A stretch of 64,000 nucleotides of DNA from an uncultured Bacilli bacterium. Lineage in GTDB: Bacteria; Bacillota_I; Bacilli_A; RF39; UBA660. The DNA lies in NCBI GenBank assembly GCA_944350495.1, contig CALVOZ010000005.1, positions 1 through 64,000 of the forward strand. Reading direction: 5' to 3'. The position numbers were made by a program, and so were the translations under genes. The notes below the pieces were generated by a model that made no database searches, was not told where the DNA came from, and saw only the letters and a program-made list of their open reading frames with translations. Positions 1 to 64,000 of the stretch are shown piece after piece (position 1 is the first letter of the stretch; the number at the start of each line of letters is the position of its first letter).

Positions 1-48
1 AAGAAAGATATTTATCTTTAAATTTGCCTAGTAGGAGGGAATGATAAA

Positions 49-927
49 ATGGATAATCGACAAAATTCGACAAATATAAACTGGTACCCAGGACACATGG
101 CTAAAACAAAGAGATTGATATTAGAAAATATTAATTTGATAGACGTTGTGTACGAAGTTGTCGATGCTAGAATGCCATATTCATCAAAAATAAAAGATTT
201 AGATGAATTTATAAAAAATAAACCTAAAATTATGGTAATGACTAAATCTGATTTATGTGATAAAGAAGAAACTAACAAGTGGATTAAATATTATGAAAAG
301 ATAGGATATAAAGTAGTATTAATTAATTTAGAGGAAAATCCTAATATGAGTAGTTTAATAAAAACTACTGATGAATTAATGGCTGAAAAATATAAAAAAG
401 ATGAAGAAAAAGGAATGAATAAAAGAAGAACTAGAGTTCTTATCGTTGGCATTCCTAACGTAGGTAAGTCAACTTTAATTAATAGATTGGTTGGAAAAAA
501 AGCAACTAATGTTGGAAATAAACCGGGAGTTACTAAAACATTAAACTGGATAAGAATTAATGATCATTTTGAATTATTAGATAGTCCAGGAATTTTATGG
601 CCAAAATTAGATGATGAACAAGTTGCTTTAAATTTGGCTAGTTTAACAGCTATTAAAGAAGAAGTATTACCATTATATAATGTAGCCGAACATATCTTAA
701 GAATGCTAGGGGAGTATTATCCTAAATTATTAATGGAAAGATATGGTTTAGATAAAATAGAAGAAAATTTTATTGATACACTTGATTATATAGGCAAAAG
801 AAGAGGCTGCTTAATTAAAGGTGGTGAAATTGATTACGATAAAGTAATTAATATAATTATTAACGAGATTAAGAATGGTTTAATCAAAGGAATAACTTTT
901 GATAGATACAATTTTTACAATAAATAA
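49..927 (+). CDS. rbgA: Ribosome biogenesis GTPase RbgA (YlqF)
   Basis: 292-residue GTPase that in Bacilli promotes a late step of 50S subunit assembly. The GTPase motifs occur in the circularly permuted order of the YlqF/YawG family: the G4 element reads TKSD at residues 65-68 (usually NKxD), the P-loop GIPNVGKST is at 134-142, and the G3 element DSPG follows. The N-terminal NWYPGHMAK signature is typical of RbgA. The start is preceded by an AGGAGGG ribosome binding site. A U-tailed hairpin ends the transcript just after the gene. In Bacillus this gene follows rplS; the upstream neighbours lie outside the window. The Thr in G4 is a small departure, and the family call is firm. Confidence 0.95.
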   Translation: MDNRQNSTNINWYPGHMAKTKRLILENINLIDVVYEVVDARMPYSSKIKDLDEFIKNKPKIMVMTKSDLCDKEETNKWIKYYEKIGYKVVLINLEENPNMSSLIKTTDELMAEKYKKDEEKGMNKRRTRVLIVGIPNVGKSTLINRLVGKKATNVGNKPGVTKTLNWIRINDHFELLDSPGILWPKLDDEQVALNLASLTAIKEEVLPLYNVAEHILRMLGEYYPKLLMERYGLDKIEENFIDTLDYIGKRRGCLIKGGEIDYDKVINIIINEIKNGLIKGITFDRYNFYNK

Positions 928-946
928 TATGCAGTTTTTCAAAATT

Positions 947-978
947 AGAAAATAGATAAAAATTTATTTTCTTTTTTT
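947..978 (+). terminator. Intrinsic terminator after rbgA
   Basis: An 8-bp AT-rich stem (947-954 with 965-972), a ten-base loop and a run of Ts. Confidence 0.6.
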
Positions 979-1017
979 AGGTTTCAATGCTATAATTGAA
1001 TGGAAGTTGGTGATTTT

Positions 1018-1392
1018 ATGGAAATAATAAATATTAATTCTCTAACACTTGCCTATATAGGTGATGCAATTTATGAAGTATATATAAGAGAATATTTAAT
1101 AAAAAGCGGAGTAGCTAAAGTTAACGATTTACAAAATAAAGCCAGTAAATTTGTTAGTGCAAAAGGACAAGCAAATTATTTAAAAATGATGATAGATGAT
1201 AAATTTTTAAATGATGAAGAAATGTCTGTAGTTCTACGGGCTAGAAATCATAAAACAAATTCACATCCTAAAAACACCGATATTATAACTTATAAAAATG
1301 CAACTGGTTTAGAAGCTTTAATTGGTTATTTATATTTAAAAAAAAGAAATGATCGCATTGATCAAATTATGAACTATATAAAGGAGAGATAA
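1018..1392 (+). CDS. mrnC: Mini-ribonuclease III (MrnC)
   Basis: About 124 residues: the RNase III catalytic domain without a double-stranded RNA-binding domain, as in MrnC, which matures 23S rRNA ends. The helix with motif YIGDAIYEVYIR near the N-terminus carries the conserved Asp and Glu. An in-frame ATG exists at 1000, but a TATAAT box sits at 991-996, so a transcript from it would begin at or after 1000. The ATG at 1018 with an upstream TTGGTGA is the better start. It lies one base before rlmB, the same pairing as in Bacillus (mrnC-rlmB). Confidence 0.92.
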   Translation: MEIININSLTLAYIGDAIYEVYIREYLIKSGVAKVNDLQNKASKFVSAKGQANYLKMMIDDKFLNDEEMSVVLRARNHKTNSHPKNTDIITYKNATGLEALIGYLYLKKRNDRIDQIMNYIKER

Positions 1393-1393
1393 G

Positions 1394-2092
1394 ATGTTAG
1401 TTTTTGGTAGAAATGTTGCAGAAGAAATATTAAACTCTAATAAAAAAATCAATAAAATTTATTTACAAGAAAATTTTCGTGAAGAAGAAATTATGGAATT
1501 AATTCAAAAAAGAGAGATTAAGGTAAACATTGTTTCTAAATTTGATATGGATAAAAAAGTATCTGGCTTACATCAAGGTATTATATTAGATGTAGAAGAT
1601 TATAAGTATGCATCAATAGATTCTATTTTAAATTTAGAAAATCCTTTAGTGGTTATCTTAGATCATATAGAAGACCCACATAACTTTGGCGCTATAATTC
1701 GAACTTGTGAAGCAGCCGGCGTTGATGGAATCATAATTCCTAATGATCGCAGTGTTGAAGTTAATGGCACTGTCGTCAAAACGAGTGTAGGCACTGCTGA
1801 GAAAGTACGAATCATTCGTGTTCCAAATATTGTTAAATGTATGGACTTATTAAAGAAAAATGGGTACTGGATTATTGGAACAGATATGAATGGTCAAGAT
1901 TATACACAAATAGATTATAAGGGTAAAATTGCAGTTATATGTGGCAATGAAGGAAAAGGTATGAGTCGTTTAGTTAAAGAAAACTGTGATTTTATTGCTA
2001 GTATTCCAATGTATGGTACAGTAAACAGTTTAAATGCATCAGTAGCAACAGCTATAGTATTGTTTGAAGCACTAAAATCAAGAAGGAGGTAA
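1394..2092 (+). CDS. rlmB: 23S rRNA (guanosine-2'-O)-methyltransferase RlmB family (SpoU/TrmH)
   Basis: 232-residue SPOUT-class methyltransferase. An N-terminal L30e-like substrate-binding domain occupies roughly residues 1-75. The C-terminal knot domain follows with motif 1 (ILDHIEDPHNFGAIIRTC), motif 2 (GNEGKGM) and motif 3 (NSLNASVATAI). The family 2'-O-methylates a guanosine of 23S rRNA using SAM. The gene lies between mini-III RNase and a SigH-type sigma gene, matching Bacillus synteny except that yacP is missing. It overlaps neither neighbour and is probably cotranscribed with both. Confidence 0.93.
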   Translation: MLVFGRNVAEEILNSNKKINKIYLQENFREEEIMELIQKREIKVNIVSKFDMDKKVSGLHQGIILDVEDYKYASIDSILNLENPLVVILDHIEDPHNFGAIIRTCEAAGVDGIIIPNDRSVEVNGTVVKTSVGTAEKVRIIRVPNIVKCMDLLKKNGYWIIGTDMNGQDYTQIDYKGKIAVICGNEGKGMSRLVKENCDFIASIPMYGTVNSLNASVATAIVLFEALKSRRR

Positions 2093-2093
2093 A

Positions 2094-2711
2094 ATGGATT
2101 ATCGAGATTTTAATGATTATGAATTAATTTCATATGCTAATGAATCAAATGAAGAAGCAAATAATATATTAATAAAAAAATATGAGCCGCTTATTCATTC
2201 GATTGCAAATAGAATGCTAAAATCATGTCCTTATATTGGTTTAGAAGAAAGTGATTTAGTACAAGAGGGAATGATTGGCTTAAATCATGCCATAAATTAT
2301 TTTAATGAGCAGAAAGATATTATTTTTTATACATATGCTAAAACATGTATTGAACGAAGAATGATTAGTACAATTATTGCAGCTAAAAGATTAAAACATC
2401 GTATATTAAATGAATCAATATCGTTAAACGCTGATAACGATGATACTTCTTTTGATAAACTATTAAAAGATGAATATTCTAATCCGGAACGAATTGTTAT
2501 GGATTCTGAGGAAACAGAAAAAATAATTGAATCAATAAAGGAAACTTTAACGGATTTTGAACTGCAAGTATTTGAATTAATGTTATCTTTTTTTAAATAT
2601 GGTGAGATAGCTGAGATATTAGATAAAGATAAAAAACAAATAGATAATGCGATGCAACGAATTAAGGTAAAAGTCAGAGAAAAATTAAGCGAAATTAAAG
2701 CTAATCAATAG
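2094..2711 (+). CDS. sigH: RNA polymerase sigma factor, SigH type
   Basis: 205-residue sigma-70 family protein with region 2 (about 25-95, including DLVQEGMIGL and a YAKTCIERRM stretch) and a C-terminal region 4 helix-turn-helix (about 150-200). Its position directly after rlmB is that of sigH (spo0H) in Bacillus, where SigH directs transition-state and early sporulation genes. The window also carries spore genes (SASP, cotE, yunB), which fits. The identification rests mostly on length and synteny, and the sequence is diverged from Bacillus SigH. It starts one base after rlmB, and AAGGAGGT at the end of rlmB is its ribosome binding site. Confidence 0.8.
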   Translation: MDYRDFNDYELISYANESNEEANNILIKKYEPLIHSIANRMLKSCPYIGLEESDLVQEGMIGLNHAINYFNEQKDIIFYTYAKTCIERRMISTIIAAKRLKHRILNESISLNADNDDTSFDKLLKDEYSNPERIVMDSEETEKIIESIKETLTDFELQVFELMLSFFKYGEIAEILDKDKKQIDNAMQRIKVKVREKLSEIKANQ

Positions 2712-2753
2712 ATTTTTAATATTCTTTAATATATAATAAAATTGGGTGATAAT

Positions 2754-3506
2754 ATGAAAGCATTAATAACGGGCGCGTCTTCAGGTATTGGAAGAGATAT
2801 GGCACGTGAATTAAGCAGTAGAGGGTATGACTTAATTTTAGTAGCACGTCGTAAAAATAGACTTGAAAATTTACAAAAAGAATTGCCTACAAAAGTAGAA
2901 ATCATAGCCAGTGATTTATCTAGCACATTTAATTGTATAAAATTATATGAGCAAGTAAAAAATCAAGATATTGATATAGTTATCAATAATGCAGGTTTTG
3001 GTTTAGCTGGTAATTTTACAGAGTTAAGTCTTGACCGTGAACTTGATATGGTAGATTTAAATATTAAAGCGGTACACACTTTAACTAAGTGTTTTTTAAA
3101 AGATTTTAAAGAAAAAAATAAGGGATATATTTTAAATGTTGCATCATCAGCGGCTTTTCAAGCGGGTCCGTTGATGGCTACATATTATGCCACTAAAGTG
3201 TATGTTCTTAATTTAACTACTGCTGTTTATGAAGAGTTAAGAAGAAACCATAGTAATGTTTATGTTGGATGTTTATGTCCGGGACCAGTAGATACTGAAT
3301 TTAATAAAGTGGCCAAAGTAGAATTTAAAATGAAAAGTTTAAGTAGCGAGTTTGTAGCAAAATATGCAATTAAAAAAATGCTTCGAAAAGAGTTAATAAT
3401 TATTCCTGGTATTCAAATGAAGGTAGTTTATTTTATGTCAAAATTGGTACCTAGAAAATTAAAATTAAGAGCTACGTATACTATTCAAAAAAGAAAGTTA
3501 GGATAG
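2754..3506 (+). CDS. Short-chain dehydrogenase/reductase
   Basis: 250-residue classical SDR, an NAD(P)H-dependent oxidoreductase with a Rossmann fold. It shows the cofactor-binding TGASSGIG at residues 6-13, the NNAG motif, a Ser-rich catalytic strand (NVASSAA) and the YxxxK pair (Tyr144, Lys148). An ARRKNR segment after the second strand suggests NADP preference. The substrate cannot be read from sequence; similar proteins are annotated DltE-like or as general SDRs. The start at 2754 is chosen because GGGTGA lies at 2744-2749; an upstream in-frame TTG at 2742 has no such site. A TATAAT at 2732-2737 suggests its own promoter. Confidence 0.9.
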   Translation: MKALITGASSGIGRDMARELSSRGYDLILVARRKNRLENLQKELPTKVEIIASDLSSTFNCIKLYEQVKNQDIDIVINNAGFGLAGNFTELSLDRELDMVDLNIKAVHTLTKCFLKDFKEKNKGYILNVASSAAFQAGPLMATYYATKVYVLNLTTAVYEELRRNHSNVYVGCLCPGPVDTEFNKVAKVEFKMKSLSSEFVAKYAIKKMLRKELIIIPGIQMKVVYFMSKLVPRKLKLRATYTIQKRKLG

Positions 3507-3597
3507 CTCAAAATAAATATTAAAGTTAATAGCTTTTATTAATTAACTTAGTAATGTTGGAAATACTATAAAAATTAAATAAAAATAAGACATTGTG

Positions 3598-3626
3598 TTG
3601 ACAATAATTAAACTTTATGTTAGATT
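3598..3626 (+). promoter_or_regulatory. SigA-type promoter for secE-nusG
   Basis: TTGACA at 3598-3603, a 17-bp spacer, an extended TG element at 3618-3619 and TAGATT at 3621-3626. Confidence 0.7.
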
Positions 3627-3683
3627 AATTGTAGACACGAAAAGGTGTTTTTATTTTGAATAAAAATGAAATGTAGGTGGAAT

Positions 3684-3863
3684 ATGAAAAAAATAGCACA
3701 ATTTTTCTTTGGTGTAAAAAAAGAAATGAAAAAAGTAAGATTTCCAAATAAAAAAGAAATGGCAACTTACTCTTTAGCAACTATATCATTTATTATAGTT
3801 TTTGCATTATTTTTTGTAGGGGCGGATGCTATATTAGGAGCAATCGTTAAGGTGTTAGGATAA
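3684..3863 (+). CDS. secE: Preprotein translocase subunit SecE
   Basis: 59-residue protein with the short Gram-positive SecE plan: an amphipathic, Lys-rich N-terminal segment ending in KKVRFPNKKEM, then one transmembrane helix. SecE clamps SecY in the membrane translocation channel. Start 3684 has an AGGTGG site; an in-frame ATG at 3666 has none. The stop overlaps the nusG start (TAATG), so the two are translationally coupled. The rpmG gene that normally precedes secE in Bacillota is not here. Confidence 0.93.
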   Translation: MKKIAQFFFGVKKEMKKVRFPNKKEMATYSLATISFIIVFALFFVGADAILGAIVKVLG

Positions 3864-4399
3864 TGGAAAAAGAATGGTATGTAGTTAACACTTATTCAGG
3901 ACACGAGAATAAGGTAAAAGAAAAATTAGAGATGCGTGCTAGTACAATGGGTATGGAAGATTATATCTTACGTATTGTTGTACCAGAAGAAAAAATTGTT
4001 GAAGTTAAAGATGGCGTAAAAAAAGAAAAAGTAACTAAAATGTTTCCAGGTTATATCTTAGTAGAAATGGTTATGACTGATGAAGCATGGTTTGTCGTTC
4101 GTAATACCCCAGGTGTTACAGGATTTATTGGCTCTTCAGGAAAAGGTGCAAAACCATTCCCATTAACTCCACAAGAAGTAGATAAAATTCTAGGAAATAT
4201 GGGATTAAGTCGTCTTGATATTGGAAACGAAATTCAAGTCGGCGATTCCGTTAAGGTTATTTCTGGAGCATTTGCCAATATGTATGGTAAAGTTAAAAGT
4301 ATTGATTTAGGAAATCAAAAACTAGAATTAGCTCTTGATTTATTCGGTCAAGAAACAATTGTTGAAGTTGACTTCACAGAAATAGAAAAAACAAACTAA
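3863..4399 (+). CDS. nusG: Transcription termination/antitermination protein NusG
   Basis: 178 residues, the usual NusG length. The N-terminal NGN domain starts WYVVNTYSGHE and includes the FPGYILVEM strand. A C-terminal KOW domain (about 122-178) has the motif GDSVKVISGAFANMYGKV. It binds RNA polymerase and modulates pausing and termination. It shares one base with secE and is followed by a new promoter for rplK. Confidence 0.97.
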   Translation: MEKEWYVVNTYSGHENKVKEKLEMRASTMGMEDYILRIVVPEEKIVEVKDGVKKEKVTKMFPGYILVEMVMTDEAWFVVRNTPGVTGFIGSSGKGAKPFPLTPQEVDKILGNMGLSRLDIGNEIQVGDSVKVISGAFANMYGKVKSIDLGNQKLELALDLFGQETIVEVDFTEIEKTN

Positions 4400-4403
4400 A
4401 ATA

Positions 4404-4432
4404 TTTACAAATCGTAAATTTTATGTTATTAT
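4404..4432 (+). promoter_or_regulatory. SigA-type promoter for rplK
   Basis: TTTACA at 4404-4409, a 17-bp spacer, TATTAT at 4427-4432. Confidence 0.7.
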
Positions 4433-4459
4433 GATAGCGCTATATTTGGTTTAATATAG

Positions 4460-4505
4460 ATTAAGTGGGAGATTTGTTATTGCGGATTCATTTGAACCAC
4501 GGCGA
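4460..4505 (+). promoter_or_regulatory. Candidate L1-binding autoregulatory hairpin before rplK
   Basis: GTGGGAG at 4465-4471 can pair with CCAC at 4497-4500. The same GTGGGAG...CCAC arrangement recurs before rplA. L1 is known to repress its own operon by binding such a leader; the assignment here is by resemblance. Confidence 0.5.
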
Positions 4506-4530
4506 AAAAATTTTATAGGAGGTGTTTTTC

Positions 4531-4953
4531 GTGGCACAATTAGTAAAGAAAATTAAATTACAAATTCCTGCAGGAAAAGCTACACCAGCTCCACCAGTAG
4601 GAACTGTTTTAGGACCAGCAGGAATTAACTTACAAGAATTTTGTACAAAATATAACGATGCAACAAAAGATAAGATGGGAGATATTCTTCCAGTAGAAAT
4701 TTCAGTATATGATGATAGAACTTTTGATTTTGTAATTAAAACTCCACCAACTGCATTTTTAATTAAGAAAGTTGGGAACGTTAAGAAAGGTTCTACTAAA
4801 GGTAAGAACGAAATCGTTGGAAAACTTACAAAAGCTCAAGTTAGAGAAATCGCTGAAATTAAATTACCAGATTTAAATTGTTATACAGTTGAAGAAGCTA
4901 TGAAGATAGTAGAAGGTACTGCTATTAACATGGGTGTTTCAATTGTTGACTAA
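4531..4953 (+). CDS. rplK: 50S ribosomal protein L11
   Basis: 140 residues. It has the N-terminal motif KLQIPAGKATPAPPVGTVLG and the C-terminal rRNA-binding domain ending in ...GTAINMGVSIVD. L11 forms part of the GTPase-associated centre on 23S rRNA. Start is GTG at 4531, nine bases after AGGAGG (4517-4522); an earlier in-frame GTG at 4522 overlaps that site and is rejected. It heads the rplK-rplA pair. Confidence 0.97.
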   Translation: MAQLVKKIKLQIPAGKATPAPPVGTVLGPAGINLQEFCTKYNDATKDKMGDILPVEISVYDDRTFDFVIKTPPTAFLIKKVGNVKKGSTKGKNEIVGKLTKAQVREIAEIKLPDLNCYTVEEAMKIVEGTAINMGVSIVD

Positions 4954-4982
4954 TTATAAAGAAACAAAATAAGTTAAACCTT

Positions 4983-5030
4983 ACATAGGCTAATCCTATG
5001 TGGGAGGAATTATCCGCAAATACCACACAA
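4983..5030 (+). promoter_or_regulatory. Candidate L1-binding element between rplK and rplA
   Basis: ACATAGG (4983-4989) pairs with CCTATGT (4995-5001). GTGGGAGG at 5000-5007 can alternatively pair with CCAC at 5023-5026, just before the rplA ribosome binding site. It resembles the element before rplK. Confidence 0.5.
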
Positions 5031-5043
5031 GGAGGTTAATAAA

Positions 5044-5739
5044 ATGAAAAAAGGAAAGAAATACGTAGAAGCTGCTTCTAAAGTTGAAAAAGCTACACTT
5101 TATTCAAAAGAAGATGCAGTAAAATTAGTAAAAGAAACAAGCACTGCTAAATTTGATGAAACAGTTGAATTAGTTTTAAGACTTAACCTTGACACTAAAA
5201 AAGCTGATCAACAGTTAAGGGGTGCTACAGTATTACCACATGGAATTGGTAAAACTAAAAAAGTATTAGTATTAGCTAAAGGTGAACAAGCTGCTCAAGC
5301 TAAAGAAGCAGGTGCTGATTATGTTGGCGATGCTGATATGATTGAGAAAATTGAAAAAGAAAATTGGTTTGATTTTGATGTTATGATTGCAACACCAGAC
5401 ATGATGCCACAATTAGGAAAAATTGGTCGTATTTTAGGGCCACGTGGTTTAATGCCAAATCCAAAAACTGGAACAGTTACTATGGATACAAAAAGGGCTG
5501 TTGAAGATGTTAAAAAGGGACGTGTTGAATATCGTACAGATAGTTACGGAAACGTAGCAGTATCAATTGGTAAAGTATCTTTTGATGCTGAAAAGTTATT
5601 AGGTAACTTAGAAGCGTTTGTTGGATTAATTATCAAAACAAAACCATCTGCAGTTAAAGGTAAATATATTAAAAATATCAGTATTTCTACAACTATGGGT
5701 CCTGGTATTAAGGTAAACCCAGATAGTTTTGAAAATTAA
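5044..5739 (+). CDS. rplA: 50S ribosomal protein L1
   Basis: 231 residues, full length. Recognised by the conserved block [19 protein letters not shown] and the C-terminal [12 protein letters not shown]1 forms the mobile L1 stalk at the E site and is the usual autogenous repressor of the rplKA operon; possible target hairpins lie before both genes. The ribosome binding site is AAGGAGG at about 5029-5035. A separate promoter follows for rplJ. Confidence 0.97.
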
Positions 5740-5741
5740 TA

Positions 5742-5770
5742 TTTACAAAAGAATAAAACTATGTTATAAT
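5742..5770 (+). promoter_or_regulatory. SigA-type promoter for rplJL
   Basis: TTTACA at 5742-5747, a 17-bp spacer, TATAAT at 5765-5770. Confidence 0.8.
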
Positions 5771-5774
5771 ATGC

Positions 5775-5893
5775 TCGTTGAGCAAGAATAGTACCGTAGA
5801 CAGTAGGTGACAATAGTCTTAATATCCTACCGAGGAACTTAAATTTATTTAAGGAAATCAAAAAGTCCCTACGGTAATGGTGGGGACTTTTTT
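5775..5893 (+). ncRNA. Ribosomal protein L10 leader
   Basis: A structured 5' leader between the promoter and rplJ. It fits the L10 leader class, in which the L10(L12)4 complex binds the kink-turn-containing RNA and represses its own synthesis. It ends with a hairpin (5862-5869 with 5882-5889) followed by Ts, which would act as the attenuator. ACCGTAG early in the leader is complementary to CTACGGT in the terminator loop, a possible antiterminator pairing. Confidence 0.8.
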
Positions 5894-5926
5894 AACGGTA
5901 TTACACAAAAGTTGAGGAGGTGTAAT

Positions 5927-6421
5927 ATGGCAAATCAAAAAATACTAGATCAAAAACAAGCTATTATTGATGAAATCGTAGAAAATGTAAAAAACTCTAG
6001 TTCATTTATTTTCTTAGAAAATCATGGATTATCAGTTGCAGAAACAATGGAATTAAGAAGAATGTTAAAAAAATCTGATTCTGAATTAAAAATTTACAAA
6101 AATACATTAGTAGCTCGTGCTTTAAATTCTCTAAACATTGATTTAAATGCAGAATTAAATGGGCCTAAGTTAGTAGCATTTGGTACTGACATAGTTGAAC
6201 CAATTAAAGCTGTTGCTGAATTTATGAAAAAACATCCAAATTTAGAAATGAAAGTTGGTATTGTTGATGGAGAAATTACTGATCTAGCAACATTGGAAAA
6301 ATATGCTACAATCCCATCACGAGATGGATTACTTACTATGTTTGCAGGTGGCTTAATGGGAATCGCAAGAGATTTCGCAATTTGCTTAGACTTGCATGCT
6401 AAAAATTTAGAAGAAAAATAA
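5927..6421 (+). CDS. rplJ: 50S ribosomal protein L10
   Basis: 164 residues. It has the L10 N-terminal rRNA-binding domain (QAIIDEIVENVKNSSSFIFL, ELKIYKNTLVARA) and a C-terminal helix that anchors L7/L12 dimers. The start at 5927 follows GAGGAGG (5914-5920); an in-frame TTG at 5912 overlaps that site and is not used. It sits behind an L10 leader and is cotranscribed with rplL. Confidence 0.96.
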   Translation: MANQKILDQKQAIIDEIVENVKNSSSFIFLENHGLSVAETMELRRMLKKSDSELKIYKNTLVARALNSLNIDLNAELNGPKLVAFGTDIVEPIKAVAEFMKKHPNLEMKVGIVDGEITDLATLEKYATIPSRDGLLTMFAGGLMGIARDFAICLDLHAKNLEEK

Positions 6422-6463
6422 TTTTAATAAAATAAACAAAAATTTAATAAGGAGGAAAATATA

Positions 6464-6835
6464 ATGGCAAAATTAAGTGCACAAGAAATTATCGATTCTT
6501 TAAAAGAAATGACTCTTTTAGAGATTAAAGAAGTGGTAGATTTAATGAAGGAGGAATTTGGAGTTGATCCATCAGCTGTAGCTGTTGCTGCACCAGCTGC
6601 TGGAGCTGAAGCTGCTGCTGAAGGCCCAAGTTCAGTTGATGTTGTTTTAGCATCTGCTGGTTCAAACAAAATCAACGTTATCAAATTAATTAAAGAAATT
6701 ACTGGTTTAGGTTTAGGAGAATCTAAAGCTATCGCTGATAACGGTGGAGTTGTTAAAGAAAAAGTTTCTATGGATGAAGCTAATGAAATTAAAGCTAAAT
6801 TCGAAGAAGCTGGCGCTACTGTTGAATTAAAATAA
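6464..6835 (+). CDS. rplL: 50S ribosomal protein L7/L12
   Basis: 123 residues. An N-terminal dimerisation domain is followed by an Ala-rich flexible hinge (about 38-55) and the globular C-terminal factor-binding domain with KINVIKLIKEITGLGLGESK. It recruits translational GTPases to the ribosome stalk. AAGGAGG precedes the ATG. A long hairpin with a short T tract follows, which may thin out transcription before the downstream genes. Confidence 0.97.
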   Translation: MAKLSAQEIIDSLKEMTLLEIKEVVDLMKEEFGVDPSAVAVAAPAAGAEAAAEGPSSVDVVLASAGSNKINVIKLIKEITGLGLGESKAIADNGGVVKEKVSMDEANEIKAKFEEAGATVELK

Positions 6836-6855
6836 TTAATATATTGTTTCGTTTT

Positions 6856-6886
6856 AGCCTATGTCGATTTTTCGGCATGGGCTTTA
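6856..6886 (+). terminator. Hairpin after rplL, weak or partial terminator
   Basis: An 11-bp stem with two G-U pairs (6856-6866 with 6873-6883) is followed by only three Ts. This suits partial attenuation between rplL and the downstream genes. Confidence 0.5.
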
Positions 6887-6923
6887 ACTGCCTTTAAAAG
6901 AATATAAAGAAAGAGGTAGTCAA

Positions 6924-7517
6924 ATGGCACACTATTTCGAAAATGAAGGTATGACACAAAGTAATGAAAAAAAGATAAAAGTGGTTATAAATAATGAATT
7001 ATTTACTTTTATTACAGATCACAATGTGTTTTCTAAAAGCGGTCTTGATTTTGGTACAAGAACACTTCTAGAAAGCATAAATGTGAAGAAACTTAATGGT
7101 GACATTTTAGATTTTGGGTGTGGATATGGACCAATCGGAATATATCTTGGAAAGAATAATCTAAATGTTGACATGATTGATATCAATTTAAGGGCACTCA
7201 ATTTAGCACGCAAAAATGCTGAACTTAACAGAGTAAAAGTAAATATTTTTGAAAGTAATATATATGAAAATGTTACTAAAAAGTACAATTATATTATTAC
7301 TAATCCTCCAATAAGGGTTGGTAAGAAAATTTTGTATGAAATCTTGTTTGGAGCAAAAGAATATTTGACTGAAGGGGGCCATTTAATCTTAGTTGTTCAT
7401 AAAGATCAGGGGGCTAAATCTTTAGTTAAAGATTTAGAAAAAAGATATCAAATACAAATATTACAAAAAAATAAAGGATTTTACGTAATTGATTGTTATA
7501 ATGCGTTGACAATTTGA
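6924..7517 (+). CDS. Class I SAM-dependent methyltransferase, RsmC-like (YbxB)
   Basis: 197 residues. It has motif I DFGCGYGPIGIYL (SAM binding) and the catalytic NPP motif in ITNPPIR, typical of N2-guanine methyltransferases of the RsmC/RlmG group. In Bacillota a homologue (YbxB) sits between rplL and rpoB, exactly as here, so an rRNA guanine methyltransferase role is likely but unproven. It is about half the length of E. coli RsmC, as expected for the single-domain Gram-positive form. The rpoB promoter -35 box overlaps its last codons. Confidence 0.88.
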   Translation: MAHYFENEGMTQSNEKKIKVVINNELFTFITDHNVFSKSGLDFGTRTLLESINVKKLNGDILDFGCGYGPIGIYLGKNNLNVDMIDINLRALNLARKNAELNRVKVNIFESNIYENVTKKYNYIITNPPIRVGKKILYEILFGAKEYLTEGGHLILVVHKDQGAKSLVKDLEKRYQIQILQKNKGFYVIDCYNALTI

Positions 7518-7534
7518 TTACATTTTGTTAAAAT
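7506..7534 (+). promoter_or_regulatory. SigA-type promoter for rpoBC
   Basis: TTGACA at 7506-7511 (inside the end of the preceding gene), a 17-bp spacer, an extended TG at 7526-7527 and TAAAAT at 7529-7534. A short hairpin (7549-7567) lies in the 5' leader. Confidence 0.8.
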
Positions 7535-7595
7535 TATAAATTGGTGACATGTATATTTTTTATACATTCTAGAAATTAGTTTATGGGGTGAAACA

Positions 7596-10500
7596 GTGGC
7601 TTATACAGTTAGAAAAACAGGAGATTATCGTGAAAGAAGAGATTACGGTAAGACAAAAAATGCAATTGAACTAAATAACTTACTAGAAATTCAAAAAAAG
7701 TCATATGATTGGTTTATGACTGAAGGAATAAATGAAGTATTTGAAGATATTTTTCCAGTAGAAAGTTTTACTGGAAATTTGACATTGGAATTTGGCGAAT
7801 ACTCATTTGAAGAGCCTAGATACTCAATAAAGGGTTGCAAGGACAGATATGCAACATATGCTGCACCATTGAAGGTTCAAGCTAGATTATTTAACCATGA
7901 AACTGGAGAGGTAAAAGAACAAGAAATCTATTTAGGGGATATGCCTATAATGACTGAAAGTGGTACTTTCGTTATTAATGGAGCAGAACGTGTAATTGTG
8001 TCACAATTAGTTCGTTCACCTAGTGCATACTACGGTAGAGATATTGACAAGAAAAACGGTAAAAGTATTATTACTTCTCAAATTATTCCAACACGTGGTA
8101 CTTGGTTAGAGTATGAAACAGACGCTAGAGATGTAATCTATGTTCGCATAGATCGTACTCGTAAAGTTCCAATTACTACATTATTAAGAGCATTAGGATT
8201 ATCTAATGATGCTGATATTATTGATCTTTTTGGCGAAGATGAATATCTTATTCGTACAATTGAAAAAGATGCCAACAAAAATACTGATGAATCATTAATT
8301 GATATTCATTCAAAATTAAGACCAGGTGAACCATCTACATTAGATAGTGCTAAAAACCAATTAATTTCAAGATTTTTTGATTCATTCCGTTACGATTTAG
8401 CTAAAGTTGGACGTTACAAATTTAATAAGAAGTTAAATGTAACTGAAAGATTATTAGGCTGTCGTTTAGCTGAAACAATTAAAGTTGGTAATGAAGTTAT
8501 TGCTAACGAGGGCGATGTTATTACTAAAGAATTATTAGAAAAATTAAAACCAGTATTTGCAGATGGATACGGTGTTAAAGAGGCTTTAATTAATGAAGAA
8601 TTAGATTCATATAATAAAGTTCAAGTTGTTAAAGTATACTCTAATAAAAATCCAGAAAAAGTAGTTTACATTATCGGAAATGATCAAAGTATTGATTTAA
8701 AACGTTTAACTATTTCTGATGTTTATGCGTCTGTATCATATTATTTAAATTTACACGAAGGAATTGGTAACTTCGATGAAATCGATCATTTATCAAATCG
8801 TCGTGTTCGCCAAGTAGGAGAACTTTTACAAAATCAATTTAGAGTTGGTATTAGCCGTATTGAAAGAGTTATACGTGATCGTATGTCAACTCAAGATATT
8901 ACAGAAGTTACTCCAAAAACTTTGATAAACATTAGACCACTTACTGCAGCAATTAAAGAGTTCTTTGGCAGTAGCCAATTATCTCAATTCATGGATCAAA
9001 CAAATCCAATTGCTGAGTTAGCTAACAAGAGAAGGTTGTCTTCTTTAGGCCCTGGTGGGTTATCGAGAGATAGAGCAGGTATGGAGGTTCGTGACGTTAA
9101 TCCATCTCACTATGGTAGATTATGTCCTATTGAATCACCAGAAGGACCAAATATCGGTTTGATTACTGCTTTAGCTAGTTATGCAAAAATTAATGATTAC
9201 GGATTCATCATGACTCCATATCGTAAAGTCATTGATGGTAAATTAACTGATGAAATAGTTTATATGACTGCTGATGAAGAGTTAGATTATCATATTTCAC
9301 AAGCTACAGTTAATTTAACTGATGACGATAGATTTGCTGATGAAAGAGTTCCAGTTCGTTATCGTGGTGAGAACTTAATGATCTATTCTAAAGATGTAGA
9401 TTATATGGATGTTTCAAGTCAACAAGTTGTATCTATTACAACAGCCGGTATTCCATTCCTTGAACACGATGATGGAAAAAGAGCCTTGATGGGTTCCAAT
9501 ATGCAACGTCAAGCAATTCCGTTATTAAAACCAGAAGCACCAATTGTTGGTACTGGTATTGAATCTATTTCAGCTAGGGATTCAGGTGCTGTTATTGCAG
9601 CTAAAGCTGATGGTATTGTTGATTATGCTGATGCCAAAAAAATAATTGTTAAAACTAAAGGCGGAATGGATACATATTATTTAAATGGGTATGATCGTAG
9701 TAACGCTGGTACTTGCTATCACCAAGTTCCAATTGTTAGAACAGGCGATAAAGTAAAGAAAGATCAAATCATTGCTGATGGCCCAAGTACAGAATTAGGT
9801 GAAATGGCCTTAGGTAAAAATGTTAGAGTTGCGTTTATGAACTTTAACGGTTATAACTATGAAGATGCGATTATTTTAAATGAAAGATTAGTTAGAGATG
9901 ACGTTTATACATCTATTCATATTCAAGATTATCAAATCGAATGTCGTGACACTAAATTAGGACCAGAGGAATTTACAAGAGATATTCCAAACGTAAGTGA
10001 AGAAAATCGTAAAAACTTAGACGAAAACGGTATTATTGCTATTGGTACTGAGGTTCGTGATGATGATATTTTAGTTGGTAAAGTAACTCCAAAAGGAATT
10101 GCAGAATTAACTAGTGAAGAAAAATTATTACATGCTATCTTTGGTGAGAAAACTCGTGAAGTTAGAGATACATCACTTCGTGTTCCACATGGTGGTGGTG
10201 GTATTGTTCATGACATTAAGATCTTTACTAAAGAAGATACAGACGAATTACCAGCTGGTGTATCTAAAATCATTCGTGTTTATATAGCACAAAAACGTAA
10301 AATTACAGTTGGAGATAAAATGGCTGGACGCCATGGTAACAAAGGTGTTATTTCATTAGTATTACCTAGTGAAGATATGCCATATACAGCAGATGGTGAA
10401 CCGGTAGATATTTTACTTAACCCACTAGGTGTTCCATCTCGTATGAACATTGGTCAAATCCTAGAAATGCATTTAGGTGCAGCTGCAAAAAAATTAGGAA

Positions 10501-11276
10501 TCTATGTAGCTACTCCAGTATTTAGTGGTGCTACTAGAGAAGAAATTATTGATGCGTTAAGAGAAGCTGGTTTAGATGAAGACGGTAAAACTGTCTTATA
10601 TGATGGTCGAACAGGTGAGCCATTTGATAACCGTGTAAGTATTGGTACTATGTATATGATTAAATTACACCACATGGTTGATGATAAGTTACATGCTCGT
10701 TCAACTGGACCATACAGTTTAGTTACACAACAACCACTTGGTGGTAAAGCTCAATTTGGTGGGCAAAGATTTGGAGAAATGGAAGTTTGGGCATTATATG
10801 CATATGGTGCCGCTCATGTACTTCGAGAAATGATGACAATTAAATCAGATGACGTTGTAGGACGTGTTAAAGTTTATGAGTCAATTGTTAAGGGGACACC
10901 AATTCCAAGTTCAGGTATTCCAGAATCATTTAGAGTATTAATTAAAGAGTTCCAAGCTTTAGGACTTGATATTACAGTATTAAACGAGAATGGAAACTTT
11001 GCTGAACTTAAAGATTTAGAAGAATCAGATAAAGATTCAACTTCTGATATAGATGATGTAGATAAAAAGGTAGATTCTTCTTTAGTTACTGAAGGATCTG
11101 ATGATGAAATTTTTGAAGATTACGAAGATGCCTTCGCAGATGATGATTATGAAGATGATGAAATCGAATACGAAGATGAAAATGACGAAGATGATGAATT
11201 TGAAGATGATATAGATGAAGAGTACTTTGATGCTTCAGAAGAAGAATTAAAAGAATTGGAAGGAGATGACAAATAA
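7596..11276 (+). CDS. rpoB: DNA-directed RNA polymerase subunit beta
   Basis: 1226 residues. All conserved regions are present, including the rifampicin-pocket stretch around residues 457-485 and the switch/hybrid-binding blocks toward the C-terminus ([19 protein letters not shown]). Start is GTG at 7596 after GGGGTG. Two oddities stand out. The residue equivalent to E. coli His526 is Asn477, a state linked to rifampicin insensitivity in Mollicutes. And the protein ends in a tail of about 90 residues (1137-1226), roughly half Asp/Glu, longer than the acidic tail of Bacillus RpoB. The stop overlaps the rpoC start by one base. Confidence 0.99.
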
Positions 11277-14200
11277 TGGATGTTAACAATTTTGAAGGTT
11301 TAAAAATTGGAATCGCATCTCCTGAAAAAATACGTTCATGGTCATATGGAGAGGTTAAAAAAGCTGAAACTATCAATTATCGTACTTTAAAAGCAGAACG
11401 TGATGGTTTATTCTGTGAGAAAATTTTCGGACCTACTAAGGACTTTGAATGTGCTTGTGGAAAATATAAAAGACTAAGATATAAAAATATAATATGTGAT
11501 AGATGTGGAGTAGAGGTAACTCGTTCTAAAGTTAGACGTGAACGTATGGGACATATCGAGTTAGCTACTCCTGTATCTCATATTTGGTTCTTTAAAGGTG
11601 TTCCATCTCGTATGGGATTAGTGCTAGACATGAGTCCAAGAGACCTTGAGGAAGTATTATATTTCGTATCTTATGTAGTATTAGACCCAGGACCTGCTCC
11701 ACTAGAGAAAAAGCAAACTATAAGTGATAGAGAATATCGTGCATACTATGAAAAATATGGAAACAGTTTCCGTGTTGGAATGGGTGCAGAGGCTATTAAA
11801 GAATTATTAATGGGAGTTGACTTACAAAAAGAAGTTGACACTATTAAGAAAGAAATTGAATCTATTAAAGATTCATCAAGTCAAAAACGTATAAGATTAA
11901 TTAAAAGATTAGACATTTTAAATGCTTTCCTAGAATCTGGTAACAAACCAGAATGGATGATTTTAGATGCTCTACCAGTAATTCCACCAGAGTTAAGACC
12001 AATGATTCAATTGGATGGTGGAAGATTTGCAACATCTGATTTAAATGATTTGTATAGACGTGTTATTAACCGTAATAATCGTTTAAAAAAATTAATGGAA
12101 TTAGGTGCTCCATCAATTATTATTCAAAACGAAAAGCGTATGTTACAAGAGGCTGTAGATGCTTTATTTGATAATGGTAGAAGAGGACGTAATATAACTG
12201 GTGCTGGAAATAGACCATTAAAATCATTAAGTAGTATGTTAAAAGGAAAACAAGGTCGTTTCCGTCAAAACTTACTAGGCAAACGTGTTGACTATTCTGG
12301 CCGTTCAGTTATTGTTGTAGGACCAAATTTAAAAATGTATGAATGTGGTATTCCTAAGGAAATGGCTTTGGAATTATTTAAACCACATGTTATAAATGGT
12401 TTAGTTCAAAAAGAAATAGCAAGCAATATTAAAGTTGCTAAGAAAATGATTGAAAATCAAGATCCAAGAGTATGGGATGTAGTTGAAGAGAAAATAAAAG
12501 AACACCCTGTAATGCTTAACCGCGCCCCAACTTTACATAGACTTGGTATTCAAGCATTTGAACCAAAATTAATTGAAGGACGTAGTATTAGACTTCATCC
12601 ACTTGTTTGTGCAGCATTTAACGCTGACTTTGATGGAGACCAAATGGCTGTACACGTTCCTATTACAGAAGAAGCTCAAGCTGAAGCAAGAATCTTAATG
12701 TTAGGTGCTAATAACATTTTGAAACCATCAGATGGTAAACCAATCGTTACACCAGGACAAGATATGGTATTAGGTAACTACTATATTACAATTGAAAAAG
12801 CTGGAGCTAAAGGGGAAGGCAGAGTATTCAAAAGCCCAGATGAAGCCTTAATGGCTTATGAGAGACGTGAATTAACATTACATTCAAGAATTGCTCTTCC
12901 AGTAAATTCATTTAAACATAAGATTTTTCCAGATAACTATTTAGATAAATATTTAGTTACAACTGTTGGTAAAATTTTATTCAATGAAATATTCCCAGAT
13001 ACATTCCAATATATTAATGATGGAACAAGTGAAAATATTGAAAAAATAACTCCGTCTAAGTATTTCTTAGAAAGAGGTACAAATATTCCAGAAGCAATTG
13101 CTAAAATGGAATTAGTTCCTGCATTTGCTAAGGGAGTTTTAACGAAATTAATCGCCCAAATTTATAAGCGCTATCAAACAACAGAAACTTCAATTATGCT
13201 TGATAAGTTAAAAGATTTAGGATTTAAATATTCAACAATTTCTGGTATTAGTATTGCAATTAGTGATATTAAACCATCTGTTAAGAAACATGAAATTGTT
13301 GCCGAAGCACAAAACTTAGTTGACCAAGTAAATAAACAATTTAAACGTGGTTTAATTACTGATGATGAAAGATATCAAAAAGTAATTTCTATTTGGACAA
13401 ATGCTAAGAGTCAAGTTACTAAAGAACTTGAAGAAATGGTTAAAGAAGATAAAGATAATCCAATCTGTATCATGATGACTTCAAAAGCTCGTGGTGATAT
13501 GGGTTCATATACACAATTAGTTGGTATGCGTGGATTATTTGGTAAACCAAATGGTAAATCTGAAGAAATCCCAGTTATTTCATCATTCAGTGATGGTGTA
13601 ACAATTAATGAATTCTTCTTATCTACTCACGGTGCTCGTAAAGGTGCCGTAGATACGGCCTTAAAGACAGCTGATGCTGGATATTTAACAAGACGTTTAG
13701 TTGACGTTGCTCAAGACATTATTGTTAAATCTGAAGATTGTGGTACTGAAAATGGCGTGCTTGTTGAAGCATTTATTAATGAAAAAGATGGTACTGTAGT
13801 TGAATCATTACACGATCGTATTGTTGGACGTTTTACAAGTAAAAAAGTTATTAATCCAGAAACAAAAGAAACAATTTGTGAAAGAAATACTTATATTACT
13901 GAAAATTTGGCTGATAAGATAATCGCCGCAGGAATAACAAGAGTACCTATTCGTACAGTACTTACTTGTAAAGAGGAACATGGTGTATGTTGCAAATGCT
14001 ATGGACGTAATCTTGCAACTGGTACCTTAGTTGAAGAAGGAGAAGCTGTTGGTATTATGGCTGCACAATCTATTGGTGAACCAGGTACTCAATTAACCAT
14101 GAGAACATTCAACACAGGTGGAGTTGCTGGAGATGATATTACTCAAGGTTTACCTCGTGTTCAAGAATTATTTGAATCACGTAATCCTAAGGGTAAAGCT

Positions 14201-14911
14201 ACAATTTCAGAAATTAATGGTGTTGTAAGCGAAATCGAAGAAGGAAATGGAAACTTTGTTGTTTATGTTAAGAATGATGTTGATACTAAAAAGTACACTA
14301 CTCATTATGGCGTAAAATTATGTGTTGAAAAAGGTCAAGAAATTAAAGCTGGAGATAAAATTACATTTGGAGCAATTAATCCAAAAGAATTATTAGCTGT
14401 TACTGACCCAATTACAACTCAGCAATATATCTTATTAGAAGTTCAAAAAGTTTATCGCTCTCAAGGTGTTGATATTAGTGATAAACACGTTGAAATAATT
14501 GCTAAACGTATGATTTCTAAAATTAAAATTATTAATTCTGGTGATTCTTATTTCTTACCAGGAACAATGGTAAATTACAATAAGTTTACTAGTGAAAACC
14601 AAAACTTAATTATTGAAGGTAAGGTTCCAGCTAAAGGTATTCCAGTATTATTAGGTATAACTAAAGCATCGCTAGAAACAGATTCATTCTTATCTGCCGC
14701 ATCATTCCAAGAAACAACAAGAATCTTAACTGATGCTGCTATTCATGGTAAGGTTGACCATTTATTAGGTCTTAAGGAAAATGTTTTATTAGGTAAGTTA
14801 ATTCCTGCAGGTACAGGAGCTAAAAAGTATCGTAAAGCTGAATATTCTTTAGCACTTGATAATCTTAAGGAAGAACCATTAGAAGCATTAGAGCAAGAAT
14901 TAATAGATTAA
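11276..14911 (+). CDS. rpoC: DNA-directed RNA polymerase subunit beta'
   Basis: 1211 residues, the compact Bacillota form. The N-terminal zinc finger uses Cys59, Cys61, Cys74 and Cys77. The catalytic magnesium loop NADFDGDQ carries Asp451, Asp453 and Asp455. A second zinc site ([16 protein letters not shown] region) and the trigger-loop region are present. The start codon overlaps the rpoB stop, so the two are coupled. A strong terminator closes the unit. Confidence 0.99.
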
Positions 14912-14938
14912 AGGTTAGATTATTCTAGCCTTTTTTAT
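14911..14938 (+). terminator. Intrinsic terminator after rpoC
   Basis: Stem 14912-14919 with 14924-14931 (one G-U), a 4-base loop, then a T run. Confidence 0.85.
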
Positions 14939-14986
14939 TGGTATAATAAATAAAAATATGATACAATTATAATGTGGTGATAATAA

Positions 14987-15760
14987 GTGAATAAAAAACG
15001 AATAGAGACATTATTAATTATTTTACTAATTGTGTTTTCTTTAGTTTATTTTGTTATAGATTTTTCAATATTAGCAGTTGTTGTTTTGATTGTATCATGC
15101 GTCTTATTAAAATTCTCTTATCCAATTGAAGGGGATAAGAAGAGTACTAATAATGAAGAATTAAAAGAGGAAGTAAAAAAAATAGAAAATGAGGAAGAGA
15201 CAACCAATGTTGAAGATGTCGCAGTAATTAATTATCCTGATGATTTTGATGAAAAAGAATTTTTAAAGGAAGCTTTTTTATTATACAAAAATATTCAAAC
15301 CGACTTTATGAATTTTGAATATAATAATTTAATGAATGAATTAGGAATTGATATGTATAATCAATATTCTAAACAAATGAAAAGTTTACAAGATAAGAAT
15401 AAACAAGCTGTTAGAGTAAATATTAATCTTGATAAAATTCAAACAGAATCTTTTGTGCAAGAAAAAGATTGTTATAAAGCAGTAATCAATATGGCTGTCT
15501 CTGAAGATAAATATATGAAAGGTATATCGGAAGCTTTTAGATTGACATCAGCTCGAGTTAGATATGAAAGCTGTTATAGTATTACAATGGTAAAAAGGCA
15601 TAAAAAGAAAATTGTTCGTAAATGTTATAATTGTAATGAAAAGATTCAAGGCAATCCTTCAAAATGTCCAATGTGTAATGCTATGCTTTTAGAGACAATA
15701 GATAATTGGATTATAGTTGATTTAAAATTAGTTTGCAGTCATTCAAAAAAGGAATCATAA
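14987..15760 (+). CDS. Tim44-like domain membrane protein with C-terminal zinc ribbon
   Basis: 257 residues. Two closely spaced transmembrane helices (about 7-45) are followed by a Glu/Lys-rich linker. A folded region from about 85 resembles Tim44-like domains (FLKEAFLLYKNIQTDFMNFE). Near the C-terminus CYNC and CPMC form a zinc ribbon, followed by a final strand with DNWIIVDL. Function is unknown. The same Tim44-like plus zinc-ribbon plan recurs in the 57700-58710 gene. Start is GTG at 14987 after GGTGA. The gene is convergent with the radical SAM gene downstream; their last bases overlap within a shared terminator. Confidence 0.6.
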   Translation: MNKKRIETLLIILLIVFSLVYFVIDFSILAVVVLIVSCVLLKFSYPIEGDKKSTNNEELKEEVKKIENEEETTNVEDVAVINYPDDFDEKEFLKEAFLLYKNIQTDFMNFEYNNLMNELGIDMYNQYSKQMKSLQDKNKQAVRVNINLDKIQTESFVQEKDCYKAVINMAVSEDKYMKGISEAFRLTSARVRYESCYSITMVKRHKKKIVRKCYNCNEKIQGNPSKCPMCNAMLLETIDNWIIVDLKLVCSHSKKES

Positions 15761-15776
15761 GATTCCTTTTATTTTT
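15745..15776. terminator. Bidirectional terminator between convergent genes
   Basis: A 10-bp perfect stem (15747-15756 with 15761-15770) with A and T tracts on the two sides. It spans both stop codons. Confidence 0.85.
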
Positions 15777-16693
15777 ATTCCTTGATATGAATTTCTTCTT
15801 ACCATTTCTTTATCAATATCATTTAAAATTGTAACTTTTTTTATAAGCCAATTTGGTTCAATTAAATCATCAACTTTTGGATCTCCAGTAATTCTATTAA
15901 TGACAATCTCAGGTCTTAAATATTCTAATTGGTCACAAACTATATTGATGTATTCTTCTCTTGATAATGTTTTAAATTTCTCTTGTTCATAAATTTTAGC
16001 TAATTTAGTATTTTTTAAAATTGATAACATATGAATTTTTATTCCCTGAATATCTAATGTATTTAAGTATTTAACTGTCTCTATCATCATTTCTTTTGTT
16101 TCATATGGTAATCCATTAATGATGTGAACAACCACGTTTATATTATGTTTTCTTAATTTTTTTACCATGTCTTCAAAACATTTTAATGTGTGACAACGAT
16201 TAATTAATCTTGAGGTATTTTCGTGGATTGTTTGAAGTCCTAATTCTACAGTTAAATAAGTATTTTTATTTAATTTTGCTAAATAATTTAAACATTCTTC
16301 ACTAATTGCATCGGGACGTGTTGCTATGGATAAACCAACGACATTATCTAATTTTAAAATAGTTTCATATTTTTCTTTTAAAACATCTAAAGGAGCATAA
16401 GTGTTAGTGTGAGCTTGAAAGTAGCCTATATATTTAGCGTTTGGCCATTTTTTTAACATCATATCTTTTATCTTATTAAATTGAGTTACAAGATCATCTT
16501 TACTGTCACCAGCATATTCACCACTGCCAAGATTAGAACAGTAAATGCAGCCACCACGGCCAACAGTACCATCAATATTTGGGCAAGTAAAACCCGCGTT
16601 TAAACTTACTTTAAAAACCTTTGAATTAAATTTATATTTATAAAAATAATCCAATGTATGATAACGTTTATTTGAGAAGGTATATTTAAACAT
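15755..16693 (-). CDS. TIGR01212-family radical SAM protein (YtqA-like)
   Basis: 312 residues. Near the N-terminus the cluster-binding cysteines occur as CPNIDGTVGRGGCIYC, the expanded motif typical of the YtqA/YhcC group rather than plain CX3CX2C. A TIM-barrel core follows with GLQTIHENT and HIINGLPYET. The biochemical role of this family is not established. It is transcribed toward the Tim44-like gene and shares a terminator with it. Confidence 0.88.
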   Translation of the reverse strand: MFKYTFSNKRYHTLDYFYKYKFNSKVFKVSLNAGFTCPNIDGTVGRGGCIYCSNLGSGEYAGDSKDDLVTQFNKIKDMMLKKWPNAKYIGYFQAHTNTYAPLDVLKEKYETILKLDNVVGLSIATRPDAISEECLNYLAKLNKNTYLTVELGLQTIHENTSRLINRCHTLKCFEDMVKKLRKHNINVVVHIINGLPYETKEMMIETVKYLNTLDIQGIKIHMLSILKNTKLAKIYEQEKFKTLSREEYINIVCDQLEYLRPEIVINRITGDPKVDDLIEPNWLIKKVTILNDIDKEMVRRNSYQGIKIKGIL

Positions 16694-16747
16694 ATAATCA
16701 CCTGTTAAGTATTATACATTAAATTGCCAAAATAATAAAATAAATAA

Positions 16748-16776
16748 TTAACTAATGTGTCGTTTTTTGTTATAAT
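16748..16776 (+). promoter_or_regulatory. Probable promoter for the permease operon
   Basis: TTAACT at 16748-16753, a 17-bp spacer, TATAAT at 16771-16776. Confidence 0.5.
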
Positions 16777-16793
16777 TATTAAGGAGGTAAGGT

Positions 16794-18251
16794 ATGAAAA
16801 AAAATAGTTTATTAAAAGCAATTGGATTTGTGGTAATTATTTTTATGATATTAACTTGGTTAATACCAACTAGTTTATTTGTAGATGGCCAATTCGTGAA
16901 TAATGGCTATAATCCAATGGGTTTATTTGATTTAATAAAATTACCTTTTGAATTTTTTAACTGGAGTAATATGAGTAAGATTTTACTAGAAGATGGAATA
17001 TCGGTCGAATTAGTAAGTTATACAGGTATTGTTTTAGCTTTACTTTCAATAGGTGTATTTTATAAGGTAATTAATAAAACAGGTGCATATGGTAACTTGG
17101 TAGAAAGAATTACAATCAATTTTAAAAATAATGAAAGTTTATTAATAATTATTTCAATAGTTTTATTTACTTTATTATCATCATTAACAGGATTAACTTT
17201 ATTATTATTTTTATTTGTTCCATTTGTAATTACATTGTTAATTAAAGCTAAATTTTCAAGAATGATTGCATTAGCTTCAACTGTATTACCAATTTTAGTT
17301 GGTCGTGCATGTTCAATAACCGGTTGGGATATTGCTGGAGTTAATAATGTTGTCTATGGTATATCTTGGAGCGAAAATTTAATTTTTAAAATACTTTTAT
17401 TAATTATTTTTATAGGATTGTTAATTACTTATGTACTTATGGCAAAAAGCCCAAGTGATGACTCTAACGAAGATCCTATGTATGATAAATTTATAAAAAA
17501 AGATAAGAAAGTAGCGCCATTATTAGTTTTAGTTAGTATATTTACTTTGATTTTTGCTATATGTATGTATAATTGGTATTATATATTTGATAGTAGTGCT
17601 GTAACTAATGCCTATAGATCTATTATGTCTAACACTATTTCTAATTATCCATTTGTAAAAAATATATTTGGTGGGTTAGACACTTTTGGTTATTGGACTG
17701 GATTTAGTATGAGTTCAATACTATTAATAATGTCATTAATGATAAGTTTTACATATTCACTTACTTTTGAAGATTTAAAAGATGCGTTCAAAAGTGGAAT
17801 TAAAGGAATGGCTAGACCCGCTATTTATATTGTTTTAGCTAGTGTTATTATGACGTTTATTAATTATAATGTTTATTCATTAGCTAACAGTGCATCTATA
17901 TTTAATACAATAACAGGTTGGATAAATGAAAATGTCACATTTAAAACTATGCCTTTTTCATCATTAGTATCTGGTATATATAGTTTTTTTATTAATGATT
18001 ATTCAGCAATTGCATTGCAAACAGTAGATGTTATAAATGTTTATACTGCTGGTACTCAAAGTTTAGCTGTTTTATGTATTCAAGTATTTTACGGACTTGT
18101 TAGTATAATAACTCCAACTAGTATTTTTCTAGTAGCTGGGTTATCATATTTAGATGTGTCATACAAGAAATGGATATCCTATATTTGGAAATTAATATTA
18201 AGCTTATTTATCCTTTCAATATTAATATTACTTATAATTAGTATTATTTAA
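16794..18251 (+). CDS. YfcC/DcuC-type membrane permease
   Basis: 485 residues with about 11-12 predicted transmembrane helices. The N-terminal segment with TWLIPTSLF, a GVFYKVINKTGAYGNLV segment and a discontinuous helix region around LTGLTLLLFLFVPFV resemble YfcC and C4-dicarboxylate/arginine-type carriers of the ion transporter superfamily. The substrate cannot be told; related proteins are predicted to move amino acids or dicarboxylates. AAGGAGG precedes the ATG. The stop overlaps the next gene by one base, suggesting an operon with the YgjP and M23 genes. Confidence 0.6.
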   Translation: MKKNSLLKAIGFVVIIFMILTWLIPTSLFVDGQFVNNGYNPMGLFDLIKLPFEFFNWSNMSKILLEDGISVELVSYTGIVLALLSIGVFYKVINKTGAYGNLVERITINFKNNESLLIIISIVLFTLLSSLTGLTLLLFLFVPFVITLLIKAKFSRMIALASTVLPILVGRACSITGWDIAGVNNVVYGISWSENLIFKILLLIIFIGLLITYVLMAKSPSDDSNEDPMYDKFIKKDKKVAPLLVLVSIFTLIFAICMYNWYYIFDSSAVTNAYRSIMSNTISNYPFVKNIFGGLDTFGYWTGFSMSSILLIMSLMISFTYSLTFEDLKDAFKSGIKGMARPAIYIVLASVIMTFINYNVYSLANSASIFNTITGWINENVTFKTMPFSSLVSGIYSFFINDYSAIALQTVDVINVYTAGTQSLAVLCIQVFYGLVSIITPTSIFLVAGLSYLDVSYKKWISYIWKLILSLFILSILILLIISII

Positions 18252-18886
18252 TGAAATATTTAATTGATGGTAAGGAATATGAAGTTGTAATTATAAAAAA
18301 AAGAAATAAGAATTCCTATATTCGTGTTAAAGAAGATCTTAAAATTTATGTTACAACTTCATATTTAAATAATAAAGATTATATAAAAAGAATGTTAGAT
18401 GATAATTATTCTTCTTTAGTTAAAATGATAGAAAAGAGAATTATAAGTAATCAAAAGAATGGAATGTTCTTTTATTTAGGCAAATCTTATGATATAATTG
18501 AAGTATCTATAATGGATAATATTGAAATAGAGGATGGTAAGATTTATACCCAAAGTAAAGCATTGCTTAATAAGTGGTATAAAAAACAAATAGAAACTAT
18601 TTTCAATGAAAGATTCAATTATATATATAGTATTTTTGATGAAAATATCACAAGACCCAAATTAAAAATAAGAGCAATGAAAACGCGGTGGGGTGTATAT
18701 AATAAAAGTAATCATTCGGTAACTTTAAACAGTCATTTAATTGAGTATAGCATTGAAAAATTGGATTATGTTATAATTCATGAGTTGAGCCATATTATAC
18801 ATTTTGATCATTCTGCATCTTTTTGGCAATTGGTAGCAAAATATTGTCCAAATTATAAGAAGATAAGAAAAGAATTAAAAGAATAG
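18251..18886 (+). CDS. YgjP-type M48-like metallopeptidase domain protein
   Basis: 211 residues. The C-terminal half contains RWGVYNKS and the zinc motif HELSH (His177, Glu178, His181), with a further His at about 187 before ASFW, the usual YgjP (DUF45) signature. The N-terminal beta-rich part is also typical. No transmembrane segment or signal is visible, so it is probably cytoplasmic. Members often neighbour restriction or stress genes, but here it lies between a permease and an envelope M23 peptidase, so the substrate is unknown. Confidence 0.88.
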   Translation: MKYLIDGKEYEVVIIKKRNKNSYIRVKEDLKIYVTTSYLNNKDYIKRMLDDNYSSLVKMIEKRIISNQKNGMFFYLGKSYDIIEVSIMDNIEIEDGKIYTQSKALLNKWYKKQIETIFNERFNYIYSIFDENITRPKLKIRAMKTRWGVYNKSNHSVTLNSHLIEYSIEKLDYVIIHELSHIIHFDHSASFWQLVAKYCPNYKKIRKELKE

Positions 18887-18894
18887 GTGAATAT

Positions 18895-20160
18895 ATGAAA
18901 ATAGTAAAACGTATTAGTTATTTAATTTTAATTATATGTTTATTAAGTGTTCAAGCATCTCTTCCTGAAGATGCTTTTGGGCAAAAAGATAAAACTTTAA
19001 ACGAGCAATTGAAAGAGTTCGAAGAATTAAAAGCTGAACTTAGAGCTAATGAAAGTCAACAAGCCGTAACTAAGGAAGAAATAGGTGCTGCTCGTGAGGA
19101 AATTGCCCAACTTAGCCAAGAACAAGAAGACTTGGAAAAAGAAATTGAAACACTTAATGAAGAGATTAGTCAATTAGAAAAAGATATAATTTCTAAAAAT
19201 GATGAAATGAAAAATATTATTAGTTATTATCAACTATCTTCAACAGGTGAAGATGCATACTTAGAATATTTATTTACAGCAACTGATTTTACTGATTTTA
19301 TTTATCGTATGTCTATTGCGGAACAATTGAGTGATTATAATGATACTTTGATTGATGAATACACTGATTTGATTAAAGAAAATGAGAATAAAAAAGAGGA
19401 AGCATCTGCTAAAATGGTAGAGTTAGAAGCTAAAACTAAAGAATTAGAATCTAGACTAATTAAATTAAATAGTAAATTAGAGACTACTATGGAAGGTGCA
19501 ATGTCAATCGAACAAGAAATTGAAGTAATGGATCGTTTGATTAAAAACTTAAAAGAAGAGTATAACATGTACAAGTGTGATTATAATTTAACTTATGATG
19601 AATGTATTATTGAAGCACTTGGTGACCAATTATATGACACTAAATTTTATCGCCCGTTACAAAGTGGTCGTGTATCTAGTGTATGGGGGCCACGTTCATT
19701 CACATTAGGTGGTCGTCCGTATAGTGACTTCCATCGTGCTGTTGATTTTTCAACTTCAAGAGGAAGTAAAGTTTATGCTGCTGCAAATGGCCAAGTTAAA
19801 TTAGTTATTAATGCTAAAGCATCATATGATAAAAATCATAAAAATGTTTGCGGTGGTAATAAAATATATATAATTCATATCGTTGATGGTAAGAAATATA
19901 CAACAGCTTATTACCATTTAAAAGATATTAAAGTTAAAGAAGGAGATTTAGTTACACATAACACTGTTATTGCAACAGTTGGTGGCACAAGCTATGAATA
20001 TTGGGATAATTGTTCAACTGGTGCCCATTTACATTTTCAAGTAGCACCTGGTCATTATGGCGATGAATTTAAAACATATAGTGGCTTTAATGCTGCATCA
20101 ATTAATCCTAAAAAAGTAATTAATTATCCCTCAAGAGGCAGACCATTTAGTGGACGTTAA
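18895..20160 (+). CDS. Secreted coiled-coil M23 peptidase (EnvC/NlpD-like)
   Basis: 421 residues. The N-terminal signal segment (1-30) is followed by a long Glu/Lys-rich coiled coil (about 35-230) and a C-terminal LytM/M23 domain. The zinc ligands His280, Asp284 and His380 are in place, with His378 in the HLHF motif. A Cys-rich stretch (CDYNLTYDEC) joins the coiled coil to the catalytic domain. The active residues suggest a working peptidoglycan endopeptidase. The layout resembles FtsEX partner proteins (PcsB, CwlO, EnvC), and ftsEX is present at 32.5 kb with no peptidase next to it, so this is a reasonable candidate partner. Confidence 0.88.
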   Translation: MKIVKRISYLILIICLLSVQASLPEDAFGQKDKTLNEQLKEFEELKAELRANESQQAVTKEEIGAAREEIAQLSQEQEDLEKEIETLNEEISQLEKDIISKNDEMKNIISYYQLSSTGEDAYLEYLFTATDFTDFIYRMSIAEQLSDYNDTLIDEYTDLIKENENKKEEASAKMVELEAKTKELESRLIKLNSKLETTMEGAMSIEQEIEVMDRLIKNLKEEYNMYKCDYNLTYDECIIEALGDQLYDTKFYRPLQSGRVSSVWGPRSFTLGGRPYSDFHRAVDFSTSRGSKVYAAANGQVKLVINAKASYDKNHKNVCGGNKIYIIHIVDGKKYTTAYYHLKDIKVKEGDLVTHNTVIATVGGTSYEYWDNCSTGAHLHFQVAPGHYGDEFKTYSGFNAASINPKKVINYPSRGRPFSGR

Positions 20161-20164
20161 TCGA

Positions 20165-20172
20165 CATAATAT
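20165..20172 (+). promoter_or_regulatory. Possible SigE-type -10 element before cse60-like gene
   Basis: CATAATAT fits the sporulation SigE -10 pattern CATAnnnT. The -35 is not clear. A 6-bp inverted repeat (TTTAAG...CTTAAA) lies between it and the start. Confidence 0.3.
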
Positions 20173-20208
20173 ATCAATGTTTAAGTTTATACTTAAATTG
20201 GTGATAGG

Positions 20209-20373
20209 ATGAAGGTTAAAGCGTTTGATGAAGCACATGAAAAAGATTTAGAATTGCAAATTAATGAATTTATTGAAGATGTAAAAGTGATTGATATAAA
20301 ATATCAAGTTGCGGTTGGTATTTTTGCAGATGAACAAATATATTGTTTCTCTGCCCTTATATTATATGAATAA
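20209..20373 (+). CDS. Cse60-like sporulation protein (DUF2758)
   Basis: A 54-residue acidic protein. It begins MKVKAFDEAHEKDLELQINEF and ends QIYCFSALILYE. This matches the small Cse60/DUF2758 family, whose Bacillus member is expressed in the mother cell under SigE; its molecular function is unknown. GATAGG sits just upstream of the ATG. It lies alone between two terminator/promoter regions, after the M23 gene and before clpC. Together with the SASP and cotE genes it supports endospore formation. Identification is from the whole short sequence, without an alignment. Confidence 0.7.
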   Translation: MKVKAFDEAHEKDLELQINEFIEDVKVIDIKYQVAVGIFADEQIYCFSALILYE

Positions 20374-20396
20374 AGCTCATAAAGAGCTTTTTTTGT
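20372..20396 (+). terminator. Intrinsic terminator after cse60-like gene
   Basis: 7-bp stem (20372-20378 with 20384-20390) and a T run. Confidence 0.8.
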
Positions 20397-20453
20397 TGTT
20401 TAAAATATCTTTTATTTACTCATTATATACATAGAATGAAATAGGAGGTATTT

Positions 20454-22649
20454 ATGTTTTATAACTATGATGAAGAAGCAAGAAGTGTAATAAAGGGTGC
20501 GAAAGATGAGATGTTAAAACTTAAACACTCATATATTGGTAGTGAACATCTTCTATTGAGCTTGATGAAAAACAAAAATAATGTTTCTACACGTTTAAAG
20601 AAATATAATATAAATTATTTAGATATAAAAAAGGAAATAGCTTCGCTAGTAAATACTAATAACATTGAAGATGCTGGATATATTTATACTCCAGTAATGT
20701 TAAATATTTTAGAAACAGCCGAAGAAATAAGCAAGGAATATAATACTATGATTAATGTAGACATATTATTTTTAAGTCTTTTAGAAGAAAGTGAAGGAAT
20801 TGCTATTAGAATTTTATTAAAGCATGAAATAGATTTAGATAAGCTATATCAAGAATTTATTATTAAGCATAGTAGAAAAAATAAAAAGAAAAAACTTTAT
20901 ATTGATGAAATTGGTGAAAATTTGACTTATAAGGCCAGTTTAGGCGAGTTTGATCCAGTAGTTGGCCGAGATAACGAGCTTAATCGTTTGATGGAAATTT
21001 TAGCCCGTAGAACTAAAAATAATCCGCTTTTAATAGGCGAAGCTGGAGTGGGAAAGACAGCGATAGTTGAAGAATTGAGTAGGAGAATAGTAGAGGGAAA
21101 TGTTCCTACTAAATTAATGAATAAAAAGATTATTAATTTAAATATGTCTTCATTAGTAGCTGGAACTAAATATCGTGGTGAGTTTGAAGATAAAATTAAT
21201 AAAATTATAAAAGAAATAGAGTCACAAGATGATATTATTCTATTTATTGATGAAATTCATACTTTAGTAGGCGCAGGAGGAGCGGAAGGGGCAATCGATG
21301 CCGCCAATATATTTAAACCGGCTTTAGCACGTAATAAACTTCACTGTATAGGGGCAACAACTACAAGTGAATATAAAAAATATATTGAGGAAGATAAAGC
21401 TTTAAACAGAAGATTTCAAACAATACTTTTAAAGGAACCAACTAAAGAAGTTGTTACTGATATTATTTATAAGTTAAAGCCAATATATGAAAAATATCAT
21501 CATGTAATATTAAATCAAGAGATTATTGATTTAATTATAACTTTAAGTGATAAGTATATTAAAAATAGAATGAATCCTGATAAAACAATTGATATTTTGG
21601 ATGAAGTATGTGCTCATTCAAATTTAAAAGAAAATCCATATATACAAAAATATAGGGAAATATCTAAAAAATTAAAGGGATTAGTTGAGAAAAAAAAGAA
21701 ATATGTTTTAGAAAATAAATTAGCTAAAGCCATTGAACTTAAAGACTACGAGAATAATTTATTAAAGGAGTTAAACATTCTAGAAGTTGAACTTACAAAA
21801 AATAATTATAGTAAGGTAACTAAAAAAGACTTAAAAGAAGTTTTTAAAAGCAAAGTAGGTGTCTACATTAAGGAATTAGATTGTATATCAAAATCTAAAA
21901 TGATAAAGAAATTAAACAGTTGTATATTTGGTCAGGAAGATGTAATTAAAGAGTTGGTAGATACTTATTTAGATAATCTAGAGGATAATAGGTGTTGTAG
22001 TGTAATGTTTTCAGGTAATAGCGGAGTAGGCAAGACTAAACTAGCCTTAGAATTCGCCAATTTAATTTCTAATTTTTGTTTACGTTTAGATATGAGTGAA
22101 TATAATGAGCCTCATTCTGTGAGTAAATTATTAGGAAGTCCAGCAGGCTATGTTGGCTATAATGATACAAAAGCATTGTTTGAAAATATTAAAGTTAATC
22201 CATTTACGGTGCTAATTTTAGATGAAATAGAAAGAGCACACCCAAAAGTAATTGATATATTTTTACAAATATTAGATAACAGTAAAATAAAAGATGCTAG
22301 TGGACAAGACATATATTTTAATAATGTAATGATTATAATGACAACTAATATTGTAAATAGAGATATTGTGGGCTTTAATAAGAAAAACACTAATAAAGAA
22401 TTAAATAATTATTTTGGTGTTCCTTTTATCAATCGTTTAAATAATATTTTAAATTTTAATGATTTAAATGAAAAATTAGCAGAAAAAATAATTAATAAAA
22501 TGTGCAAAGAAAAGTTTAAAAATTTAAAATTAACTAAGAAAGATATTCAAAAAATCATTGAAAAATCAAGTATAAAAGAGTATGGAGCTCGTCAAATTAT
22601 TCATAATATAAGGAAATTTAAACACGATAATTTAATAAAAACCAACTAA
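20454..22649 (+). CDS. clpC: ClpC-type AAA+ unfoldase
   Basis: 731 residues. A double Clp_N repeat domain (about 1-140) is followed by AAA-1 with Walker A GEAGVGKT (195-202) and LFIDEIHTLVGAGGA. A middle coiled segment (about 390-460) leads to AAA-2 with GNSGVGKT (521-528). VGF at 639-641 matches the ClpP-docking tripeptide, so it should feed substrates to ClpP. It is about 80 residues shorter than Bacillus ClpC. The ctsR-mcsA-mcsB genes that usually precede clpC are absent, so it is transcribed alone. Confidence 0.88.
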   Translation: MFYNYDEEARSVIKGAKDEMLKLKHSYIGSEHLLLSLMKNKNNVSTRLKKYNINYLDIKKEIASLVNTNNIEDAGYIYTPVMLNILETAEEISKEYNTMINVDILFLSLLEESEGIAIRILLKHEIDLDKLYQEFIIKHSRKNKKKKLYIDEIGENLTYKASLGEFDPVVGRDNELNRLMEILARRTKNNPLLIGEAGVGKTAIVEELSRRIVEGNVPTKLMNKKIINLNMSSLVAGTKYRGEFEDKINKIIKEIESQDDIILFIDEIHTLVGAGGAEGAIDAANIFKPALARNKLHCIGATTTSEYKKYIEEDKALNRRFQTILLKEPTKEVVTDIIYKLKPIYEKYHHVILNQEIIDLIITLSDKYIKNRMNPDKTIDILDEVCAHSNLKENPYIQKYREISKKLKGLVEKKKKYVLENKLAKAIELKDYENNLLKELNILEVELTKNNYSKVTKKDLKEVFKSKVGVYIKELDCISKSKMIKKLNSCIFGQEDVIKELVDTYLDNLEDNRCCSVMFSGNSGVGKTKLALEFANLISNFCLRLDMSEYNEPHSVSKLLGSPAGYVGYNDTKALFENIKVNPFTVLILDEIERAHPKVIDIFLQILDNSKIKDASGQDIYFNNVMIIMTTNIVNRDIVGFNKKNTNKELNNYFGVPFINRLNNILNFNDLNEKLAEKIINKMCKEKFKNLKLTKKDIQKIIEKSSIKEYGARQIIHNIRKFKHDNLIKTN

Positions 22650-22728
22650 AGTAAAAAATAAAAAAATAAAAAATACTATTCCAATAATTAAATTTATGAT
22701 ATAATTAATTCAAGATGAGGGTGATTGT

Positions 22729-23271
22729 ATGGATATCTTAGATGAAATTAGAAGTAATCTAACTGCCAATGTTAACCTAACGGAAGAAGTTAAGGATAAG
22801 ATATTTGAATTAACTATTCTTTTTCATCAAAATTTTCCGGATGTTAGTTTGGAAAGAATAAAAGAAAAGGTAAAAGATGTAAAGTTGGGGAGAATAGGCG
22901 TTTTTGAAAGAAAAGGACCTATTATATATGACACAGTTAAAAATGAAATTTGTTTCAGTAATAAAAAACTACAAGAAGATTATGATGCCAATCATCTGAT
23001 GATGAAAGGTGTTTTAGCACTTATTTCTTCTACTGATACATATTATGGTTTCAATAAAGATGATAAATTAAAAGCACTTAATGTTGGATACACTGAGATG
23101 CTTGCTAATTTTTTAGTAGGTAATGAAGGTGTATGCGATTATGAAGAAGAGTTATTAGCAACTAACTTAATTAGTCAAATAATTGGGGAAGATACGTTAT
23201 TCAATGCATATTTCAACAATGATGCTGATGCGATATTTAGAAAAATGATTGAGGCGGAGGTAAGTTATTAA
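22729..23271 (+). CDS. Uncharacterised protein, first of a coupled pair
   Basis: A 180-residue soluble protein, acidic and mostly helical. I do not recognise the family. It contains NHLMMKGVLALISS and then LKALNVGYTEMLANFLVG. The latter resembles the LNEGLTE-type segment of metallopeptidase-like proteins, but no HExxH is present, so an inactive relative is possible at most. GAGGGTGA precedes the start and a TATAAT lies at 22700-22705. The stop overlaps the start of the next gene (TAATG), so the two are made together. Confidence 0.6.
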   Translation: MDILDEIRSNLTANVNLTEEVKDKIFELTILFHQNFPDVSLERIKEKVKDVKLGRIGVFERKGPIIYDTVKNEICFSNKKLQEDYDANHLMMKGVLALISSTDTYYGFNKDDKLKALNVGYTEMLANFLVGNEGVCDYEEELLATNLISQIIGEDTLFNAYFNNDADAIFRKMIEAEVSY

Positions 23272-23582
23272 TGGCAACGAAAACACAAAGTGTAATGGAT
23301 AATTTAAATTATTTTACAGGTTATAAAGAGAGTAACCCTAGTGGCTTCTGTGACGCCTATTCGCAAGCTTTAAAAGATATTATTGGTATATTTGGAAACC
23401 AAGTTGCTCATGGGTTATGTACTGAAGAACAAGTAGAGTTCTTTAAAAGACAGATACCTGCTACTAGTGAAATATTTAATCAAGCAAAAATGCATCCAGA
23501 TTTATCATTTATGCCTGGTTATTTTGATGCCTTAGTATCAGTTAACCAAGCGACAATAACTCAAAAACAAGCAGTAAGATAA
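23271..23582 (+). CDS. Uncharacterised protein, second of a coupled pair
   Basis: 103 residues, no signal peptide or membrane segment, not recognised. It is helical in the middle (DAYSQALKDIIGIFGNQVAHG). The start overlaps the previous stop, and a strong terminator follows directly, so these two genes form a two-gene unit between clpC and gltX. No function can be proposed from sequence. Confidence 0.6.
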   Translation: MATKTQSVMDNLNYFTGYKESNPSGFCDAYSQALKDIIGIFGNQVAHGLCTEEQVEFFKRQIPATSEIFNQAKMHPDLSFMPGYFDALVSVNQATITQKQAVR

Positions 23583-23604
23583 AAGCTAAGCAATTAGCTT
23601 TTTT
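23581..23604 (+). terminator. Intrinsic terminator
   Basis: 8-bp perfect stem (23582-23589 with 23594-23601), GCAA loop, T run. Confidence 0.85.
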
Positions 23605-23654
23605 CATTGTTAAATAAAGTTTTTTGTGATAGAATGAATATGCGGAGGTGTATT

Positions 23655-25313
23655 ATGACTAACAAAGATTTGGCAGACTTATTATTACCAAATGTAGGCT
23701 CAGACATAACAGTATATGAAAATAAATATCCTGAAAGGAATCTAAAAGAAGGGGCAATAGTTACTCGTTTTGCTCCATCACCAACAGGTTTTGTCCATAT
23801 GGGCTCTCTATTTACTTCATTTATTTGTCGTAAAGTAGCAACAGATAGTGGGGGTGTATTTTTTTTAAGAATTGAAGATACAGATCAAAAGAGACAAGTT
23901 GAAAATGGCGTAAAGGGAATCGTTGATGATTTAAAGAATTTTCAAATTGAGATAGATGAAGGTATGCTTAACGATGATGAGGAAAAAGGCAATTATGGAC
24001 CATATACGCAAAGTAAACGTAAAGAAATATATCAAACATACGTAAAGTATTTAATTGAACAAGGTAAAGCTTATCCTTGCTTTTGCTCACCTGAAGAAAT
24101 TGAAGATATTAGATTAATTCAAGAAAAGAAAAAACAAAGAATTGGTTATTACGGGAGATTTGCAAAATGCCGTAAGTTAACATTTGATGAAATTAAAACT
24201 AAAGTTGAAAATGGCGAATCATATATAATTCGTTTAAAATCAATGGGAGACTTTGAAAAAAAAGTTAAAGTTAATGATTTAATTAAAGGTGAGTTGGAAT
24301 TTCCTGAAAATGATATTGACGTTGTAATTATGAAGTCAGATGGACTACCTACATATCATTTTGCTCATCTAGTAGACGATCATTTAATGCATACAACTCA
24401 TGTTATTCGTGGAGATGAATGGTTAAGCTCATTACCATTACATATCCAATTATTTCAAACTTTTGGATTTAAAGCTCCAAAGTATGCACATGTTCCTCCT
24501 ATTATGAAGGAAGAAAATGGTTCAAGAAGAAAGTTAAGCAAACGAAAAGACCCAGAGGCGGCTGTTAGTTATTATCATGAAAAAGGTATTCCGGTTGAAG
24601 CTGTTAAATTATACTTAATGACTTTAGCCAATTCTAATTTTGAACAATGGTATGATTGTAACAAGGATAAAACACTTAGTGACTTTGCTTTTGACTTTAA
24701 AAAAATGTCTAGTAGTGGTGGCTTATTTGATATTAATAAAATGATAAATATTTCACGAAATTATATTAGTAGGTTAACTGCCAAAGAAGTTTATGATGGA
24801 ACCTTAACTTGGGCAAAAATCTTTGATACGGAGTTTGCTAAAATATTAGAGGAAAACAAGGAATATGCCACAAAGGTATTTAATATTGAAAGAGAGCAAA
24901 AAAAACCTCGTAAAGACTATGGTTGCTATTCAGAAATAAAGAGTCAAACTTGGTATATGTTTGATGAACTATTTAATAAAGCAGATAAGAATTATGAATT
25001 TCAAACAATAAATGATAAGGATGAAATTAATAAAATTCTTGCTACTTATATATCTAAATATTATTCTGATAGTGATACTAAAGATGAATGGTTTAATAAA
25101 ATGAAGGATTTAGCTGGCGAATTTGGATATGCTCGAGAGGTTAAAGAATTTAAAGAAAATCCTATAGCTTATAAAGGACATATCGGAGACATTAGTTTAG
25201 TACTTAGGATCGCTTTGACAACTAAATCTATGACACCTGATTTATACGATGTTATGAAGTTATTAGGTAAAGATAAAATTAGTGCAAGATATTTAGAAAT
25301 TATAAATAAATAA
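23655..25313 (+). CDS. gltX: Glutamate--tRNA ligase
   Basis: 552 residues. It is a class I synthetase with the HIGH-type motif (APSPTGFVHMGSLF), a long GluRS-typical insert and the KMSKS-type motif KLSKRKDPEA. RIEDTDQKR places it in the Glu rather than the Gln branch. It is longer than the usual 480-500 residues because of an extended C-terminal anticodon-binding part. Start 23655 follows GGAGG; in-frame codons upstream lie before it. Whether it also charges tRNA-Gln, to be fixed by GatCAB, cannot be told here. Terminators isolate it on both sides. Confidence 0.93.
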   Translation: MTNKDLADLLLPNVGSDITVYENKYPERNLKEGAIVTRFAPSPTGFVHMGSLFTSFICRKVATDSGGVFFLRIEDTDQKRQVENGVKGIVDDLKNFQIEIDEGMLNDDEEKGNYGPYTQSKRKEIYQTYVKYLIEQGKAYPCFCSPEEIEDIRLIQEKKKQRIGYYGRFAKCRKLTFDEIKTKVENGESYIIRLKSMGDFEKKVKVNDLIKGELEFPENDIDVVIMKSDGLPTYHFAHLVDDHLMHTTHVIRGDEWLSSLPLHIQLFQTFGFKAPKYAHVPPIMKEENGSRRKLSKRKDPEAAVSYYHEKGIPVEAVKLYLMTLANSNFEQWYDCNKDKTLSDFAFDFKKMSSSGGLFDINKMINISRNYISRLTAKEVYDGTLTWAKIFDTEFAKILEENKEYATKVFNIEREQKKPRKDYGCYSEIKSQTWYMFDELFNKADKNYEFQTINDKDEINKILATYISKYYSDSDTKDEWFNKMKDLAGEFGYAREVKEFKENPIAYKGHIGDISLVLRIALTTKSMTPDLYDVMKLLGKDKISARYLEIINK

Positions 25314-25314
25314 A

Positions 25315-25345
25315 AAACAATATAGAAAACTATATTGTTTTTTTA
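25315..25345 (+). terminator. Intrinsic terminator after gltX
   Basis: 11-bp perfect stem (25315-25325 with 25330-25340), AAAA loop, T run. Confidence 0.9.
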
Positions 25346-25471
25346 TCTAGTTTTGTCGATTTTATTATTTTAATTTTTAGATATGTTAAAGTATAAATGA
25401 AGGTGATAAGTGCTAACATATTTAAATTATCTTCTCTAAAACAAAATAATGGCCATTTATAAATTAAAATG

Positions 25472-25481
25472 CGAGATCTCG
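25472..25481. repeat. 10-bp palindrome upstream of a sigma gene
   Basis: Perfect palindrome CGAGATCTCG, GC-rich against its surroundings and 28 bases before the start codon. It could be an operator; no regulator is known. Confidence 0.35.
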
Positions 25482-25508
25482 AATAATCATTGTTATTAGG
25501 GTGATGAA

Positions 25509-26135
25509 ATGGATCAAAAAGAGTTAGAAACTCTAATTATACAAAATCAAAAATTAATATATTCTATAATGAAGTATTTTTATAATTATCCTAATAAAGA
25601 CGATTTGTATCAGGTTGGTTGTATAGGGCTTATCGAAGCGTATTATCGTTATAAGCCCGATCAAAATACTAAATTTACAACTTATGCATATTCTTATATA
25701 TTAGGAGAAATGAAAAAGTTGGTGAGGGAAGATAAAGGAATTAAAATAAGCCGTAATATAAGTTCTCTATATTTAAAAATAGAGAAGGCTAGCATATTAT
25801 TATCTCAGCGCCTAATGCGTGAACCAAGTATTGATGAGATTGCTTCTTTTTTAGAAATTGACAATTCCTTAGTTGTAGAGGCAATCAATAGTACCAACAT
25901 ACTACTTGATGTTGATGAAATTCCGGTAAGTCACCGTGATGATTTTAATGATTTAATTTATTTAAAAGATGAATTAAATAGCCTAAGCAGTGATGAATTA
26001 AGTTTAATTCAAAGTCGTTATTTAGAAGATTTAACGCAAAGTGAGGTAGCAAGCATCATGGGAATGAGTCAAGTTCAAGTATCAAGAAAGGAACAAAAAG
26101 TACTCCAAAAACTAAAAAAACGATTAGTTGCATAA
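25509..26135 (+). CDS. RNA polymerase sigma factor, SigB/SigF/SigG type
   Basis: 208 residues with region 2 (DLYQVGCIGLIEAYYRYKP and TKFTTYAYSYILGEMKKLVREDKG), region 3 (REPSIDEIASFL) and region 4 (TQSEVASIMGMSQVQVSRKEQK). The GEMKKLVREDKG segment is the mark of the SigB/F/G sporulation-stress branch. A role as forespore sigma (SigF or SigG) is plausible given the spore genes in this window, but no spoIIAA/spoIIAB anti-sigma pair is adjacent, so the exact member is undecided. GGGTGATG precedes the ATG. tRNA-Ser and then a DacF-type gene follow; dacF lies beside spoIIAA-AB-sigF in Bacillus. Confidence 0.8.
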   Translation: MDQKELETLIIQNQKLIYSIMKYFYNYPNKDDLYQVGCIGLIEAYYRYKPDQNTKFTTYAYSYILGEMKKLVREDKGIKISRNISSLYLKIEKASILLSQRLMREPSIDEIASFLEIDNSLVVEAINSTNILLDVDEIPVSHRDDFNDLIYLKDELNSLSSDELSLIQSRYLEDLTQSEVASIMGMSQVQVSRKEQKVLQKLKKRLVA

Positions 26136-26141
26136 TAATTC

Positions 26142-26170
26142 TTGCTTTCACTATATTTTTATGATACAAT
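26142..26170 (+). promoter_or_regulatory. Promoter for tRNA-Ser
   Basis: TTGCTT at 26142-26147, a 17-bp spacer, TACAAT at 26165-26170. Confidence 0.65.
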
Positions 26171-26187
26171 TAATTCGTAGCTTGTTT

Positions 26188-26278
26188 GGAGTAGTACTCA
26201 AGAGGCTGAAGAGGCGCCCCTGCTAAGGGTGTAGGTCGGGTAACTGGCGCGAGGGTTCAAATCCCTCCTGCTCCGCCA
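26188..26278 (+). tRNA. tRNA-Ser (anticodon GCT)
   Basis: A class II tRNA with a long variable arm. The acceptor stem pairs 26188-26194 with 26268-26274 (one G-U), the anticodon stem pairs 26215-26219 with 26227-26231, and the anticodon GCT is at 26222-26224, reading AGC/AGU. The T-loop has GGTTCAAATCC and the CCA end is encoded (26276-26278). It has its own promoter and two terminators behind it. Confidence 0.96.
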
Positions 26279-26290
26279 TTGGTAGGTTAC

Positions 26291-26339
26291 AGCTCTTTAG
26301 AGCTTTTAAAAAGGATTGATTACAATCCTTTTTCTTTTT
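26291..26339 (+). terminator. Tandem terminators after tRNA-Ser
   Basis: A short hairpin (26291-26304 plus Ts), then an 11-bp perfect stem (26308-26318 with 26323-26333) and Ts. Confidence 0.8.
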
Positions 26340-26372
26340 GTAAAAAAATGATATACTTAAATAGGTGATAAT

Positions 26373-26702
26373 ATGAAAAAATATTTAAAGGAATATGTTG
26401 AACACATAGATAATTTATTAAAAGATGATATTGAAAATATTGATGAAGAAATAAAAAAGCACTTAATAAAAATTGGATACTTTCAACACGAAAGATTGGT
26501 TCATTTATTAGTTACTTTAGCATATGCAATTTTATCAATCATGGCTTTTGTTGCTTCAACACATACACCAATGTTTGTATTTGTTGGTATAATTTTAATT
26601 TTCTTTTTGATTCCATATGTCCTACATTATTTCTTTTTAGAAAATAACGTTCAATACTTATATAAACAATATGACAAAATGTTAGAAATGAAAAATAAAT
26701 GA
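26373..26702 (+). CDS. Small membrane protein of unknown function
   Basis: 109 residues. A charged helical N-terminal part (1-45, with LLKDDIENIDEEIKKHL) is followed by two transmembrane helices (about 48-85) and a charged C-terminus, so both ends are probably cytoplasmic. No family is recognised. Its stop overlaps the start of the carboxypeptidase gene (ATGA), which indicates translational coupling and perhaps a helper role in wall metabolism; that is inference from position only. Confidence 0.65.
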   Translation: MKKYLKEYVEHIDNLLKDDIENIDEEIKKHLIKIGYFQHERLVHLLVTLAYAILSIMAFVASTHTPMFVFVGIILIFFLIPYVLHYFFLENNVQYLYKQYDKMLEMKNK

Positions 26703-27868
26703 GAAAAATATTTATAACTATAATTATGTTATTCCTAATACCTACTTGGGTATTTGCTTTAGAACATAATTCTAAATATGTTTATTTTTATAATTTAAAT
26801 CGTGAAGATGAAATTTATGAAGTAAAGAGTCATGAAAGAATTGCAATTGCTTCAATGACGAAGATTATGACTGCCTATGTGGCACTTAATAATATTAATG
26901 ATTTAGATGCTAAAGTAAAATTGACAAGTAAAGATTTCAAAGGACTAAGAGAAGCAAACGCTTCCACTGCTGGTTTTAGAGAAGGTGAAGTAGTAACATA
27001 TCGAGATTTACTATATGGCCTTTTACTTCCAAGTGGAGCAGATGCGGCTTTAGCACTCTCAAATAATATTGCTGGTAGTGAGCAAGCTTTTGTAAATTTG
27101 ATGAATGAGCAAGTAAAAGAAATGGGTTTAAAAGATACGCATTTTGTAAATACGACCGGATTAGACGTTAAGGGGCATTATTCTTCGGCATATGATGTTT
27201 ATCTTATTTTAAGAAATGCCTTAGAAAATGAGCAATTTAAAGAAATATTTACTACCAAAAAGTATACGACTAGTAATTCTAGATTAACTTTTAGAAGTAC
27301 TTTGTATAGTGCTTCTATAAAATATGATTTAGATACAAATTTTATTTTGGGAAGTAAATCTGGGTATACATATGATGCTGGTTTATGCTTAGCCAGTATT
27401 AGTGAACACGATGGAGAAATATATATATTAGTTACAGCCGGTGCTAATTATAAAGATAAAAAATCTTATCATATAACGGATAGTGTTGCAATATATCGAT
27501 ATTTCTTTGATAATTATGAATATAAAAAACTCCTTAATAAAGGAGATATTATTGTTTCATTAAAAGATGAATATGATAATGAACGTGTTTATTATGCTAA
27601 AGAAGATGTTGTAGAATATGTAGAAAAAAATAGTGAAATAAATAAGACTTATAATTCAAAAAATGAATTGACTAAAGATTTAGAAGTAGGTGATTTATTA
27701 GGAGTATATGAAATTTACGCTGATAATGAACTAGTTTATTCTCAAAATATTTATTTGGATCAAGAAATAAATAATTATTCACTGGAATTGATTATTTTCT
27801 TTGGTTCAATTTTAATTATATTTATTATTGTTAAATTAATTAAATCAAAAAGAAAAGGCAAGAGATAA
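26699..27868 (+). CDS. D-alanyl-D-alanine carboxypeptidase (DacF/DacA family)
   Basis: 389 residues. A signal peptide (1-20) is followed by a penicillin-binding S11 peptidase domain and a C-terminal transmembrane helix (about 360-380). The catalytic SMTK (Ser52, Lys55) is followed by SGAD in place of the SxN motif and KSG as the KTG-type motif. It trims terminal D-Ala from peptidoglycan stem peptides. SGAD is a known variant in Gram-positive members, so activity is expected. It overlaps the preceding small membrane protein gene by four bases and ends at a terminator shared with the convergent lipoprotein gene. Confidence 0.92.
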   Translation: MRKIFITIIMLFLIPTWVFALEHNSKYVYFYNLNREDEIYEVKSHERIAIASMTKIMTAYVALNNINDLDAKVKLTSKDFKGLREANASTAGFREGEVVTYRDLLYGLLLPSGADAALALSNNIAGSEQAFVNLMNEQVKEMGLKDTHFVNTTGLDVKGHYSSAYDVYLILRNALENEQFKEIFTTKKYTTSNSRLTFRSTLYSASIKYDLDTNFILGSKSGYTYDAGLCLASISEHDGEIYILVTAGANYKDKKSYHITDSVAIYRYFFDNYEYKKLLNKGDIIVSLKDEYDNERVYYAKEDVVEYVEKNSEINKTYNSKNELTKDLEVGDLLGVYEIYADNELVYSQNIYLDQEINNYSLELIIFFGSILIIFIIVKLIKSKRKGKR

Positions 27869-27882
27869 TCTTACCTTTTTTA
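27853..27882. terminator. Bidirectional terminator between convergent genes
   Basis: An interrupted stem with A and T tracts on its two sides, between the dacF-type and lipoprotein stops. Confidence 0.6.
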
Positions 27883-28743
27883 GTTATATAATTGCTTTTT
27901 TAATAGTTCTAAATTATTACGCATAATAGAGAAATATGTTTCACCTTTATTATATTCTTCTTCACTTAATTTATATAATGAATGAAGTTCAATTAATTCA
28001 ACATCAGTTTCTTCTTGGACAGATTTAACTGTATCATTTACTTCAGCATTGTTAGTAACATATATATAGTTTATATCGCCATTTTCAATCATTGAAGTAA
28101 CGGTATAAATATTTTTTTGAGTTAAATTTTCATTTTCTTCAAGTGAAATAACATTTATGCCATATTTTTCTAAATATAAGAACATATCATCACTAACAAC
28201 AATTGTATTTCTATTTGCACGTTCTGCCATTTCCCGATAATCTGCATCTAGTTTAATTAATTCTTGTTTTAAAATATCATATTGTTCATATACGTCATTA
28301 AGTAAATAAGTGGTTGTTATATATTCTTCAAATCCTTTTTTAACGTTATTAGCAATTGTTAATAAGTTCATTGGATCTAACCATAACTCTTCAACTTTAT
28401 TTTCATAAATAATACTTGATGAAACATCAATTATTTTTAAGTCGCGATTGTAGTTAAGCATTTTATATACATAATCTTGTTCATTTGGTCCTAAACCGTT
28501 AAACACAAATAAATCACTATTACTATAATCTTTTAATAGCTTGTCATTAACTATTTCTCCCGATACACTTCCATTTGGATAAATGCTTTTAATTTCACTA
28601 TGTTCACCATATAATCTTTCAACTACATATTCAATGGGATAAGCAGTTGTATAAATATCAATGTTTTCCATTGTGTCTTCAGCAAAACAGCCACCAGTTA
28701 AGAAGATGATAACTGTTAAAAATAATAATTTAAATTTATTCAT
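27880..28743 (-). CDS. Metal-ABC-transporter-like substrate-binding lipoprotein (ZnuA fold), ligands missing
   Basis: 287 residues. A lipoprotein signal ends in LTGGC. The fold follows the cluster A-I (ZnuA/PsaA) metal-binding proteins: TTAYPIEYVVERLYG at the start, NGLGPNEQD, LWLDPMN, and a long central helix. However, the His normally found before the EP/YEP loop, the His of the HxWLDP motif and the later His/Glu before the YL helix are not there (SGEIVN, EELWLDP and VSDDMFLYL instead). No ATPase or permease gene is nearby. It may bind another ligand or act outside transport. The stop of yidD touches its start, so the two are cotranscribed. Confidence 0.75.
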   Translation of the reverse strand: MNKFKLLFLTVIIFLTGGCFAEDTMENIDIYTTAYPIEYVVERLYGEHSEIKSIYPNGSVSGEIVNDKLLKDYSNSDLFVFNGLGPNEQDYVYKMLNYNRDLKIIDVSSSIIYENKVEELWLDPMNLLTIANNVKKGFEEYITTTYLLNDVYEQYDILKQELIKLDADYREMAERANRNTIVVSDDMFLYLEKYGINVISLEENENLTQKNIYTVTSMIENGDINYIYVTNNAEVNDTVKSVQEETDVELIELHSLYKLSEEEYNKGETYFSIMRNNLELLKKQLYN

Positions 28744-28967
28744 TAATTTCTCTCCTTTTTAATAACTGGATCATATCCATATGTTCCCCAAGGATTGCAT
28801 CTTAAAATTCTTTTAATGGACATATATGTTCCTTTAATCGAACCATATTCATTAATAGCTTCAATACTATAGTTAGAACAAGTAGGAATATGTCTACAAT
28901 AACTGTGCCATGGACCTGGAATTTTTTGATATATTTTAATAAACCAAATTAAAATTCTTTTCATCAT
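28743..28967 (-). CDS. yidD: Membrane protein insertion efficiency factor YidD
   Basis: 74 residues with the signature [15 protein letters not shown] and RCNPWG.YGYDPV, including the three conserved cysteines. YidD helps YidC insert membrane proteins. An N-terminal amphipathic segment ([13 protein letters not shown]) is typical. It is transcribed away from rnc, from a promoter on the minus strand (TATAAT at 28980-28985, TTTACT about 17 bases beyond). Confidence 0.95.
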
Positions 28968-29025
28968 AACACCAACATAATTATACTAAAATTATGTTAA
29001 AAAGTAAAACATTATTCATTTTTTT

Positions 29026-29034
29026 TGGTATAAT
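29026..29034 (+). promoter_or_regulatory. Extended -10 promoter for rnc
   Basis: TGGTATAAT at 29026-29034 with a weak -35; divergent from the yidD promoter. Confidence 0.6.
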
Positions 29035-29065
29035 AGAGTGGAACTGTTAGAGAAGGGAGATAAGT

Positions 29066-29740
29066 ATGGAAGATTTATTAAATAGATTAGATATACCATA
29101 TCGTAACATTAAACTATATCGTAGAGCTTTGACTCACACATCATATGCTAATGAAGCAGGGGTAGAAAGTTATGAACGATTAGAGTATTTAGGAGATGCG
29201 GTATTAGAACTTATTATGAGTGAATATTTATATAAAAATACTGAAGAACCAGAAGGAAAAATGACTAAATTAAGAAGTTATTATGTTTGTGAAAACGCTT
29301 TATATGAATATTCAATCCTATTAGGTTTAAATGAAGAGTTATTGTTAGGTAATGGCGAATTAGAACGTGACGGTAAGCACAATCGTGCAATAGTTGCTGA
29401 TATATTTGAATCTTTTATTGGAGCAATGTTCCTTGATATAGGAATTGAGCAAGTGAAAAGTTTTATTTATAAAAATATAATTCCATTAATAGAAAACAAA
29501 TCACTAGAGTTTATTAATGACTATAAATCTATTTTACAAGAATTAGTTCAAACTGATAAAAAGAGTTTGGAATATGTAATTGTAAATGAGTCTGGTCCTG
29601 CTCATGAAAAAGAATTTAGTGTAGTTGTAAAAATAGATGATATTGTTTATGGTAGTGGAGTAGCGCACTCTAAAAAAGAAGCAGAACAACTAGCTGCTAA
29701 AGATGCGTTACAAAAAGCTCAAGATGGAAATTCTTTATAA
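29066..29740 (+). CDS. rnc: Ribonuclease III
   Basis: 224 residues. The catalytic domain carries the signature YERLEYLGDAVLEL and a second acidic cluster IVADIFESFIGA. A double-stranded RNA-binding domain follows (about 155-222, ending KKEAEQLAAKDAL). It processes rRNA precursors and other structured RNAs. It coexists with the mini-III RNase at 1.0 kb, as in Bacillus. AGGGAGAT precedes the ATG. Confidence 0.96.
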   Translation: MEDLLNRLDIPYRNIKLYRRALTHTSYANEAGVESYERLEYLGDAVLELIMSEYLYKNTEEPEGKMTKLRSYYVCENALYEYSILLGLNEELLLGNGELERDGKHNRAIVADIFESFIGAMFLDIGIEQVKSFIYKNIIPLIENKSLEFINDYKSILQELVQTDKKSLEYVIVNESGPAHEKEFSVVVKIDDIVYGSGVAHSKKEAEQLAAKDALQKAQDGNSL

Positions 29741-29769
29741 TGAATAAGAATTATTTCTTGAGTAAATGG

Positions 29770-29799
29770 TTGCAGTTATTCTAAATAATATGTTAAAAT
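29770..29799 (+). promoter_or_regulatory. Promoter for yebC
   Basis: TTGCAG at 29770-29775, an 18-bp spacer with TG at 29791-29792, TAAAAT at 29794-29799. Confidence 0.6.
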
Positions 29800-29821
29800 A
29801 GTTGAGAAAAGGAGAGATAAT

Positions 29822-30535
29822 ATGGGAAGATTTCCTAATATTGCAGCTGCTAAAGCTAAAACTGGGGCAGCGCGTGGTAAACTTTATGGTATGTATGCAA
29901 AAGAAATCTATCAAGCCGCTAAAAATGGTGGTATCACTCCTGAAGGTAATCCAAGTTTAAAGAGATTGATTGAAAAAGCTAAAAAGGAACAGGTACCAAG
30001 TGATATTATTAAACGCGCTATTGATAAAGTTAGTGGTGGCGTTGGTGAAGACTATCAAGAATTAGTGTATGAAATATTTGGCCCAGGTGGTTCAACATTA
30101 ATGGTTAAATGTTTAACAGACAATGTTAACCGTAGTGTTAGTGATTTAAGAGCGGTTATAAATAAATGCCATGTTAAAATGGGTGCTATGGGGAGTGTAG
30201 CATACATGTATGATAACTTATGCGTGGTTGGATTTAAAGGCTTAACTGAAGACGAAGTCATGGAATCATTAATAATGAATGATGTAGATTTTGTGGATTT
30301 AGAAAATAATGATGATGAAATTATTATATATGGCGAGCCACAAGATTTGTTTAAAATTAAGTCAGCTATTACAAGTATTAATGAAAATATTGAATTTACA
30401 ATTGATGAAATTTCTTTATTGCCTAAAGAAAGAATCACTTTAGAAGGTGAGGCATTAGATGAATTCAATAGATTAGTAACTATGCTTGATGAAGTAGATG
30501 ACGTACAAAATGTATACCATAATGTTGAATTATAA
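29822..30535 (+). CDS. YebC/PmpR family protein
   Basis: 237 residues. The N-terminal part (FPNIAAAKAKTGAARGKLY...KEIYQAAKNGG) is a diverged form of the YebC signature, followed by the conserved NVNRSVSDLRAVINK region. The family was annotated as transcription regulators, and more recent work links members to easing ribosome stalling at difficult sequences. It has its own promoter and an intrinsic terminator just before prfB. Translation is probable from GGAGAG upstream of the ATG. Confidence 0.88.
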   Translation: MGRFPNIAAAKAKTGAARGKLYGMYAKEIYQAAKNGGITPEGNPSLKRLIEKAKKEQVPSDIIKRAIDKVSGGVGEDYQELVYEIFGPGGSTLMVKCLTDNVNRSVSDLRAVINKCHVKMGAMGSVAYMYDNLCVVGFKGLTEDEVMESLIMNDVDFVDLENNDDEIIIYGEPQDLFKIKSAITSINENIEFTIDEISLLPKERITLEGEALDEFNRLVTMLDEVDDVQNVYHNVEL

Positions 30536-30563
30536 GAGAATAACGAAAAGTTATTCTTTTTTT
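30536..30563 (+). terminator. Intrinsic terminator after yebC
   Basis: 8-bp stem (30537-30544 with 30550-30557) and a T run. Confidence 0.85.
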
Positions 30564-30576
30564 ATAACTAAAAAGA

Positions 30577-30585
30577 TGTTATAAT
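30577..30585 (+). promoter_or_regulatory. Extended -10 promoter for prfB
   Basis: TGTTATAAT at 30577-30585, about 22 bases before the prfB start. Confidence 0.6.
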
Positions 30586-30606
30586 TATATAGTACGGAGG
30601 ATGGAT

Positions 30607-31720
30607 ATGGAATTAAATGAATTGATATATCTATATCAAGGATATAACAACAAGATAGAAGAATTATGGAGGTCTCTTTGACCCAAATAAAAAAGAACAA
30701 CAAATTAAAGAATTAGAAAGTAAAATAGCTGATCCTAATTTTTGGAATATGGAAAAACCTAATACCGTTATTAGTGAACTCAATCAGTTAAAGAAAAATT
30801 ATAATCATGTAAGAAAATTAAAAGATAAGATTAATTCTAATTTAGAAATGCTTAATGTCCTTAGTAATGATGTTGATCATGAATTAGAAAGTGTTATTCT
30901 AGAAGAATCTAAAGATATTCAAAAAGAATTAGATGAAATTAGTTTATTATTACTTTTAAATGGTCCGTATGATGAATTTGATTGTATCTTAGAAATACAT
31001 CCTGGAGCAGGAGGCACTGAATCATGTGATTGGGCTAATATGCTTTATCGTATGTATACAAGATATTGTGATTCAAAGAATTATAAATATGAAGTGATTG
31101 ATTATCAGGCTGGTGAAGAGGCTGGAATTAAAAGTGTTGCTATTATTATTCATGGTGTAAATTGTTATGGATATTTGAAGTCAGAAAAAGGAGTTCATCG
31201 TTTAATTAGAATTTCACCATTTGATTCAAATAGTCGAAGACATACCTCTTTTGCTTCAGTTGACATTACTCCTTTATATCAAACTAAAGATATCGAAATT
31301 GAAATAAAAGATAGTGATATTAGAGTTGATGTGTATCGATCTAGTGGTAAAGGAGGACAAGGGGTTAATACTACTGATAGTGCGGTTAGAATAACCCATT
31401 TGGAAACAGGCATAGTTGTTACTTGTCAAAATGAAAGAAGCCAAATAAGAAATAAAGAAATTGCTTTAGAAGTGTTAAAAAACAAATTATATCAAAAACA
31501 ATTAGAAGAAAGACAAAAAGAGTTATCTAATATTAAAGGAAATAATGCAGATATTAATTTTGGTTCACAAATTAGAACCTACACAATGCATCCTTATTCT
31601 TTAGTTAAAGACCATCGTACTAATTGTGAAACTGCTAATGTTAACAAAGTACTAGATGGTGATTTAGATATGTTCATTAATGAATATTTAAAGAAAGTGA
31701 TGAAGTATGAAGAAGATTAG
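30607..31720 (+). CDS. prfB: Peptide chain release factor 2, with programmed +1 frameshift
   Basis: The coding sequence needs a +1 shift. The 0 frame from ATG 30607 runs 24 codons to CTT followed by TGA at 30679-30681. Translation resumes at GAC 30680 and continues to 31720, giving about 370 residues. A Shine-Dalgarno-like GGAGG lies just before the shift site, as in the classic autoregulatory RF2 signal. The protein has the tripeptide anticodon-region motif SPF near HRLIRISPFD and the catalytic GGQ (SGKGGQGVNTTDSAV). RF2 reads UAA and UGA, so this mechanism shows that UGA is a stop codon here. Start 30607 is preferred to 30601 on spacing from GGAGG. The end overlaps the YitT gene. Confidence 0.95.
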
Positions 31721-32534
31721 TTTAAAAAAAATAATATGGTTTATTGGAGGATTACTTTTGATGTCATTGGCATTTAATTTGTTTTTATTCCCATATAACA
31801 TTCTTAATGGTGTTAGTGGTTTAGGAATAGTAGCTAATAAATTTTTAAAATTGGATGCTTCAATTGTAATTTTGGTGATAAATGTTATTTTAATTATTGT
31901 AAGCTTTATATTTTTAGATAAGGAAAGTACTAAAAATACTATTTTAGGTTCAATATTATACCCAATATTTATTAAAGTAACAGAATTTTTACCAAGTATG
32001 GTAGAATTTGGTGAATTAGAATCAATAGTTAAAATTGTATGTGGTTCAGCGATGTTTGGCGTAGGTGCAGGCTTTGTGTTCAAGGCAGGATATACGACAG
32101 GAGGCACAGATATCCTTACGCAGGTTTTAAGCAAGTATGGAAAAATGAGCGTTGGTTCCTCAATGCTATATACTAACGGTTTAATTGTGGCAATGTCACT
32201 GGTGTTTGGTCTTACAACCTTTGTATATACTATTATTAATTTATTTATAGTAAGTATGATGATTGATAAAGTAGTATTAGGCATATCGCAATCTAAAGCT
32301 TTATATATTATTACTGAACATGAAACGAGTATAAAAAAATATATTATAAATACCTTATCACATGGCGTAACAATCTTAGATGGTCATGGTGGTTATACAG
32401 GGGATTATAAAAAAGTTATTATGTGTATAGTCCCAACTAGTCAATATTATTCATTAAAAGAGAATATAAAAAAAATAGATCCAAATGCATTCTTTGTTAC
32501 AAGTAATGCATATGAAGTATCTGGAGGAGCTTAG
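31707..32534 (+). CDS. YitT family membrane protein (DUF161/DUF2179)
   Basis: 275 residues with five or six transmembrane helices in the first 190. It shows the family motifs GVSGLGIV, GYTTGGTDILTQVL and the ending domain DUF2179 (about 195-270, with IVPTSQYYSLKENIKKIDPNAF). The function of YitT proteins is not settled. It overlaps prfB by 14 bases and is followed 15 bases later by ftsE, so it is probably in one transcript with ftsEX. Confidence 0.88.
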   Translation: MKKISLKKIIWFIGGLLLMSLAFNLFLFPYNILNGVSGLGIVANKFLKLDASIVILVINVILIIVSFIFLDKESTKNTILGSILYPIFIKVTEFLPSMVEFGELESIVKIVCGSAMFGVGAGFVFKAGYTTGGTDILTQVLSKYGKMSVGSSMLYTNGLIVAMSLVFGLTTFVYTIINLFIVSMMIDKVVLGISQSKALYIITEHETSIKKYIINTLSHGVTILDGHGGYTGDYKKVIMCIVPTSQYYSLKENIKKIDPNAFFVTSNAYEVSGGA

Positions 32535-32549
32535 GAAAGGAGATGGCAT

Positions 32550-33245
32550 ATGAGTTTAATAAATATGAAAAACGTCCGTAAAGTATATAAAAATGGTACA
32601 ACGGCTATTCATGATTTAGATTTATCAATTAATAAAGGTGAATTTGTTTTTATTATTGGAGCAACTGGTTGTGGGAAATCAACTTTAATAAAAATGTTAT
32701 ATCGTGAGGAAAAACCTACGGCTGGGCAAATATTAGTAGGTGGATTAGATGTAGCAAAAATAAGAAATAGTAAGATATATAAAATAAGGAGAAAAATTGG
32801 TGTAGTGTTCCAAGATTTTAAATTGTTACCAAAACTTACTGTATATGAAAATATTGCTTTTGCATTAGAAGTGTTTGGACTTCCTAAAAGCGAGGTTCAT
32901 GCTAAGGTTATGAAAGTACTAGATTTAGTTGGACTAAAAGGAAAAGCTAAACAATATCCTTCACAACTATCCGGTGGTGAACAACAACGTACTGCTATAG
33001 CTAGAGCTATTGTAAATGGTCCTAAAATATTAATATGCGATGAACCAACTGGAAACCTAGATGAAAAAACTAGTTTAGAAGTTATGGCTGTATTAGAAGC
33101 TATTAATAAATTAGGAACAACAATTATTATGGTTACTCATGATACTGATATCGTTAATAAGATGAAGAAAAGAGTTATCGAACTTGATTCTGGAAGAATT
33201 TTAAAAGAGTATGCAGAGGGGGAATACGAGCATGAAGCTATTTAG
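32550..33245 (+). CDS. ftsE: Cell division ATP-binding protein FtsE
   Basis: 231-residue ABC ATPase. Walker A is GATGCGKST, the Q-loop is in VFQDFKLLPKLTVYENIAF, the signature is LSGGEQQR and Walker B is LICDEPTGNLD, followed by the switch His in MVTHD. With FtsX it forms a membrane machine that activates peptidoglycan hydrolases at division or elongation sites. AAAGGAGAT precedes the ATG. The stop overlaps ftsX by 14 bases. Confidence 0.95.
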   Translation: MSLINMKNVRKVYKNGTTAIHDLDLSINKGEFVFIIGATGCGKSTLIKMLYREEKPTAGQILVGGLDVAKIRNSKIYKIRRKIGVVFQDFKLLPKLTVYENIAFALEVFGLPKSEVHAKVMKVLDLVGLKGKAKQYPSQLSGGEQQRTAIARAIVNGPKILICDEPTGNLDEKTSLEVMAVLEAINKLGTTIIMVTHDTDIVNKMKKRVIELDSGRILKEYAEGEYEHEAI

Positions 33246-34152
33246 AATAATTGGACGTTCTATTCGCGATTCATTTAATAGTATTTTTCGTAATTTAGCA
33301 TTTTCTTTTGCTTCAATATTTTGCATTATGATTACATTATTTATGGTTGCTGTATCAGCAATCTTAGCCGAAAATGTAAATTATATTACAAATAAAGTTA
33401 AAAGTGATGTTACAATTGTTGTATTCTTAGATAAAGATATTACTGAAGAGAGAATCGGTGAAATAGAAGAATTACTGTATGATTTAGATAATCTTCAAGA
33501 TGGTGAAGATGCTATTGTTTTTAATAGTAAAATGGATATTCGTGAAGATTGGATGGAATCAAGTGATATCTATGAAAGCGTAATGGGTAGTTGGGATACA
33601 AGAGAAGAAAATCCATTACAAGATACGTATCATGTTAAAGTAACTGATATTAAACTTATTGATGAGACTGCTGAGGAAATAGAGAAAATTGAAGGCGTTG
33701 ATGTCGTTAAATATGGTGAAAAGATGGTAAAAAATCTAGTTTCTGTCTTTGATGCTATTAAAAATGGAAGTATAATTATCGTAATTGCCTTAGTTGCTGT
33801 TGCTGCTTTTTTAATTGCTAATACTATTAGAATTACTATTTTTTCAAGAAAAAGGGAAATAGATATTATGCGATTAGTAGGAGCATCTAACATAAATATA
33901 AAAATTCCATTCTTCTTTGAAGGATTATTCTTAGGAATATTGGGAGCAGCTATTCCAATCTTAGCTACAATTTATGGCTATACAGCTATTTATGAAGCGT
34001 TAGATGATGGAAAAATATTTGGGACTTCTTGGATAACATTAGTCAAACCAACACCACTAGTATATGAGATTTCAATTATGTTATTAATTATTGGAGCTGT
34101 AGTTGGTATTATTGGTTCTGTTGGAGCAGTTAAAAAACATTTAAAAATATAA
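33232..34152 (+). CDS. ftsX: Cell division protein FtsX
   Basis: 306 residues. One N-terminal transmembrane helix (about 22-42) is followed by an extracellular domain (about 45-170) and three further helices (about 180-300), including IANTIRITIFSRKREIDIMRLVGAS, the conserved FtsX segment. The extracellular loop is where FtsX contacts a hydrolase; the coiled-coil M23 protein at 18.9 kb is a candidate. Start 33232 follows GAGGGGGA; an in-frame GTG-type start at 33211 is less likely. A terminator follows. Confidence 0.94.
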   Translation: MKLFRIIGRSIRDSFNSIFRNLAFSFASIFCIMITLFMVAVSAILAENVNYITNKVKSDVTIVVFLDKDITEERIGEIEELLYDLDNLQDGEDAIVFNSKMDIREDWMESSDIYESVMGSWDTREENPLQDTYHVKVTDIKLIDETAEEIEKIEGVDVVKYGEKMVKNLVSVFDAIKNGSIIIVIALVAVAAFLIANTIRITIFSRKREIDIMRLVGASNINIKIPFFFEGLFLGILGAAIPILATIYGYTAIYEALDDGKIFGTSWITLVKPTPLVYEISIMLLIIGAVVGIIGSVGAVKKHLKI

Positions 34153-34174
34153 AACGAGTTATACTCGTTTTTTT
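34151..34174 (+). terminator. Intrinsic terminator after ftsX
   Basis: 8-bp stem (34152-34159 with 34163-34170), 3-base loop, T run. Confidence 0.85.
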
Positions 34175-34185
34175 ATGCATAAAAT
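34161..34185 (+). promoter_or_regulatory. Possible SigE-type promoter for yunB
   Basis: CATAAAAT (34178-34185) fits CATAnnnT, with ATA at 34161-34163 about 14 bases upstream. If used, transcription would start almost at the ATG (34191). Confidence 0.35.
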
Positions 34186-34190
34186 GTAAT

Positions 34191-34820
34191 ATGAAAAAGA
34201 TATATATAATTAGTGCTATTTCTATAATATTTATTACTTTTTGCGTTTTAAATAAATATTCTAATCCAATATTAATGACTAAAGCTAAAAATGAATCTTA
34301 TAATATAATGACTAGAATAGTTAATGAAGCGGTAAGTAAAACAATTATTGATTCTTATGATGTTAATGACTTATTCATCTTAAGTTATGATACTAATGGT
34401 AATATTGTAAGCATTGATTTAGATTCTATGATAATTAATAAAATATTAGCCGAAATATCTTTGGATATTGAAAAAAAACTTAGAAACATTGAAATTACAA
34501 ATTATCAAATACCATTTGGCATAGTATTTAAAAATAATTTTTTAGCTCATTTAGGCCCTAATATTCCTGTTAAAATGAAATTAGTTGGGAGTGTAATTAA
34601 TCATATTGAAACTAATATTACTAACTATGGTATAAACAATGCTTTAGTTGAGGTATTCGTTGATATTAAAGTTAATTTAAATATAATCTTACCTTTTGTT
34701 AGTGATAATATAACTACTAACAATAGGATTCCATTAGCGCTTAAATTAATAAGAGGTAATGTTCCAGAATATTATTCCGGTAGTTCTAATGGTAATTTAA
34801 TTTCTATACCAATTGAATAA
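34191..34820 (+). CDS. yunB: Sporulation protein YunB
   Basis: 209 residues. An N-terminal transmembrane anchor (1-18) precedes an exported domain with the YunB landmarks: NPILMTKAKNESYNIMTRIVN, LGPNIPVKMKLVGSVINHIET, NYGINNALVEVFVDI and a C-terminal GNVPEYYSG. In Bacillus, YunB is a SigE-regulon protein needed for efficient spore formation. yutD follows directly, as in the Bacillus yun/yut region. No clear Shine-Dalgarno is visible before the ATG; the upstream bases instead look like a sporulation promoter. Confidence 0.88.
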   Translation: MKKIYIISAISIIFITFCVLNKYSNPILMTKAKNESYNIMTRIVNEAVSKTIIDSYDVNDLFILSYDTNGNIVSIDLDSMIINKILAEISLDIEKKLRNIEITNYQIPFGIVFKNNFLAHLGPNIPVKMKLVGSVINHIETNITNYGINNALVEVFVDIKVNLNIILPFVSDNITTNNRIPLALKLIRGNVPEYYSGSSNGNLISIPIE

Positions 34821-34854
34821 AAGTATGATAAAATATAACTGAAGGGAGCATAAT

Positions 34855-35142
34855 ATGAAGATCAAATTAGAAAATACAGAATGGGAATTAACTGAAGAAT
34901 ATAAAGATGGCTTCGATGAAGAAGCTGTTAAAGAAAGATATACTGATTACTTTGAACCATATGATTTTATAATTGGGGACTGGTCATATGGTAAATTAAG
35001 ATTAAAAGGCTTCTGTAAGAAAATAAATAAGATTTGTAATAAGCTAAATGATATTAAATATAAGGAAGAGTATATTAAAGATTTATGTGCGTATGAATGC
35101 CGTTGGTTTATGCTAACTAAAGTAAAAGAGGAGAAAAAATAA
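34855..35142 (+). CDS. yutD: YutD family protein (DUF1027)
   Basis: 95 residues with the DUF1027 landmarks: EYKDGFDEEAVKERYTDYF, YDFIIGDWSYGKLRLKGF and a C-terminal cysteine pair (CAYEC) before FML. The function is unknown, and the protein is widespread in Bacilli. The stop lies inside the stem of an intrinsic terminator. A -10-like TGATAAAAT and GAAGGGAG lie upstream, so it can be expressed apart from yunB. Confidence 0.88.
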   Translation: MKIKLENTEWELTEEYKDGFDEEAVKERYTDYFEPYDFIIGDWSYGKLRLKGFCKKINKICNKLNDIKYKEEYIKDLCAYECRWFMLTKVKEEKK

Positions 35143-35155
35143 TCCTCTTTTTTTA
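35125..35155 (+). terminator. Intrinsic terminator overlapping the yutD stop
   Basis: 8-bp stem (35125-35132 with 35143-35150) and a T run. Confidence 0.8.
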
Positions 35156-35219
35156 TTTGATAGATTGAAAAAAAAAGTTATTAATGTTATACTTATAAGG
35201 TAAAGGTAGGAGAATAAAA

Positions 35220-35477
35220 ATGGAGAAGGAAATGATTAGAGTGGTTGATACTGACGGTATTGAACTAGATGTTGAGTTAGTTTCTATCTTGGAAGATAAG
35301 GAAGAAAATAATAAGTATTTAGTTTATACAAAAGGTGAAACACAAAGAAGTGGCAATCTTATATTATATATTTCTAAAGTTTTACAACAAGGGAGTAATA
35401 TTGTTCTTGAAAATATTGAAGATGATGAAGAATGGGGTAACGTTAAAAGAATTATGAGTGAGATAGTGAGTAAATAA
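35220..35477 (+). CDS. DUF1292 protein (YrzB-like)
   Basis: 85-residue acidic protein with the DUF1292 pattern (VVDTDGIELDVELVSIL, NKYLVYT, LYISKVLQQG, EDDEEW). Its role is unknown. In Bacillus yrzB lies with yrrK and yrzL; that context is absent here. AGGTAGGAG precedes the ATG. The stop overlaps the start of the next gene by one base, so the two form an operon. Confidence 0.85.
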   Translation: MEKEMIRVVDTDGIELDVELVSILEDKEENNKYLVYTKGETQRSGNLILYISKVLQQGSNIVLENIEDDEEWGNVKRIMSEIVSK

Positions 35478-36187
35478 TGAATAACTATAGTAACCCAATG
35501 GTAACATATGATGAAGTGGTAGATGCTATTAAAGCAATCATCGATTGTTCAAAGGCAAATGGCTACTTAGATGATTATGGATTTTTAAACGTTAAATATG
35601 ATTCTTTAAACAAAAACCCAATTCGTGAGGAACAAGAAAAATTATTAGTTAATGCTCTCCAATCTTTAGAAAAGACAATTGATGCGACAAACAAAGTAAT
35701 CCGTGAAAACCTTGAAAAAGAATTAGCTGAATTAGAAACTGATGATGTCGTTGTAATTTATGCTGAATATGAACACGGTGAAGAAAGACGTAAATTAGCA
35801 TCACAAAAAGATTTAGTTATGAGATTAAAAGAAATGTCTCTACCAATCGAAGTTTTATTTAATCCTAATGATGACGTAGAGTGTCTAGAGGAATTACCTG
35901 ATGGTTTAGAAGAAATTACAGATGAAGAAATAGAACCTACAGAGGAAATAGTTGAAGATTTAGCTGATGAAGAATTTACTGAAGAAGAAAATTTTGATGA
36001 CAACGAAGAATATGTAGAAGAAGTCGAAGAAAAAAAAGCGCCTGTACAAAAAGAGGCAAATAAAACCAATATTGATAAAATTAAACTAATTAAAAAAGCC
36101 TTAGATAAAGCTAGGGAAAAAGATAATGAGCAATTAGTAAAAATTTTAGAACAACAATTGAGAAAAGAAATTGAAAATATAAAGTAA
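35477..36187 (+). CDS. Uncharacterised acidic protein
   Basis: 236 residues. The N-terminal half (1-130) is helical. The middle (about 135-195) is an extremely acidic stretch rich in Glu, and the C-terminus (200-236) is a basic, coiled-coil-like helix (IKLIKKALDKAREKDNEQLV). No signal peptide or membrane segment is visible. I do not recognise a family. It is translationally coupled to the DUF1292 gene and ends at a terminator. Confidence 0.65.
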   Translation: MNNYSNPMVTYDEVVDAIKAIIDCSKANGYLDDYGFLNVKYDSLNKNPIREEQEKLLVNALQSLEKTIDATNKVIRENLEKELAELETDDVVVIYAEYEHGEERRKLASQKDLVMRLKEMSLPIEVLFNPNDDVECLEELPDGLEEITDEEIEPTEEIVEDLADEEFTEEENFDDNEEYVEEVEEKKAPVQKEANKTNIDKIKLIKKALDKAREKDNEQLVKILEQQLRKEIENIK

Positions 36188-36211
36188 AAAAATACAAACT
36201 GTATTTTTTTT
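36186..36211 (+). terminator. Intrinsic terminator
   Basis: 7-bp stem (36189-36195 with 36201-36207) and a T run. Confidence 0.7.
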
Positions 36212-36239
36212 GCTAGTTAGAGTAGAATAGGATGGTAGT

Positions 36240-37304
36240 ATGAATGGCACATTAGATCATAAATGTCCTAACTGTTCAGCAGTGTTAAAATTTAATCCAC
36301 ATGGACAAAATTGGAAATGTGAATATTGTCGTAGTGAATTTAACATAGAACAAATAGAACAAGCACAAGCAAAATCTGGTGCTACGATTAACGAGACAAC
36401 TGCAGCTGTCAAAGCTGAAAAGAATTTGGAGGGAATGGATGTATATTCATGTCCTAACTGTGGTGCCCAAATTATTGCTGACGATAATGTTACAGCAACT
36501 TCTTGTGTATATTGCAAAAGTACAGCAATATTAAAAAATAAATTAGTAGGTGAATTTAATCCTACAAAAGTAATTGCATTTCATAAGACTAAAGAAGATG
36601 CTATTGCAGCCTTTAAAAAGATCAGAAAAGGACGTCCATTTGCGCCTAAAGAATTTAATGATCCTAAAAATATTAATGAAATGTCAGGTATTTATATTCC
36701 TTTCTGGATATATGATTTTCAATGTTCAGGAAGTTTAACAGCAGATGCTAAAAGAATTAATTCTCATCGTTCTGGTGATTATATTATCACTAGAACTGAT
36801 GTGTATTTAGCAATGCGTGATGGTAGTATGGCATTTCATAGAATTCCAGTTGACGGTTCTAAAAGATTTGATAATGATATTATGAATTCAATTGAACCAT
36901 TTGATTATCGAGAGTTAGTTGATTTCAATCATGGCTATTTATCAGGCTTTTTAGCTGAAAAATATGATGTAGATGGTGATACAGCCATGAATGATGCAGT
37001 TGAGCGTGTTAAGAATTCTACTAATGATGTTTTAAAGAACAGTATTAATGGATATTCAACAGTAACTGTAACAAGTGCAAATCACAATTTAAATTTAACA
37101 AATAAAGAATATATATTGCTTCCAGTATGGATGCTAAATATTAAATATAAAGATAAGATTTATACTTTTGCAATGAATGGCCAAACAGGTAAAATGGTAG
37201 GAGATATTCCAATCGATAAGAAGAAAGCTGTTTTATGTTGGATTGGTTTATGTGCCTTGTCATTCTTGGTATGCTTTATAGTATACTGGTTGGGAGGTTT
37301 ATAA
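36240..37304 (+). CDS. TFIIB-type zinc-ribbon membrane protein
   Basis: 354 residues. Two zinc ribbons lie near the N-terminus (CPNC...CEYC at about 9-31 and CPNC...CVYC at about 72-94). A large central domain with GIYIPFWIYDFQ and the strand LLPVWMLNIKY follows. One transmembrane helix (about 330-350) lies at the end, so the bulk faces the cytoplasm. Proteins of this kind recur in Bacillota next to TPM-domain proteins, and a TPM gene follows here by two bases. The function is unknown; an envelope quality-control or membrane role is a guess. Confidence 0.75.
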   Translation: MNGTLDHKCPNCSAVLKFNPHGQNWKCEYCRSEFNIEQIEQAQAKSGATINETTAAVKAEKNLEGMDVYSCPNCGAQIIADDNVTATSCVYCKSTAILKNKLVGEFNPTKVIAFHKTKEDAIAAFKKIRKGRPFAPKEFNDPKNINEMSGIYIPFWIYDFQCSGSLTADAKRINSHRSGDYIITRTDVYLAMRDGSMAFHRIPVDGSKRFDNDIMNSIEPFDYRELVDFNHGYLSGFLAEKYDVDGDTAMNDAVERVKNSTNDVLKNSINGYSTVTVTSANHNLNLTNKEYILLPVWMLNIKYKDKIYTFAMNGQTGKMVGDIPIDKKKAVLCWIGLCALSFLVCFIVYWLGGL

Positions 37305-37305
37305 T

Positions 37306-38121
37306 ATGAAAAAAATATTATTTAGTATTTTATTCTTCTTTATGTTTTTATTACCCGTTAGTGCTTTAGATACTTCATTAAAAGTATATGATGATGCTGA
37401 TTTATTGACTGATGCTGAAGAAGAAACTTTAAGGCAATTAGCTATTCAATTTGTTGAGAATCATGATATGGATTTAGTTATTGTAACCACTTTATATAAT
37501 GATGGTAAAGGTACTGAAGCTTATGCTCAAGATTTTTATGATTATAATGGATTTGGTATTGGAGAAACACATGATGGTATTTTATTCTTAATAGATAGAA
37601 CATATGGCTATAATGATACATATATGGTAACTACAGGACATGCTATATTAGTATATGATGATACTAGAATAAATTCAATTTTAGATGACATATATTATGT
37701 TAAAGATAATGGCTATTATGATATGTTCGAAACATTTATTACAAGTTCTGATAAATGGGCAGAGAAAGGTGTAGCTCCTTCCAATGAAGATTATGAAATT
37801 GATAAAAATGGTAATTTTGTTCGCAAAAGAAAATTTCCTTTGGGAATGACAATAGCAATATCCTTATTAGTCCCAACAGGAGTTGTAATATTCTTTATAT
37901 TACGAAATAAAATGGTAAGAAAAGCTACTAGAGCAGCTGAATATTTAGATTCAAATTCAATTAGTTTTTCAAGAAAAGAAGACAGATTTATTACAACTCA
38001 TACTACTAGAACTTATTCACCACGTAATACTGGTAGTAGTGGTAGCGTTGGCGGTGGAGGTTCCTCAATTAGCCGTGGTAGTAGCGGTAGGTCACATGGT
38101 GGTGGCGGAAGAAGAATGTAA
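37306..38121 (+). CDS. TPM-domain membrane protein (YgcG-like)
   Basis: 271 residues. A signal peptide (1-20) is followed by a TPM domain (about 25-145, starting VYDDADLLTDAEEETLRQLA), one transmembrane helix (about 180-200) and a basic, Ser/Gly-rich cytoplasmic tail ending GRSHGGGGRRM. In YgcG-like proteins such Gly-rich tails are common. TPM domains have been linked to phosphatase activity in plants and to photosystem repair, but the bacterial role is unclear. It is cotranscribed with the zinc-ribbon protein upstream. Confidence 0.85.
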   Translation: MKKILFSILFFFMFLLPVSALDTSLKVYDDADLLTDAEEETLRQLAIQFVENHDMDLVIVTTLYNDGKGTEAYAQDFYDYNGFGIGETHDGILFLIDRTYGYNDTYMVTTGHAILVYDDTRINSILDDIYYVKDNGYYDMFETFITSSDKWAEKGVAPSNEDYEIDKNGNFVRKRKFPLGMTIAISLLVPTGVVIFFILRNKMVRKATRAAEYLDSNSISFSRKEDRFITTHTTRTYSPRNTGSSGSVGGGGSSISRGSSGRSHGGGGRRM

Positions 38122-38146
38122 AAGGAGTAAGATAACTTACTCCTTT
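38121..38146. terminator. Bidirectional terminator between convergent genes
   Basis: 11-bp perfect stem (38121-38131 with 38136-38146), ATAA loop, A/T tracts on both sides. Confidence 0.85.
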
Positions 38147-39261
38147 ATTATTGGCTTGTGTTGATATTCTTCTTTAATAAATTCTTTTCCCTTTAATATA
38201 CCTAAAATTTTAGTAACACGCATTTCAATTTCTAAAAGTTTATTCACATCATTAGAATAATTAGTAATAAGAGGTAGATTTAACTCTTTTTTTATTAGTC
38301 TTAAATATTCTTGTCCATTTCTATTAAAACCTAAAACACGAATATAACTTTTATCTTTATAATAATTAGCTTCTTCTTTAGTAAACGAAAATAAAATATG
38401 TGAACACATTCTCATTAATCTATTATAAGTATAATATTTACTTTTAATGGCTAAAATAAACTCGTTTAAGTTATTGCAGTTAACTATTTCTTTTTTCATC
38501 CGTGAGATAATATTTTTATCTACTGTTTGATATTTATCTAAATTATCTTCTGCTAAAATCTTATATTTAATGAAAGGAAAATAATCATTTAAAAAATACA
38601 TTTTATTATTTAAATACTTTAAACTATAATCAGGTACTAAATTTGAAAAATCTTCACCATTAATTATTTTATTTCTAATACTAGTTGCGCTTCCAGAATC
38701 TAAACTGTGATAATCATTGGTTCTTTTTATTGTAAGAGGTTCAATGTGATATTTATTTTTTATTATTTCTTTAACATATCCTAGTCCTAATAAATCATTT
38801 GGTGTTGTAATATCAATGTCATGGTCTTTTAAAGCCTGAGCTAAAGCTGAAGGATAATTTAGCCCTGTATCTAAAAGCATTCTAACTTTGTTTTGATATT
38901 CTTGATTATTCAACTGAATATCTGCTGCGCTATATAATTTATCAATATTATTATCTTCTGAACCAAAAATAACTTTATCAACCTTTAATTCTGCAAGTAT
39001 TTTAATTGTGCCATAGCAAAATATGTCCGCAGCTTGACTGGCATGAAAATATGGTAGCTCGACTACTAAGTCAACTCCATAATGAAGAGCAATATCAGTT
39101 TTCTCCCACTTATTTAAAATACTTAATTCACCACGTTCAGTAACAGATCCAGACATGACTAATATAATCATTGAATTGGGATATAATTTTTTAATTTTAT
39201 CTATATGATATAAATGTCCATTATGAAATGGATTATATTCACATATAATACCTATCTTCAT
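38137..39261 (-). CDS. tmcAL: tRNA(Met) cytidine acetate ligase TmcAL (YlbM)
   Basis: 374 residues. The N-terminal nucleotidyltransferase motif GIICEYNPFHNGHLYHI and SGSVTERGE are diagnostic. TmcAL uses acetate and ATP to form N4-acetylcytidine at the wobble base of elongator tRNA-Met. The start ATG at 39261 is preferred over upstream GTG codons because GGTGAAG is then correctly spaced. It is divergent from yceD-rpmF, the same grouping as ylbM-ylbN-rpmF in Bacillus, although there they are arranged on one strand or close by. Confidence 0.94.
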   Translation of the reverse strand: MKIGIICEYNPFHNGHLYHIDKIKKLYPNSMIILVMSGSVTERGELSILNKWEKTDIALHYGVDLVVELPYFHASQAADIFCYGTIKILAELKVDKVIFGSEDNNIDKLYSAADIQLNNQEYQNKVRMLLDTGLNYPSALAQALKDHDIDITTPNDLLGLGYVKEIIKNKYHIEPLTIKRTNDYHSLDSGSATSIRNKIINGEDFSNLVPDYSLKYLNNKMYFLNDYFPFIKYKILAEDNLDKYQTVDKNIISRMKKEIVNCNNLNEFILAIKSKYYTYNRLMRMCSHILFSFTKEEANYYKDKSYIRVLGFNRNGQEYLRLIKKELNLPLITNYSNDVNKLLEIEMRVTKILGILKGKEFIKEEYQHKPIIKE

Positions 39262-39295
39262 TTTCTTCACCACTTATATAATAGCATATTTTTCC

Positions 39296-39324
39296 TTGAT
39301 TTTTTATATATTTTTATGTATAAT
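39296..39324 (+). promoter_or_regulatory. Promoter for yceD-rpmF
   Basis: TTGATT at 39296-39301, a 17-bp spacer, TATAAT at 39319-39324. Confidence 0.75.
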
Positions 39325-39343
39325 GTTTTAGTCGGGTGATATT

Positions 39344-39817
39344 ATGAATATTGATTTAACTCGTTTATTTAGTAGAATAGATAAAGAAGTTAGTGTAGAT
39401 GAAATCTATTCGTTTACAGAATTAGAAGGAACTGGCGTTACTTCAATTGATAATGTAAGTATTAAGGGATACATAAAGTTAAATGCTTTATCTGAACCAT
39501 ATCTTAATTTAGATATTGAAGGTGTAATGGTTATTCCATGTGCGATAACATTAAAACCAGTTGAATATCCATTTTCCATTAAAATCGAAGGAGATTTGGA
39601 AGAAATTGCTGATGATAATCCTGAAAAGTATATAAATTCTAAAAATTCTCTTGATATTTTGCCAATAATATGGGAAAATATATTAATGGAAATTCCTATG
39701 CGTGTTGTAAGTGAAGGCGCTGATGACGTTGCCTTAGAAGGTGATGGCTGGAAGTTTATAACAGGTAATGAGAAAGTGGAAAATTCGGAACTATCCAAAT
39801 TGAAAGATTTATTATAA
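39344..39817 (+). CDS. yceD: YceD family protein (DUF177)
   Basis: 157 residues, the Gram-positive YceD form. It contains LNIEGVMVIPCAITLKP-like strands with the single conserved Cys and the ending DGWKFITG...SKLKDLL. It lies directly before rpmF, the near-universal arrangement; YceD is tied to 23S rRNA metabolism and L32 in other organisms. GGGTGAT precedes the ATG. Confidence 0.9.
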   Translation: MNIDLTRLFSRIDKEVSVDEIYSFTELEGTGVTSIDNVSIKGYIKLNALSEPYLNLDIEGVMVIPCAITLKPVEYPFSIKIEGDLEEIADDNPEKYINSKNSLDILPIIWENILMEIPMRVVSEGADDVALEGDGWKFITGNEKVENSELSKLKDLL

Positions 39818-39834
39818 GAACGTGAGGTGAAACA

Positions 39835-40020
39835 ATGGCTGTACCATTTAGAAAAGTAAGTAATACTAGAGGAAGAAAAAGAAGAACTCATTATAAAATT
39901 AGTGAGAACGGAACTACAAAATGCCCAAAATGTGGTGCTGAAATTAGACCACACAGAGTATGTTTAGAATGTGGAACATACAAAGGAAAAGAAGTTATTA
40001 AAAAAGAAGAAGAGAAATAA
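39835..40020 (+). CDS. rpmF: 50S ribosomal protein L32
   Basis: 61 residues: MAVPFRKVS then a basic stretch, followed by a zinc ribbon with Cys30, Cys33, Cys43 and Cys46, so this is the zinc-binding (C+) form. It follows yceD by 17 bases with GTGAGGTG as ribosome binding site. Its last codons form the stem of a terminator. Confidence 0.97.
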
Positions 40021-40033
40021 TCTTCTTTTTTTT
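40003..40033 (+). terminator. Intrinsic terminator after rpmF
   Basis: 8-bp stem (40003-40010 with 40021-40028) and a T run. Confidence 0.7.
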
Positions 40034-40051
40034 GTAATTAAATATTATTAG

Positions 40052-40079
40052 TTGACAACTAATATAAATATGATATAAT
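40052..40079 (+). promoter_or_regulatory. Promoter for the T-box operon
   Basis: TTGACA at 40052-40057, a 16-bp spacer with TG at 40071-40072, TATAAT at 40074-40079. Confidence 0.8.
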
Positions 40080-40086
40080 TAATCTA

Positions 40087-40297
40087 GTTTGTAATTGATG
40101 AAGAAAAATATAAGTAGTTTTACTATTAGTAAATAGAGATTTAACGGTTGGTGAAAGTTAAACAAGATAATAAAATGAAATTACATATTTGGAATCAAAT
40201 CGTTAAATCGCGTTAAGATTATAAGTGCATAACAAGTATTATGAAATAGGGTGGTACCGCGAATATTCGTCCCTATACTCATAATATTTTTTTATTT
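40087..40297 (+). promoter_or_regulatory. T-box riboswitch, probably tRNA-Tyr
   Basis: The antiterminator core GGGTGGTACCGCG (40249-40261) and the downstream CGTCCCT are the T-box hallmarks. The terminator pairs TATTATGAAATAGGG with CCCTATACTCATAATA before seven Ts. In stem I the segment GAAATTACATATTTGG places TAC, a Tyr codon followed by A, in the expected specifier position, matching tyrS in the operon. Uncharged tRNA-Tyr would let transcription read through into the HAD gene, deoC and tyrS. Confidence 0.9.
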
Positions 40298-40308
40298 TAG
40301 GAGGATAT

Positions 40309-40950
40309 ATGATTAAAAAGATTATATTTGATTTAGATAATACACTTTTAATGTTTGATGATAAACAAATTGATGATTATAAAAATGTTTTAAAAAATGC
40401 TGGTTTTAGTTGTGAAAATGATGAAGCAGCCAAAATATATAAAGCAATTGGTAATTATGAATTACAAAGAATTAAATATGATAAAGAATCATTAATTAAT
40501 TTTATTAATAATGAATTAGGAACAAGTTATCCTGTTTCTTTAATAGATAGTATAATTAAAATTATTGGGAAAAATTGGACTAATAATATAGCGCCTAATC
40601 TTATTGAAACATTAGATTATTTATCAAGTAAATATGAATTATATGTTTTAACTAACTGGTTTACTGAATCACAAGTAATGAGGTTAAAAGGTGCTAAAAT
40701 TGATCACTACTTTAAAGAAATAGTTGGTTCTGACATGTGTGATATTAAACCTAATCCAGAAAGTTACGAATATTTCTTAAAAGATACTGAACCTAGCGAA
40801 TGCTTAATGATTGGTGATAGACCGGATATAGACTTAGATGGTGCCTTGAAAATTGGCATGAATGGGTTATTATACGATTATAAACTTAAATATAAAGATA
40901 CGAAGTATGACAAATTTAATGATTGGAAACAAATTAAAGATATATTATAG
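40309..40950 (+). CDS. HAD superfamily hydrolase (YjjG/YfnB-like)
   Basis: 213 residues. HAD motif I is FDLDNTLL near the N-terminus, motif II the Thr in LYVLTNW, motif III Lys in IKPNPESYEYF, and motif IV MIGDRPDIDLDGA. The cap domain is alpha-helical, as in YjjG-type nucleotidases. It probably hydrolyses a phosphate from a small metabolite, perhaps a nucleotide, which would suit its place before deoC. It is the first gene after the T-box leader, with AGGAGG just before the ATG. Confidence 0.85.
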   Translation: MIKKIIFDLDNTLLMFDDKQIDDYKNVLKNAGFSCENDEAAKIYKAIGNYELQRIKYDKESLINFINNELGTSYPVSLIDSIIKIIGKNWTNNIAPNLIETLDYLSSKYELYVLTNWFTESQVMRLKGAKIDHYFKEIVGSDMCDIKPNPESYEYFLKDTEPSECLMIGDRPDIDLDGALKIGMNGLLYDYKLKYKDTKYDKFNDWKQIKDIL

Positions 40951-40959
40951 GAGGTATTT

Positions 40960-41703
40960 ATGGAATTAAATAGTTATATAGACCATACAAATTTAAATGC
41001 AACTGCAACATTAAAAGATATTGAAAAATTATGTGAGGAAGCTAAAAAATACCATTTTGCTAGTGTTTGTGTTCATCCTTACTATGTTATGGTTGCTAAA
41101 GAACTACTTAAAGGTAGTAATGTTGAAGTAGGAACTGTAGTTGGATTCCCATTAGGTGCTAATACAATGGAAGTAAAAGCATTTGAAGCGATAAATGCTA
41201 TTGAAAATGGTGCTGATGAAATTGATATGGTAATTAATCTGAGTGCTTTAAAAAATAAAGATTATGATTATGTTAAAGAAGAGATAGAAGAAGTTAGAGA
41301 TTCAATTGATGGTAAAGTATTAAAAGTTATTATTGAAACCTGCTATCTAAGTGAAGAAGAAATTATTAAAATGACAGAAATTTGTAATGAGACATTTGTT
41401 AATTTTATTAAAACTTCAACTGGCTTCGGCTCAGATGGTGCTAAAGTAAGTGATGTTGAATTAATAGCTAAACACAAAAATGAAATTTTAGAGATAAAAG
41501 CAAGCGGGGGAATTAGAAATGTTGAAACTGCTGAAGATTTAATTAATGCTGGTGCTACAAGATTAGGTACTAGTAAAGGTGTAATTTTAATGGACGCTAA
41601 CCATGATTATGAAAGTGATGATGAGTGTGATTGTGGTGATGAATGTCATGAAACTGAACATAAATGTAGATGTGGCAAATGTCATTGCCATCATGATGAA
41701 TAA
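40960..41703 (+). CDS. deoC: Deoxyribose-phosphate aldolase with a Cys/His-rich C-terminal tail
   Basis: 247 residues. The aldolase (about 1-211) has the Schiff-base Lys151 in FIKTSTGFGSDGA and a second Lys in IKASGGIR, so 2-deoxyribose-5-phosphate cleavage to acetaldehyde and glyceraldehyde-3-phosphate is expected. After the normal end of the fold comes a tail of about 36 residues with seven Cys and six His (Cys223, 225, 229, 236, 238, 241, 243; His215, 230, 234, 242, 244, 245), which looks like a metal-binding appendage. It lies between the HAD gene and tyrS behind a T-box, an unusual setting for deoC. The frame is open throughout and the tail is not an artefact of a shifted stop in the given sequence. 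Confidence 0.93.
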   Translation: MELNSYIDHTNLNATATLKDIEKLCEEAKKYHFASVCVHPYYVMVAKELLKGSNVEVGTVVGFPLGANTMEVKAFEAINAIENGADEIDMVINLSALKNKDYDYVKEEIEEVRDSIDGKVLKVIIETCYLSEEEIIKMTEICNETFVNFIKTSTGFGSDGAKVSDVELIAKHKNEILEIKASGGIRNVETAEDLINAGATRLGTSKGVILMDANHDYESDDECDCGDECHETEHKCRCGKCHCHHDE

Positions 41704-41720
41704 TTGAAAGGAGAAATAAT

Positions 41721-42944
41721 ATGAAATTATTTGATGATTTAAAATGGAGAGGACTTATTAAGGATATTAGTAGTCCTGAACTAGAGAGAAAATTAAACGA
41801 AGAATCTTTAACATTTTATATAGGTACTGACCCAACAGCAGATTCTATGCATATCGGTCACTTTTCTTCATTTTTAATAGCTACTCGTTTAGCTCGTTAT
41901 GGTCATCAACCAATTCTTTTAGTAGGTGGAGCAACAGGACTTATTGGAGATCCTAAACCTTCTAATGAAAGACAAATGATTACTAAAGAAGAGGTTCAAA
42001 AAAACGTAGATGGTTTAACTAAACAAGCAAAGGAAATATTTGGCTTTGAGGTAGTTAATAATTATGATTGGACTAAAGATGTTAATATATTAGATTTCTT
42101 AAGGGATTATGGTAAGTATATTAATGTTAATTATATGTTAGATAAAGATATAATTTCAAGAAGATTAGATTCAGGTATTACTTTCTGTGAATTTGCTTAT
42201 ACATTATTACAAGGAATGGATTTTGTACATTTATACGAAGATAAAGGTGTAACATTACAAGTAGCAGGTTCAGATCAATGGGGCAATATTACAACTGGTA
42301 TTGAATTAGCTCGTAAAAAAAATGATGTTGAGTTATATGGTATGACTATGCCTTTAGTATTAGATGCTAATGGAGTTAAATTTGGAAAAACAGAAGGGAA
42401 CGCTTTATGGTTAGATAAAAATAAAACATCATCTTATGAATTATATCAATATTTAATTAATTCTGATGATGCTATTGTAATTGATTACTTAAAGAAATTA
42501 ACATTCTTAACGAAAGAGGAAATTGAAGTAATTGAAAAAGAACATGTAGCTGCTCCTGAGAAAAGAATTGCTCAAAAAGCTTTAGCTCATGAAGTAATTA
42601 CTTTTTTGCATGGTGAAGAAGAATTTAATAAAGCTGTACATATAAGTGAAGCTCTATTTAGTGGAAATATTAAAGAATTGTCATTAGATGAAATCAAAGA
42701 TGGAATGAAAGATGTACCTAATTTTGAAATAGAAGAAGGAACTTTAATAGACGTCTTAGTTAATAATAAAATTGCAAATAGTAGAAGAGAAGCTAGAGAA
42801 TTTTTAAATGCTGGCTCAATTATTTTAAATGGTGATAAAGTTACTGATGAAAATATGTTAATAACTAAATCATCAGCGATTGAAGAAAAAGTAGTAATTA
42901 TTCGTAAAGGAAAGAAAAAATACTATATGGGTATTTTTAAATAA
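41721..42944 (+). CDS. tyrS: Tyrosine--tRNA ligase
   Basis: 407 residues. The class I TyrRS has the HIGH motif in DSMHIGHFSSF, a Tyr-binding region with QVAGSDQWGNIT and a KMSKS-type KFGKTEGN. The C-terminal S4 domain (about 340-407) binds the tRNA. It is the last gene of the T-box operon, which makes uncharged tRNA-Tyr the natural signal. AAAGGAGA precedes the ATG. Confidence 0.97.
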   Translation: MKLFDDLKWRGLIKDISSPELERKLNEESLTFYIGTDPTADSMHIGHFSSFLIATRLARYGHQPILLVGGATGLIGDPKPSNERQMITKEEVQKNVDGLTKQAKEIFGFEVVNNYDWTKDVNILDFLRDYGKYINVNYMLDKDIISRRLDSGITFCEFAYTLLQGMDFVHLYEDKGVTLQVAGSDQWGNITTGIELARKKNDVELYGMTMPLVLDANGVKFGKTEGNALWLDKNKTSSYELYQYLINSDDAIVIDYLKKLTFLTKEEIEVIEKEHVAAPEKRIAQKALAHEVITFLHGEEEFNKAVHISEALFSGNIKELSLDEIKDGMKDVPNFEIEEGTLIDVLVNNKIANSRREAREFLNAGSIILNGDKVTDENMLITKSSAIEEKVVIIRKGKKKYYMGIFK

Positions 42945-42964
42945 AAGTTTGTTAAAGTGATAAC

Positions 42965-43753
42965 ATGCAAATAAAATTTTACAGAAGATTACAAAATATG
43001 GGAAAGGTTCAAAGTAAGTCTGATACTTTAGATAAAGTTAAACCAATTAATAGAGTTGAGCTATTGAAGCCTATTAATCGTGATACTGTAACATTTAGTG
43101 ATGTAAGTCTGCATTTAAGTATTAAAGAAAGCTTAATAAAAAAGTTAGAGAGTACTCTCCAAGAATGTAATGATATCTTAGCTAAATATAGTGTCATAGA
43201 TGATGATGATTACAAAAGACATGGCCATGGTAAAAATACAATACAAGAAATTTTAAGGATAAAAGAATCAGTTATTAGTTATTTAAATATGGTTAAAAAT
43301 TCTAAAGATTTAAAAGATATTCATGAATTAGAAAAATATATTGATAATTTTTATGTAACGAAAGTAAATTTGTTATTATCAAGTTATATAGCTGAAATAA
43401 TGAATCATTATAATAATACCGTAGTCCCACCTTATTATCATTTTGCAGGTTTAGAAGTATCTAAATGGCGTAGGGAAGCTATGAAGATATTTCCTAATAT
43501 TGATTTATCTATTTATAATGACTATCAATTAAAACAATATGTTATAGCTTATAAGAATGGAATTGCTCCGGATACATTACTAAATATTATGGATGTTAGA
43601 AGATCTCCTGAACATATTAGATTATTATTTTTATTACCTGAGAATGAAATGATGGATGTTTTAGCACACCCAGAATATACTGTTTCACATATTCAAGGGA
43701 TGTTTCCTGATTTGTTAGAAGAAATTGATAAAAATAAAAAAGGACTTGTTTAA
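42965..43753 (+). CDS. Uncharacterised helical protein
   Basis: 262 residues, no signal peptide or transmembrane segment. The sequence is mostly helical (SIKESLIKKLESTLQECNDIL..., HELEKYIDNFYVTK...). I recognise no family. GTGA at 42957-42960 suits a start at 42965; an ATG at 42998 lacks any ribosome binding site. Position after tyrS may mean readthrough from the T-box unit, but no function follows from it. Confidence 0.6.
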   Translation: MQIKFYRRLQNMGKVQSKSDTLDKVKPINRVELLKPINRDTVTFSDVSLHLSIKESLIKKLESTLQECNDILAKYSVIDDDDYKRHGHGKNTIQEILRIKESVISYLNMVKNSKDLKDIHELEKYIDNFYVTKVNLLLSSYIAEIMNHYNNTVVPPYYHFAGLEVSKWRREAMKIFPNIDLSIYNDYQLKQYVIAYKNGIAPDTLLNIMDVRRSPEHIRLLFLLPENEMMDVLAHPEYTVSHIQGMFPDLLEEIDKNKKGLV

Positions 43754-43766
43754 GTCCTTTTTCTTT
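43737..43766. terminator. Bidirectional terminator between convergent genes
   Basis: 11-bp perfect stem (43737-43747 with 43752-43762), GTTT loop, A/T tracts. Confidence 0.9.
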
Positions 43767-43771
43767 TACTA

Positions 43772-44374
43772 TTATCTGTTGTAGTATTCAACGATTAATG
43801 CTTCATTAATATCAGCATTTAATTCGCTTCTTTCAGGATATCTAACATATGTACCTGACATCTTATTAGCATCAAAAGTAACGAAATCAACACGTTTAGC
43901 TAAAGCTTCTAATGAAGTTTTAACGATTGCTAATTCTTTATCATTTTCACGTAAAGAAATAACATCGCCTGGTTTACAAGTGTAAGATGGAATATTAACT
44001 TTTTTACCATTAACAGTTATATGTCCATGGTTAACTAATTGTCTAGCACCTTTTCTTGTAGTTGAAAGACCCATACGATAAACTATATTGTCTAAACGGC
44101 TCTCTAGTAATTTAAGTAAATTTTCGCCATGAACACCTTTGATTTTACCAGCTCTTTCAAAAACTTTTTCGAATTGTTTTTCTGATAATCCATACATAAA
44201 TCTAGCTTTTTGCTTTTCTTGTAATTGGATACCGTAGTTAGATAATTTCTTACCACGTTTATTACCATGTTGCCCTGGAGCATATGGTTTTTTAGCTAAT
44301 TCTTCTCCAGTTTCTAGAGTAGAAAAACCTAAATGACGTGATTTTCTATAAATTGATCCAGTATATCTTGACAT
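43772..44374 (-). CDS. rpsD: 30S ribosomal protein S4
   Basis: 200 residues. It begins MSRYTGS and carries the S4 RNA-binding domain (about 90-155, [21 protein letters not shown]). S4 nucleates assembly of the 30S 5' domain and autoregulates its mRNA. The ATG at 44374 is chosen because AAGGAG is then correctly spaced; an in-frame ATG at 44380 is too close. The standalone gene with its own leader matches Bacillus rpsD. No zinc cysteines are present. Confidence 0.97.
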
Positions 44375-44384
44375 CTTCATTCTC

Positions 44385-44530
44385 CTTTCTTTAGATTTGA
44401 TGAAGATGCATTTTTTTTATTCATTATAGGGTGTCTAATTTAAATATATTCGCCTGCAGCAAGGTTACAAATAACCCCTATAGGTAATAGACACATTATA
44501 AATTTAAAATACGCTGCAAATTCATCGCAG
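44385..44530 (-). ncRNA. Ribosomal protein S4 leader
   Basis: A structured 5' leader of about 145 bases between the rpsD promoter and gene. It has long-range complementary arms (GTGTCTA/TAGACAC) and internal pairs around CTGCAGGCG and ACCTATAGGGGTTA, as expected for the Bacillota S4 leader, which S4 binds to repress rpsD. Identified by position and pairing, not by a covariance search. Confidence 0.7.
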
Positions 44531-44535
44531 TTATA

Positions 44536-44563
44536 ATTATATCATTTATATAAAAAAAGTCAA
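44536..44563 (-). promoter_or_regulatory. Promoter for rpsD
   Basis: Minus strand: TTGACT (44558-44563), a 16-bp spacer, TATAAT (44536-44541). Confidence 0.75.
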
Positions 44564-44651
44564 GCAAAACCTGCATTTCAAAAATAAATAAATTGTTATA
44601 AAATGTCGAAAAAATGTAAAAAGTATGATATACTTAATAGTAGGTGATAGT

Positions 44652-46382
44652 ATGAAAGATAATTTAACATTAATTATTGTAAGTGTTATAATTGCTACGA
44701 TATTATTAATTGTTGGCGTTATCTGCTTTATTCGCCGTAACAAAACTAGACGAATAAAGAAAAAATTAGAACTTTTGGATATAGAAAAGAATAAATTAGA
44801 ATCTTCACCAATCATTCCTGAATTAGCAAAAGTTGAATCTTATTTAAATAATCCTAAATTAAAAGTTATGTATAATGAGTGGTCAGCTCGTTTGCAAAAT
44901 ATTAAAGATACTCAAATACCAAATTTAAATAACATGTTATTAGAGACTGAGTATTCGTTATCTCAAAAAGACTATAAAAGTACAATTTATAAATTGGCTA
45001 AATTAGAAATGGAAATGTATAAAGTTAGAACAAATTCCGAATTCTTGTTTGGAGAGATAAAAGAAATAACATCTAGTGAGGAACGAAGTAGAGAAATAAT
45101 TACATCGTTTAAAGTTAAGTTTAGAAACTTACATCAAAAGTTTAATGAAACTAAAACTGAATTTGGACCAATTGCTGAAATAGTCCAAAAACAATTTGAA
45201 GTTATTTCTAAAAGATTTGAAGATTTTGAAACAATTATGGATAATAATGAATTTACTGAAGTAAATGATATTGTTAAAGTAATTAATGATTTATTAAAAC
45301 ATATAGAGATAGTAATTGAAGAAGTACCATCAATTGTTTTACTTGCTTATTCGGTAATTCCAAAAAGGATTGCTGAAATAGAAGAAATATACAATCGAAT
45401 GGTTAAATCTGGATATCCACTTGATTATTTGAATGTTGAGTACAATATAGATGAAGCAAATAAAAAAATAGGAGATATTATTGTTAGAACAAAAAATTTA
45501 GACTTAGAAGATAGTTTATTTGAATTGAAAGTGCTATTAGATTATTTTGATTCATTGTTTGGTGATTTTGAAAATGAGAAGATAGCTCGTGCTACATATA
45601 CAGATAATAATAGTACATTCAAAAACAAATTGGCTAAAGTGAATTCTGTTGTTGATGATATTTTTACTCAGTTAGAAGATATCAAGAGCATTTACAATTT
45701 ATCTAATGATGACATTGAAGTTTTAAAACAAATTAATAAAGAGTTAAAAGAACTAAATGCTAATTATAAGTTATTATTAGAACATACAATAAATAATAAT
45801 GCTTTTGCATATTCTAAATTATTAAAAGAATTAGATGGCTTAGGTTTACAATTAGCTAAAATAGAAGATCGTCTAGACAATTCATTAGATGCAATAGGAA
45901 GTATGCGCGATGATGAGGTTAGAGCACGTCAACAATTAGAAGAAATTAAATCAATTTTAAAAGAAGCTAAACTGAAGATGCGTGATTATAATTTGCCACA
46001 TATTCCTCAAAGTTATTTTGTAGAGTTAAAAGAAGCGATGAGCGCAATTAGAGAAATTGTTAAAGAACTTGATAAAAAGCCTATTACCATTAGTGTTTTA
46101 AATACTCGTGTTGATACAGCAAGAGATTTAGTTTTGAAATTATATCGTAAAACTGAAGAGTTATTAAAAATTGCAATGTTTGCTGAAGTAGCTCTTGTTT
46201 ATAGCAATCGATATCGCAGTAGTTATGAAGGATTAAGCAATAAATTAAATTTATCAGAGCAATTGTTTTTAAAAGGTGAATATCAAAAATCTTTAGAACT
46301 TACAATTAGTTTATTAAATAAGATAGAACCTAGCGTATATGAAAAATTAATTTATATGAGCAACTCTAATAGTTTAAGGTAG
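44652..46382 (+). CDS. ezrA: Septation ring formation regulator EzrA
   Basis: 576 residues. One N-terminal transmembrane helix (about 4-27) precedes a long cytoplasmic spectrin-like coiled-coil body. The segment IIPELAKVESYLNNPKLKVMYNEW...LLETEYSLSQKDYKS matches the EzrA N-terminal repeat. EzrA is found in low-GC Gram-positives and controls FtsZ ring placement and links to wall synthesis. Start 44652 follows AGGTGA; an in-frame ATG at 44625 lies before the -10 box TGATATACT (44626-44634) and cannot be used. A WG-repeat membrane protein gene follows directly. Confidence 0.9.
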   Translation: MKDNLTLIIVSVIIATILLIVGVICFIRRNKTRRIKKKLELLDIEKNKLESSPIIPELAKVESYLNNPKLKVMYNEWSARLQNIKDTQIPNLNNMLLETEYSLSQKDYKSTIYKLAKLEMEMYKVRTNSEFLFGEIKEITSSEERSREIITSFKVKFRNLHQKFNETKTEFGPIAEIVQKQFEVISKRFEDFETIMDNNEFTEVNDIVKVINDLLKHIEIVIEEVPSIVLLAYSVIPKRIAEIEEIYNRMVKSGYPLDYLNVEYNIDEANKKIGDIIVRTKNLDLEDSLFELKVLLDYFDSLFGDFENEKIARATYTDNNSTFKNKLAKVNSVVDDIFTQLEDIKSIYNLSNDDIEVLKQINKELKELNANYKLLLEHTINNNAFAYSKLLKELDGLGLQLAKIEDRLDNSLDAIGSMRDDEVRARQQLEEIKSILKEAKLKMRDYNLPHIPQSYFVELKEAMSAIREIVKELDKKPITISVLNTRVDTARDLVLKLYRKTEELLKIAMFAEVALVYSNRYRSSYEGLSNKLNLSEQLFLKGEYQKSLELTISLLNKIEPSVYEKLIYMSNSNSLR

Positions 46383-46386
46383 GTGT

Positions 46387-47796
46387 ATGATGTTTAATAA
46401 AAAGAAGAATGAAAATAATAAAATAGTTGAACCATTAGAAAATAATCAATTAGAAGTAAAAGAAGAAATTCCAAACGAGAGTACTGAAGAACAAGTTACT
46501 GATAATCCAATTGAATCATTTCAAGAAGTAAGCCAACCTATTGGAGAACAACCTGTTGTTGATTGTTCAACTTTAGAGAAACAAAAAGTAAGTCAACCGA
46601 TTGAAGAACAGTGTGATTCTAATAAAGAGGAAAATAATAATAATATTGTAGGTGTTGAATCTAAAATAGAAAATGGTGAAATAATAAGCCAAGAAACTAA
46701 AGAAAATGAAGAGGATGGCACCATCGAGATTAAAACGGTTATTTCTACTAAAAATTATGATGATACCGTTGTAAAACTAATTAATGAAGTTAAAATGTTT
46801 AACGATGAAGTGGATGAGATCGTGCCTGAAAAGAAAAAGAAAATTTGGCCATTTATTTTAATTTTATTATTAGTTTTAGTAATTGGTATTGGGGTATTTA
46901 TATTTCTAAATATGGAATCAGAAACTAAACCAAAAGAGGAAAATAAGGAAGAAAAAACAAAAAAAGATATAACTTATAGTTTTGAAGAAACAGAAGATGG
47001 AATTAGTTTTTTTGCTGGTGAAGAATTAATCGGTATTTATAAATGTGTAGAATGTGAAGTATTATCGGGATCACAGGAATATTTTTCATCAAAGGATAAA
47101 GTTATAGCAATCACAGATGATGATAATATTTTCTTATATGATTTTGAAAAGCAAGAAGCTATCAGTGAAAATTATCAAACTTTTAAGCTTTTAAAAAATG
47201 GTGAAAAAATTGTAGCTTTTGTTGTCAGTGATGATAAAGGTATGTATGGTATTATTGATACTAGTGGTAAAGTTATCGTTCCTTTAAAGTATGAAGAAAT
47301 TGGTTTCACTAATAAAGAAGGAATTATAACTGATTATGATTATGCTAAAGACCGCATTACAGCTAAATTAGACGGCTATTGGGGTGTGATTAGCTTTAGT
47401 GATGAAGAGATAATTCCATTTAAATATGATGATATTTATTATAATGGTTATGAAGCTTTTGTCGCATATACTGAAGGACTTTGGTATTTAATTGATTTTA
47501 ATGATAAAATTTTAATAAAAAAAGGTTATGACATTATGATTCCAATTAAAAGTTATGTGTTTGCTTCTAGTGAAGACATCTTTTATATTTTAAATTATAG
47601 TGGTGAAAGTATTATCAATCAAGCAGTACCTACATATTTGAATGACTTTAGAAATCGTGATATTGATAAAGTGCCAGCGTTTACTATTGAAGAGGATGGT
47701 ACTAAAGTTAATATATATATTAACAAATCAGATGGAACTTATAATCAGTATAAATTTAATACTGTTAATGGTGAATTAACAGAGATTATTCAATAA
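46387..47796 (+). CDS. WG-repeat membrane protein
   Basis: 469 residues. A long acidic, low-complexity cytoplasmic N-terminus (1-150, containing two near copies of VSQPIxEQ) is followed by one transmembrane helix (about 155-175) and an outside domain with WG-type repeats (GMYGIIDTSGKVIVPLKYEEI; GYWGVISFSDEEIIPFKYDDI; GLWYLIDFNDK). WG repeats form a beta-propeller-like fold. The function is unknown. It starts five bases after ezrA with AGGTAGGTG overlapping the ezrA stop, so it is likely cotranslated and might act at the septum; that is inference from position. Confidence 0.75.
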   Translation: MMFNKKKNENNKIVEPLENNQLEVKEEIPNESTEEQVTDNPIESFQEVSQPIGEQPVVDCSTLEKQKVSQPIEEQCDSNKEENNNNIVGVESKIENGEIISQETKENEEDGTIEIKTVISTKNYDDTVVKLINEVKMFNDEVDEIVPEKKKKIWPFILILLLVLVIGIGVFIFLNMESETKPKEENKEEKTKKDITYSFEETEDGISFFAGEELIGIYKCVECEVLSGSQEYFSSKDKVIAITDDDNIFLYDFEKQEAISENYQTFKLLKNGEKIVAFVVSDDKGMYGIIDTSGKVIVPLKYEEIGFTNKEGIITDYDYAKDRITAKLDGYWGVISFSDEEIIPFKYDDIYYNGYEAFVAYTEGLWYLIDFNDKILIKKGYDIMIPIKSYVFASSEDIFYILNYSGESIINQAVPTYLNDFRNRDIDKVPAFTIEEDGTKVNIYINKSDGTYNQYKFNTVNGELTEIIQ

Positions 47797-47821
47797 AAGT
47801 GGTAAAACCACTTTTTTTTTG
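47795..47821 (+). terminator. Intrinsic terminator
   Basis: 9-bp perfect stem (47795-47803 with 47807-47815), AAA loop, T run. Confidence 0.85.
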
Positions 47822-47846
47822 TTATAATTTTTTTTAGGTGATATGG

Positions 47847-49016
47847 ATGAAAAAATTATTATTAATTAAATATGGCGAATTAACCACTAAAAAAGGCAAT
47901 CGTAAAATATTTATTAAATTGTTAGTAAATAATATAAATTCAATTTTAAAAGGTTTAAATTACACTTTAAGATATGATCGAGTAAGAATGTATATTGAGT
48001 GTGATGATGCGGATTTAATTATAAGTAAATTAAGAAATGTCTTTGGCATTCATAGTATAGTCGAATGCTTTGAAGTCGATAATAATATGGAAAGTATATC
48101 TGCATTATTAATTGAATTTTTAAAAGGAGTTAAATTTAATACTTTTAAAATTGAAACAAAAAGAGCTGATAAAAGTTTTCCAATTCCTAGTTTAGAGTGT
48201 AGTCGACGATTAGGCGGAGTAGTACTTAGAAACTATCCTTGTACTGTTGATGTTCACAATCCTGAATTAGTAATTAAAGTTGAAATTAGAAGAGAAGGAA
48301 CATTTATTTATTTACGTGAGTTTGATGGTTTAGGTGGTTACCCAGTTGGTATTCAAGGAAAAGGACTATTAATGATTAGTGGTGGTATTGATTCACCAGT
48401 TGCTGGCTATTTATCTTTAAAGCGAGGAGTAGATTTAGAATGCTTGTATTTCGAATCACCACCACATACTAGTATAGAAGCTAAAAATAAAGTTATTAAA
48501 TTAGCAAGTATTATTAATAAATATTCTGGTAATTTAAAAGTACACATTGTACCATTTACTAAAATACAAGAAGAGATATATAAAAATGTTCCAGACAATT
48601 ACGTTATAACAATAATGCGTCGTATGATGTACCGAATTGCTGCTAAAGTAATTCAAAAAAGAGGATTAAAAGTAATTATTAATGGCGAAAGTATCGGTCA
48701 AGTAGCTAGTCAGACATTAACAAGTATGCAAGTTATTAATAGTGTAACCAATTTACCAGTAATTAGACCTGTAGCTTGCATGGATAAATTAGAAATTATT
48801 AAAATTGCAAGAGATATTGGAACCTATGAAACAAGTATTTTACCTTTTGAAGACTGCTGTACTATATTTTTGCCAAAACATCCAATAATCAATCCAGATG
48901 AAGCCAAATGTATAGAATATGAATCACACTTTAATTATGATGAATTAATTGATGAATGTGTAAACAATATTGAAATAGTTACCAACTTAGTTGAAGAACG
49001 AGATGAATTATTATAA
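47847..49016 (+). CDS. thiI: tRNA 4-thiouridine synthetase ThiI
   Basis: 389 residues: N-terminal ferredoxin-like and THUMP domains (about 1-165), then a PP-loop ATP pyrophosphatase with SGGIDSPVAGYL and a C-terminal part containing the family cysteine (CCTIFLPKHP). No rhodanese domain is present, as in Bacillus ThiI. It places sulfur at U8 of tRNA and may serve thiazole synthesis. A cysteine desulfurase (NifZ/IscS type) usually lies next to it; none is seen here. Start 47847 follows TAGGTGA. Confidence 0.94.
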   Translation: MKKLLLIKYGELTTKKGNRKIFIKLLVNNINSILKGLNYTLRYDRVRMYIECDDADLIISKLRNVFGIHSIVECFEVDNNMESISALLIEFLKGVKFNTFKIETKRADKSFPIPSLECSRRLGGVVLRNYPCTVDVHNPELVIKVEIRREGTFIYLREFDGLGGYPVGIQGKGLLMISGGIDSPVAGYLSLKRGVDLECLYFESPPHTSIEAKNKVIKLASIINKYSGNLKVHIVPFTKIQEEIYKNVPDNYVITIMRRMMYRIAAKVIQKRGLKVIINGESIGQVASQTLTSMQVINSVTNLPVIRPVACMDKLEIIKIARDIGTYETSILPFEDCCTIFLPKHPIINPDEAKCIEYESHFNYDELIDECVNNIEIVTNLVEERDELL

Positions 49017-49030
49017 CCAATAATTACCAG

Positions 49031-49059
49031 GTATGATTTTATTTGTTGTACACATTATA
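49031..49059 (+). promoter_or_regulatory. Possible SigG/SigF-type promoter for the SASP gene
   Basis: GTATG at 49031-49035, a 17-bp spacer, then CATTATA (49053-49059), which fits the forespore -10 pattern CATnnTA. Confidence 0.4.
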
Positions 49060-49070
49060 TTAGTGTACAG
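49048..49070. repeat. Inverted repeat before the SASP gene
   Basis: TGTACAC and GTGTACA, 9 bases apart, just upstream of the ribosome binding site. It overlaps the candidate -10 and could be an mRNA 5' stem or an operator. Confidence 0.4.
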
Positions 49071-49081
49071 GAGGTGAAATT

Positions 49082-49285
49082 ATGAATAACCGTACAAATA
49101 AGTTTGTAGTTCCTGGTTCAAAACAAGCTATTGAGAAAATGAAATATGAAATAGCTAATGAATTAGGTGTTGCTTTAGGTCCTGATGCAAGTTCAAGAGC
49201 TAATGGTACTGTAGGTGGAGAAATCACTAAAAGATTAGTTAAAATGGGTGAACAACAATTAGGAATGAACAACTTTCAAAAATAA
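49082..49285 (+). CDS. Alpha/beta-type small acid-soluble spore protein
   Basis: 67 residues. It matches the SASP family over its whole length: [22 protein letters not shown] with the germination protease site (EIANELG) and the second conserved block [23 protein letters not shown]. Such proteins coat spore DNA and protect it from UV and heat, and are degraded on germination. AGGAGGTG precedes the ATG, and a possible forespore promoter lies upstream. It is strong evidence that the organism makes endospores, because this family has no other known role. Confidence 0.95.
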
Positions 49286-49287
49286 AT

Positions 49288-49314
49288 AAAAAAGATAGAT
49301 ATCTATCTTTTTTT
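49288..49314 (+). terminator. Intrinsic terminator after the SASP gene
   Basis: Perfect palindromic hairpin AAAAGATAG...CTATCTTTT followed by Ts. Confidence 0.85.
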
Positions 49315-49375
49315 CTTGATCGTTTCTTGATTAATTTAGTAATATATGATACTATCAGTAATTGGAAGTGATAAG

Positions 49376-50788
49376 ATGAATTTACCAAATTTAAAAGAAG
49401 CTGGAAAAAGGACTAAAGAGCCTATTAAATTTATTTTAGACGAATTTAATTTGCCTGATGAATTAAAATCATTAGGAAAAAATAAAAAGTATTATATAAA
49501 GACTTACGGTTGTCAAATGAATGTTCATGATAGTGAAAATATCAAAGCTATTTTAGAAATGATGGCTTATGAAGAAACTGAAAATATGAAAGATGCTGAT
49601 TTAGTTTTGTTAAATACTTGTGCAATTAGAGAAAATGCTCATAATAAAATGTTTGGTTTTTTAGGACGTGTTAAACATATGAAAGAGGAAAGACCACATG
49701 TTATTACTGCTATATGTGGCTGTATGGCACAAGAAGAAAATGTGGTTGATACATTAAGAAACAAATATAAATGGGTAGATATTGTATTTGGAACACATAA
49801 TATTAATAGATTACCATACTTATTAGATAATACTTTAAGAAGAAAAGAACAAGAGATTGAAGTATTCAGTGTTGAAGGGGAAGTAATTGAAAATATTCCT
49901 GTTAAAAGAGATTCTAAATATAAAGCTTGGGTCAATATTATGTATGGCTGTGATAAGTTTTGTACGTATTGTATAGTACCATATACTAGAGGGAAACAAA
50001 GAAGCAGGAAACCAGAATATATTATTGATGAGGTTAATGATTTAATTAAAAACGGCTATCAAGAAGTAACTTTATTAGGTCAAAATGTCAATGCTTATGG
50101 CAAAGATTTAGACCTTGGTTATACTATGGGAAATTTATTAGAAGATATAGCTAAAACAAACATTCCTCGTATTAGATTTATGACTAGTCATCCTTGGGAT
50201 TTTGATGATAAGATGATTTCTGTTATTAAGAGATATGATAATATTATGCCGGCTATTCATTTACCATTGCAGTCAGGATCTGATAAAATTTTGAAGTTAA
50301 TGGGTCGAAGATATACTAAAGATAAATATTTAGAATTAGTCCATAAATTAAAAGCCGAAATTCCTAATTTAATGTTATCAACTGACATTATAGTAGGATT
50401 TCCTGGTGAGACTGAAGAGGACTTTTTAAATACTTTAGAGGTTGTAGATGAATGCAAGTATGATTTAGCTTATACATTTATTTTCTCTCCACGTGAAGGT
50501 ACTCCAGCTGCTCGAATGAAAGATGATACCCCATTGAGCGTAAAAGAGCAAAGATTGTATCATTTAAACGAGATTGTAAATAAATATGCTAATGAAAATA
50601 ATCAAAAATATCTTGGTAAAACCGTAAAAGTTTTAATTGAGGGTAAAAGTGATAAGGGAAACTTAATGGGATATACAGAAACAATGAAATTAGTTAATGT
50701 TGATGGTTCACCAGATAATATTGGTAAAATTGTTGATGTTGAAATTACTGATATTAAAACATGGAGTTTGGATGGTAAAATTAAATAA
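49376..50788 (+). CDS. miaB: tRNA-2-methylthio-N6-dimethylallyladenosine synthase MiaB
   Basis: 471 residues. The N-terminal UPF0004 domain carries three cysteines (TYGCQMN, NTCAIRE, CGCMAQEE) for the auxiliary cluster. The radical SAM motif YGCDKFCTYCIVPYTRG follows, and a C-terminal TRAM domain (about 405-471) binds tRNA. It adds a methylthio group to i6A37. Start 49376 is supported by GGAAGTGAT. In Bacillus miaB lies near cotE; here they are separated by an island of about 9.5 kb. Confidence 0.96.
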   Translation: MNLPNLKEAGKRTKEPIKFILDEFNLPDELKSLGKNKKYYIKTYGCQMNVHDSENIKAILEMMAYEETENMKDADLVLLNTCAIRENAHNKMFGFLGRVKHMKEERPHVITAICGCMAQEENVVDTLRNKYKWVDIVFGTHNINRLPYLLDNTLRRKEQEIEVFSVEGEVIENIPVKRDSKYKAWVNIMYGCDKFCTYCIVPYTRGKQRSRKPEYIIDEVNDLIKNGYQEVTLLGQNVNAYGKDLDLGYTMGNLLEDIAKTNIPRIRFMTSHPWDFDDKMISVIKRYDNIMPAIHLPLQSGSDKILKLMGRRYTKDKYLELVHKLKAEIPNLMLSTDIIVGFPGETEEDFLNTLEVVDECKYDLAYTFIFSPREGTPAARMKDDTPLSVKEQRLYHLNEIVNKYANENNQKYLGKTVKVLIEGKSDKGNLMGYTETMKLVNVDGSPDNIGKIVDVEITDIKTWSLDGKIK

Positions 50789-50816
50789 TGTAGGGAAACC
50801 TACATTTTTATTTTTA
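50785..50816 (+). terminator. Intrinsic terminator after miaB
   Basis: 8-bp stem (50787-50794 with 50799-50806), GAAA loop, T-rich tail. Confidence 0.8.
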
Positions 50817-50846
50817 AATATGTTATACTTATGTAGGAGGTAAACA

Positions 50847-51587
50847 ATGAAAAAAATAAAGATTTTAAGTTTATTATTTGCTTTATTATTAATTAGTGGT
50901 TGTGGTTCAAATGATGGCACTGCAAAGTTAGAAGAAGCTTTAGAAAATATGAAAAATGTTGAAAGTGGCACTATAGGTGTTGATATGAATGTCAATATGG
51001 ACGGATATATTTTAAGTATGAATATGAATACATCTTTTACTAAAGAAGGTGATTCTTATTCAAAATCAACATCATCAATATTAGGAAGCACTTTAACAAC
51101 TGAAGTATATACTGAGGTAGTTGATGATATGGTTTATATTTATACATCAAATGGAGATGGTAATTGGTACTATGAAGTAATGCCTAAAGAAGAGTATAAA
51201 GCAGATAACAATGTATCTATGGATGCTGTTGGCATTTATGCCGAAAATTATAAATCAGTTAAAGAAGTAAATTCTGATCGTAAAGGACATGATAGATTAG
51301 AAGTGGTAGTCGATAAAGATAAATTTGCTGAAGCTATGGATGAAGACCCTGAAGTGGGCGATGCAGTATTAAATTTAACTGATGATTTAACAATGTATAT
51401 ATATATTAAAGATGGTTATGTAACTGGATTAAAAATGGATTTCGCTGATATGATGAAATTAGATGAAAGTGAAAGTACTACTAACTATACAATGGATATA
51501 ACAATATCTGATCATAATAAGATTGATAGTGTTATAATCCCTGATGCAATTAAAGATAATGCTAAACTTTTAGAAGATGAAGAATAG
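50847..51587 (+). CDS. Secreted lipoprotein of unknown function
   Basis: 246 residues with a lipoprotein signal ending LLLISGC (Cys at about 20). The mature part is acidic and beta-rich (GTIGVDMNVNMDGYILSMNMN..., VYTEVVDDMVYIYTSN), similar in plan to LolA-like or DUF6612 lipoproteins of Bacillota. The function is unknown. AGGAGG and an extended -10 (TGTTATACT) precede it. It is the first gene of the miaB-cotE island. Confidence 0.7.
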   Translation: MKKIKILSLLFALLLISGCGSNDGTAKLEEALENMKNVESGTIGVDMNVNMDGYILSMNMNTSFTKEGDSYSKSTSSILGSTLTTEVYTEVVDDMVYIYTSNGDGNWYYEVMPKEEYKADNNVSMDAVGIYAENYKSVKEVNSDRKGHDRLEVVVDKDKFAEAMDEDPEVGDAVLNLTDDLTMYIYIKDGYVTGLKMDFADMMKLDESESTTNYTMDITISDHNKIDSVIIPDAIKDNAKLLEDEE

Positions 51588-51606
51588 TTATACTATTCTT
51601 TTTTAT
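51580..51606 (+). terminator. Intrinsic terminator after lipoprotein gene
   Basis: 7-bp stem (51581-51587 with 51593-51599) and a T run. Confidence 0.75.
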
Positions 51607-51625
51607 TGTTTAAATACTTTAAGAA

Positions 51626-51634
51626 TGATATAAT
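51626..51634 (+). promoter_or_regulatory. Extended -10 promoter
   Basis: TGATATAAT at 51626-51634, ahead of the 445-residue protein gene. Confidence 0.6.
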
Positions 51635-51651
51635 TTAACTAAGGTGAAAGT

Positions 51652-52989
51652 ATGGGATTATTTGATAAATTTAAAAAGAAAAAAGATATTCAAGTAGAGG
51701 AAAATAAACCGACTAATGCAAATCTTTTAGACATTGTTATTAAATTTAGAGAAGAAGTTGGAACAGATGGCGAATTAGATATTTTTGAAGCCTATTTAGC
51801 TACTTTAGTTCCAACAAATGCTATTAATGCTTCATCAATAGATGAATTTAAAAGAATAGCTAATCAAGTTTTATCAGCTTTACTTGTTCAACCTAAAGTT
51901 TTTGATAAATTATCTGAATTTCAAAGATGTGCTTTTTTATTTAAAAATTATTCTGGTGCCACTAAAGAGGATGATGGTAGTTATTCTTTATGCCCAGTAC
52001 TTCTTAATGATAAATTAATTGAATTTGTTATTAATTTTTATTTAGAAGGAGAACATTCTCAAACAATTAGTGAAGAATTGCTTAAAAGAAGTCATGATAT
52101 AATGAATGATATGTTGCATTCTAAGATAAATACTTATTATGGAAATTTATTATATATTCAAGAACGAGCTAATACAATATATGAGGCAATTAACATGATT
52201 GCAGCATATAACTTGGATTCAAACGATGCTACTTTAGTTGAGGCAGCAAGAGTTAAAGCTGAGAAACTAGTTAATATTTTAAACAGTTATACTGAAGAGC
52301 AAGTAACTCCTGATATATATAAAAATGTCATTCATAGTTCGTTTAAACAATTAGTTTCTTTCGAAAAGGAGTTATCTTCTATTTCAGCTAAAATATGGGA
52401 AGCTTATTTTAGAACAAACAATGCTAGATTCGCCCATGCTTTATCTAATGGAATTGTTGAATCTGATAAAATGAACAAAATATGTTGTAGTTTATTATTA
52501 GATGATTTGGCGACCATTCCATATGGCCATGTTGGATATGAATATGATTTTGACATTGACACAATAGATTGCATATGCCCAGATGATGCTGGAAGTTGGT
52601 ATGTAACTAAGCAACGTTTTGTTGGTTGCCCTGTGGGAAATGATTGGACTAATGATTCATGTATAGGAATCATATATAACTGGCAGTATAATGAAGAAAC
52701 TAACATTTTTTATGAATTTGGAAAACAAAGTATTTTATTACCACCAAGTTATGTAGAACAAACATCTCGAAAAAATAACTTAAGCAATACTCGTTATACA
52801 CTATATACTGAAATTTTATTATTAAATAATCGTAAGAAGAATAAGCCTATAAGAGCTTTTTACACTGATAAAGCATCCAATGAAGAAATAGCTGAAATAA
52901 CTGAAATTGCTAGTAAACAAGGTCTTGAGATAGAATATCTTGATACAGAATATATTAAAGGTAAAATGCAAACTAGAGGATTAAATTAA
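51652..52989 (+). CDS. Uncharacterised protein
   Basis: 445 residues, soluble, beginning MGLFDKFKKKKD (a common basic start of peripheral cytoplasmic proteins). The middle is helical and the C-terminal third is beta-rich with several Cys (CICPDDAGSW, GCPVGND). No family recognised. AAGGTGA precedes the ATG. Nine bases separate it from the leucine-rich-repeat gene, and a terminator ends the pair. Its position between miaB and the radical SAM operon is the only clue to function. Confidence 0.6.
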   Translation: MGLFDKFKKKKDIQVEENKPTNANLLDIVIKFREEVGTDGELDIFEAYLATLVPTNAINASSIDEFKRIANQVLSALLVQPKVFDKLSEFQRCAFLFKNYSGATKEDDGSYSLCPVLLNDKLIEFVINFYLEGEHSQTISEELLKRSHDIMNDMLHSKINTYYGNLLYIQERANTIYEAINMIAAYNLDSNDATLVEAARVKAEKLVNILNSYTEEQVTPDIYKNVIHSSFKQLVSFEKELSSISAKIWEAYFRTNNARFAHALSNGIVESDKMNKICCSLLLDDLATIPYGHVGYEYDFDIDTIDCICPDDAGSWYVTKQRFVGCPVGNDWTNDSCIGIIYNWQYNEETNIFYEFGKQSILLPPSYVEQTSRKNNLSNTRYTLYTEILLLNNRKKNKPIRAFYTDKASNEEIAEITEIASKQGLEIEYLDTEYIKGKMQTRGLN

Positions 52990-52998
52990 GGTGGAATT

Positions 52999-53568
52999 AT
53001 GAAAATAGATGATAATAAACTAAAAATAGATAATTTTGAAAATTTTGATTATTTTGGTACTAACACAATACTTAAACAAAATAAACAAGTTGATACTTTA
53101 ATAATTGCTGACAGTACAGTTAATTTAGAAGATATTGCAAACCTAATTGATGGGACATATATTCAAACTATTTGTTTTAAAGATTCATTTATAGTTTTAG
53201 ATAATAATAAACCAATTGATGTATTAAATTTAGTATTAGATAATGTTTCTTCAAGTAATTATGAATTTATAAATAAATTTATTAATTTAAAAAATTTAGC
53301 AATTAGAAATTACTCATTAGAATTTGATTGCTACTATTTAAGAAAACTATCTAATTTAGAAACTTTAAGTTTAACAAATATTAATCCGCTACATTTAGGA
53401 GGTTTAGGTTATATAAACACTTTAAAGACACTTTATTTAGATAATGTCGCTGTTAAAAATTGGATATTTTTAACTAAAATAATAAATTTAAGTGATGTTT
53501 ACTTGAAAGGGCCTTATGACATGACTAAAATTCCTAAACTTTTATTTAATATTCATTATGAAGAATAA
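52999..53568 (+). CDS. Leucine-rich-repeat-like protein
   Basis: 189 residues with loosely repeated Leu/Asn patterns (LKNLAIRNYSLEF, LSNLETLSLTNINPLHL, INTLKTLYLDNVAV, IINLSDVYLKGP) at intervals of about 22-24, as in leucine-rich repeats. There is no signal peptide, so it is cytoplasmic, probably in a protein-binding role. AAGGTGG precedes it. Its end forms part of a terminator. Confidence 0.65.
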   Translation: MKIDDNKLKIDNFENFDYFGTNTILKQNKQVDTLIIADSTVNLEDIANLIDGTYIQTICFKDSFIVLDNNKPIDVLNLVLDNVSSSNYEFINKFINLKNLAIRNYSLEFDCYYLRKLSNLETLSLTNINPLHLGGLGYINTLKTLYLDNVAVKNWIFLTKIINLSDVYLKGPYDMTKIPKLLFNIHYEE

Positions 53569-53589
53569 GTTAATCTTATTCTTTTTTTT
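53561..53589 (+). terminator. Intrinsic terminator
   Basis: 8-bp stem (53562-53569 with 53575-53582) and a T run; separates the 445/189-residue gene pair from the radical SAM operon. Confidence 0.8.
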
Positions 53590-53595
53590 AAAATG

Positions 53596-53604
53596 TGTTA
53601 TAAT
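53596..53604 (+). promoter_or_regulatory. Promoter of the radical SAM operon
   Basis: Extended -10 TGTTATAAT at 53596-53604, directly after a terminator and about 28 bases before the first ORF. Confidence 0.6.
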
Positions 53605-53631
53605 TATAAAAAAATAGAGTAGGAGCAATTT

Positions 53632-53712
53632 ATGAAAATAATTTTTTTATTTAATTTATTATTTTTATCAATAAATGTAGTAACTGATGGAGGTGTGATG
53701 ATATGCCGTTAG
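53632..53712 (+). CDS. Small hydrophobic leader ORF
   Basis: 26 codons: a basic Met-Lys start, a hydrophobic stretch rich in Leu, Phe and Ile, then a short polar end (TDGGVMICR). AGGAGC at 53620-53625 gives it a better-spaced start site than most small ORFs. It overlaps the first codons of the next gene in another frame, so it could couple translation of the membrane protein behind it. It may instead be a remnant of a longer start or simply chance. Confidence 0.4.
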   Translation: MKIIFLFNLLFLSINVVTDGGVMICR

Positions 53713-55580
53713 CTTATGCACTTGGCATGGAAGCATTTATTTCCATACATATGACTGTATTTGTATTCATACCGTTATCAAAATTATTGGGTAAGGACGA
53801 AGATAGTTCTAAACGCATTGTAAAAATGTTGTTTATAGGTCGAGTATTACTTTTACTTTACTTTGATTTTTTTATTACACCTTCAATAGCAATCTTCGAT
53901 TTTTTTTCAATGTTTATTGGAGCATTTTTGATTGTGCCTATTTTGTCAAATTTCAAAAAAAATAAATATAATTTGCAAACAGGGGCATCAATCGTAAACC
54001 AAGATGCTGTTCAAACTAGTAGGACAAATTTAATTGTCAAATGTGTTAATTGTGGACAAGAAGTAGACCTTAAACATAAATTTTGCTTAAAATGTGGAAA
54101 GAGCTTAGCAGGCGATAATTTAAAAGTTGAGGAAGCAATTAAAACTAATTCTATTGTTCCCGATGTCAAGTATGTAAAATTAGGTCAATATGATCCTATG
54201 TATCAGTTGTCTGAAGATGGGATGCTAGAAGAATTTATCAATAGAGAAATAAAAAAAGCTCAAATTGACCTTAACACTAAATTAATTCCATCAGCAGCTT
54301 TAAAAAGAAAAAAAGTAATTAAAAGCATTTTTTCATTATTAGTTGCAGTATTTATATGTTCTATATTTTTTCACTTTCCAATTTCTTTTTATGTTGGTGG
54401 ATTAATAATTTTATTTATTTTTTATAAATTATTTAACAATTATAATTTTATGAAATATTTGAAAAAGGAAATTAAATCTCGCCCAAATGAAAAAATATCA
54501 AATATCGTTATGAATGTAAAATTATCATTAGTAACTGATAACAGTAGTAAATTTTTTATATGCTCATTACTATTAGCTATTATAGTCCCTCTAATTATTT
54601 TTATTAATCCAGTCATATTGTATGAAAAAGTAGATGGCGGATATGCTGTTAGGTATTATTTATTTGGTTTAACAAATTTTAAAACCGCTACTATTCCTGC
54701 ACAATATAAAGGAGAAGATGTTGTGAGCCTAAGAGGTAATACATTTTCTAATATGCCTTTTTTAACAGAGGTAACTTTACCAGATACATTGTTGGAGATA
54801 AGAGGACAAGCCTTTAAAAATGATATTAATTTAGTTAAAGTTAACATTCCAAATAAGTTAGAATATTTAGGTGGAGGAGCATTTTATAATTGTCGATCTA
54901 TAGAAACGATTGAATTACCAGATACTCTTACTGAATTAGGTGGTGAGTCTTTCTATAATGCTAAATCATTAAAGAGTATTAAATTATCAAATAATTTAAC
55001 TGAGATAAGAGGAAATACTTTTGAAAAATGTAGTAGTCTAAAAAGCATTGAAATTCCTGATAAAGTAGAGCGTATTGGCGGAAGTGCGTTTAGAGAAGCT
55101 TACTCTTTAGAAACCGTAATTATCTCTAAAAATAGTAATTTAAAGGAGATAGGATCATCAGCATTTAGAGGTTGCAATTCGTTAGATTCTATCACTTTAC
55201 CCAAAGGTGTTTCATTAAATGAGCGCACTTTTAAAGAAAGTCCAACTGTTGTTAAATATTATGGCGAATTTTCTTCTTTAGGAAGTAATTATTCATATAC
55301 TAATATCATGACGCTTGATTTAGGCGATACAGTAAATATTAATTTTGATTACGATTCAAATACGATTCAACATGCTACTTTAAAATTTGATGAATATAAA
55401 ACTACTGATTTAGGTAAACCAGTATATTACTTTATTTATAAAGTGGAAAATGAACAACCAAATTATTTTATTTTAAGTGAGGAAAATAAAACTAAATTAT
55501 TTGGTGCTGATATTGCCTTTGAATTAAAAATGTTAAATTCTGGAAATAGTAGTGTTGAAATTTATGTTTATACTAATTAA
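53703..55580 (+). CDS. Membrane protein with zinc ribbon and BspA-type leucine-rich repeats
   Basis: 625 residues. Two N-terminal transmembrane helices (about 8-75) precede a zinc ribbon with Cys114, Cys117, Cys128 and Cys131, then two more helices (about 205-250) and a fifth (about 285-305). The C-terminal half is outside and contains BspA-like LRR_5 repeats (about 340-520; LPDTLTELGGESFYNAKSLKSI type), of which at least six copies are seen, then a beta-rich end. The combination suggests a cytoplasmic sensor ribbon linked to an outside binding surface. GGAGGTG precedes the ATG. It heads the operon with the radical SAM gene. Confidence 0.75.
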   Translation: MPLAYALGMEAFISIHMTVFVFIPLSKLLGKDEDSSKRIVKMLFIGRVLLLLYFDFFITPSIAIFDFFSMFIGAFLIVPILSNFKKNKYNLQTGASIVNQDAVQTSRTNLIVKCVNCGQEVDLKHKFCLKCGKSLAGDNLKVEEAIKTNSIVPDVKYVKLGQYDPMYQLSEDGMLEEFINREIKKAQIDLNTKLIPSAALKRKKVIKSIFSLLVAVFICSIFFHFPISFYVGGLIILFIFYKLFNNYNFMKYLKKEIKSRPNEKISNIVMNVKLSLVTDNSSKFFICSLLLAIIVPLIIFINPVILYEKVDGGYAVRYYLFGLTNFKTATIPAQYKGEDVVSLRGNTFSNMPFLTEVTLPDTLLEIRGQAFKNDINLVKVNIPNKLEYLGGGAFYNCRSIETIELPDTLTELGGESFYNAKSLKSIKLSNNLTEIRGNTFEKCSSLKSIEIPDKVERIGGSAFREAYSLETVIISKNSNLKEIGSSAFRGCNSLDSITLPKGVSLNERTFKESPTVVKYYGEFSSLGSNYSYTNIMTLDLGDTVNINFDYDSNTIQHATLKFDEYKTTDLGKPVYYFIYKVENEQPNYFILSEENKTKLFGADIAFELKMLNSGNSSVEIYVYTN

Positions 55581-55597
55581 TTTACAAGGGGGTTTTT

Positions 55598-57343
55598 ATG
55601 AATTATAAATATATCCATCTTTTATATGTTCCAACCATGGCTTGTAATATGGAGTGCAAGTATTGCTATTTAGAAGATAATACAGTTGATGAAAAAACTA
55701 AGTATAAGTCTTTAGATACTTTAAAATTTGCTATTAATAAATTTAAAGCAGCAAATGTTATACCATTTAATATTTCATTACATGGTGGTGAAGTTACAAC
55801 TTTATCAAAAGAAGATTTTTATAATCTTATTAAATTTATCAATGATTATTATAATGAAAATAAAGAAATTATAACAGGAGCCGGATTTAAAGTTGGAAAG
55901 CCTCATATTAAAACTAATTTATATAATTTAAGCAAGCATATAGATACAATTAAAGAGTTTAATGTCTCTATTTCAGGCAGTCTAGATCTACCTTTATCAT
56001 TACACGATCAATATCGCGTTACTAAGGGTAATAAAAAGACGCTTGAAAAAATTTTAGAAAATGTAAAATTATTAGAAAATATTTCATGTAAGAAGAAAGT
56101 CTCAGCAACTATTTTTAAAGAACATTATGCACATATTAATGAAATTATTGAAGATATTCGTTTCTTAAATAATAATACTTGTCTTGATATGAACGATTTC
56201 AATTTTATGATTGGATTTGATTATAACTCTAATGGAATTCTTCATCATATGAGTGAAGATGAGCAAGTAGAATTTTATAAAAAGATGCATGAAGCTTTTG
56301 ATGGTACTGATTTAGATGTCGGGGTTAACGGCCCTTGGTTTGATGAATTTGGGCCTGAATATTGTACTAATTGTGATAATTGTGGAGAAAAGTTTTTCTT
56401 ACTTGAACGTAGTGGGGATATATATTCTTGTGTCCGTGGTCAAAAAAATAAAGATTATTATTTTGGTAATATATATAACGATTCAGTTGAAGAAATATTA
56501 GATACGGCTTATAAAAAAATATTTATCAATCATAATAAAGAACCATTTAACGATGAATGTAGTACTTGTGGTTATTTATATCTATGTAAAACAGGATGCC
56601 CGTTTGTAAAAAATGTATATAAATCAAATAAGAGTTATACTTGCAAATTGCAACAATTAATATATAAAGATAGAAACTATGATAAAGATAAATATAACGA
56701 TGAATTTGTTTACAAATATACTAATAAAATGAGTATAATTGATAACGTCAAATATCGTCCTACAAGGAATAATAATGATTATCCATCGTTACAAGAAATT
56801 ATTGAGCAAGATTCAAAATTAAAATATATTTATGATGATACAGTGTTTATCCTAAATGTCGATGGAAATGAATTTCAATTATCTTCACAAATTGTTAAAA
56901 ATAGAAGAGATTTTATATATATCGTGCCAAACTCAAAAGTAAAAATATATATGAAGAAGAATATGATATGTGAAGATTGTGACTATCCAGAAAATAATGC
57001 GTTATATATAATGCTGTTAAGTGGTAATTTAATAACTTATGGTGATGAGTGTAGAACTAAGCAAAGACATATAGCCACAATGCAAATATATAAAGGTGTC
57101 TTAGATAATACTTTAAGCGATAAAGAAGAATATTACTGTTATGATATTTCTAATTTGTTTAAAGAATATAAAGATCATTTTGCACAAGATAAACCAAATA
57201 ATATATTTTTTACAACATCAGCTTTAAGAGATTATCATTATATAAAGCAAAAAAATAATGGATATTATCATATTCAATCAATTAATTTGCCATTTCAAAA
57301 CATTGAGTTTTATTATATAGATAAGGAGTTAAATCATGAATAA
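55598..57343 (+). CDS. Radical SAM/SPASM domain protein, candidate peptide maturase
   Basis: 581 residues. The radical SAM CX3CX2C is Cys16, Cys20 and Cys23 (MACNMECKYCY). The SPASM domain is complete: Cys262-X10-Gly273-X4-Cys278, then Cys321-X2-Cys324-X5-Cys330-X3-Cys334, then Cys349, the full seven-cysteine pattern for two auxiliary clusters. The last 230 residues are not recognised. Enzymes of this type modify ribosomal peptides or activate sulfatases; no sulfatase is present. AAGGGGG precedes the ATG, and its end overlaps by 8 bases a gene for a protein with an Asn-rich tail, the obvious candidate substrate. The peptide link is an inference from gene order. Confidence 0.88.
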   Translation: MNYKYIHLLYVPTMACNMECKYCYLEDNTVDEKTKYKSLDTLKFAINKFKAANVIPFNISLHGGEVTTLSKEDFYNLIKFINDYYNENKEIITGAGFKVGKPHIKTNLYNLSKHIDTIKEFNVSISGSLDLPLSLHDQYRVTKGNKKTLEKILENVKLLENISCKKKVSATIFKEHYAHINEIIEDIRFLNNNTCLDMNDFNFMIGFDYNSNGILHHMSEDEQVEFYKKMHEAFDGTDLDVGVNGPWFDEFGPEYCTNCDNCGEKFFLLERSGDIYSCVRGQKNKDYYFGNIYNDSVEEILDTAYKKIFINHNKEPFNDECSTCGYLYLCKTGCPFVKNVYKSNKSYTCKLQQLIYKDRNYDKDKYNDEFVYKYTNKMSIIDNVKYRPTRNNNDYPSLQEIIEQDSKLKYIYDDTVFILNVDGNEFQLSSQIVKNRRDFIYIVPNSKVKIYMKKNMICEDCDYPENNALYIMLLSGNLITYGDECRTKQRHIATMQIYKGVLDNTLSDKEEYYCYDISNLFKEYKDHFAQDKPNNIFFTTSALRDYHYIKQKNNGYYHIQSINLPFQNIEFYYIDKELNHE

Positions 57344-57692
57344 AGAACCAGAAACGTATGAAGAACTTATTAGACAGCATCGTTGTTTAAACTTAACTAA
57401 AATTTATAATTTAACATCAGAACAATTAAATCAAATTTATAATTTTTTAGCAACTAATCCTGACGGGAAAATTAAAGGTGATAGAAATCATCTATCTTTA
57501 TTGGTTGGTAAGCAAGTGGTTTCATTAATAACTTGTGAGTGTGTTGATGTCACAGTTGATGGAGTGGATTTATCTAATAATTCATTTAGTATTATAAATT
57601 ATTATACTTCTTCATCAAATGGGTCATATAGTGGTGGTTCATCATCAAACAATAATAACAATAATAATAACAATAACAATAATAATAGGTAG
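57336..57692 (+). CDS. Candidate precursor peptide with poly-Asn C-terminus
   Basis: 118 residues. The first 90 form a compact, helical then beta-rich domain (ETYEELIRQHRCLNLTKIYNL..., LLVGKQVVSLITCECVDVTVDG). The end is low complexity: a Tyr/Ser/Gly segment (YYTSSSNGSYSGGSSS) and then thirteen Asn (105-117) and one Arg. It overlaps the radical SAM gene by 8 bases, so the two are translated together. The plan of leader domain plus simple tail resembles RiPP precursors, such as Gly-rich GrrA-like or His-Xaa-Ser types, but no known family is recognised. No signal peptide is present. Confidence 0.65.
   Translation: MNKEPETYEELIRQHRCLNLTKIYNLTSEQLNQIYNFLATNPDGKIKGDRNHLSLLVGKQVVSLITCECVDVTVDGVDLSNNSFSIINYYTSSSNGSYSGGSSSNNNNNNNNNNNNNR
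57648..57686 (+). repeat. AAY trinucleotide tract (13 Asn codons)
   Basis: Thirteen consecutive AAC/AAT codons near the end of the candidate precursor gene. The codons are mixed, so the tract is only partly a pure repeat. Confidence 0.9.
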
Positions 57693-57699
57693 GTGAGTT

Positions 57700-58710
57700 A
57701 TGACATTTATTTCTGATAAATTTCAAAATGAAAAATTAGATAAGTATCATATAAATGTTAAAACTAAATATGTAGTTGGTAATAATATTTTAGAACGTAA
57801 TACTAATGGTTCAATTAATGATGATATTTTAAATGGTGTTATCCAACAAAAAGAATATTATTTAAATGATAAATTAATTCATAAAGAAACTAATTTTGAT
57901 ACTAGAATGGAATACACCTTTATTTCTAAGAAAAATGAAGAGAAGAATATTAGTTGCCCTAACTGTGGAATGACTTTGCCGTTAAAAAAAATTAATGATG
58001 GTTGCCCATATTGTGGTACTTATTATAATTTAGATTATTCTGATAAAGAGTTAGGTGGTAAACATTATTATGATTATATTTTAAAAAGTAACACATATCG
58101 AGTTATCGTTGCTATTATTTCTCTTTTAATAAGTAGTTTCTTTAGTTATTTATTTGTTAAAAATACTTCTCGGACATTTAATAGTATTGATATTATTAAA
58201 GTGTTTGTCTATGGCACAATTTTAGCGGTTATTTTATACTATATATTTTATACTTTAGATGCTTATTTAATTTTAACTCCAGTCAAGAAATATAAGCAAA
58301 AACTTAATCAAAAACAAAAAAATTTTTGGAATCGTACTAAAATTGATAAAAAAACTTTTTTTAATAATTTAAATTATGAGATAAGAAAATATTATTATCA
58401 ACAAGAAAAAATTATTGATTATGATATATTAGATTATATAAGTTATGAAGATTATACTAAAGATGATGTTATGTATGTAAAAGTTCAGGCTGACGTAAGA
58501 AAGATATTATTAGTAAATAATAAAATAAAAGTAGAAAATAAAGTAGAGACATATACTTTACGACGTACTAAAAATACAGTTAAATTAACAAGTGGTGTAA
58601 ATACTATGTCTTGTCATAAGTGTGGTGCACCAATTGATGTAACAGCAGATAAATGTGAATATTGTAACTCACCAATTAAGTATTTACAGGAATGGGTATT
58701 AGACTATTAA
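57700..58710 (+). CDS. Membrane protein with two zinc ribbons and Tim44-like part
   Basis: 336 residues. A first zinc ribbon (CPNCG...CPYCG at about 86-106) is followed by two transmembrane helices (about 137-195), then a mixed alpha/beta domain with YISYEDYTKDDVMYVKVQADVR and a second ribbon at the end (CHKCG...CEYCN). The last part has the same order of elements as the Tim44-like protein at 14987-15760, including a closing segment with Trp (QEWVLDY). The function is unknown; a membrane-bound partner of the candidate peptide system is possible. TAGGTGAG precedes the ATG, 8 bases after the candidate precursor. A terminator lies over its stop codon. Confidence 0.65.
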   Translation: MTFISDKFQNEKLDKYHINVKTKYVVGNNILERNTNGSINDDILNGVIQQKEYYLNDKLIHKETNFDTRMEYTFISKKNEEKNISCPNCGMTLPLKKINDGCPYCGTYYNLDYSDKELGGKHYYDYILKSNTYRVIVAIISLLISSFFSYLFVKNTSRTFNSIDIIKVFVYGTILAVILYYIFYTLDAYLILTPVKKYKQKLNQKQKNFWNRTKIDKKTFFNNLNYEIRKYYYQQEKIIDYDILDYISYEDYTKDDVMYVKVQADVRKILLVNNKIKVENKVETYTLRRTKNTVKLTSGVNTMSCHKCGAPIDVTADKCEYCNSPIKYLQEWVLDY

Positions 58711-58729
58711 TAATTAATAGTCTTTTTTT
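58701..58729 (+). terminator. Intrinsic terminator at the end of the radical SAM operon
   Basis: 9-bp stem (58701-58709 with 58715-58723) and a T run; overlaps the last stop codon. Confidence 0.85.
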
Positions 58730-58738
58730 ATTGTAAAT

Positions 58739-58767
58739 TTGCGTATTTAGTAACATTTTGGTATAAT
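58739..58767 (+). promoter_or_regulatory. Promoter of the HExxH protein gene
   Basis: TTGCGT at 58739-58744, a 17-bp spacer with TG at 58759-58760, TATAAT at 58762-58767. Confidence 0.65.
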
Positions 58768-58797
58768 TTGTTTAATTTTTAGAAAGCAGGTTGTTTT

Positions 58798-60207
58798 ATG
58801 AGTAGATTTAGAGTAAGTAATCTTAATGTTTTTTCTATCTTCAGTGATGAAGATTCTTTAAAGTGCAAAATAAAACAAGTTGCTTTAAAATGTCAAAAAG
58901 ATATTGAACATTTTTCTTTTAGTAATGAAAAATTTCATTCTTATATAGCTGATTATTTAGTGCCATATATTTATTATGATCCTTTATATTGGTATTCTAA
59001 TCCTTTAATTAGAGAAATAAAAAAGCACATTGGGAATGAAATCCCAATGTGTTTTTTAAATATTATAGAATTTTTTGAAAATGATTCAAATTATAGAAAT
59101 TCTCTTAATACTGTTAAACAAATAATTGAGCAAATTTTATTATTGGGTAAAGATATATCTAGTGAAGAAGCAATAGAATTAATAGACGCTAGTATTTTAT
59201 TAAATGATTTTTATCCTGAACTAGTTTGTAATTATTTAATTGGTAAAATAATGGAGAAAAAATTAGTACTTGATGATGCAAATTATCAACGCTTATTTTT
59301 TCAATTTGTAGAATTGTTTAAACAAAGAAATTCTCTAAGCTGTTATTTTATGAAAGGTCGTTTCGAAAGAAGAATAGTTGATGATAAGGTTATAGTAATC
59401 GATGCCATTATTAAAAAGAAAAATGGTACATACCGAATAATATTTAATGAACATACATTGACTTGTGATAATATCTTAAACAATTTAAGAACGTTATTTC
59501 ATGAAACTTGGCATTTTGTTCAAAAAGATGCTGAGTATAGTGAACAATATTATCGTGAATTATTTATAATGGATACATTTTTAGCGCAAACTAAAGGTGA
59601 ATATGGAGAGAATAATTATGATTTTATGGCTGATGAAAGCGATGCTTTTTTGAATGAAAATATAATGCTATATCAATATTTAAATCGTATTAGTAAAATT
59701 ACCTTTGATCAAGAAAAAAGTAACATATTAAGAATTGTTAGAGAAAAAATAGCTGCTCGCAGCAATACTCTTAGAAAAGATCAGTTTGGAAATACAATTT
59801 ATATTGATGAATATTTTGAAAGAATAACTAAAATTTATAATGTTAATCCATATTATGATTTAGGAATGATATATACATATAATAGTGATGGCAAACGTTT
59901 AACACCATTACAACTATATAAAACTTTAGAAAAATTAGAAGAAAATAGCGAAATATATAATTATTATTTAATTTTATTATTTAACAGTCATTATAGTAAG
60001 GAAGATTTACCTCAGATATTAAAAGAATTAAAAAAAGAAATTGATTCTACTACTGGTAATTATTTATTATTAATTAAAATATATTGGTATTATGTTAAAC
60101 AATTTTTAAGTAATCAAACTATTCAAAGTAGCAATCAAGAATTCTTACAATTTGAACAGGTAATGGAGAAACCGAAAAAAAAGCAACTAAATTTGATTGT
60201 TAATTAA
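58798..60207 (+). CDS. HExxH-containing protein, possible metallopeptidase
   Basis: 469 residues, soluble, no signal peptide. FHETWHFVQ gives a zinc-protease-like HExxH (His235, Glu236, His239), and an acidic DESDAFLNEN segment about 45 residues later could supply a third ligand. The N- and C-terminal parts are helical and not recognised. It has its own promoter and lies just after the radical SAM operon, so it could be the leader peptidase of that system; nothing beyond position supports this. A perfect hairpin plus T run (59020-59057) occurs inside the frame, encoding residues near 75-87. Confidence 0.65.
   Translation: MSRFRVSNLNVFSIFSDEDSLKCKIKQVALKCQKDIEHFSFSNEKFHSYIADYLVPYIYYDPLYWYSNPLIREIKKHIGNEIPMCFLNIIEFFENDSNYRNSLNTVKQIIEQILLLGKDISSEEAIELIDASILLNDFYPELVCNYLIGKIMEKKLVLDDANYQRLFFQFVELFKQRNSLSCYFMKGRFERRIVDDKVIVIDAIIKKKNGTYRIIFNEHTLTCDNILNNLRTLFHETWHFVQKDAEYSEQYYRELFIMDTFLAQTKGEYGENNYDFMADESDAFLNENIMLYQYLNRISKITFDQEKSNILRIVREKIAARSNTLRKDQFGNTIYIDEYFERITKIYNVNPYYDLGMIYTYNSDGKRLTPLQLYKTLEKLEENSEIYNYYLILLFNSHYSKEDLPQILKELKKEIDSTTGNYLLLIKIYWYYVKQFLSNQTIQSSNQEFLQFEQVMEKPKKKQLNLIVN
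59020..59057 (+). terminator. Terminator-like hairpin inside a coding sequence
   Basis: A 16-bp stem (59020-59035 with 59042-59057) with one G-U pair and an ATGAAA loop, of which the core GCACATTGGGA/TCCCAATGTGT is followed by six Ts. This would be taken for a strong intrinsic terminator if it lay between genes, yet it is about 225 bases inside an open frame. Confidence 0.7.
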
Positions 60208-60224
60208 TATAATATTTTCTTTTG

Positions 60225-60252
60225 ACACCTTTTTTAATTAGTAGCATACAAT
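60225..60252 (+). promoter_or_regulatory. Sporulation-type (SigK/SigE) promoter for cotE
   Basis: ACAC at 60225-60228, a 16-bp spacer and CATACAAT at 60245-60252, matching the CATAnnnT -10 of the mother-cell sigma factors SigE and SigK. Bacillus cotE is expressed from SigE and SigK promoters. Confidence 0.55.
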
Positions 60253-60270
60253 TAAATGAGGAGTGGTGGT

Positions 60271-60798
60271 ATGGCATCATATAAGGAAATTGTTACTAAA
60301 GCTGTAATTGGAAAGGGTAAAAAAAGTTTCAAAAATAAATATGAAATAGAAGTAGAAGAGAAACCAACTACTGTTTTAGGATGTTGGGTAATTAATCATA
60401 TGTTTGAGGGTTACAAGAATGATGATAATATTGGTGTATCAGGCAGTTTTGATATTAATATATGGTATTCGTATGATTCTGATACCAAGACAAAGGTTGT
60501 AACTAAAAAAATTGAATATAATGATAATTTTAATATGAAATTTAATAATGTCAAAACTATGAAAGACACTGATATTATAGTCCGAAGTTTAACACAGCCA
60601 AGTTGTTCTGATGTTACGATTAATGATAATAAAATAAATTTTGTTATTGATAAAGAATTGGGCGTTGAAATAGTTGGGGAAACTAAAGTTAAAATTGCTA
60701 TTGAAGATGATGAGGAACCTTGGGATATTATTGATGATGAGGTAACAGAAGAAACATTAGATGATATAGAAAATGAAGTTAATGAAGAATATTTATAA
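60271..60798 (+). CDS. cotE: Outer spore coat protein CotE
   Basis: 175 residues. It matches CotE from the start: YKEIVTKAVIGKGKK, TVLGCWVINHMFEG, SGSFDINIWYSYDSDTKTKV, then DIIVRSLTQPSC and VEIVGETKVKI, ending in an acidic tail. CotE directs assembly of the outer coat of the endospore on the mother-cell side. Start 60271 follows GAGGAG; an in-frame ATG at 60256 precedes it. A sporulation-type promoter lies upstream, and a long terminator follows whose 3' arm holds the -35 box of rpsP. Confidence 0.92.
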   Translation: MASYKEIVTKAVIGKGKKSFKNKYEIEVEEKPTTVLGCWVINHMFEGYKNDDNIGVSGSFDINIWYSYDSDTKTKVVTKKIEYNDNFNMKFNNVKTMKDTDIIVRSLTQPSCSDVTINDNKINFVIDKELGVEIVGETKVKIAIEDDEEPWDIIDDEVTEETLDDIENEVNEEYL

Positions 60799-60831
60799 GT
60801 GTTAACCAAAAATGGTTGACACTTTTTTTAG
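60797..60831 (+). terminator. Intrinsic terminator after cotE
   Basis: 11-bp stem with one G-U (60798-60808 with 60813-60823) and a T run. Confidence 0.85.
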
Positions 60832-60844
60832 TTTGTGATATATT
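60816..60844 (+). promoter_or_regulatory. Promoter for rpsP
   Basis: TTGACA at 60816-60821 (inside the terminator's 3' arm), a 17-bp spacer with TG at 60836-60837, TATATT at 60839-60844. Confidence 0.65.
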
Positions 60845-60867
60845 TATTCAAGAACGGAGGTATAAAC

Positions 60868-61149
60868 ATGGCAGTTAAATTAAGATTAAAGAGAATGGGT
60901 TCAAAGAAGAAACCTTTTTATCGTATCGTTGCAGCTGATTCAAGAAGCCCAAGAGATGGAAGATTTATTGAGGAAGTAGGTTACTATAATCCAGTACAAT
61001 CACCAGCTGAAGTAAAAATTGACGAAGATAAAGCTTTAACTTGGTTAAATAATGGAGCTATTCCAACTGATACTGTAAGAGATATTTTCAGTAAACAAGG
61101 AATTATGAAAAAATTCCATGAATCAAAAATAAAGAAAGAAGATAAGTAA
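60868..61149 (+). CDS. rpsP: 30S ribosomal protein S16
   Basis: 93 residues, starting [21 protein letters not shown] and including [20 protein letters not shown], diagnostic of S16. Start 60868 follows GGAGG (60856-60860); an in-frame ATG at 60835 lies upstream of the -10 box. The stop overlaps khpA by one base, as in the Bacillus rpsP-ylqC pair. The ylqD/rimM/trmD genes that follow in Bacillus are absent here. Confidence 0.97.
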
Positions 61150-61391
61150 TGAACTTAGTTGAATTAACGAAATATTTAGTTAATACACTAGTTAGCGAAG
61201 GTGCTGAAGTAACATTAGCTGATTCAAGTGATGATTATAATGTTATTGAAGTACGCGTTGATGAAGCTTCTATTGGAGCTGTAATTGGTAGAGGAGGCAA
61301 GATTGCTAACTCTATTCGTACAATTGTCCAAGCAGCAGCTTATACGAATAATCAAGGTAAAGTAAGAATAAACATTGATGTCAAAAAGTAG
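61149..61391 (+). CDS. khpA: KH domain RNA-binding protein KhpA (YlqC)
   Basis: 80 residues with one type II KH domain: VIGRGGKIANSIRTIV is the GXXG loop with flanking helices. KhpA forms a dimer with KhpB in Gram-positives and binds many RNAs, affecting cell division and sporulation-related genes in some species. It is coupled to rpsP (TAATG) and ends in an intrinsic terminator. Confidence 0.93.
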   Translation: MNLVELTKYLVNTLVSEGAEVTLADSSDDYNVIEVRVDEASIGAVIGRGGKIANSIRTIVQAAAYTNNQGKVRINIDVKK

Positions 61392-61412
61392 TCGAACTAC
61401 TTTTTTATTTTA
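61384..61412 (+). terminator. Intrinsic terminator after khpA
   Basis: 9-bp perfect stem (61384-61392 with 61396-61404), CGA loop, T run. Confidence 0.85.
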
Positions 61413-61413
61413 C

Positions 61414-61442
61414 TTGCAGTAAAAGTAAAATTATACTATAAT
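61414..61442 (+). promoter_or_regulatory. Promoter for uppS-cdsA-rseP
   Basis: TTGCAG at 61414-61419, a 17-bp spacer, TATAAT at 61437-61442. Confidence 0.7.
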
Positions 61443-61471
61443 GATAATAGTATTAACACAATGGAGGTAAC

Positions 61472-62206
61472 ATGGATTATTCAAAGTTAAAAATTCCAAC
61501 ACATGTTGCAATTATCTTAGATGGTAATGGTCGTTGGGCACAAGAGCAAGGATTGACAAGAAGTCAAGGCCATAAAAGTGGATTTGAAAACTTAAAAACT
61601 TTAAGTAGATATATATTTAATAAAGGAATAAAAGTATTAAGTGTTTATGCTTTTTCAACAGAAAATTTTAAAAGAAGTAAAGAAGAAGTTTCTTTTTTAA
61701 TGAATTTATTTGCTTCAGAATTTAAAAACTATAGTGACTTAATGAATGAGCAAGGAATTAAGGTTGTTTTTTCTGGCGAGAGAAAAGCTCCTTTACCAGA
61801 TAAAGTCATAGATATTATTGAAGAAGTTGAAGAAGCAACTAAACAAAATACTCGTGGTATTTTAAATATTTGTATTAATTATGGTGGCCATTCTGAAATA
61901 GTAAACGCTACTAAAAAAATATGCAAATTAGTTTTAGAAAATAAATTATCAATTGATGACATTACAGAAGAGAACTTTTCTCAATACTTATTTAATGATT
62001 TACCACCAGTGGATTTATTAATTCGAACTAGTGGAGAAATAAGAATAAGTAACTTTATGATATATCAACTTAGTTATGCAGAGATGTATTTCCCTAAAAC
62101 ATATTTTCCAGCATTTGATGCTGCTGAATTTGATAAAGCAATTGTCGAATACACCAAAAGAGACCGTAGGTTTGGAGGTATAAATTATGAAAACAAGAAT
62201 AATTAG
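61472..62206 (+). CDS. uppS: Isoprenyl transferase (undecaprenyl diphosphate synthase)
   Basis: 244 residues. The cis-prenyltransferase motif VAIILDGNGRWA carries the catalytic Asp, and LIRTSGEIRISNF and MYFPK are the later family blocks. It makes undecaprenyl diphosphate, the lipid carrier of peptidoglycan precursors. ATGGAGG gives the ribosome binding site. The gene overlaps cdsA by 20 bases; the order uppS-cdsA-(dxr)-rseP is usual, here without dxr between cdsA and rseP. Confidence 0.96.
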   Translation: MDYSKLKIPTHVAIILDGNGRWAQEQGLTRSQGHKSGFENLKTLSRYIFNKGIKVLSVYAFSTENFKRSKEEVSFLMNLFASEFKNYSDLMNEQGIKVVFSGERKAPLPDKVIDIIEEVEEATKQNTRGILNICINYGGHSEIVNATKKICKLVLENKLSIDDITEENFSQYLFNDLPPVDLLIRTSGEIRISNFMIYQLSYAEMYFPKTYFPAFDAAEFDKAIVEYTKRDRRFGGINYENKNN

Positions 62207-62984
62207 TGCTTTAGTATTATTAATGCTAGTGATTCCTATTTATTTAATAGGAGGAATGCTTTTTACTGGGGCAATCATTGTTCTTTCAATGTTGGCATTG
62301 AAAGAATTTATGGATATTAAGGAAACAAAAAAGAAATTACCAATATTTATTAAATTATTAGCATATATTCTTACCGTATTAATAATGTTATCTACGGAGT
62401 TAACAGATGGTAATTTAGTAATCGACTTTAGAATTATTACGGGGTTATGTTTAACGATGTTATTACCTTTAGTACTGTATCATAAAAGAGAGCTATACAG
62501 TATAAATGATGCTTGTTATATGTTTACAGGCGTATTATTTTTAGGTATAGCGCTTTCATTGTTTAGCATTTATTATTTTATAAATCCTAGCTTACTAATA
62601 TACTTATTATTAATTACTATTATGACAGATTCATATGCTTTATTTACGGGAATGTTAGTTGGAAAAAGAAAATTATTAGAAGATGTTTCTCCTAATAAAA
62701 CTTGGGAAGGATTTATTGGTGGTTCGATTGCTGGAACATTTATAAGTGTTGTTTTTTATATAACAGTTATTGATCCTGCTGTAAATGTAACTAGCATTAT
62801 TCTTGTAACATTATTTTTAACTATAATTGGTCAGTTAGGGGATTTATTCTTTTCTGCAATTAAGAGATACTTTAATAAAAAAGATTTCTCTAATATTATG
62901 CCTGGACATGGTGGTGTATTAGACCGTCTAGACAGTATTATATTTGTTATGTTAGCATTCAGAATGTTTATTACGCTATTATAG
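62187..62984 (+). CDS. cdsA: Phosphatidate cytidylyltransferase
   Basis: 265 residues with about eight transmembrane helices. The C-terminal signature LEDVSPNKTWEGFIGG and the later GDLFFSAIKRYFNKKDFSNIMPGHGGVLDRLDS carry the metal-binding Asp residues. It makes CDP-diacylglycerol for phospholipid synthesis. GGAGG lies inside the end of uppS, 12 bases before the ATG, so translation is coupled. rseP follows after 11 bases. Confidence 0.96.
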   Translation: MKTRIISALVLLMLVIPIYLIGGMLFTGAIIVLSMLALKEFMDIKETKKKLPIFIKLLAYILTVLIMLSTELTDGNLVIDFRIITGLCLTMLLPLVLYHKRELYSINDACYMFTGVLFLGIALSLFSIYYFINPSLLIYLLLITIMTDSYALFTGMLVGKRKLLEDVSPNKTWEGFIGGSIAGTFISVVFYITVIDPAVNVTSIILVTLFLTIIGQLGDLFFSAIKRYFNKKDFSNIMPGHGGVLDRLDSIIFVMLAFRMFITLL

Positions 62985-62995
62985 GAGGAAACATA

Positions 62996-64000
62996 ATGAT
63001 ATCATTAATATATTTTGTATTAATATTAGGTATCGTTGTCTTTATTCATGAACTTGGACATTTTATATTTGCTAAAAAAGCAGGTGTATATGTATATGAG
63101 TTTAGTATTGGAATGGGACCACGTTTATTTAAATTTAAACGCAAGAAGAAAGTAAAAGATAAAAAAGGAAATGTTAAATTAGTCGATGACGAAACAGATT
63201 ATTGTATAAGGTTATTCCCAATTGGTGGATTTGTTCAAATGGCCGGAGAAGAAATTGAAGAGGATGGAAACGTTCCTAAAGAACAAAGGTTATATGCTAA
63301 ATCATGGGGTCAAAGATTAATGGTGATGATTGCTGGAGTCATAAATAACTTTATTTTAGCGTTCATTATTTTATTAATAATAGGTTGGACTAATACTGTA
63401 AGTCTTAATTCCGTATATGTTTCTAGCACTTATATTGATGGATTAGAAGTTGGAGATAAAGTAATAGAGGTTAATGGGCGAAAAGTAAATAGTTATGATA
63501 TATTGTCATTAGAGTTAACAGTGGCGGCTGAAGATGATTTTATAATTACTGTTTTAGATAAAAATGGTAAGGAAAAGGAAATAAAAATCGATCCTGTTAC
63601 TTTAGGTAATGATAAATTAATTTATGGTCGTGATTATGGATTTACAATAGTGACTAAACCAGGAAAAGATAATAATATAGATTTGGTTATTAGTAATTCA
63701 AAAGTTGATGGGTTAAATAATGATGAGGTAATTATTGCTGTTAACGGTATTGAAGTTGAGGGACATCTTCATTTATTAGAATTAATAAAAAACGAAGATA
63801 ACTCATTTACTTTAACTACTAAAGATGCAGATGGTAATATTAAAGATACAGAAATTAGTGTTAAAGAAAAAGATAGTGATAATTTAGCTGGTTATTCTTT
63901 TGGATTTCAAGTATCCGGTACTGAAGAAAAGGGCTTTTTAGCGGGTATTAAATATGCATGCGGTAAATTTATTAGTATTTTAGAACAAATGGTTAGAACT
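62996..64000 (+). CDS. rseP: RIP metalloprotease RseP (site-2 protease), 3' end outside the window
   Basis: 335 codons are visible with no stop. The first transmembrane helix contains the zinc motif HELGH (VVFIHELGHFIFAKKAG), followed by RLFPIGGFVQMAGEE. Two PDZ-like segments follow: GLEVGDKVIEVNGRKV at about 145-160 and SKVDGLNNDEVIIAVNGIEVEG at about 237-258, and the last visible residues lead into the C-terminal part. It cleaves membrane substrates, including anti-sigma factors, within the bilayer. AGGAGGA precedes the ATG. It completes the uppS-cdsA-rseP block; the usual dxr gene is not between cdsA and rseP. Confidence 0.95.
   Translation, partial: MISLIYFVLILGIVVFIHELGHFIFAKKAGVYVYEFSIGMGPRLFKFKRKKKVKDKKGNVKLVDDETDYCIRLFPIGGFVQMAGEEIEEDGNVPKEQRLYAKSWGQRLMVMIAGVINNFILAFIILLIIGWTNTVSLNSVYVSSTYIDGLEVGDKVIEVNGRKVNSYDILSLELTVAAEDDFIITVLDKNGKEKEIKIDPVTLGNDKLIYGRDYGFTIVTKPGKDNNIDLVISNSKVDGLNNDEVIIAVNGIEVEGHLHLLELIKNEDNSFTLTTKDADGNIKDTEISVKEKDSDNLAGYSFGFQVSGTEEKGFLAGIKYACGKFISILEQMVRT

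Follow-up and report, generated by a model that had tools for sequence, protein, structure and literature searches.

A conserved stem-loop inside a long HExxH-motif gene of an uncultured Bacilli bacterium, a candidate in-gene terminator

A hairpin inside an open frame

The locus studied here carries a terminator-like hairpin near the beginning of a long open reading frame, and we asked whether the stem is kept for its RNA shape or for the peptide that it encodes, and what it might do. The window, that is the whole stretch of DNA analysed, is 64,000 nucleotides (64 kb) long. The features needed below are as follows.

58798..60207, plus strand: 469-codon gene with an ATG start, a helical N-terminal part and an HETWH zincin-like motif; no Pfam match
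58762..58767, plus strand: candidate -10 box TATAAT, with a weak -35 (TTGCGT, 58739-58744) and a 17-base spacer; sequence reading
58783..58790, plus strand: Shine-Dalgarno-like AAAGCAGG ahead of the ATG at 58798; sequence reading, identical in the relative L026
59020..59035, plus strand: 5' arm of the in-frame stem, from codon 75 to the first base of codon 80; sequence and fold
59036..59041, plus strand: loop ATGAAA; sequence and fold
59042..59057, plus strand: 3' arm ending in T6 (59052-59057), a terminator-like U-tract; sequence, fold and terminator scan
58701..58723, plus strand: weaker hairpin and T run (-8.4 kcal/mol), probable terminator of the upstream gene 57700-58710; for comparison only, separate from the finding

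The plus strand reads AAAAAGCACATTGGGA-ATGAAA-TCCCAATGTGTTTTTT from 59020 to 59057. The original prediction described a perfect hairpin with a 16-bp stem, a 6-base loop and a six-T tail. All 16 pairs and the loop of six were confirmed; however, the stem is not entirely Watson-Crick, being made of 15 such pairs and one G.U pair (59025-59052), and the T6 is no extra tail but the final six bases of the 3' arm, paired with the A-run. The GC-bearing core of the stem is 10 bp long (59026-59035 with 59042-59051, 5 GC pairs) and is followed by T6 and then AAA. RNA folding of 59020-59057 gave -21.6 kcal/mol (z -8.1), which was equalled by none of 200 dinucleotide shuffles. The hairpin starts 222 bases past the first base of the frame, close to the 225 bases first estimated, and the frame passes through it intact, 58798-60207 being open throughout its 469 codons.

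The 16-pair stem is the longest among the 29 hairpins listed in the 64 kb, the next having 13 pairs. Both strands of the window were then scanned for terminator-like sites, defined as a core stem plus a T-run, against 60 frames (six antisense frames were dropped as spurious and one 80-codon frame was added). Fourteen sites were found, and the in-gene hairpin had the best energy (-20.6 kcal/mol; next -18.7). Eleven sites were between genes or over gene ends and three were inside frames, the two others inside frames having -8.3 and -6.8 kcal/mol. The in-gene hairpin has the sequence features of an intrinsic (Rho-independent) terminator, namely a GC-bearing core, a short loop and a U-tract directly after the core, and it lies within the coding sequence, ahead of the stop codon, where it covers codons 75-87 of the 469. 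A simple consensus scan made no plus-strand call for it and gave only a minus-strand reading (10 pairs, tail CTTTTTTATT). Elsewhere in the window, Rfam models identified an L10 leader (5776-5902) and a T-box leader (40092-40277), which are ordinary leader families. L10 and T-box leaders act by terminator control in Bacilli.

The candidate -10 box implies a transcript start near 58773, and this box and its 3' flank are retained in L026. Because the consensus promoter scan does not list the TATAAT box at 58762, where the -35 matches three of six positions and falls under the limit of the scan, we regard the promoter as putative. The HETWH motif occupies residues 235-239, and its H, E and H are invariant across four aligned members of the gene family. 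The name HExxH protein is right for the motif; the protein itself is presumably zincin-like. The structure model, built on a 4-row alignment (mean pLDDT 67, pTM 0.47), places with modest confidence helices as far as residue 177, followed by strands and by the helix holding HETWH (223-243). Residues 77-83 are predicted to form a loop joining helices 69-76 and 84-94. Comparison of this model (pLDDT 67) with the PDB gave no match at E <= 0.001. A Pfam search with the 469-residue protein found no family, NCBIfam gave a single match (0.021) to an unrelated model, and PHROGs gave two weak matches, both to families of unknown function (0.0093 and 0.16).

The neighbouring genes were also inspected. 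Three genes in succession at 55598-58710 encode a radical SAM/SPASM protein, a protein of 118 residues with an Asn run at its end and a double zinc-ribbon protein, and may form a peptide-modification cluster that adjoins the HExxH gene. Of 10 genus genomes, counting that of the window, 7 match the zinc-ribbon gene. On the other side, 60271-60798 encodes the spore coat protein CotE (Pfam 1.9e-47), which is matched in 10 of 10 genus genomes including the window's own, a genome of about 1.3 Mb.

Conservation of the hairpin in a rare gene family

The gene family is rare. Five distinct members were found, the window gene, L026, L060, L061 and L086, with duplicates counted once (L059 equals L026; L085 and L089 equal L060). 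The N-terminal region containing the hairpin is present in all five, and the lowest identities to the window protein are 35-37% of residues. When residues 185-469 were used to search 193 family genomes, G190 (L026 in the member set) was the single clear relative, with 63% identity over residues 185-469 and 66% over 439 residues; the other 12 non-self matches had E values of 4.9e-4 or worse. L060 is record CALVQO010000023.1, the same contig as G559. L061 is G525, from a search of 385 order genomes in which three matched: that of the window, G525 and G322, the last limited to residues 213-313. L086 is G555, from a search in which 5 of 275 genomes matched, G525, G555, G559 and two with matches starting after the hairpin. 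A search of 277 genomes returned G190 and five matches starting past the hairpin region, and among those five only G149 (L087) was inspected. The more distant HExxH proteins L062, L087 and L088 have different N-termini, as judged from their translations, read unaligned. The gene was absent from the 11 congeners searched, and relatives were also not found in a genome-contig search with the window protein as single query or among viral contigs, phages and plasmids.

A profile of the N-terminal part was searched against 386 family genomes. Twenty genomes, the window's own and G190 included, matched at E <= 0.01, and the remaining 18 were weak (best 1.3e-4), with 19 listed places. Nine of these 19 places were re-scored together with three loci from the search of the 193 family genomes, and four of the 12 gave any match: three were short WY-NPL-like matches in frames of about 1,550 residues, which we take to be PolC, and one was a weak local match. 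The 19 places were judged to be chance, ten of them unopened. A DNA search of the same number of family genomes (386) matched 246; G000 (1e-166) and G190 (6e-113) were taken as real and the other matches (best 2e-6) as AT-rich noise.

Codons 75-87 of the five members, with the number of stem pairs formed, are as follows.

Window: AAA AAG CAC ATT GGG AAT GAA ATC CCA ATG TGT TTT TTA; 16 pairs
L026: differs from the window by ATT, TGC and TTG; 16 pairs
L060: AAA GAG CAC ATA GGA AAT GAA CTT CCT ATG TGT TTT TTA; 16 pairs
L061: AAA GAA CAT GTA GGA AAT GAA CTT CCA ACA TGT TTT TTA; 15 pairs
L086: AAA GAG CAT GTA GGA AAT GAG CTT CCT ACA TGC TTT TTT; 16 pairs

Altogether 79 of 80 pairs are formed. Among the 16 stem pairs, five (four by a second count) have changed on both sides and one on one side, and ten are invariant. 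In codon.position notation, pair 77.3-84.3 changes from C-G to U-A, pair 79.3-82.3 from G-C or G.U to A-U, and pair 78.3-83.3 from U-A to A-U, the last being broken in L061 by an A.A mismatch. Pair 78.1-84.2 changes from A-U to G-C through a linked replacement of Ile by Val and of Met by Thr, so that the residue is altered on both sides. Homologues thus keep the pairing by compensatory change, as the original prediction had proposed to check, and the outcome that it named as refuting, the same protein with no pairing, was seen in none of the five members, even the weakest, L061, keeping 15 of its 16 pairs.

The covariation score was matched by 1 of 500 shuffles, and so was the percentage of paired positions. 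Two other measures were not extreme, the number of pairs with two-sided change being matched by 54 of 500 shuffles and that of further pair types by 359 of 500. None of six slid versions of the stem had a pair with two-sided change, in a control that is biased toward the structure taken from one sequence. Because L061 and L086, and likewise the window and L026, look like sister pairs, we counted about four independent double changes, by eye and without a tree. The best 39-nt fold of the coding sequence was the hairpin site in all five members, at -15.0 to -21.6 against -7.5 to -12.8 for the next best (L060 was scanned in two pieces). Because paired base substitutions have preserved the hairpin in four related genes, selection probably acts on the RNA shape as such, and RNA-level selection on the stem is well supported by the sequence comparison.

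L060 has two further peculiarities. Its frame is broken at 5343-5395, about 41 codons past the hairpin, as in a pseudogene or through an assembly error, while the hairpin is intact (16/16) and the HExxH part is open. A second terminator-like hairpin (4904-4933, -15.9 kcal/mol) lies just before the gene start and after a small frame of 41 codons. The sequences CATAGGA/TCCTATG occur both in the arms of this second hairpin and in the in-gene stem, and crosswise pairing of the two hairpins is possible.

The two strands differ. In all five members the sense fold is stronger than the antisense fold, because G.U pairs turn into A.C on the other strand, and this difference in stability favours a role in the sense RNA. 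A run of 5-6 T stands at the end of the sense 3' arm in every member, whereas L060, L061 and L086 have interruptions in the antisense T-run; the sense T-run is weak evidence, because TTT and TTA (Phe-Leu) are default codons in a genome of 28% GC.

The window and L026 also share a block in which they have diverged little. Between the -10 box and the end of the hairpin, 13 of 15 bins of 20 bases have 85-100% identity and the other two 70 and 80%, compared with 50-75% outside this stretch. Along window positions 58758-59058, identity to L026 falls sharply right at the hairpin end. For this pair, codons 1-87 have a dS of 0.22 and codons 88-439 one of 1.19. When shared residues were compared, codons 1-87 were significantly enriched in identical codons in one of ten pairs of members, window-L026 (Fisher 0.0018), with the other nine at 0.11 or above. 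NG86 dS was lower in codons 1-74 than from codon 88 to the end in 10 of 10 pairs, with values that are saturated and pairs that are not independent. Because of this saturation and dependence, and because a recombination tract would fit equally well, the block is not used as support; it may be either such a tract or a sign of constraint.

Explanations for the stem

The 13-residue peptide could be kept for protein reasons and encode a palindrome by chance, with no RNA function. Random codons for the fixed peptides give means of 13.8 to 14.5 of 16 pairs (14.4 in the window), and with the protein fixed the pair counts are not significant (P = 0.11, 0.12, 0.14, 0.27 and 0.05 in the five members), because the peptide almost dictates the stem. 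The adjacent block YWYxNPL, which lies outside the stem, is strongly conserved too. The choice among synonymous codons, however, favours the stem. With the codon use of each gene itself, the P value for stem energy was 0.001 in the window, 0.001 in L026, 0.014 in L060 and 0.001 in L086, and only L061 was unremarkable (0.24); with the codon use of the window the values were 0.004, 0.003, 0.032, 0.27 and 0.002. The summed stem energy of L060, L061 and L086, with the window and L026 left out, was matched in none of 5000 synonymous recodings, and the window stem contains the uncommon codons CAC, GGG, AAG and ATC. The linked change of Ile/Met to Val/Thr also argues against a purely protein-based origin, as does the peptide itself. 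When 13-residue stretches from the 52 plus-strand frames of the window were ranked by expected pairing in this one geometry only, it came first of 16,750 (14.4 pairs; mean 6.6, sd 1.6, next 12.8). We consider conservation for the protein's sake alone quite unlikely, and we read the sequences as suggesting that the RNA stem has shaped codons and residues alike. A selected mRNA stem may nevertheless have another job than termination, as an RNase cleavage site, a site bound by the gene's own protein or by another regulator, or a speed bump for the folding of the N-terminal helices. All the evidence for a selected sense stem fits such a job equally, the stem of arfA is described as serving both RNase III and termination (PMC3989581), and the peptide spans the predicted loop between two helices. 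What these roles would not require is the layout of A-run, stem and T-run, which resembles the gene-end terminator-like sites in the window. We regard another job as possible, if on the unlikely side.

The stretch from promoter to hairpin might instead be a regulatory RNA of about 285 bases whose 3' end is formed by the hairpin. The high identity of the window and L026 over exactly this stretch and the lower dS of the early codons would agree with it, but the codon-identity excess in a single pair suits a recombination tract as well and the dS comparison is saturated and made on dependent pairs, so that we find such an RNA very improbable. The near-perfect palindrome within an open frame would also fit the in-frame insertion of a dispersed palindromic repeat. 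The 81-base hairpin segment has one match in the 1.33 Mb genome assembly (94% complete), and the 27-base core likewise has one match with up to 3 mismatches, where a REP-like element would have many copies; moreover, the hairpin stands at equivalent codons in five members of diverged sequence. Since it is single-copy as far as 94% completeness shows, the hairpin is not a dispersed repeat, an idea to which we give next to no credence. No more credible is a -1 frameshift signal: the heptamer A AAA AAG at the stem foot is in the right frame in two members, the window and L026, but L060, L061 and L086 have AAA GAG or AAA GAA in its place, and heptamer and stem follow each other without a spacer.

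Proposed action and known systems

The reading that we prefer, and to which we give about an even chance on sequence and analogy, is that the selected sense-strand stem-loop is an in-gene intrinsic terminator or attenuator. When polymerase copies the A-run, core stem and T-run, a share of the transcripts would end near 59057. The ended RNAs would be about 285 bases long and would have no stop codon, so that ribosomes would stall on them and the N-terminal peptides, of about 86 residues, would receive a trans-translation tag. Readthrough transcripts would give the full zincin-like protein, which is presumably made, at least in part, because its HExxH part is conserved. In this way the hairpin would attenuate expression from within the gene, setting or switching the level of the full-length protein. 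Termination, its frequency, the regulation of readthrough and the fate of the short product are what we infer for this gene. A tmRNA gene was not found in the 64-kb window, which was the only DNA searched for it.

Translation-dependent attenuation is possible. RNA polymerase has been reported to outrun ribosomes in Bacillus subtilis and other species with runaway transcription (PMC13323073), and for this reason a following ribosome may not shield the RNA by default. If the present lineage is a runaway-transcription species, the stem would be free to form, since the ribosome would not be close behind polymerase. No conserved antiterminator was common to all five members. In the longest fragments that precede the 3' arm, the 5' arm pairs with nt 142-156 in the window, L026 and L060, and elsewhere in L061 and L086.

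A bolder version, which we hold only as a doubtful proposal, is a two-product gene. The in-frame terminator, one sixth into a long enzyme gene, would end most transcripts without a stop codon, the N-terminal peptide would survive only under trans-translation overload, regulated readthrough would make the zincin, and the kept stem would have dictated the amino-acid sequence there. The linked residue pairs (Ile/Met or Val/Thr) would be the sign of this dictation. Regulated use is suggested because an in-frame terminator should be costly and yet is kept by paired changes, and the cost would be highest where RNA polymerase outruns ribosomes. If this is true, in-gene termination would no longer be confined to very small genes for rescue factors and leaders but would reach a large, enzyme-like one, and the locus would be a clean case of RNA structure constraining protein sequence.

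Terminators or terminator-like stems within coding sequences have been described in several systems. The internal terminator of brfA (yqkK) of B. subtilis was demonstrated by deletion and synonymous mutations with a lacZ readout (PMC6881298) and is also treated in PMC8012679. As in brfA, the intrinsic terminator, predicted in our case, lies inside the coding sequence before the stop codon of a Bacilli gene and would give a stop-less mRNA (PMC6881298). The brfA gene has 71 codons, and its truncated product of about 62 residues is taken as active (PMC6881298), whereas the window hairpin is at codons 75-87 of 469 with the HExxH motif downstream, and no sequence relation is claimed. The arfA gene of Escherichia coli likewise contains an inverted repeat in its frame, which yields a stop-less mRNA; there RNase III cuts the stem, premature termination is a second route, and the stem lies towards the 3' end of the gene, which has 72 codons (PMC3989581). 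Conservation of the stem among homologues, which would be expected of an internal terminator of this kind, is seen in the present family (79 of 80 pair cells in five members). A rescue factor of the ArfA/BrfA type was considered and rejected, the protein having 469 residues and a conserved HExxH downstream of the hairpin where a short active protein would be expected.

The bmrB gene of B. subtilis also has a terminator-like structure in its coding region, and readthrough is affected by the state of translation (PMC4191407). It is a 162-bp leader ORF controlling the downstream bmrCD, with a predicted antiterminator (PMC4191407), whereas our hairpin is contained in one long gene and a conserved antiterminator was not found in the five members. 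RNA 3' ends internal to E. coli ORFs, mapped by experiment, can be functional; the ends of sRNAs there are mostly attributed to processing, and the part of that report dealing with such ends does not mention a stem with compensatory changes (PMC7815308). A search of the open-access literature found no report of an early terminator in a long gene with an HExxH motif downstream. In-gene terminators as such are already known, and what appears to be new, judged from the sequences and from these analogies, is a terminator-like hairpin that comes near the start of a long gene and precedes the HExxH motif.
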